From: a virus
Length of the DNA: 21,020 nt
Reading direction: 5' to 3' (one strand)
IMG/VR virus record: IMGVR_UViG_3300047564_000517
Coordinates: 1-21,020 of that record
Part shown: piece by piece, positions 1 to 21,020 of the stretch
Layout: the number at the start of each line of letters is the position of its first letter
How positions within the stretch are numbered: position 1 is the first letter of the stretch
The notes under the pieces: generated by a model
Database searches by the model: none
Told to the model about the DNA's origin: nothing
The model's input: only the letters and a program-made list of their open reading frames with translations
Translations under genes and position numbers: made by a program

Positions 1-479
1 TCTGTCCACTCTACAACGTCCTTAATCCAGGGCTTGAACATCTCATCATCTTCGGTGACACAGATGAGGTAGTTGGTTCCCCGACGAATGATTTTACCAA
101 CCTGTTCGGTCACGACACTTTTGACCCACTCATTCTCCTTGAAGATTTCACCGTTAATGTATTTCTCTCTTAGTACTTTCTGATACTCTTCGTCGGTCTG
201 ATGATTCGGTGGGACTAGAGGTGAAAGTTTGGTTCTATCCTGGTCTGGGTCTCTTCCGGGTCGTTGCCTTTGATTATAAAACTTAAGACGAGTAACACCA
301 TCTACACCAACTTCTGATTCGGCTTCTAGTTCTCTAGTCTTTTTATTATACCACTTCCCGTGCCCATCAGAAACCAACTGCAGTCTCTTGGCATTAAAGA
401 CTGCCATGTTCTTATCCTTTTCAACAAACTCATTTAATGAGTCGTTGGCATCTTTACGGAACTGGGAAAAACGTTTCAT
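1..479 (-). CDS. Cyanophage hypothetical, probably virion-associated protein (3' part cut off)
   Basis: The frame opens with ATG at 479 and runs off the left edge, so about 159 residues are visible. The protein begins MKRFSQFRKDANDSLNEF, then has SDGHGKWYNKKTRELEAE (about residues 37-54), a charged linker with GRDPDQDRTKLSPL, and a conserved-looking block VGKIIRRGTNYLICVTEDDE near residues 130-149. The MKxFxxF opening resembles the capsid-targeting peptide of T4 internal head proteins (family knowledge: MKTYQEFIAEA in T4). I do not recognise an enzymatic domain. A CTAAATAA-like late box lies at about 497-506 and the terminator of the preceding gene at 511-544, so it is probably its own late unit. 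A head or virion role is inference; that it is coding is well supported by the long open frame. Confidence 0.7.
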   Translation of the reverse strand, partial: MKRFSQFRKDANDSLNEFVEKDKNMAVFNAKRLQLVSDGHGKWYNKKTRELEAESEVGVDGVTRLKFYNQRQRPGRDPDQDRTKLSPLVPPNHQTDEEYQKVLREKYINGEIFKENEWVKSVVTEQVGKIIRRGTNYLICVTEDDEMFKPWIKDVVEWT

Positions 480-510
480 AAGCAACAAGATATACCATTA
501 TTTAGGTTTG

Positions 511-544
511 CAAACAAAAGGAGACTCAGCTTTCACCGAGTCTC
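511..544 (-). terminator. Intrinsic terminator after the metallopeptidase-like gene
   Basis: Arms 521-527 and 538-544 (GAGACTC/GAGTCTC) form a perfect 7-bp stem with a 10-nt loop. On the minus strand the stem is followed by CTTTTGTTTG. The upstream arm lies within the last codons of the 533-913 gene, so the terminator overlaps the coding end. The downstream gene (1-479) therefore needs its own promoter. Confidence 0.75.
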
Positions 545-913
545 ATATCCGTGGTCGTTGATTTGATGAGCATACTTCCTTAGGAGAATCCCAGCCTTTG
601 TGTTGGCTTCGTTCTCGTGAGGACTCCCATCAGAACCATCCAACTCATCACCACTTTGTTTTTGAGTGTAATGCACAATCTCGTGAGCCAGAGTTCTGAA
701 GATGTCTAAAGGATGCCTCTGAGAAATCTGAACTCTTATAGTCTCATTGCCAACATCAAAGCACCCAAAGGTTTTATTGGTGATAGAGAACTCCGGGTCA
801 TCTATAATGATGATTCTCGGGAGATTCTCTAGTTCCAACTCTCTTTGGACAAATCTTAAGAAGTCATTAATTTTGCTTCTTTTAGACTCTGCTAGAAACT
901 CTTTGAGTCTCAT
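533..913 (-). CDS. HExxH zinc-metallopeptidase-like protein with capsid-targeting-like N-terminus
   Basis: This 126-aa protein has a clear zinc-peptidase motif HEIVH at residues 77-81, preceded by FRTLA, and HENEANTKAGILLRKY at 99-114. A Glu in the NEAN segment is a candidate third ligand, as in ImmA/IrrE-like (DUF955) gluzincins, where ExEANxFA follows HExxH. Residues 1-9, MRLKEFLAE, resemble the cleaved targeting peptide of T4 internal proteins. An AATAAATA late-type box lies 19 nt upstream of the ATG and a terminator overlaps the 3' end, so it looks like a single-gene late unit. No strong Shine-Dalgarno is visible. The fold assignment rests on motif and spacing; packaging into the head is inference. 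It could instead be a catalytically inactive structural relative. Confidence 0.75.
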   Translation of the reverse strand: MRLKEFLAESKRSKINDFLRFVQRELELENLPRIIIIDDPEFSITNKTFGCFDVGNETIRVQISQRHPLDIFRTLAHEIVHYTQKQSGDELDGSDGSPHENEANTKAGILLRKYAHQINDHGYETR

Positions 914-932
914 AATGTTGGTGTGAATGAAC

Positions 933-940
933 TATTTATT
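933..940 (-). promoter_or_regulatory. T4-type late promoter box (AATAAATA)
   Basis: The minus strand reads CAATAAATAG, matching the T4 late consensus TATAAATA at 7 of 8 positions. It ends 19 nt before the ATG of the 533-913 gene, leaving room for a short leader, and it overlaps the stop codon of the 56-aa ORF. The same 10-mer precedes the virion-type gene at 13920. gp55, the factor that recognises such boxes, is encoded in the window. Confidence 0.65.
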
Positions 941-1106
941 GGGAGCGGCGAGAGTACATTTTGGTTAGCTCTTCGTCGGCTTCTAGAGAAAACTGAGCCA
1001 TTTTTTGGAACCGTTGGCGACGCTCTTGTTCTGATGCGGCTTGGTGTGTCTCATTAGATAGCCATTCAGATACCAACTGAGCATAAAGGAGTTTTGCGGT
1101 TTCCAT
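936..1106 (-). CDS. Small conserved-type protein, 56 aa
   Basis: A 56-residue charged helical protein begins METAKLLYAQLVSEWL and ends TKMYSRRSQ. It has many Glu, Gln and Arg residues and no cysteine or membrane segment. Its ATG shares one base with the TAA of the preceding 52-aa ORF (TAATG), suggesting translational coupling in the gp41-MazG operon. No known family was recognised. Tight packing with no spare bases is the main reason for calling it. The stop codon coincides with the late promoter box of the next gene. Confidence 0.6.
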   Translation of the reverse strand: METAKLLYAQLVSEWLSNETHQAASEQERRQRFQKMAQFSLEADEELTKMYSRRSQ

Positions 1107-1264
1107 TAGTTTAGTTCCTTCTCTAGAGTTGTGATGAGTTCTCTGATTCTTACGATTCTTTCTGGGGCATAATCGTTGCTGTAGTTGCTCTGATGGTCTT
1201 GGAGAATGGTAAGTACTTCTGCTGCAGTTTGTTTGGGGACCTTAAGGGTTAGTTGTTTACTCAT
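1106..1264 (-). CDS. Small protein, 52 aa, downstream of MazG
   Basis: This 52-residue ORF begins MSKQLTLKVPKQTAAEVL and ends ITTLEKELN. It looks like a small alpha-helical protein with a charged C-terminal helix (ERIVRIRELITTLEKEL). Its start overlaps the MazG stop as ATGA and its stop overlaps the next start as TAATG. This continuous chain of overlaps is the best evidence that it is translated. No function can be assigned from sequence. Confidence 0.6.
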   Translation of the reverse strand: MSKQLTLKVPKQTAAEVLTILQDHQSNYSNDYAPERIVRIRELITTLEKELN

Positions 1265-1671
1265 ACATCACCTTCCTTTCTATTTTCTGAGCGATAAACA
1301 TCAAATGTACCTTCGGGATAGCGGGCAGAGAGTTTATCGTAGTTCATTTGTAGGATTTCATCAAAATTAGTATTCAACGCCATACAAGCTTGGGCCAAAT
1401 ACCAGCACAGATCACCTAACTCCCTCCTCATGTGGTATACATTCTCTTCATTATATGGCTTTCCTTGCAAGAAGATTTTTTTAACCACCTCAGTAAATTC
1501 TCCGGCTTCTGCTGAAAGTCCATAAGCCGCAGTCATAAGGCGACAAACATCGGCATTTTCATTCTTTAGTTGAGTCAGCCTATTGATAAGTTCATCAAAC
1601 TCTGATGATGGCTTACTTGTGGTTTGGCGAACAAACTCAATGTACTTATCAGAATCAATCTTGTCAGTCAA
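1261..1671 (-). CDS. mazG: MazG-like nucleotide pyrophosphohydrolase
   Basis: All-alpha NTP pyrophosphohydrolases hydrolyse (d)NTPs or (p)ppGpp-like nucleotides to monophosphate and pyrophosphate using a Mg-binding ExxE...ExxD signature. Here it is seen as LSAEAGEF followed about 30 residues later by RRELGDLCWYLA. The frame is open from TTG 1686, but TTG at 1671 has a perfectly spaced GGAGG 8 nt upstream (inside the gp41 3' end) and is preferred, giving 136 aa. The start overlaps the gp41 stop. Phage MazG is a widespread cyanophage auxiliary gene, usually proposed to tune host nucleotide or alarmone pools during infection. The exact substrate cannot be read from the sequence. The family call is firm; the start codon is less so. 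Confidence 0.88.
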   Translation of the reverse strand: MTDKIDSDKYIEFVRQTTSKPSSEFDELINRLTQLKNENADVCRLMTAAYGLSAEAGEFTEVVKKIFLQGKPYNEENVYHMRRELGDLCWYLAQACMALNTNFDEILQMNYDKLSARYPEGTFDVYRSENRKEGDV

Positions 1672-3052
1672 ATTTAAATCCTCCAAACTTTTCTTTCAGT
1701 GATGGTTTTGTGTTGCCTTCACCATTATAGCTGGTTTCGGCTCGGGTGTCAAGTACCTCGTTCTGGGCACTCTGTTCTACGTCATAGAGACGCATTTTGG
1801 CTCGGTCAATGCCCACTACGAATCTGCGGTGAAGATTCGGGTCATTGTATCTATTCTTAAGTTGTTTCACCATAATCTGCCCAAGCTCTTCAAGTTCTTC
1901 GGTGCTTATAAGGGCTAGCAGTATGTCGGCCGACATCGGAATTCCGAAAGATTCTGATGTATCAGTGATGTCAACGTCACTGCTGTTCATTCCGCTACGA
2001 TTTGTCTGGGTTGCGGTAATAAGAGGAACATTAGACTCAACAGCCAAACCACGCAACTCTTCCGCAATGGCCTTCACATAAGAATAAGAGTTCACATTGG
2101 AATTAGACTTATACCTTGAAGAAGCACAAATGTTCATGTAGTCAACCATAATAACATCAGGAACAAATGACTTCTTAAGATTTAACTCATTCAATAGAGC
2201 CTTAAAGTGTCCGCAATGAGCAGATGCAGTTGGATACTCTTTAACAATAAGGGTTCCTTGAGTCTTCTTCATAAGGTTATTGACCTTATTATCAAAGACC
2301 GACTTCGGCAGTTCCTTGAATGACGTTATATCCACATCAAGTAAATTGGCATCAATACGCTCGGCAATTTTTTCTTCAGACATCTCCATAGTGATATACA
2401 AAACATTCTTGTTCTGTAGAAGATATGATGCCGCTAGATGACAAAGACATAGGCTTTTTCCGACTCCAGTTCCAGCCATAAAAATGGAGAGGGTCTTCCG
2501 TGGCAATCCACCCTTAGTAATCTTATTCAGGTATTCAATGTCAAATGGTAGCTTCTCTTCAGCCCTCCTATAAGACTCAAACCGTTCCTCATAATCCTCA
2601 AAGTAGTCGTGACCAATATGATTATCAAAGCTAACCGCAAGGGCATCAGAGAGAATGGATGGAATAGCATCGCGGTTCTTGCTATCGCTATTCCCATCGG
2701 CAATATGAATGGACTCCATAAGAGCCAGATAAATCGCCCTGTCTCTACACCACTTTTCAGTAGTATCAATGAGCCACTTGTTATCAACCGGAACATCATC
2801 AAGAGAAGAGATGACACCTAGAGTCTTTTTATAAGTCTCTTCATTCAGGTCGGTTCTCTTCTCAAGCTCAATACACAGAATCTCTTTAGTTGGCAACTCA
2901 TTATACTCTTGAACAAACTTAGAGACTTCATCATAAATGATTCTCTGATTTGTGTCCTGGAAGTATTCGTCTTTTATGAAGGGTAGAACCTTACGTGTGT
3001 AATCATCGTTGTATAAAAGATTCCGTAGAATCAGAAACTCAATCTTCTCCAT
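1664..3052 (-). CDS. gp41: Replicative DNA helicase, DnaB-like (T4 gp41)
   Basis: This 462-aa hexameric 5'-3' helicase would unwind the fork ahead of the lagging strand. The N-terminal domain (about 1-165) resembles the T4 gp41/DnaB N-domain. The RecA-like motor has Walker A GTGVGKS at 194-200, TMEMSEE at 221-227 (motif H1a), Walker B VIMVDYM around D304 and the ATQTNR segment after it. The C-terminus (NEGEGNT-like, then KPSLKEKFGG) is the flexible tail. Its length matches T4 gp41 (475 aa). Unlike UvsX and gp46 in this window, its P-loop carries no intein. It follows uvsX by 44 nt and has no strong Shine-Dalgarno in front (TTTGATAATAAATG). The 3' end provides the ribosome-binding site for mazG. 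Confidence 0.95.
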   Translation of the reverse strand: MEKIEFLILRNLLYNDDYTRKVLPFIKDEYFQDTNQRIIYDEVSKFVQEYNELPTKEILCIELEKRTDLNEETYKKTLGVISSLDDVPVDNKWLIDTTEKWCRDRAIYLALMESIHIADGNSDSKNRDAIPSILSDALAVSFDNHIGHDYFEDYEERFESYRRAEEKLPFDIEYLNKITKGGLPRKTLSIFMAGTGVGKSLCLCHLAASYLLQNKNVLYITMEMSEEKIAERIDANLLDVDITSFKELPKSVFDNKVNNLMKKTQGTLIVKEYPTASAHCGHFKALLNELNLKKSFVPDVIMVDYMNICASSRYKSNSNVNSYSYVKAIAEELRGLAVESNVPLITATQTNRSGMNSSDVDITDTSESFGIPMSADILLALISTEELEELGQIMVKQLKNRYNDPNLHRRFVVGIDRAKMRLYDVEQSAQNEVLDTRAETSYNGEGNTKPSLKEKFGGFKFD

Positions 3053-3096
3053 TTATTATCAAATATTATCAATGGTTTATGGTTAAATGAAGTATG

Positions 3097-4626
3097 TCAA
3101 TTTTCTGTTTCTTCTTCGTTGCTTTCCTCTGTAAAGATTACATCTGGGGCGCCGTAACTATAAGTTCCCTTTGCAATAACGTCCAGCTTTTCCATTACGT
3201 CAGCCGTAAAGTACTTCTCTGGATTCTTAAGAATGTCGCTTCCATAGATTTTCTTGCCATCCATTTCATAGCGTCCAGCAGACTTTTTCCACAATCCACC
3301 AAGTTCACCAAGTTCAAGTAAACCATAATATCGGTCTAGACCACGCTCATCATAATAAAGACGAACTTGTACTTCCTGATTCTCCTTACTCAAACGAGAT
3401 TTCTGAGTCTTGCAGCGAATAATATTACCAACAACCTCAGTTCCATCCTTCTCCTTAGATTTTGAGAGGTAGATAATAGTTGACGACGAATATTGGAGCC
3501 CACTCCCACCGCTCATTTGCTTTCCACCATAAAGACTCATGGATTCATAAGTGTGGTTTGTCACTAGCATAGGAATCTTAGCCTGACCAAGCTTAAGGGT
3601 CAACATACGGAATGCACCCTTAATCAACTGAGCTTTTGTCATATCGCGAGTATCCTTCTCCGCCAGAGCATCGTTGATTTCTTTATTAGTTGAGAGCATT
3701 CCCAACGAGTCTAGCACAAAGATGCACGGCTTACGGTCTTTCTCCTTTGCTTTCAAGTAAATATCCACAGCCTTAAGAGCTTTGGTCCTAAACTCTTCTA
3801 CAGTAACAACATTAACCACCACAGTACGATTAATATCAACACCACGACTTTCTAAGAGTGACTTGGTGATTGCTGCTTCAGTATCAAAATATAGACAATA
3901 CCCATCTGGATAAGTATCAAGGAAGTTCTTAACAACTGCCAGGCTGAAAAAAGTGTTGTGATGATAGATACCCGACTCGGGACGAGCAATGTACCAGTGC
4001 GGAGCATCAATAGAGATATCATAAACACTCTCGGTGCCAATGTACTCAGTGGATGCCACAGTCTTATCTCCATAAGAACTAGAGACAACAGTGGCATCAG
4101 AAGCTCTTACGGAAGAACCATCAGGACTCATAAAGAGATGGTTGACCGAGCACTCAAAGACATCACCATCAGTGAAGATAACTCGCATAACTTCATTGTT
4201 ATGCTTTGTCACCACTTGATTGATGCGAGTTTGGGCATTAGGAGTAGCAACATAGATTTCATCCTTTACATCATAAGGAACCTCGTGCTCTCCCTTCCCA
4301 TAAAGTCCGTAGAGCTGCTCATAAGTTAGCTCAAGTGACTTGGGGTCTGTGCTGGTGAGTTTTAGCTTCGTCTTGATTTTCTTAAGTGCTGCTGCTGGAC
4401 CATAAATGGTAATCTTTTCGGTCCCACGAGCACACTTGCCAGTTGAGGATTCACCTGCAATAGCAGTAATCTTATTCCCAGAAACCCCACCAAAAATGCT
4501 ACCACTTACAAGGGCATTGAAGATGTAAGAGCCGGTATCAACATAAGTCTCAGATTCATCAATCTGGGATGCGAGTTGTGTATATTCCCCACCGATTTCT
4601 TTTACAATGTCTTTTAAAAAATCCAT
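3097..4626 (-). CDS. uvsX: UvsX RecA-like recombinase interrupted by an intein
   Basis: UvsX coats ssDNA and catalyses the strand invasion that primes recombination-dependent replication in T4-like phages. The precursor is 509 aa; removing residues 65-224 leaves a 349-aa recombinase, close to cyanophage UvsX length and shorter than T4 (391). The Walker A GESSTGK (58-64) is split after Lys64 and resumes with Thr225-Phe-Phe. Walker B is CIFVLDSLGML; the KIPMLVTNHTYESM and QMSGGSGLQYSSS loops are the RecA-type DNA-binding region, and the C-terminus is acidic (EESNEEETEN) as in other UvsX proteins. The ATG lies 2 nt after the 38-aa ORF. A sigma70-type promoter at 4744-4772 probably boosts its expression. 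Activity depends on intein removal because the ATP-binding loop is broken. Confidence 0.95.
   Translation of the reverse strand: MDFLKDIVKEIGGEYTQLASQIDESETYVDTGSYIFNALVSGSIFGGVSGNKITAIAGESSTGKCARGTEKITIYGPAAALKKIKTKLKLTSTDPKSLELTYEQLYGLYGKGEHEVPYDVKDEIYVATPNAQTRINQVVTKHNNEVMRVIFTDGDVFECSVNHLFMSPDGSSVRASDATVVSSSYGDKTVASTEYIGTESVYDISIDAPHWYIARPESGIYHHNTFFSLAVVKNFLDTYPDGYCLYFDTEAAITKSLLESRGVDINRTVVVNVVTVEEFRTKALKAVDIYLKAKEKDRKPCIFVLDSLGMLSTNKEINDALAEKDTRDMTKAQLIKGAFRMLTLKLGQAKIPMLVTNHTYESMSLYGGKQMSGGSGLQYSSSTIIYLSKSKEKDGTEVVGNIIRCKTQKSRLSKENQEVQVRLYYDERGLDRYYGLLELGELGGLWKKSAGRYEMDGKKIYGSDILKNPEKYFTADVMEKLDVIAKGTYSYGAPDVIFTEESNEEETEN
3955..4434 (-). other. Mini-intein in the UvsX Walker A loop (160 aa)
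   Basis: Residues 65-224 of the precursor start with Cys (TGT at 4434-4432) and end with His-His-Asn (AAC at 3957-3955), followed by the +1 extein residue Thr225. The N-terminal block is CARGTEKITI; a block B-like ECSVNHLFMS carries the SxxH pair; block F/G is VYDISIDAPHWYIARP then GIYHHN. There is no LAGLIDADG or HNH motif, so this is an endonuclease-free mini-intein. The segment between the N-block and block B (about 20-80) is Lys- and Tyr-rich and could be a reduced linker. Splicing would rejoin GESSTGK to TFF. Confidence 0.92.
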
Positions 4627-4628
4627 AG

Positions 4629-4745
4629 TTACTTGTGATTGTTTTGTAGTTTGTACACCCAGAGTTTGTTGTAGAGTTCTGGATTCTTGTGCCTGATTGC
4701 TTCCAAAATGATTTCCAGCTCCTTCTCCGTGATTGGCAGATCCAT
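4629..4745 (-). CDS. Small protein between DNA polymerase and UvsX, 38 aa
   Basis: A 38-residue ORF begins MDLPITEKELEIILEAIR and ends LYNKLWVYKLQNNHK. It fills the space between the gp43 C-terminal cistron and uvsX with 7-nt and 2-nt gaps. The predicted helix-turn-helix-like charged pattern looks like a genuine small protein, and cyanophages commonly carry a very small ORF here (from memory, not checked). There is no clear Shine-Dalgarno, and the ATG overlaps the -10 box of the uvsX promoter, so transcripts from that promoter would lack its start. It would be translated only from read-through mRNA. Confidence 0.55.
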   Translation of the reverse strand: MDLPITEKELEIILEAIRHKNPELYNKLWVYKLQNNHK

Positions 4746-4772
4746 TCTAGCATCAAACGAAGAAACTGTCAA
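4744..4772 (-). promoter_or_regulatory. Sigma70-type promoter for uvsX, inside the polymerase 3' end
   Basis: The minus strand has TTGACA (4767-4772), a 17-nt spacer and TAGAAT (4744-4749) preceded by TGC, an extended -10. The -35 lies in the last codons of the polymerase C-terminal cistron and the -10 overlaps the ATG of the 38-aa ORF. The predicted start near 4737 gives uvsX a leader of about 110 nt. Confidence 0.75.
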
Positions 4773-5859
4773 GGGTTGTCCGCTTCTCGGCTGCCCAGCC
4801 AATGGCATTAAGAATAGCCTTAAGTGGCTCTAGAAATCCCTTCTCAAACTGAATGTCATAATCCACATAAGGATTTAGTCCCAGTTCTTTTGGGAACTCT
4901 TGAATAAAGGCCAGAACGTTCTCGTGAATAGGATTTGGCGTTTTAAGGTAGCAGTACTTAATCTTCTCTCCATTTTGAATCAAAGAGTACTTTTGAGTGA
5001 GTTTATTCTGTTTGACAAGATGATTAAAGAGCAGAGCGCCCCTTACGTGCATAGGACAACCTTTCTCATAAATGGTGGTTGGTGATGAGTACTTGACTAC
5101 ATCACTGACTGACCTTGGGAATGAGATTTCTTCTGGAGCGAGTTTGTTAAAGTTGGCTCTGCAGTTTTCAATGAAACGGATCACCTCATCTTCGGTTCCA
5201 CTCATAAGAATCTTGAAGGACTCTTTGAGCATCTTTCTGCACGGGGCCGGGGTTGAAGACTTGATGGCCTCAATGCCCATAATCTTCAGTTTGGGTTCAG
5301 TGTACCTTACTCCCTCACTATCCCAGACATTCATGATGTACCGCTTCTTGGCAGTCCAGATTCCACGGTCTGCAATGTTTTCACGCTTCATTCGCATCTT
5401 CTGCTCAAAAGCGTTGGTATAATCTGCTAGTTCTTGAAAGGACTCGGCAATGTACTTTTCAAGTTCTACCTTACATACCTTATCCAAGAAGTTTACTACT
5501 TGCTCTGTGGTTGGGCTCTTTCCATCAAAGACCTTATCAACTAGGGGTCCAACGTGCAGATAAGCGCCGTCAGTATCCACCGCAATCACATAATCCTTAG
5601 AGCCACTCTTTAGAACTCGGTTCATATACCGATTGAGTTTGTTCTCAATCCAACGAATCGCAACCTGTCCGTAAAGAGTAATGGCCTCGGCATTTTCTAG
5701 TTTATAATGGCGAAAATGGGGATTACCAGCCGAACCATAGCAAGAGTTCAAGCTCACCTTTTTTGCCATCTGGATGTTCTTACAGCGAGAGATTTCCTTT
5801 TTGGTTTTCTTCTGTAGTTCCAGTAGCTCTTTATCACTTAAGTTCTTAAGGTCCATCAT
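4753..5859 (-). CDS. gp43B: DNA polymerase gp43, C-terminal cistron (fingers part, palm, thumb)
   Basis: This 368-aa protein is the second half of a family B DNA polymerase. Motif B is KKVSLNSCYGSAGN with Lys34, Asn38 and Tyr41 at the T4 spacing; motif C is VIAVDTDGAY with Asp95 and Asp97. Ser of the usual DTDS is Gly here. The C-terminal TTLDSFFV is a clamp-binding (PIP-like) tail comparable with T4 gp43's LFDMFDF. The ATG overlaps the stop of the N-terminal cistron as ATGA, and GGGGA lies just upstream as a good Shine-Dalgarno, so this is a real new start, not an assembly frameshift. The break falls in the fingers domain. The two chains must assemble for activity, as reported for split gp43 of some other T4-like phages. 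Combined length is 856 aa against 898 in T4. Confidence 0.93.
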   Translation of the reverse strand: MMDLKNLSDKELLELQKKTKKEISRCKNIQMAKKVSLNSCYGSAGNPHFRHYKLENAEAITLYGQVAIRWIENKLNRYMNRVLKSGSKDYVIAVDTDGAYLHVGPLVDKVFDGKSPTTEQVVNFLDKVCKVELEKYIAESFQELADYTNAFEQKMRMKRENIADRGIWTAKKRYIMNVWDSEGVRYTEPKLKIMGIEAIKSSTPAPCRKMLKESFKILMSGTEDEVIRFIENCRANFNKLAPEEISFPRSVSDVVKYSSPTTIYEKGCPMHVRGALLFNHLVKQNKLTQKYSLIQNGEKIKYCYLKTPNPIHENVLAFIQEFPKELGLNPYVDYDIQFEKGFLEPLKAILNAIGWAAEKRTTLDSFFV

Positions 5860-7322
5860 AGAAGTCCCCGACTCTTCATCTCTTCTTCAATTTGCTCTAA
5901 ATGAGCCTGTTCAGCTAGCATTCGTTTCTTATAAGCCACTCGTTCATTATACATTTTCAACATAAGTTCTGGAAGGATTCCTCGTTTATCCTTACGATAC
6001 ATTGCCCCATTGGGGGCCACTGCATAATCATTATAGGCACTCAAGTCAACCTCTTGATTCAAGATTTTTTCTACAGAGACATTTTGGCAGCGTTCTTCTA
6101 CAAGAGTATCAGGTCCCAGGTTTAATTGCATAATGATATGTGGATACATACTGTCAACGTCTAATGAAACCACCCAATCATAAACCCCTGGGACGGGTTC
6201 TTTGACGTAGGCTCCGGCATACTTATCAGTTCGCTGGGCTGTGCTCTTTGGTGGTACTACAATGTTGCGTTCCTTAAGGTACAGATAGATGATATTATCC
6301 CACATTCTTACCTGATAGAACACATCCTCATAATTCACCTTGGCATCATAAGCCATCGTGAGGGCCAGCTCAATCAGCTTCATCTTATCTTCTAGACGGT
6401 CAACTAGCTCAACGTCAATCACGTTGTAATCAACAAACTTATCCCAGTTACCCCGATAAAAATCTCTAAAGGTCTCAAACTCACTATGGTCCAGTTTCTT
6501 CTGGCCAAGTTCAATCTCGGCAATGTAGTCAAGCCTATAAGATTCCTGAGCCTTATAAGTGAACTTCTTATAAAGCTCAAGGTAATCTAGTTGGCTGATT
6601 CCCACCAAGTCAACCTTAACTTGTTGTCTATTATCAACCATTACTTCGCTGCTGGATACCAACCCCCAAGGTGATAACAGCTTTACGTGTGATTCCCCTA
6701 AAACTCTTAAGACCCGACCAAAGATGTATGGGAGGTCAAAGAACCGTATGTTCCAGCCCGTAATAACATCAGGCGGATTATTAGCCCAGTAGTCCAAAAA
6801 TGAGTTCAATAAGTCCGCCTCATAGGCACACTCAATGTACTCTACATTATCTTGCTTTGGCGTATAAGGTCTTGTACCCCAGGTCTTAATCTTCTTGGTT
6901 ACATTGTCCTGAATGGTAATCAGCAGAATCTCTTCGGCACATACCTTTGGGTCTGGGAATCCGTATTCAGCCTGAGTCTCAATGTCAAGAGTAACAAGTT
7001 TGATTTTTGACATATCAAACTTGATTTCATTGTCAGTATACTTGTCAGAGATGTATTGATAAAGATACCGTTCATAACCATAAATGGTAAAGTTATCAAC
7101 GTCCTCATACTTCTTATACCAATCCCTACAGTCCCTTACAGTACCTGGTTGAATAGGTTCAACAAACTCACCATTTAGAGTCTTATATTCTGTTGGTCGG
7201 TTGGACTTTACGAATAGTGTCGGTTGATATTCCCCCTTATAGGCAACGGGCATTCCGTTCTCATATCCACGGACGAGAAACTTATTCCCGACCAGGGCTA
7301 CATTGGTATAAAAATCACTCAT
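5856..7322 (-). CDS. gp43A: DNA polymerase gp43, N-terminal cistron (exonuclease and palm motif A)
   Basis: This 488-aa protein carries the N-terminal domain, the 3'-5' proofreading exonuclease and the first palm segment of the replicative polymerase. Exo I is TLDIE with Asp113 and Glu115 (T4 Asp112/Glu114), Exo II is ITGWNIRFFDLPY with Asp196, and Exo III is YNVIDVELVDRLED with Asp303. Palm motif A is SLDVDSMYPHIIM with Asp388. All proofreading residues are present. It ends in the fingers helix as YNERVAYKKRMLAEQ, then a charged tail EEEMKSRGLL and a TGA overlapping the next ATG. The start overlaps the stop of the upstream Sm-like gene (ATGA). It has the metal ligand of motif A but lacks motifs B and C, so it cannot polymerise alone; it could in principle act as an exonuclease alone. 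Confidence 0.94.
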   Translation of the reverse strand: MSDFYTNVALVGNKFLVRGYENGMPVAYKGEYQPTLFVKSNRPTEYKTLNGEFVEPIQPGTVRDCRDWYKKYEDVDNFTIYGYERYLYQYISDKYTDNEIKFDMSKIKLVTLDIETQAEYGFPDPKVCAEEILLITIQDNVTKKIKTWGTRPYTPKQDNVEYIECAYEADLLNSFLDYWANNPPDVITGWNIRFFDLPYIFGRVLRVLGESHVKLLSPWGLVSSSEVMVDNRQQVKVDLVGISQLDYLELYKKFTYKAQESYRLDYIAEIELGQKKLDHSEFETFRDFYRGNWDKFVDYNVIDVELVDRLEDKMKLIELALTMAYDAKVNYEDVFYQVRMWDNIIYLYLKERNIVVPPKSTAQRTDKYAGAYVKEPVPGVYDWVVSLDVDSMYPHIIMQLNLGPDTLVEERCQNVSVEKILNQEVDLSAYNDYAVAPNGAMYRKDKRGILPELMLKMYNERVAYKKRMLAEQAHLEQIEEEMKSRGLL

Positions 7323-7573
7323 TTGATAAGGGTCTGATATTTCTCGGCTAGTGTTGGTTTGGGGTCAGTGATAGTAACAATATTGGTTGAGTGAATCATA
7401 AAGACCCCACGGAGGGTATAATCCCCATACCAGGGCTCTAGAAACTCTTGATTTACCACTTGATAAGGCTGAGTCAGTTTACAATCGGGTTCTCCTAGTT
7501 CAGAAGTAACCTCGTCAATCTGACTCACCAGAATCTGTCCGTTCAATAGAACCAGCAGTTTCACATTCTCCAT
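7319..7573 (-). CDS. Sm-like small beta-barrel protein, copy 2
   Basis: This 84-aa protein begins MENVKLLVLLNGQILVSQI and ends ITDPKPTLAEKYQTLIK. The pattern KLxxLxxGQxLxxxI, a P-x-x-V strand, a W/Y-rich middle and a final strand IVTITDP match the neighbouring 7515-7865 protein and the 20373-20750 protein. The order of strands looks like the SH3/Sm-type barrel seen in many small phage proteins. It overlaps the upstream paralogue by 59 nt, but a strong AGGAGAAA Shine-Dalgarno sits right before its ATG, so the overlap is genuine. Its stop overlaps the gp43 start. The fold is a pattern-based inference; function is unknown, though location suggests a replication or RNA-binding accessory. Confidence 0.7.
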   Translation of the reverse strand: MENVKLLVLLNGQILVSQIDEVTSELGEPDCKLTQPYQVVNQEFLEPWYGDYTLRGVFMIHSTNIVTITDPKPTLAEKYQTLIK

Positions 7574-7865
7574 TATTTTCTCCTAAGACTTGTGTTGTGA
7601 ACAGACTAGTTAGCTTGTCTACCGGGTCGGTCAATGTTGTAACTGATTCTGGGGGAATCTGAATCGTGGTGTCCTTAGAGAGCATCGGCCAGCGGTTTAA
7701 TGAGATGCTGCTCTGAGATTCACCATTGATTGCATAAGAACCAGTGACCTTTACTTCACAAGGATTCTCTAGAATGTAGCAGACAACTCTCTCTTCATAG
7801 AGTCCTTCCTTTACGTCTGCAATCAGGTTCTCACCCGTTGTCAATAGAATAAGTTTGATAGTCAT
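7515..7865 (-). CDS. Sm-like small beta-barrel protein, copy 1
   Basis: This 116-aa protein begins MTIKLILLTTGENLIADVKE, has a NPCEVKV strand, a long loop, LNRWPMLSKDTTIQIPPESV and TLTDPVDKLTSLF, then a low-complexity acidic tail ending TDSGESD. The first 85 residues parallel the two other Sm-like proteins in the window (LxTGExLxAxV, NPxxV, W, VTxxTxP). The tail is unique to this copy and is encoded over the start of copy 2. The ATG overlaps the stop of the 107-aa gene (ATGA). It is expected to be co-transcribed with DNA polymerase from the promoter at 8209-8237. No enzyme motif is visible. Confidence 0.7.
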   Translation of the reverse strand: MTIKLILLTTGENLIADVKEGLYEERVVCYILENPCEVKVTGSYAINGESQSSISLNRWPMLSKDTTIQIPPESVTTLTDPVDKLTSLFTTQVLGENNGECETAGSIERTDSGESD

Positions 7866-8185
7866 AGTTTTTTGCTATAGTTAGCTAATACATCGTACAT
7901 AAAATCAACAAAGTGGTCCGGGTCTATCTCATCAATAACCCATTTACAAGTTGCTTTATCCTTCACAAAACCAAACCCATTCCACCACTTACAAGCAAAT
8001 GTTTTCATTTCTTGTCGGTTGAGTTCTTTTGGTTGTGGTTCATCCAGAGCCCCTCTAGCACGGTCTAGTAAGGTGTAGTCCGCATCACAAACCGGCCACA
8101 TAGACTCATGCTCAGCCACACTCCCCGCTTCCTCAGCAAAACAAAGAAGCTCGGCACATAAGGCCCGCCATTCATCAACAGTCAT
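7862..8185 (-). CDS. Hypothetical protein, 107 aa, first gene of the polymerase operon
   Basis: The protein begins MTVDEWRALCAELLCFAEEA and contains DYTLLDRARGALDEPQP at about residues 36-52, a phrase that recurs in Synechococcus phage proteins of unknown function (recalled, not searched). The second half, KTFACKWWNGFGFVKD to the end, looks like a separate small helical domain. A strong AGGAGA Shine-Dalgarno precedes the ATG and a sigma70-type promoter lies 24 nt further upstream. It has four cysteines but no CxxC pair. It heads the unit that reads through the Sm-like genes into gp43. The two-part look suggests a domain fusion, but this is inference. Confidence 0.75.
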   Translation of the reverse strand: MTVDEWRALCAELLCFAEEAGSVAEHESMWPVCDADYTLLDRARGALDEPQPKELNRQEMKTFACKWWNGFGFVKDKATCKWVIDEIDPDHFVDFMYDVLANYSKKL

Positions 8186-8208
8186 GTCTCTCCTTGTAGT
8201 TCAGGGCC

Positions 8209-8237
8209 ATCATAGCACGAAAATGGGGACCTGTCAA
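8209..8237 (-). promoter_or_regulatory. Sigma70-type promoter of the DNA polymerase operon
   Basis: The minus strand has TTGACA (8232-8237), a 17-nt spacer and TATGAT (8209-8214), with TGC before the -10 (extended -10). The leader is about 17 nt to a good Shine-Dalgarno and the ATG at 8185. The -35 lies inside a hairpin that looks like the terminator of the upstream hsp20 unit. Confidence 0.85.
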
Positions 8238-8262
8238 CCCTGGATTTTGCCAGGAGGTCCCC
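8225..8262 (-). terminator. Hairpin after hsp20, overlapping the next promoter
   Basis: Outer arms GGGGACCT (8225-8232) and AGGTCCCC (8255-8262) pair perfectly over 8 bp, and inner arms CCTGG (8239-8243) and CCAGG (8250-8254) pair over 5 bp with loop ATTTTG. On the minus strand the stem is followed by ATTTTCG, a short T-run, so termination may be partial. Six unpaired bases on one side include most of the -35 box of the polymerase-operon promoter. Confidence 0.6.
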
Positions 8263-8299
8263 AATTTGGCGATGATAGTTGGGTGTAGCCCGAGACTAT

Positions 8300-8731
8300 T
8301 TAGAGATAGACTTTCTTTTTCTGGTGTTCTGGAATCACCTTATGAAGCCGGACCGTTAGTAGACCATCTTCAAAAACAACCTCATCAACCCGAATATCAT
8401 CAGGAATAGTCCAAGACCGAGTAAAGGAACGCTTGGCAAGACCCCGGTGCTTGTAATTGGACGTGGTGTCTTCCTCTTTCTGGCCCTCTACAAAGAGCTT
8501 ATTGTTCTCTGTGTATACTACAATTTCGCCCTTCCTGAAGCCCGCCAGAGCAACTTCCAATCTCATTGCAACACTACTTTCTTCAATAATGTTGTAGGGT
8601 GGATAGTTTGCTTCTGTTTGGTGAAGACTGTTAAACCGATGAAACCACTCATCCATACCAATGGAATAGCGGTCAACATCATCAAGAAACTTCTGCAGAT
8701 TTGCAGTATTGTACTTTGCTAGTAGACTCAT
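8300..8731 (-). CDS. hsp20: Hsp20 small heat-shock protein
   Basis: This 143-aa alpha-crystallin-family protein is an ATP-independent holdase. The variable N-terminus (1-45) contains DRYSIGMDEWFHRF; the alpha-crystallin domain starts at YPPYNIIEE and includes LEVALAGFRKGEIVVY, the loop LFVEGQKEED, the conserved RGLAKRSFTRSWTIPDDIRV and EDGLLTVRL. The C-terminus is a basic tail (HQKKKVYL) without the usual IxI motif, although VIP follows the domain. A strong AAGGAGA Shine-Dalgarno precedes the ATG after a 124-nt gap containing a small hairpin. Hsp20 next to RegA is a hallmark of cyanomyoviruses. It probably assists virion protein folding or binds host membranes, which is inference from the family. 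Confidence 0.93.
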   Translation of the reverse strand: MSLLAKYNTANLQKFLDDVDRYSIGMDEWFHRFNSLHQTEANYPPYNIIEESSVAMRLEVALAGFRKGEIVVYTENNKLFVEGQKEEDTTSNYKHRGLAKRSFTRSWTIPDDIRVDEVVFEDGLLTVRLHKVIPEHQKKKVYL

Positions 8732-8786
8732 AATGGTTCTCCTTAATAAGCGAGAGTGTATGGGACCCTTGAAGGCATCCCGGATT

Positions 8787-8805
8787 GTGCAAGTAACCCT
8801 TGCAC
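8787..8805 (-). promoter_or_regulatory. Leader hairpin upstream of hsp20
   Basis: GTGCAAG (8787-8793) and CTTGCAC (8799-8805) form a perfect 7-bp stem with a 5-nt loop in the 124-nt gap between regA and hsp20. No T-run follows on the minus strand, so it is not an obvious terminator; it may stabilise mRNA or mark a processing site. The rest of the gap shows TATAGT without a matching -35, and the hsp20 Shine-Dalgarno. Confidence 0.45.
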
Positions 8806-8855
8806 CATACTATATTAGGCGAGAACCTTATGAGCCTCTAGTGAAGTTAACCGAA

Positions 8856-9305
8856 CTACTGATTTTCGGTTGGCCGAACCTTTTTGCCAATGTTGTACTT
8901 GGGCTCTAGAATCCACTCGTGCTTTTCCTTATATGGGAGCACTTTTATTTGGTTGAGTGGAGCAATGTCCTGAATCATCTCAGGATTTACTACAGTCACA
9001 AGACCCCAATCTGCCAGGAGCCTTATGATTCGGTTGCGACGTTGAATGTCGTTTACGGTAATGTTGGTGGGTTTACCGTCCAGGGCGAAAAGTTCTTTAA
9101 ATCCGGTCAGGAAATATTTTCCTTGTTTATGCAAAATATGGCAGCTCTGAAAGAGTTTTTTCTCTTTTCTAGAGGCGACACCAATTCTCGTAAGGGTCTC
9201 ACGGACCTTAAGGAAATCATCCGGTTCTGCTAGGAGAACCTCCACCATCATATCAGGAGTCCAATGTACCTGAGGCTCAATATTCTGTGACATAGTTTTG
9301 TTCAT
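8856..9305 (-). CDS. regA: RegA translational repressor
   Basis: RegA binds the initiation regions of early phage mRNAs (including its own and gp44/gp45 in T4) and blocks ribosome binding. The core MVEVLLAEPDDFLKVRETLTR..., KLFQSCHILHKQGKYF, FKELFALDG and DIQRRNRIIRLLADWGLV aligns by eye throughout with T4 RegA, including the DNA-polymerase-like RNA-binding region. Relative to T4 (122 aa) there is an N-terminal extension of about 17 residues and a C-terminal tail of about 30 (IQDIAPLNQIKVLPYKEK...). The frame is open from GTG 9317, ATG 9305 is preferred, and ATG 9251/9248 just before VEVLL is a possible T4-like start. None has a strong Shine-Dalgarno. It follows gp62 by about 20 nt. Confidence 0.93.
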   Translation of the reverse strand: MNKTMSQNIEPQVHWTPDMMVEVLLAEPDDFLKVRETLTRIGVASRKEKKLFQSCHILHKQGKYFLTGFKELFALDGKPTNITVNDIQRRNRIIRLLADWGLVTVVNPEMIQDIAPLNQIKVLPYKEKHEWILEPKYNIGKKVRPTENQ

Positions 9306-9323
9306 ACTTATATTCACTTCATT

Positions 9324-9331
9324 TATTTATG
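9324..9331 (-). promoter_or_regulatory. Late-promoter-like box (CATAAATA) before regA
   Basis: The minus strand reads CATAAATAAATG, matching TATAAATA at 7 of 8 positions, 19 nt before the regA ATG and overlapping the gp62 stop. The position fits a late start for regA-hsp20, but the box is AT-rich and short, so chance is possible. Confidence 0.4.
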
Positions 9332-9713
9332 ATTTGCCACCAGTCTCTAATCTATCCCTAATAAACTGCAACTGTTTCTTGGTTAGAATCTTAAGAGCCT
9401 GGATTGCCTTCTCATTGCTATAACCATAATACTTCTTGACGCACTCAAGGTCCTCAATTTTGGTCTTCTTGAGCCAAGGTGAAAACCTCTTACGTTTGCG
9501 AATACTATGTAGATAGAATGAATACTGCATATCCTTATCAAGTTGATGATAAATGTTCATCTCATTAGCGAACATAATACAATCAATCTCTGCTGATAGG
9601 ACCTTATTTACAATGTAAGGTGCATAATCTTTGGTGCAACTCGGGTCTTCTTCCATAAGATTTCTCTTATTGAAGTTGATGGAGTTCATCCAATCTTTAA
9701 GTTCAATAGTCAT
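9327..9713 (-). CDS. gp62: Clamp loader small subunit (T4 gp62)
   Basis: gp62 joins four gp44 subunits to form the clamp loader that opens the gp45 ring. The 128-aa protein has the cyanophage gp62 pattern: ELKDWMNSINFNKRNLMEED at the start, YAPYIVNKVLSAEIDCIMFANEMN in the middle, and RKRKRFSPWLKKTK plus KKYYGYSNEKAIQALKILTK near the end. It is shorter than T4 gp62 (187 aa), as in other cyanophages. The ATG at 9713 overlaps the stop of the preceding unknown gene as ATGA; an in-frame TTG 9 nt upstream is less likely. It has no ATPase motif, as expected for the family. Confidence 0.88.
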   Translation of the reverse strand: MTIELKDWMNSINFNKRNLMEEDPSCTKDYAPYIVNKVLSAEIDCIMFANEMNIYHQLDKDMQYSFYLHSIRKRKRFSPWLKKTKIEDLECVKKYYGYSNEKAIQALKILTKKQLQFIRDRLETGGKS

Positions 9714-10144
9714 AAGAACCAATCAAAAATGCGTTTGTACCAAGGCTTTGGGAAATCATCGTAGTATGAAGACACAGTAAAAGATGGTGTTGTTTTATAT
9801 TCTGCCATTGATAAAAGTTTACCAATAATAAGCTCCACATTATCATAATCTATGGGATTGATGCTCTTAAGACCCACAGTCAAGCATCCATAGTGCCACG
9901 GAATTGATAGGTTGTTGATGATAAAATCCCGACCACACATTTTATACGGCTCATCTCCATAACAAAACCTTGAGAGTAATCTCTGGTATTCCTGATACAA
10001 ATCTTTATCATCAAATGGCTGAATAGGTTTTACATTAACCAAGAGATAAAACCACCCCTTATCAAAACCAATAGATTCTCCACCATCAAATGCTGCTTCT
10101 CTAATAGACTCAATCGTCCAACCTTTAGTTAATGGTACACTCAT
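9710..10144 (-). CDS. Unknown protein inserted between gp44 and gp62, 144 aa
   Basis: I do not recognise this 144-aa protein. It begins MSVPLTKGWTIESIREAAFD and is rich in aromatic residues, with GWFYLLVNVKPIQPFDD, RFCYGDEPYKMCGRDF and a C-terminal PKPWYKRIFDWFL. The W/F-rich C-terminus could bind a partner protein or membrane. Both ends overlap neighbours as ATGA (gp44 stop at 10141-10143, gp62 start at 9713), so it is translationally coupled into the clamp-loader cistrons, which are directly adjacent in T4. Base composition looks like its neighbours. A clamp-loader or clamp-associated accessory role is a guess from position only. Confidence 0.8.
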   Translation of the reverse strand: MSVPLTKGWTIESIREAAFDGGESIGFDKGWFYLLVNVKPIQPFDDKDLYQEYQRLLSRFCYGDEPYKMCGRDFIINNLSIPWHYGCLTVGLKSINPIDYDNVELIIGKLLSMAEYKTTPSFTVSSYYDDFPKPWYKRIFDWFL

Positions 10145-11085
10145 AAAAACTCACATTCACACATTAACTCAGTAAGACACGCAAGAAGATTTATCTCTTG
10201 GTCACACACAAAACTTCCCTGATACTGATATTTTGCAATCACAAGAACTGCTGCAGGAATAGATGCCGGAACCAGGTTTTCATAAAGAGCATCATAGATT
10301 TTCCTCATAATGGTTGTAATGTCATTATCAAGGTTTGAGACAACCCACTTACGAACCTCTGGAAAGTTCTTCTGCTTCAGGTTAGTGATAAGCTCATTTA
10401 CAGAAACATCAGTGAAGGTTGCAAGAATACCCGCATCAATCTTACCTCCAGTGGCATAACGTTGACACTCATTGAGGATTCTCCTGAAGTCTGGAAAGTG
10501 AGATGAAATAAGTTCTACTAGAACTTTTTTATCATACTCAATCTTTTCCGTATCCAAGATTTTCTGGAGTCGTACAAAGAATGCCGAAGCCATCTGGGCT
10601 CTTTGTTTACCCTTGATAGAAAAGTCGATGCAGGCACACCTTGAGTGTAGTGGCTCAATAATCTTGTTCTTATAGTTGCAAGTAAAGATGAACCTGCAGT
10701 TATTATAGAACGTCTCAATGTTGGCCCGAAGAAGTAGCTGAACGTCATTGGTTACGTTGTCACTCTCGTCTACAATGATGACCTTATGTTTAGAATGTCC
10801 TGTAAGAGATACAGTAGATGCAAAGTTCTTTGCCTGGTTTCTTACAGTATCAAGAAACCTTCCCTCATCAGAACCGTTGATTACATAAAAGTCTGCACCA
10901 ATCTCATTACACAGGGCTTTTGCAATCGTGGTCTTTCCAACCCCCGGTGGACCCGAGAGAAGAAGATTTGGAATCTCTCCTTTGACCACAAACTCCTTAA
11001 AGGTCTTCTTTAGGTCCTCGGGGAGAATACATTCATCAATTACCTTCGGGCGATAACGCTCGCTGAACAGGAATTCACTTGCCAT
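10141..11085 (-). CDS. gp44: Clamp loader ATPase subunit (T4 gp44)
   Basis: gp44 is the AAA+ subunit of the clamp loader. From ATG 11085 it is 314 aa (T4 319 aa): Walker A GPPGVGKT at 45-52, Walker B VIIVDESD with Asp106-Glu107, sensor 1 RFIFTCNY near 131-138, and the SRC arginine-finger motif SRCACIDF at 148-155. The N-terminal ERYRPK is the RFC-box-type start of this family. An in-frame TTG at 11091 is the open-frame limit, but ATG 11085 right after the upstream stop is preferred. The C-terminal collar domain is complete. It is co-transcribed with gp45 and gp62; the T4 order 45-44-62 is kept with two insertions. Confidence 0.95.
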   Translation of the reverse strand: MASEFLFSERYRPKVIDECILPEDLKKTFKEFVVKGEIPNLLLSGPPGVGKTTIAKALCNEIGADFYVINGSDEGRFLDTVRNQAKNFASTVSLTGHSKHKVIIVDESDNVTNDVQLLLRANIETFYNNCRFIFTCNYKNKIIEPLHSRCACIDFSIKGKQRAQMASAFFVRLQKILDTEKIEYDKKVLVELISSHFPDFRRILNECQRYATGGKIDAGILATFTDVSVNELITNLKQKNFPEVRKWVVSNLDNDITTIMRKIYDALYENLVPASIPAAVLVIAKYQYQGSFVCDQEINLLACLTELMCECEFL

Positions 11086-11087
11086 AA

Positions 11088-11432
11088 TCAATCAATAATA
11101 AAAACGTGGACTTTAAGACCTTTACTGTTAGCTATATCAATCATATGTTTTGTCCCCTTACTCTTCCCATCCCATAAGGCCAAAAGAGCCTCTGCATTCT
11201 CAGCCATCTCTACATTCCTGCGGTAGCCTGCTGATTTACCATACTTGTCCCAGTTAGCCGGAAACTTTTCACAAAGAATGTTATTAGCCTGAGCCCAGAG
11301 TTCCCCTAGCCTGTCAGCACCGCGAGCTGCACCACTAATCACTAAAGTTGGAGTCCAATCACATTCGCTCAAGGCTTTTATAAGATATTCTGGATTAGTA
11401 CAGTCTCGGCTTCCGGCAATGATGGTTCTCAT
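11088..11432 (-). CDS. SLOG-domain (DUF2493/YspA-like) protein
   Basis: From ATG 11432 this is 114 aa with a single Rossmann-like domain. The nucleotide-binding signature is IIAGSRDCTNPEYL at the start and LVISGAARGADRLGELWAQ at about residues 37-55, followed by FPANWDKYGKSAGYRRNVEM and LLALWDGKSKGTKHMID. These are the hallmarks of DUF2493/YspA-type SLOG proteins, which bind nucleotide-derived ligands; the true ligand is unknown. The frame opens at TTG 11456, but the first ATG gives the natural start just before the core strand RTIIAGSR. It sits between gp45 and gp44 in the clamp operon. Possible roles include sensing or sequestering a nucleotide signal during infection, which is inference. 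Confidence 0.85.
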   Translation of the reverse strand: MRTIIAGSRDCTNPEYLIKALSECDWTPTLVISGAARGADRLGELWAQANNILCEKFPANWDKYGKSAGYRRNVEMAENAEALLALWDGKSKGTKHMIDIANSKGLKVHVFIID

Positions 11433-11448
11433 AATATAAGAACCAGAA

Positions 11449-12114
11449 TCAACCAAAAACGCTATCGGGCTCTAGAGCAATCCAATAAGACACATCCATA
11501 TTCATATTCTCAAAGCGAGATAGGAGCTTCTGAGAAATCACCACCTCATAAGAACCGGGCAGAATACGGAGATTCTCAACCTTAAAGTTGAAAGCGAAGT
11601 TGGAATCAGCTTCTCCAACAATCATTGAGAACTCATTGGAAGTGTCGTTCTTCTTATCGCGCACCACTAGTTTCACTTCACCATTCTCACCAACCACAGA
11701 AAGGTCTGGAAGTTGATAGACAGACGATGCCTTCAGGAGCTTATCAAGTTCTTTGGTATCCAGAACGAAGCAAACGTCTTGACTCGGAAGAACAATGTCC
11801 TTATCTGGAGGAGTTACAATGACGTTGGGGTCTGCAAAGAAGTACTTGGAACGAGACTTACCTTCTTTGATTACGACGTGACTGCCGTTCTCAAAGTCCA
11901 GTTCAGCATTCTTATGAAGAGACAGACCATTCAGAAACTGGTTGAGGTCATAGATACCGAAGTCCCTTGGGAAGGATTCTTCAATCGTAGCCTGTGCCAG
12001 AATGTTCTTGGCATTGCTAATGGTCTTGATTACATTCCCTTCACGGAACAGAAGAGACTGATTGATATTGGAGAAGTTCTTTAGAATTGAGATTGTAGCG
12101 TCAGATAGTTTCAT
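11449..12114 (-). CDS. gp45: Sliding clamp (T4 gp45)
   Basis: gp45 forms the trimeric ring that holds the polymerase on DNA and also activates late transcription with gp55. The 221-aa protein matches T4 gp45 (228 aa): MKLSDATISILKNFSNIN at the N-terminus, AIYDLNxFLxxLSL-like IYDLNQFLNGLSL at about 54-66, ADPNVIVTPPDKDIVLPS in the interdomain region, and FAFNFKVENLRILPGSYEV near 173-191. The C-terminus YWIALEPDSVFG parallels T4's YVVALEADS. No strong Shine-Dalgarno; the ATG is 7 nt after the upstream stop. Both the polymerase tail TTLDSFFV and gp55 are expected partners. Confidence 0.95.
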   Translation of the reverse strand: MKLSDATISILKNFSNINQSLLFREGNVIKTISNAKNILAQATIEESFPRDFGIYDLNQFLNGLSLHKNAELDFENGSHVVIKEGKSRSKYFFADPNVIVTPPDKDIVLPSQDVCFVLDTKELDKLLKASSVYQLPDLSVVGENGEVKLVVRDKKNDTSNEFSMIVGEADSNFAFNFKVENLRILPGSYEVVISQKLLSRFENMNMDVSYWIALEPDSVFG

Positions 12115-12121
12115 AATTTAA

Positions 12122-12451
12122 TCAGCGGGTGAACTCGGTGATGCCATTGTCTTTGCGGCTATAATGTCCGTCAAAGTGCATCAGTAGCATAGCATAGTGA
12201 ATGACCTTAAGGAGGTCTCGCTTGTTGCGACCATCCTTCTCACCATAACGGGAGCCGTACTTGAGAATGTTGGCCTGACAGAAAGCAGAAGCAAGGTCCT
12301 TGGCAGCCATCAGGTCAATAGTCTGAATATCGTGGTATTCACTATTGTTGCCACAGTAATGGCTGTTGTATGTACTGATTACGTATTCTTGAATGTCGTT
12401 GAGAATCTTGTCTTCATTATATTTCCAAAGGTGATTTTGGTTGGGTGTCAT
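12122..12451 (-). CDS. DUF3310-like protein, first gene of the clamp operon
   Basis: This 109-aa protein contains HYCGNNSEYHDIQTIDLM, then LASAFCQANILKYGSRYGEKDG and RNKRDLLKVIHYAMLLMHF. The QTID, (F)CxxNxxKYxxR and DLxKxxxY features match the DUF3310 phage family (often annotated as a nucleotide kinase-like protein). Function is not established. ATG 12451 is preceded by AGGATGAA as a Shine-Dalgarno and by a sigma70-type promoter at 12478-12506, so it is the first gene of the unit running to hsp20. Cyanophages commonly carry this gene next to gp45. Confidence 0.8.
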   Translation of the reverse strand: MTPNQNHLWKYNEDKILNDIQEYVISTYNSHYCGNNSEYHDIQTIDLMAAKDLASAFCQANILKYGSRYGEKDGRNKRDLLKVIHYAMLLMHFDGHYSRKDNGITEFTR

Positions 12452-12477
12452 TTCATCCTATTTTGTTGACCGGGCTC

Positions 12478-12506
12478 ATTCTAGCACGGTTGTTCTGGCT
12501 TGTCAA
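12478..12506 (-). promoter_or_regulatory. Sigma70-type promoter of the clamp/clamp-loader operon
   Basis: TTGACA (12501-12506), 17-nt spacer, TAGAAT (12478-12483) with TGC before the -10, on the minus strand. Transcription should start near 12471, about 20 nt before the ATG at 12451. It lies just downstream of the terminator of the preceding gene, cleanly separating two units. Confidence 0.87.
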
Positions 12507-12537
12507 GGGGTTGGGTCAATGGTGTTTATGTCCAAAC

Positions 12538-12563
12538 AAAAAAGAGGGCCTGTTGAGCCCCCT
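12538..12563 (-). terminator. Intrinsic terminator after the virion-type gene
   Basis: Arms AGAGGGC (12543-12549) and GCCCCCT (12557-12563) give a 7-bp stem with one G-U pair and a 7-nt loop, followed on the minus strand by TTTTTTG. It lies about 23 nt after the stop codon at 12586. Confidence 0.8.
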
Positions 12564-12585
12564 TGGTTCTTATTTTGTATTGAGT

Positions 12586-13920
12586 TCAGGCTCTTCTTGC
12601 TGCTTGGAAAGTGCGATTCAACTGCTGGGACCTTTTGGTCTGCATTTTTTGTCTTTTTGATCCGGGTTCGGTTTTCTGTAGCTCCTCACTTTTCCTAAAG
12701 GCTCTCATTGCCGGGGAATATCCCCACTTATCATTATAGGATGGTTTACCTTCATAAGGACTCACAAACCCCTCAAGAATATCCATAATCCACTCCTCAC
12801 TCATAGAGGCAATAATGGCATCAGCGGACTCAAGGTCATGAGCGTAACCTTCATCTAGAAGGTAATCTGCAATGGTGTTGTAGGAATCAACTTCTTCATT
12901 GTAAGGACCACCAACATATCTCATAGTGCCAAATGCACTCTTAGCTCCTCGTTCTTTTTTAACTCCTCGGGTGGAACCTCTTTCTGCTCTTCGGTTTGAT
13001 GTTTGTTGACCTGCCAGTTCACCTGGAATGGCATATGCTTTATTTCTTTTTCTTATTTTTTGTAGTGGAGTCAGTTCGTCATCTGCCTTGGATTCATCAA
13101 TATAAGCTTCATAAAGACCCTCCCAAGTATAATCACTCAGGTCATAACCCTCTTCCCAGAGACCTTCTACCCAGGATTCAAACTCATAATCTTCTTTTTG
13201 CATAGCACTGCGTAGACGCTGACCAGCTCGGAAAGTTGCAACAACGGCAGGATTTTGTGCGGCAGCACGACCGGCAGCACCACCAAGAGTTTTACCATGG
13301 CGCTCAAGGAAACGAGACCCCTTCTTTGCACCAACACGAGCTGCCTGAGCGGCCTTGGTATCGCTAACAGACTGCCAAGTATCACCTAGAGTCTTAAGGC
13401 CCTTACGGGTAGATGCAATGTCTTGTTGAGCCTTATTTTTAGCCCACTCAATCGCACCAGCAATGCCTTTCTTAGTTTGGGTCGGAGTTTCCTTCTTGGC
13501 CTTAGGTTGTTCTTGTTTGGCAGCCTTTGTTGCCTGGCTACGGAGAGCAGCCTTCATACCAGAAGGACGCTCAGCAGATGCACGTTCTTCGGCTTCCCGA
13601 CGAGCAGCCTTCTCCCTACGAAGACGAGCGATTGCAGCACTTTTAGCACCACCCTTAAGGGACCCGATGGATTTACCACTCTTAGTTACGGGCTCAATGC
13701 GTGAACCACCGGCACGGGCTTCAGTCAGAATATAAGACTCTGCAATATCATAAACCCATTCAACAAACTCTTCAACACCTACTTCTTCAATAAGACCTTC
13801 AACGTCCCCCTTATCAAGGCCCATCTCATAAAAGTACTCGGTTGCAATCTCAACTTCTTCGTCTAGTTGATAGATTTCTTGATATGCTTCCTGAAGATAC
13901 GCAAAGTCCCGTGATTCCAT
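12586..13920 (-). CDS. KA-rich virion-type protein of cyanophages, 444 aa
   Basis: This protein has acidic helical ends and a strongly basic middle. Residues 1-65 (MESRDFAYLQEAYQEIYQ..., ending AESYILTEAR) are acidic; residues 70-245 are Ala/Lys/Arg-rich (KAARREAEERASAERPSG, KAAQAARVGAKKGSRFLERH); then come the cyanophage motif WVEGLWEEGYDLSDYTWEGL, a spacer, and IADYLLDEGYAHDLESADAI. The tail is GYSPAMRAFRKSEELQKTEP. Several cyanophage proteins of unknown, presumed structural role share the EEGYDLSxYTW and SPAMxAxRKSEEL phrases (from memory). The ATG has an AGAGGATT Shine-Dalgarno, an AATAAATA late box upstream and a terminator downstream, so it is a single-gene late unit. An internal head or DNA-binding role is inference. 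Confidence 0.8.
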   Translation of the reverse strand: MESRDFAYLQEAYQEIYQLDEEVEIATEYFYEMGLDKGDVEGLIEEVGVEEFVEWVYDIAESYILTEARAGGSRIEPVTKSGKSIGSLKGGAKSAAIARLRREKAARREAEERASAERPSGMKAALRSQATKAAKQEQPKAKKETPTQTKKGIAGAIEWAKNKAQQDIASTRKGLKTLGDTWQSVSDTKAAQAARVGAKKGSRFLERHGKTLGGAAGRAAAQNPAVVATFRAGQRLRSAMQKEDYEFESWVEGLWEEGYDLSDYTWEGLYEAYIDESKADDELTPLQKIRKRNKAYAIPGELAGQQTSNRRAERGSTRGVKKERGAKSAFGTMRYVGGPYNEEVDSYNTIADYLLDEGYAHDLESADAIIASMSEEWIMDILEGFVSPYEGKPSYNDKWGYSPAMRAFRKSEELQKTEPGSKRQKMQTKRSQQLNRTFQAARRA

Positions 13921-13944
13921 AATCCTCTAAGGTGTTTGTGATTC

Positions 13945-13952
13945 TATTTATT
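13945..13952 (-). promoter_or_regulatory. T4-type late promoter box (AATAAATA)
   Basis: The minus strand reads CAATAAATAG, the same 10-mer as at 932-941, 24 nt before the ATG at 13920. It matches TATAAATA at 7 of 8 positions and is followed by a good Shine-Dalgarno at the proper distance from the start. Confidence 0.7.
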
Positions 13953-13956
13953 GTTA

Positions 13957-14103
13957 TCAAATGCTACACATAAAAGAAGAGGCGCCCCGTGAGAGACGCC
14001 TCTTGAGTGCCTGACGACGAGCCTTGGCTTGTCGTAATGCCTGTGGCTTCAGTTTTCGTTTCTGTGGTTTGTTTGAGTGCTTCTGCCAGTTTGGAAGTTG
14101 CAT
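13957..14103 (-). CDS. Small highly basic protein, 48 aa
   Basis: The ORF begins MQLPNWQKHSNKPQKRKLKP, continues RQAKARRQALKRRLSRG and ends ASSFMCSI. About a third of residues are Lys or Arg, suggesting nucleic-acid binding. GGATC lies just before the ATG. It follows gp46 by 16 nt and is the last gene of the gp55-gp46 unit; its final codons contain the terminator hairpin. No family recognised. It could be a chance frame, but its length, position and consistent base use favour a real gene. Confidence 0.5.
   Translation of the reverse strand: MQLPNWQKHSNKPQKRKLKPQALRQAKARRQALKRRLSRGASSFMCSI
13971..14004 (-). terminator. Intrinsic terminator of the gp55-gp46 operon
   Basis: Perfect 8-bp arms AAGAGGCG (13977-13984) and CGCCTCTT (13997-14004) with a 12-nt loop, followed by CTTTTA on the minus strand. 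It overlaps the 3' end of the 48-aa ORF and precedes the late box at 13945-13952. Confidence 0.7.
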
Positions 14104-14119
14104 GAGATCCGGTGCGTAC

Positions 14120-16258
14120 TCATCCCATTATGTATGAGAAGTTCTTCTTTTTGTCAATCCGCATGACACTTTCAAATTTGTCTTCTAAGCCACTCTTATG
14201 AGAAATCACGAACACATTAGCATCCTTAATGACATACCGAATAATCTTCAAGAAGTCTTCGGTGCCAGCAGAATCCAATGAGCTATCAAACACCTCATCA
14301 AAAATAATAAGGTTACAAGATACAGAGTTCTTGAGCTTGGCTACTTCTCTCCAGGCAAACAAGAGTGACAGATTGATTCTAGACTTCTCACCTTCACTGA
14401 ATGAACTATAAGAGAAGTCCTCGTGAATCGGAGACTCAACAGATTCTTCAAAGTTCTCATTGAGTCTAAAGTTGATGTAGAAGTCCATCATCTGTAGATA
14501 ACGGTTAATCTGTTGATTAATAAGAGGTAGATATTTCTTAATAATCTTTGACTTGACTCCGTTGTCTTTCAGTAATAAATAAGCAAAGTCGTGATAATGA
14601 ATCAACTCGTTCTTGGAAGACAAGTCCTCAAACGTCTGGTTCAGACCTTGCTCGTAATCTCTCAGCTTCTCATGTTCAGTATTTCGGTTCTCAAGTTGTT
14701 CGGTAATCTTTTGAATCTCTGACTCAAAATCTTTGATTTGTCTCTGAATACTAGAAATGCGAGTATTGTTCTGAGAGATGTCATTCGTGAGTTTGGTGAT
14801 TTGCCTGGAGAGAGTCAGGAACCGTGATTCTCTGTCTTCCTCAGCCTGAATGGCCTGCTCAAGCTTGGTATAACCATCATGTAGTTCTTTAGCCTTTTGT
14901 TCGGCTTCACTAATCTTATTTAACCGAAACTCCTCGTCAATATCTTGAGTGCAAGTTGGACAAACTGTATTCTCCTTGAAGAACTTATGGTCTCTTGTGA
15001 TGCACGATACCTTTTGAGAAATCTTACCTTTAAGGTTTCCAAGTTCCTTAAGTTTAGCAGCAGCACCTTGAAGAGATTCTAAGTCCTTAGATAGTTCTTC
15101 AATGGATTCCTCTAGAGACTTATTATGAGTCATATAAGACTCAGATTCTTTTAGAAGAGACTCAATCTTTATTTGACGTTGGGCAATGTTTTCTTTACCA
15201 CGATTCTCCAGTTCATCAATAAAGTTCTGTTGCATCTGAACCTTATCTTTGAGAGACTCTTTCTTAAGTTCTAGAGTCCTTATATCGTCTTTGAGTGTCT
15301 TGATTTTTTCTTTGATGATGCTATTCATTGAAGAGAAAATCTTGATGTCCAAGAGGTCCTCAATCACTTCTCTACGGTGAGCCGGAGAGAGTTGCATAAA
15401 GGGAACAAAGTTACTGCTACCGATAATGACGATTTGAGTAAATGCTCTGTAGTTCATCTTCAGAACAGTCTGCTCAAACCATTTCTGTTGGTCAATGGTT
15501 GAGGCAGTCTGGTCAATTAGAGAGCCATTACGATAAATCTCAAAGATGTTTGGCTTTATGCCCCTTCGGACCTTATATTGTGTGGTTCCTATGGTGAACT
15601 CAACTTCAACTAGACAATCCCTCTCATTGATTGAGTTGACAAGTTGAGGTTTATTGATTCCACGGAACGATTTGCCGAACAATGAGAACGTGAGGGCATC
15701 AAGCATTGTGGAATTATGAGACACAATTCCATTAGCATAAAACTCGTGGACATCTGCAACCTGAAGGTCGTAAAGGTCTTCCTTATCGGGCTCAAGAATA
15801 ATCTCCACAATCTTCTCTTTACCGTGTTTGGTAAGAAGAAAGTCATCTCTTAGGTCCTTTGCCTTAACCCAAGTATCGTTTGAAAAGAGGAGGTGGTCGG
15901 GGGATACAGAGATACTCTTACCACTCTCTAGGACAAAGGTTAGTACTTCCGAGTTGCGTGCAGTAATACCAGCAGCTTCAATAGTCTTATACCCAAAGCG
16001 TGTAAGAACTTTAAGTTGACCAACGAGTTCTGGTTGATTGTAATATAAGTCGGCAACTTCTTTTACGGTGAATATTGGCTGCTGAATCGTATGTTCGGTA
16101 CAATACTCAACTTCAATCAAAGTGTTACCGCGCAAACACTTACCTTGGCCATTAGCACCCATCAGACACGTAGTCCTCGCCTTTTTAAAATCAATCTCAG
16201 TGAATTGATTCCCAAAGGACATAAAGTTCTTGAACCTTATCTTCTCAAAGTCAATCAT
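14120..16258 (-). CDS. gp46: Recombination nuclease subunit gp46 (Rad50/SbcC-like) interrupted by an intein
   Basis: gp46 is the SMC-like ATPase of the gp46/gp47 complex that resects DNA ends for recombination-dependent replication. The precursor is 712 aa; without the intein it is 570 aa (T4 560). The N-terminus IRFKNFMSFGNQFTEID and Walker A GANGQGK (34-40) are followed by intein residues 41-182 and then STMLDALTFSLFGKSFRG. Long coiled coils flank a CPTC zinc hook (within NTVCPTCTQDIDEE). The ABC signature is FSEGEKSRINLSLLFAW and Walker B is LIIFDEVFDSSLD. The P-loop Ser is supplied by the residue after the intein, so splicing is needed for activity. It is separated from gp47 by two small genes. 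Confidence 0.95.
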   Translation of the reverse strand: MIDFEKIRFKNFMSFGNQFTEIDFKKARTTCLMGANGQGKCLRGNTLIEVEYCTEHTIQQPIFTVKEVADLYYNQPELVGQLKVLTRFGYKTIEAAGITARNSEVLTFVLESGKSISVSPDHLLFSNDTWVKAKDLRDDFLLTKHGKEKIVEIILEPDKEDLYDLQVADVHEFYANGIVSHNSTMLDALTFSLFGKSFRGINKPQLVNSINERDCLVEVEFTIGTTQYKVRRGIKPNIFEIYRNGSLIDQTASTIDQQKWFEQTVLKMNYRAFTQIVIIGSSNFVPFMQLSPAHRREVIEDLLDIKIFSSMNSIIKEKIKTLKDDIRTLELKKESLKDKVQMQQNFIDELENRGKENIAQRQIKIESLLKESESYMTHNKSLEESIEELSKDLESLQGAAAKLKELGNLKGKISQKVSCITRDHKFFKENTVCPTCTQDIDEEFRLNKISEAEQKAKELHDGYTKLEQAIQAEEDRESRFLTLSRQITKLTNDISQNNTRISSIQRQIKDFESEIQKITEQLENRNTEHEKLRDYEQGLNQTFEDLSSKNELIHYHDFAYLLLKDNGVKSKIIKKYLPLINQQINRYLQMMDFYINFRLNENFEESVESPIHEDFSYSSFSEGEKSRINLSLLFAWREVAKLKNSVSCNLIIFDEVFDSSLDSAGTEDFLKIIRYVIKDANVFVISHKSGLEDKFESVMRIDKKKNFSYIMG
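15713..16138 (-). other. Mini-intein in the gp46 Walker A loop (142 aa)
   Basis: Residues 41-182 start with Cys (TGT at 16138-16136) and end with His-Asn (AAT at 15715-15713), followed by +1 Ser183 (TCC). Block A is CLRGNTLIEV; block B-like is SISVSPDHLLFS; block F/G is LYDLQVADVHEFYANGIVSHN, abbreviated here in two parts around VHEFYA. No endonuclease motif is present and there is no room for one. Insertion is between the Walker A Lys and Ser, the same position as in UvsX, but the two inteins share little sequence outside the splicing blocks. Confidence 0.93.
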
Positions 16259-16267
16259 TCGGTATTA

Positions 16268-16462
16268 TCAGTTAGATTTATTGGTTTTATTAAGCTGCCC
16301 TTTAGTAGAACGTCGAAATTTTAGTGGTGGAGGACCACTCGGTCGGTTAATATTTTCGTGGGTAAAACTGCGTCTCCAATCTGGGTCTTGGACCCGAGGG
16401 GGTCTAGCAAAAGTTACACTCAAAAAGAACCCACATAAACAACCAAAAATAAACTCAACCAT
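16268..16462 (-). CDS. Small protein with N-terminal membrane segment, 64 aa
   Basis: The ORF begins MVEFIFGCLCGFFLSVTFA, a single hydrophobic segment with two cysteines, followed by a basic, proline-rich tail (RPPRVQDPDWRRSF, then SGPPPLKFRRSTKGQ). It fills the space between the DUF3110-like gene and gp46, ending 9 nt before the gp46 ATG. A GGAAA lies about 10 nt before its start. A short membrane-anchored phage protein is plausible; function is unknown. The remaining 40 nt upstream show no further feature. Confidence 0.6.
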   Translation of the reverse strand: MVEFIFGCLCGFFLSVTFARPPRVQDPDWRRSFTHENINRPSGPPPLKFRRSTKGQLNKTNKSN

Positions 16463-16502
16463 TTACAAGTTTTCCAGATTTATCTTACAAAATGCATATT
16501 CT

Positions 16503-16778
16503 TCAAATAAACTCATTATCGCTAGTTTGTGGTGGGATTACAATATCGTTTTTGGTGAATATTCGGTACTGATAATCGTGAAGGGCACAGGCTTTTTTAA
16601 CCAGGTCTTCTTCCACTTCCATAACATTCATCTCTGGGTAATCATCTTCCTCTAGCAACATTGCAAACCGAACAGCATCATCTTCCTCCTCAAAGATGTA
16701 TAAGACGTGTTCTCCATACTCGTCAAGAGCAGCATAAGCACCCTCATCCTCTCGGCCAGCAATGGTGATTAGGAACAT
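16503..16778 (-). CDS. DUF3110-like protein, 91 aa
   Basis: The protein begins MFLITIAGREDEGAYAALDE and contains VLYIFEEEDDAVRFAMLLEE, then DYPEMNVMEVEEDLVKKACA and ends with VIPPQTSDNEFI. The pattern of a beta strand, FExEDDAxRFAxxLE, a P-x-x-x-V strand and a final vPP is that of DUF3110, a small family found in cyanobacteria and cyanophages. Its function is unknown. It is very acidic. Its ATG overlaps the gp47 stop (TGATG). Presence of the family is one of the stronger host hints in the window. The family call is by eye. Confidence 0.78.
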   Translation of the reverse strand: MFLITIAGREDEGAYAALDEYGEHVLYIFEEEDDAVRFAMLLEEDDYPEMNVMEVEEDLVKKACALHDYQYRIFTKNDIVIPPQTSDNEFI

Positions 16779-17815
16779 CAGACCAACTCCAGAGCTTCTT
16801 TGTAAACACCCTCCAGAATGCTAGTTATGGTTGATTTGTTTAACTCACATTCACTCTCTTCAACATAACGCTGTAGAATAGAAAATGTGTCCTCTGATTC
16901 ATAAGCCTCAAAGTGCTCTGCCTCCTCAATAGAGAAGTTTTCAACTACCTTGAGTTCGGCTACATTGGCCGAATGAATCTTATCAATGAATCTATCAAAG
17001 TTCTTCTGGCTGGTCTTTTTGCGAACAATGACCTTGACAATCTTGTTCTCATATTCAGCCACATTCAGCATCTGATGAGGAGTGTCCTCATAAAACACAT
17101 TATAGAACAACCGATAAGGATTATTGATATGAAAGTGCTCTAGAGTCTCTGTATCAAAGATAGTGAAGCCTCTTGGGTCTTCTACATCACTCCAGAACAT
17201 CTCATAAGGATTGCCCAAGTAGAACACAGTTCCATTATCAGAACGAGTGTGGTAATGACCAGAAAATACCTTTTTGAAGTTTGAAAAAATATTCGCATCA
17301 TAACCGTGGTCCTCCATTGTTAGTGTGCGACTGACCTTGAATCCTTGTAACTCTAGATGACCCATTGCCATCTTGGCCTTTGTTTTTTTAATCATCTTGA
17401 AAGACTTCTCTTGGTTCTCTGGGTTAATCCAGGGCAAGAAGAGAATGTCAAGTCCACCAATGTTAACTTCAGTTGGCTCTGAGTAAACTTTTATGTTCTT
17501 GTAATCTGCAAGGAGTAGTTCTGGTGAGTTTACTTTATTAGAAGAACGGAAGTACACATCATGGTTTCCGGTGAGCAAGTGAACGTCATAGTAAGAGAGA
17601 GGGTCTAGAACAACTCTCTTGGTCAACTCAAGTCCCACAAAGTCAATAGATTTCCGACTATCAAAAGCATCTCCTAGGTGAATAACAGTCTTAATCCCAT
17701 ACTGTTCCAGCGTTGGAAAAAAGACGTGTTTGTAGAATAGCTCAAAGTAGTCTTGGAATAACCTTGAAGACTTGCGGCACGACCAGTGGCTATCGGTAAA
17801 AATACCTACAAGCAT
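16778..17815 (-). CDS. gp47: Recombination endonuclease subunit gp47 (Mre11/SbcD-like)
   Basis: gp47 is the metallophosphoesterase nuclease partner of gp46. This 345-aa protein (T4 339 aa) has all the phosphoesterase motifs: DSH at 8-10, GDAFD with Asp49, GNHD at 83-86, GHLE with His153 and GHYH at 186-189. The C-terminal part (about 230-345) is the capping and gp46-binding region and ends in helices. It starts 2 nt after the gp55 stop and is followed with overlap by the DUF3110-like gene, so gp47 and gp46 share one transcript but are not adjacent. Confidence 0.95.
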   Translation of the reverse strand: MLVGIFTDSHWSCRKSSRLFQDYFELFYKHVFFPTLEQYGIKTVIHLGDAFDSRKSIDFVGLELTKRVVLDPLSYYDVHLLTGNHDVYFRSSNKVNSPELLLADYKNIKVYSEPTEVNIGGLDILFLPWINPENQEKSFKMIKKTKAKMAMGHLELQGFKVSRTLTMEDHGYDANIFSNFKKVFSGHYHTRSDNGTVFYLGNPYEMFWSDVEDPRGFTIFDTETLEHFHINNPYRLFYNVFYEDTPHQMLNVAEYENKIVKVIVRKKTSQKNFDRFIDKIHSANVAELKVVENFSIEEAEHFEAYESEDTFSILQRYVEESECELNKSTITSILEGVYKEALELV

Positions 17816-17817
17816 AA

Positions 17818-18315
17818 TCAGTACCGGAGCTTGATATGAATGTTCTCCTTGATGGAAGTATAATCCGAATAGTTGGAACCGTCAACCCCTCCGTCATCAG
17901 AGAATACCTCATCAAACCCAGTCTTCTCTAGAATCTTATTTTTGATTTCTAGTTGTCTCTTCTCTTTACCAATTCTACGAATAAAGGCGTAGTGAAGGAT
18001 TTGAGTGAAATATGCAAACGGGTTGCTTGACTTTGCTGGGTCAAAGTTGTGAAGATATTGGATGCAATTCTCAATACCATCACTAATCATATCATCCTTG
18101 AACATATAGTTCGCAAAGTTTGGTTTGTATGAAAGGTGATTAGCCATTTTGAGAATGCACTCCCCAATATAGCGTGGAATGGGTGGTTTTGTCAACCCAT
18201 TGTCTTTGGCTTCTTGAACTTGCTTCCGGTACTCCACCAGAGCAGCCAGAAACTCCTTGTTGTTTACGTAGTGAACTGACCGCTTACGCTTGGTCATTAC
18301 ATCAGTTGAAATCAT
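17818..18315 (-). CDS. gp55: Late-transcription sigma factor gp55
   Basis: gp55 directs host RNA polymerase to TATAAATA-type late promoters, with gp45 as the DNA-tracking activator. This 165-aa protein (T4 185 aa) contains a region-2-like core: PRYIGECILKMANHLSYKPN, MISDGIENCIQYLHNFDPAK and NPFAYFTQILHYAFIRRIGK, the last being the conserved sigma 2 segment. The acidic loop FSDDGGVDGSNYSDYTS lies near the C-terminus. The ATG at 18315 lacks a clear Shine-Dalgarno; an in-frame ATG is 18 nt downstream. A promoter at 18346-18374 lies directly upstream. Two AATAAATA boxes in this window are likely targets. Confidence 0.92.
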   Translation of the reverse strand: MISTDVMTKRKRSVHYVNNKEFLAALVEYRKQVQEAKDNGLTKPPIPRYIGECILKMANHLSYKPNFANYMFKDDMISDGIENCIQYLHNFDPAKSSNPFAYFTQILHYAFIRRIGKEKRQLEIKNKILEKTGFDEVFSDDGGVDGSNYSDYTSIKENIHIKLRY

Positions 18316-18345
18316 ATCTGGTATCTTGATTGGATTGGTGGGATG

Positions 18346-18374
18346 ATTCTAGCACACTTCTGTTGACTTGTCAA
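18346..18374 (-). promoter_or_regulatory. Sigma70-type promoter of the gp55-gp47-gp46 operon
   Basis: TTGACA (18369-18374), 17-nt spacer, TAGAAT (18346-18351) preceded by TGC on the minus strand. The TAG of the -10 box is also the stop codon of the methyltransferase-like gene. The predicted start is about 25 nt before the gp55 ATG. Confidence 0.87.
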
Positions 18375-19215
18375 GCAGTCTTGAATCTAGGTTCTTGTCG
18401 TGGTAGTCATTCAGCAAATAGTTAATCTCTTGAATAGAAAGTGCCTCCACAAAAGCCACGTTATTATAGAATCTTGAAAAGTCTACATTCATAAGAGCAT
18501 CAAGAACCCAATCATTATTTAACTTAAGAAACATTTGAGTTGTATTAGGCACCCTAGGAAATTCAGTTTTAACTTTACCACAACCTCTACCAAAAATGGT
18601 TAAAGACACATCAGCTTTATCTGGAGAAGTCTTTGTGATGTATTTTCTATCTTCAACGGAAATTTTCTTCCGTTTGTATTCTCGTTTTTCCCAAACTTGA
18701 AAAATAGTATTTAACTTACCCTTAGATTTTTTATCTGTATCATTATCGTAAATAAAATCCACATCTAAATCTAGGTCTTCAATCAAATGAAATCTTAAAT
18801 CTAACCTATTAATAACAGTCCACTTTCTCCAAGATTTAGGTACAAGAAATCCAATGTAATCAGATACTGTGGCACACTTATTAAAAAATGGAACGGATAA
18901 CTTATTCGCCCTACCAAATGGGGGGTTTGTCAGGGTAACACAATTTTTTAAGTTACCCAAGTCTTCATTCAAAAAATCTAGGGTGGGTTTAACTCTGGGA
19001 TGTTTTGGATCAATATCGTAAGAAATAATGTTTGAATAACCATTGGTTTGTATTACGTCAATAAAAGAGCCAGTCCCTCCTGCTGGCTCAAGCCAAACAA
19101 TGTTTTTATCAGAAGGTAAACGAGAAGCTATAGTATCAAAACAAATCTTAGCGGTGTTTGGTGGAGTGTAATATTGCTCCTTTCCAGTTACCCTTTTATT
19201 TTGTTTTTTGGTCAT
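18349..19215 (-). CDS. SAM-dependent DNA methyltransferase-like protein
   Basis: This 288-aa protein has N6-adenine-type methyltransferase motifs in gamma-like order: QYYTPPNTA at 14-22 (cofactor-edge motif X-like), motif I LEPAGGTGS at 42-50, acidic SAM-ribose residue in YDIDP at 66-70, and catalytic motif IV NPPFG at 97-101. After motif IV there are FLVPKSW and a C-terminal half (about 160-288) without an obvious known recognition domain. It is short for a complete restriction-type enzyme, so it could be an orphan methylase protecting phage DNA or a protein/RNA-modifying relative. It has its own promoter and looks more AT-rich than the core genes beside it (by eye), consistent with acquisition. 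It lies between gp55 and uvsW, where core genes are usually nearby. Confidence 0.85.
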   Translation of the reverse strand: MTKKQNKRVTGKEQYYTPPNTAKICFDTIASRLPSDKNIVWLEPAGGTGSFIDVIQTNGYSNIISYDIDPKHPRVKPTLDFLNEDLGNLKNCVTLTNPPFGRANKLSVPFFNKCATVSDYIGFLVPKSWRKWTVINRLDLRFHLIEDLDLDVDFIYDNDTDKKSKGKLNTIFQVWEKREYKRKKISVEDRKYITKTSPDKADVSLTIFGRGCGKVKTEFPRVPNTTQMFLKLNNDWVLDALMNVDFSRFYNNVAFVEALSIQEINYLLNDYHDKNLDSRLLDKSTEVC

Positions 19216-19240
19216 ACTGAGTCTAGTCTTGGTTATTCAT

Positions 19241-19269
19241 ATCTTAACACACTTCTGAAATCTTGTCAA
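19241..19269 (-). promoter_or_regulatory. Sigma70-type promoter of the methyltransferase-like gene
   Basis: TTGACA (19264-19269), 17-nt spacer, TAAGAT (19241-19246) with TGT before it, on the minus strand. The -35 context GGGGTTGACAAG is identical to that of the divergent plus-strand promoter at 19348. The leader to ATG 19215 is about 20 nt. Confidence 0.85.
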
Positions 19270-19332
19270 CCCCTTAAGACTCATAAGGGTTCTAATGGGC
19301 TCTGAAGGACCAATTGTGTCGAAATGTTAACC

Positions 19333-19366
19333 GTTTCAGGTAGGGGGTTGACAAGGGGTCTGAAAC
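19333..19366. promoter_or_regulatory. Inverted repeat around the plus-strand promoter -35
   Basis: GTTTCAG (19333-19339) and CTGAAAC (19360-19366) are perfect 7-bp inverted arms, 20 nt apart, that bracket the -35 box at 19348-19353 and enter the spacer. This is the layout of an operator for a dimeric repressor, but it could be chance. The interval between the two divergent promoters (19270-19332) shows no gene. Confidence 0.4.
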
Positions 19367-19376
19367 CATGTATAAT
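19348..19376 (+). promoter_or_regulatory. Perfect-consensus sigma70 promoter reading into the repeat region
   Basis: TTGACA (19348-19353), 17-nt spacer and TATAAT (19371-19376), matching the bacterial consensus at all 12 positions. Transcription should start near 19383 and cross about 300 nt with no ORF before the terminase-like gene at 19680. Confidence 0.9.
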
Positions 19377-19485
19377 CAGCTTTGTCTGGTTGCAACGGGT
19401 TATTATATCTAGATTACTTTAGAGTACTTAGATAACTCTAGATAACCTTTAGAGTACTCTAGAAAACCTTTAGAACCTTAAGAAC

Positions 19486-19501
19486 TCTAGAGTACTCTAG
19501 A
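19486..19501. repeat. 16-bp perfect palindrome TCTAGAGTACTCTAGA
   Basis: The 16 bases are identical to their reverse complement and contain two XbaI-type TCTAGA sites around GTAC. It lies within the CTAG-rich region and partly overlaps one copy of the ACTCTAGATAA repeat. Confidence 0.8.
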
Positions 19502-19526
19502 TAATACCTAAAGAACAATAAACCTA

Positions 19527-19577
19527 AACTCTAGATAAGTTCCGAAGGAACAATCCCGAAGGGATTTATCTAGAGTT
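19527..19577 (+). ncRNA. Perfect three-way junction with two GAA-capped hairpins
   Basis: Outer arms AACTCTAGATAA (19527-19538) and TTATCTAGAGTT (19566-19577) pair over 12 bp without mismatch. Inside are GTTCC-GAA-GGAAC (19539-19551) and ATCCC-GAA-GGGAT (19553-19565), two 5-bp stems with C(GAA)G triloops and one linking A. Such triloops are known to be unusually stable in both DNA and RNA. All 51 bases except the two loops and the linker are paired. The strand is given for the plus promoter, but the fold is symmetric and could form on either strand or as a cruciform. Confidence 0.7.
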
Positions 19578-19626
19578 CCTTAAGAACCCCTAATGTCCAC
19601 TATGTAGCTCTCCTAGATAACAGGGC

Positions 19627-19655
19627 TTGACAGAATCCTAGAACTGCGCTAAGAT
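19627..19655 (+). promoter_or_regulatory. Sigma70-type promoter of the terminase-like gene
   Basis: TTGACA (19627-19632), 17-nt spacer, TAAGAT (19650-19655). The predicted start is about 18 nt before the ATG at 19680. Only a weak AGG lies at a Shine-Dalgarno-like distance. Confidence 0.8.
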
Positions 19656-19679
19656 ACTCCCAACTCAAATAGGCATATT

Positions 19680-20378
19680 ATGGAACCCATAGAATTCATC
19701 AACAATCATCTAAAGTATAACTCACCCATTAATGGTCCAAAAAACTTTAAACTATACCCCTTTCAAGAAGAACTAGTAAATAAGTTTCACAATAGACAAA
19801 ACAATATTTTTTGTAGCTCTCGTCAAAGTGGAAAAACTATTGTACCTCTTTATTATCTGCTTCATCAAGCTCTATTCAATCCAGAGTCAAACATTCTGAT
19901 TTTGAGTAATAAAAGCTCTATATCCTCATCACACATTGATACTATTCAGTATGCGACTAAAGGTATTGTAGAGCCCTGGCCTATGAATCCTCCATCAAGA
20001 ACTTCTAACACACTAAGGTTTCATAATGGCTCAACGATTCATTCGGATTCATCTGTAAATCCTGCCTCTCTAACTGGCAGACTTTATACTCACATTTTCC
20101 TTGATGAGTTTGCTTTTCTCCATTATGAGGAAGCTAATGAAGTCTGGAATCGTTTATATTACTTGTACTCAGATGCAAAAGTTATTATTGGTAGCACTAA
20201 GAATGATGGAAGTTTTTTCAATGAACTTCTGATAAGTTCAGCCCAAGGTTATGCAAAACTTTTTGCCAGTGTTTATGATTGGTACTTTGTTCCTGGTAGA
20301 GATAAAAAGTGGAAAGAACAAACTATCAATATGATTGGTTCTGATGCATTTGATCGTGAGTATCAAATGTCCCTATGA
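19680..20378 (+). CDS. Terminase large-subunit ATPase domain only (gp17-like, truncated)
   Basis: This 232-aa protein matches the packaging ATPase of T4-like terminases: an adenine-binding-type YPFQEELVNKF at about 27-37, Walker A SSRQSGKT at 46-53 (T4 SRQLGKT), Walker B IFLDEFAF at about 138-145 with the catalytic Glu, and coupling motif IIGSTKND at about 168-175. It ends DREYQMSL, where T4 gp17 continues as EHTAAFEGT into the nuclease domain, which is wholly absent. The N-terminal region before the ATPase is also shorter than in T4. It is the only plus-strand gene, and its last codon and stop overlap the 3' end of the convergent 20373-20750 gene by 6 nt. It could be a decayed gp17 copy or a free-standing ATPase. 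The full-length gp17 is presumably elsewhere. Confidence 0.85.
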   Translation: MEPIEFINNHLKYNSPINGPKNFKLYPFQEELVNKFHNRQNNIFCSSRQSGKTIVPLYYLLHQALFNPESNILILSNKSSISSSHIDTIQYATKGIVEPWPMNPPSRTSNTLRFHNGSTIHSDSSVNPASLTGRLYTHIFLDEFAFLHYEEANEVWNRLYYLYSDAKVIIGSTKNDGSFFNELLISSAQGYAKLFASVYDWYFVPGRDKKWKEQTINMIGSDAFDREYQMSL

Positions 20379-20750
20379 GTCTCTCCAAATCTTTTCCAAC
20401 AACTCCTTTGCATCGCGAACATTCGCCAAGTATCCCATCTTTCTTGAAACACTAGGTCTTCTTTGCTTAAAATCATCAGCCTTTCTCAAATAAGACTGAT
20501 ATAACATAATCATCTCAACATCAGTATTTTCTGTCATTGTCACAACATCCTCCATACTGATAATAAACATATCATCAGTAGTTGTCTTCATCCAGGGTTC
20601 AATTTTATACCCTTTACCTTCATAAGTCTCAATCTTGATTGGATTGGTCACCATCAAGTTCAAGACTCCGTTATCCTCATCAGCCATTACCCGAGCAAAA
20701 ATCTCCTCACCAGTTCTAAGTTTTATTGACGCATAAAAATCTTCTTCCAT
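20373..20750 (-). CDS. Sm-like small beta-barrel protein, copy 3 (next to uvsW)
   Basis: This 125-aa protein begins MEEDFYASIKLRTGEEIFAR, has NPIKIETYEGKGYKIEPWM, MFIISMEDVVTMTE and a helical C-terminus (IMLYQSYLRKADDFKQ to AKELLEKIWRDS). IKLRTGEEIxAxV, NPxxxE, a conserved Trp and VVTMT correspond to the two Sm-like proteins beside gp43. The C-terminal helix pair is extra. The ATG follows the uvsW stop directly (TGAATG) and GGAGG in the uvsW end is its Shine-Dalgarno. The stop overlaps the convergent terminase-like gene. RNA or DNA binding is an inference from the fold pattern. Confidence 0.78.
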   Translation of the reverse strand: MEEDFYASIKLRTGEEIFARVMADEDNGVLNLMVTNPIKIETYEGKGYKIEPWMKTTTDDMFIISMEDVVTMTENTDVEMIMLYQSYLRKADDFKQRRPSVSRKMGYLANVRDAKELLEKIWRDS

Positions 20751-21020
20751 TCAGTCCTCCATATTCACTGGTGTTATTTCGTAGTTAAAATCTTCTTCAG
20801 TATAAATCTTGACTCTCTCAATAAAGTGATTCAGGGTATAGTTCTTTTTGGAACCATTCGTACAATCATCCGCAATGTCATAAAGAGTAGCCTTATCTTT
20901 AGTACTACTTTTTCTCAAGACCCTACCAATAGACTGAAGATTGCGAATCCTTGATTTGCTCGGTGATGCAAAGATTACATTGTGTAGATTCTTGATTGAG
21001 ATGCCAGTACTAAAGACACC
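20751..21020 (-). CDS. uvsW: UvsW helicase, C-terminal 89 residues
   Basis: UvsW is an SF2 RNA-DNA/branched-DNA helicase that unwinds R-loops and processes recombination forks in T4-like phages. The gene is cut by the right edge, leaving the end of the second RecA-like domain: motif V GVFSTGISIKNLHNVIFASP and motif VI LQSIGRVLRKSS, with the two conserved arginines. It continues as DKATLYDIADDCTNG and NYTLNHFIERVKIYTEEDF, matching the T4 UvsW end. It is followed without a gap by the Sm-like gene. Only the C-terminal part is seen, so completeness cannot be judged. Confidence 0.92.
   Translation of the reverse strand, partial: GVFSTGISIKNLHNVIFASPSKSRIRNLQSIGRVLRKSSTKDKATLYDIADDCTNGSKKNYTLNHFIERVKIYTEEDFNYEITPVNMED

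Follow-up and report, generated by a model that had tools for sequence, protein, structure and literature searches.

Positions 19527 to 19577 of the window, the 21,020-nt stretch of DNA analyzed here, raise the question of what a perfectly paired three-way junction contributes to a gene-free part of a phage genome. Its genes, among them gp55, gp46/47-like genes, uvsX, and gp43, identify the window as part of a T4-like cyanophage genome.

The three-way junction and its surroundings

Direct reading of the junction revealed the order AACTCTAGATAA / GTTCC-GAA-GGAAC / A / ATCCC-GAA-GGGAT / TTATCTAGAGTT, which spans 51 nt. Its stems of 12, 5, and 5 bp are all Watson-Crick paired, and the linker is 1 base. 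The outer stem consists of a 12-bp 5' arm (19527 to 19538) and 3' arm (19566 to 19577), and it encloses hairpin 1 (19539 to 19551) and hairpin 2 (19553 to 19565), all on the plus strand. Hairpin 2 would grow to 6 bp (19552 to 19566) if the outer stem opened. The original prediction of a perfect 12/5/5-bp junction with a single linking base was thereby confirmed. Its further claim that the junction exceeds chance expectation also held, since a search for perfect junctions returned 1 in the window and 0 in 60 random 21-kb sequences with the same dinucleotide make-up. Folding of both strands as DNA returned exactly the junction at 19527 to 19577 (z about -5). Folding of the junction region as RNA gave a 17-bp hairpin as the minimum free energy structure (-25.2 kcal/mol versus -22.0 kcal/mol for the three-way junction), and the junction is therefore outranked as an RNA fold.

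The element had been described as none of the known riboswitches, terminators, or tRNA-like elements, and the searches agree. ARAGORN detected no tRNA or tmRNA, and a terminator scan of 19500 to 19620 detected neither a terminator-like site nor a T-run after the junction. Identity as an intrinsic terminator was ruled out because no U-run directly follows the stems in the window or in relatives. At the gathering score, no Rfam 15 family matched the window, any of 10 gp55 loci, or the helicase-locus copies described below; sub-threshold matches were weak microRNA noise in the spacer only. Comparison of the window's intergenic region with phage records revealed chance-level similarity only (TCTAGA repeats; terminal repeat, Citrobacter phage CR8).

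The region around the junction proved to be the gene-free island that had been claimed, extending over 19216 to 19679 from a minus-strand methylase open reading frame (ORF) to a plus-strand terminase-like ORF. The late sigma factor gene gp55 (17818 to 18315, minus strand; phrog_234, E 5e-69) is the left neighbor of the hairpin locus in relatives. Inserted between gp55 and the promoter at 19348 is a DNA methyltransferase-like gene assigned by profile match to phrog_5172 (18349 to 19215, minus strand). This methylase gene is absent from the relatives' gp55-phrog_471 gap, and its nearest named relatives, which are about 30% identical, belong to enterobacterial myoviruses. The ORF at 19680 to 20378 (plus strand) encodes the ATPase domain only of a terminase large subunit (Terminase_6N, E 9e-14; phrog_5989, E 1e-25). 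It has its own promoter at 19627 to 19655, is about 35% identical to cyanophage gp17, and ends flush with the phrog_471 stop codon; it is best described as a diverged stand-alone copy and not as a fresh fragment. The gene phrog_471 (Sm-like, "methylamine utilization"; 20373 to 20750, minus strand) lies downstream of uvsW and is the right neighbor of the hairpins in relatives, in which the methylase and terminase-ATPase ORFs are both missing from the gp55/phrog_471 locus.

Three further genes of the window showed unusual structures. A probable mini-intein lies inside the P-loop of gp46 (14120 to 16258, minus strand), where the intein C-terminal model scored above the cut-off. Another probable mini-intein lies in the P-loop of uvsX (3097 to 4626, minus strand; weak intein match, GESSTGK-C...HN-TFFS). 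The DNA polymerase gene gp43 (4753 to 7322, minus strand) is split into overlapping ORFs (5856 to 7322 and 4753 to 5859), each of which matches part of the family B profile.

Conservation of the twin hairpins

Two gp55 searches yielded 158 loci, whose gp55/phrog_471 gaps were compared. When the twin hairpins were searched for as exact sequence, the matches were L001, a contig nearly identical to the window, and a single phage that clearly differs from it (L002, the same contig as L151), whose gap reads GTTCCGAAGGAAC-C-ATCCCGAAGGGAT and lacks the outer stem. Back-to-back hairpins were present in the gap of about 23 distinct gp55 rows, window included. The gaps fell into a compact class, mostly about 95 to 140 nt, without hairpins and an extended class of 175 to 310 nt with tandem hairpins; the exception was L157, which has the extended length and no hairpins. 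In nearly all island-free extended gaps, the end of hairpin 2 lies 0 to 26 nt from the phrog_471 stop codon. On the gp55 tree, the bearers cluster in one region with a few apparent losses (L125/L127, L133, and L159) and one outlying bearer (L151), and 5 changes of hairpin gain or loss were counted versus 21.6 in shuffles. Phages L125, L127, L133, and L159 belong to the same clade and have no hairpins, which indicates that the hairpins are dispensable there. Locus L165 carries a second, inverted twin-GAA unit (3689 to 3726) immediately 3' of the phrog_471 stop codon, with the GAA loops on the phrog_471 mRNA strand, so that each of two converging transcripts would end in twin hairpins of its own. 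A covariance-model search detected at most one clear twin-hairpin copy in each genome or contig scanned. No twin hairpins were found in the named phage isolates of the collection, and a host search for gp55 relatives in prokaryote genome contigs returned none. The loose pattern CCGAAGG-N5-12-CCGAAGG was dropped because it matched mostly unrelated contigs, and the matches in L287 and L291 were dropped as single hairpins within other sequence.

The outer stem is present only in the window phage and in L001. A counterpart was sought in 19 relatives and found in none, no flanking stem being clearly above shuffled flanks, and the outer stem was rejected as a conserved feature for this reason. Its 5' arm 12-mer AACTCTAGATAA recurs at 19434 to 19445, inside the repeat array of the AT-rich spacer (19404 to 19526, plus strand; TCTAGA/TTTAGAGTACTCTAGA repeats). 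The TCTAGA/GTACTCTAGA array at about 19404 to 19505 folds into its own larger branched hairpin (19406 to 19503; -36.4 kcal/mol, z -6.2, as RNA), which stands upstream of the junction. The repeat content indicates that the 12-bp outer stem was built locally from TCTAGA repeats, and the junction is thus a conserved core with a local elaboration around it. The original proposal that the whole three-way junction is the functional unit was therefore not supported; the conserved part is the twin hairpin.

Covariation, the check proposed for the fold, was detected for both C(GAA)G hairpins in a 17-row alignment. All 197 pair cells were Watson-Crick, a percentage inflated by the choice of rows for having hairpins, and two-sided changes occurred in 8 of the 12 pairs (34 cells). 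The covariation score was 0.48, compared to 0.14 for shuffled and at most 0.10 for slid alignments. None of the 197 cells contained a G-U pair, which would be unusual if RNA structure alone were selected. The stem of hairpin 1 appears among relatives as GTTCC, GTTTCC, ATTTCC, TTCTC, or TTTTC and that of hairpin 2 as ATCCC, ATCAC, GTTCCC, GTTTCC, or GTTTTTCC, always paired, and the loops are retained while the stem letters vary. A C(GNA)G loop caps hairpin 2 in 19 of 19 distinct rows of alignment A3 and likewise in all three copies at the helicase locus, always on the strand matching the plus orientation of the window, which is the transcript strand. The loop of hairpin 1 is looser (GAA, GTA, or AAA; divergent forms TTTA, GTTA, GATA, or TTC). 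The twin hairpins thus combine the covarying stems and conserved loops expected of a structured RNA. Except for that of the window, the full-length predicted RNAs show unremarkable stability (z about -1.2 to -1.6), and the structure signal is therefore confined to the twin hairpins. A long-range pairing of CUUUG in the leader with UAAAG 3' of hairpin 2 was too patchy to claim (6 of 27 by script versus 1.9 expected, with L425 and L426 mis-scored and showing the pairing by eye).

A divergent promoter and a second genomic context

Analysis of the sequence upstream of the hairpins confirmed the predicted consensus promoter at 19348, a sigma-70-type promoter TTGACA-17-TATAAT (19348 to 19376, plus strand) with a 12/12 consensus match, directed away from gp55 and toward the hairpins. 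It is followed by the leader box CAGCTTTGTCTGGTTGCAACGGGT (19377 to 19400, plus strand), which lies at the expected transcript start and is the window form of nnCYTTGTnnnGnnTGA, a consensus taken from an alignment of the -10/+40 regions from 87 distinct relatives. The layout shared by the gp55/phrog_471 gaps is TTGACA-16..18-TANNAT-nn-CYTTGT-nn-GGTTTGAAGA, with variants. Of 123 distinct gaps, 101 contained the strict promoter-leader pattern, against 0 in the reversed control and 0 on the gp55-sense strand. Among the 22 misses, 20 have the promoter by eye with another box letter, and the gap of L252 is incomplete; the remaining miss is the window, in which the promoter is displaced behind the methylase gene. 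The divergent promoter was also found in P-SSM2 (L205), in L206, in SynMITS9220M01, and, with a GGTTTGT box, in S-SRM01; it is therefore not restricted to hairpin-bearing phages. As read from the sequence, divergent promoter and leader are present in essentially all examined gp55 loci, with hairpins or without. In compact gaps, the predicted divergent transcript would enter phrog_471 and uvsW antisense directly. A literature search of cyanophage transcriptomes and origins returned nothing on the gp55/phrog_471 locus and left the divergent promoter unaccounted for.

The same promoter, with the leader CTTTGTnnGGTTTGAAGA or near variants, was observed before various early genes (L301, L302, L303, L325, L350, L366, and L371). 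By their distribution, promoter and 5' leader represent a widespread cyanophage early class.

Alignment of the window's promoter-leader-spacer region gave the best scores with L165, L168, L181 to L184, and L190 (36 to 44; shuffles at most 27). Scores with the siblings of the window by gp55, L125 to L138, were 16 to 24 and within the shuffle range. Because leader and spacer are akin to a clade other than that of gp55, the island probably brought the unit in from another clade, or the unit has recombined.

A second context was found ahead of a gene for an SF2 helicase (phrog_16), where promoter, leader, AT-rich spacer, and twin GAA hairpins occur in the same order on three contigs (L286/L425, L426, and L427). 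gp55 was sought on these contigs and is absent. The spacer is shared largely word for word between L427 at the helicase locus and L165 at the gp55 locus. About 20 to 60 nt beyond the hairpins stands a canonical terminator (AAGGACT..AGTCCTTTTTT, AAGAACC..GGTTCTTTTTTT, and AGGAACC..GGTTCTTTTC), and the next gene runs in the same direction. The presence of a separate terminator indicates that the twin hairpins are not themselves the terminator. The promoter is present at both loci and a terminator at the helicase locus; neither the gp55 locus nor the window yielded a terminator. With this helicase context, a discrete non-coding RNA becomes likely. In the hairpin-free L327 and L355, a promoter and leader are followed about 75 nt on by a terminator hairpin, upstream of a helicase-like gene; this arrangement, seemingly in the same place, is possibly a short RNA at the helicase locus.

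A candidate small early RNA and competing explanations

The reading that we favor, to which we give roughly even chances, is that a clade of T4-like cyanophages makes a small early non-coding RNA in which the twin hairpins are the structured domain near the 3' end. Transcription of an RNA from the 19348 promoter had been among the original proposals; it stands as the best-supported reading because promoter and leader are conserved and because the second genomic context is closed by a canonical terminator, and what did not stand is the junction as the unit of that RNA. Promoter, leader box, twin hairpins with their covariation, and the two contexts with the terminator of the second were all read directly from the DNA; from these we infer that an RNA is made and is stable. 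A host-type sigma-70 RNA polymerase would initiate at the 19348 promoter and produce an RNA whose length at the gp55 locus is predicted as about 200 nt, comprising the leader box, the AT-rich spacer, and a stacked pair of palindromic hairpins, each with a C(GNA)G triloop. The hairpins would form cotranscriptionally, guard the RNA against 3' exonucleases, and display an identical loop pair to a putative binding partner, a phage or host protein. Protection and partner together would allow a stable untranslated RNA to accumulate early in infection. Inspection of a set of predicted transcript sequences revealed no conserved ORF, and the spacer sequence is not conserved among relatives.

Features of the locus also recall a replication origin of the type of T4 oriF/ori(uvsY), primed by transcription through an R-loop, a reading that we regard as being on the unlikely side. 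T4 oriF and oriG consist of a promoter with a downstream AT-rich unwinding element of no fixed sequence, and UvsW dissolves the R-loops of T4 origins (PMC3016281). By a comparison of layout only, the cyanophage unit is similar to oriF/ori(uvsY) and oriG in its promoter and AT-rich stretch near uvsY/uvsW, but the paired conserved hairpins are a feature of its own. The transcript would invade the AT-rich spacer, which would serve for unwinding, and on the displaced strand two C(GAA)G DNA hairpins of high stability would form and mark or load the primosome; that displaced-strand twin C(GNA)G hairpins load a primosome, beside a helicase that dissolves origin R-loops, we likewise hold to be on the unlikely side. 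The position at the uvsY-uvsW-phrog_471-gp55 boundary is consistent with an origin, given that UvsW unwinds T4 origin R-loops (PMC3016281), as are the GNA loops on the strand that would be displaced, the lack of G-U pairs, which suits DNA-level selection, the junction as the best fold of the DNA, and the number of roughly one copy per genome. The arrangement of a conserved promoter ahead of an AT-rich spacer whose sequence varies points weakly the same way, since AT-rich gaps are common. However, the canonical terminator of the helicase locus and the mRNA-end unit of L165 suit an RNA module better, and most marine relatives keep the promoter without spacer or hairpins. Third-position GC skew along one 159-kb contig changed sign about 6 kb from the locus and also elsewhere.

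The closeness of hairpin 2 to the phrog_471 stop codon and the one twin unit per converging transcript in L165 would fit a 3'-end barrier where antisense transcription from the divergent promoter meets the uvsW-phrog_471 mRNA, with the hairpins stopping, trimming, or protecting the two transcripts and so curbing antisense interference with uvsW. Against such a barrier, which seems on balance improbable, a U-tract is absent on both sides although these phages have UUCG/GAAA tetraloop hairpins followed by T-runs at other sites, the helicase locus pairs the hairpins with a true terminator and a codirectional next gene, and marine phages with the same promoter manage without hairpins. That the three-way junction itself serves as a cruciform or as a packaging or recombination site is very improbable: its perfection, far above chance in the window, and its rank as the best DNA fold would favor it, but all diverged relatives lack the outer stem, and the best RNA fold is a different one. 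Hardly credible is an origin of the hairpins as neutral palindromes perfected from near-palindromes by strand-switching replication in T4-like phages. Polymerase template switching at inverted repeats has been described for T4, strict Watson-Crick pairing without G-U fits templated correction, and the TCTAGA array of the window displays palindrome growth; yet the conserved GNA loops, the constant hairpin pair, the fixed place after the promoter, and the second context with its terminator would be left unexplained.

As a small early RNA, the unit is a new candidate family of phage structured RNA, with no match in Rfam. High stability is a property of C(GNA)G mini-hairpins, d(GCGAAGC) among them, and the cyanophage hairpins share their loop and closing pair; d(GCGAAGC), however, is a structural motif and no functional family, whereas the cyanophage hairpins are paired, conserved, and linked to a promoter. 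The intercistronic C(UUCG)G hairpins of T4 are also stable and short, lie between phage genes, and are thought to affect mRNA stability; in contrast, the cyanophage unit has GNA triloops and two hairpins in tandem at one locus. Intrinsic terminators likewise place GC-containing hairpins at transcript ends, but the twin hairpins have triloops and no U-tract, and the true terminators of the helicase locus are separate and downstream. Structured or antisense RNAs reported from T4-like cyanophages are CfrI, PhotoRC-II, and wcaG (PMC9964418). These are also short structured elements in cyanomyovirus genomes, and CfrI is an antisense RNA as well; the present unit differs in its twin GNA triloop hairpins, its location at the gp55-phrog_471 or helicase leader locus, and its lack of an Rfam match.

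T4-like cyanophages are among the most abundant aquatic viruses, and few non-coding elements have been described for them. The twin hairpins define a candidate RNA family that is supported by covariation, can be sought with a search model, and occurs in two genomic contexts. Nearly all such phages carry a strong conserved promoter that points away from the late sigma factor gene and is antisense to uvsW. If the reading as an early regulatory RNA or as an origin is true, the element would fill a gap in the timing of replication and late expression of these phages.
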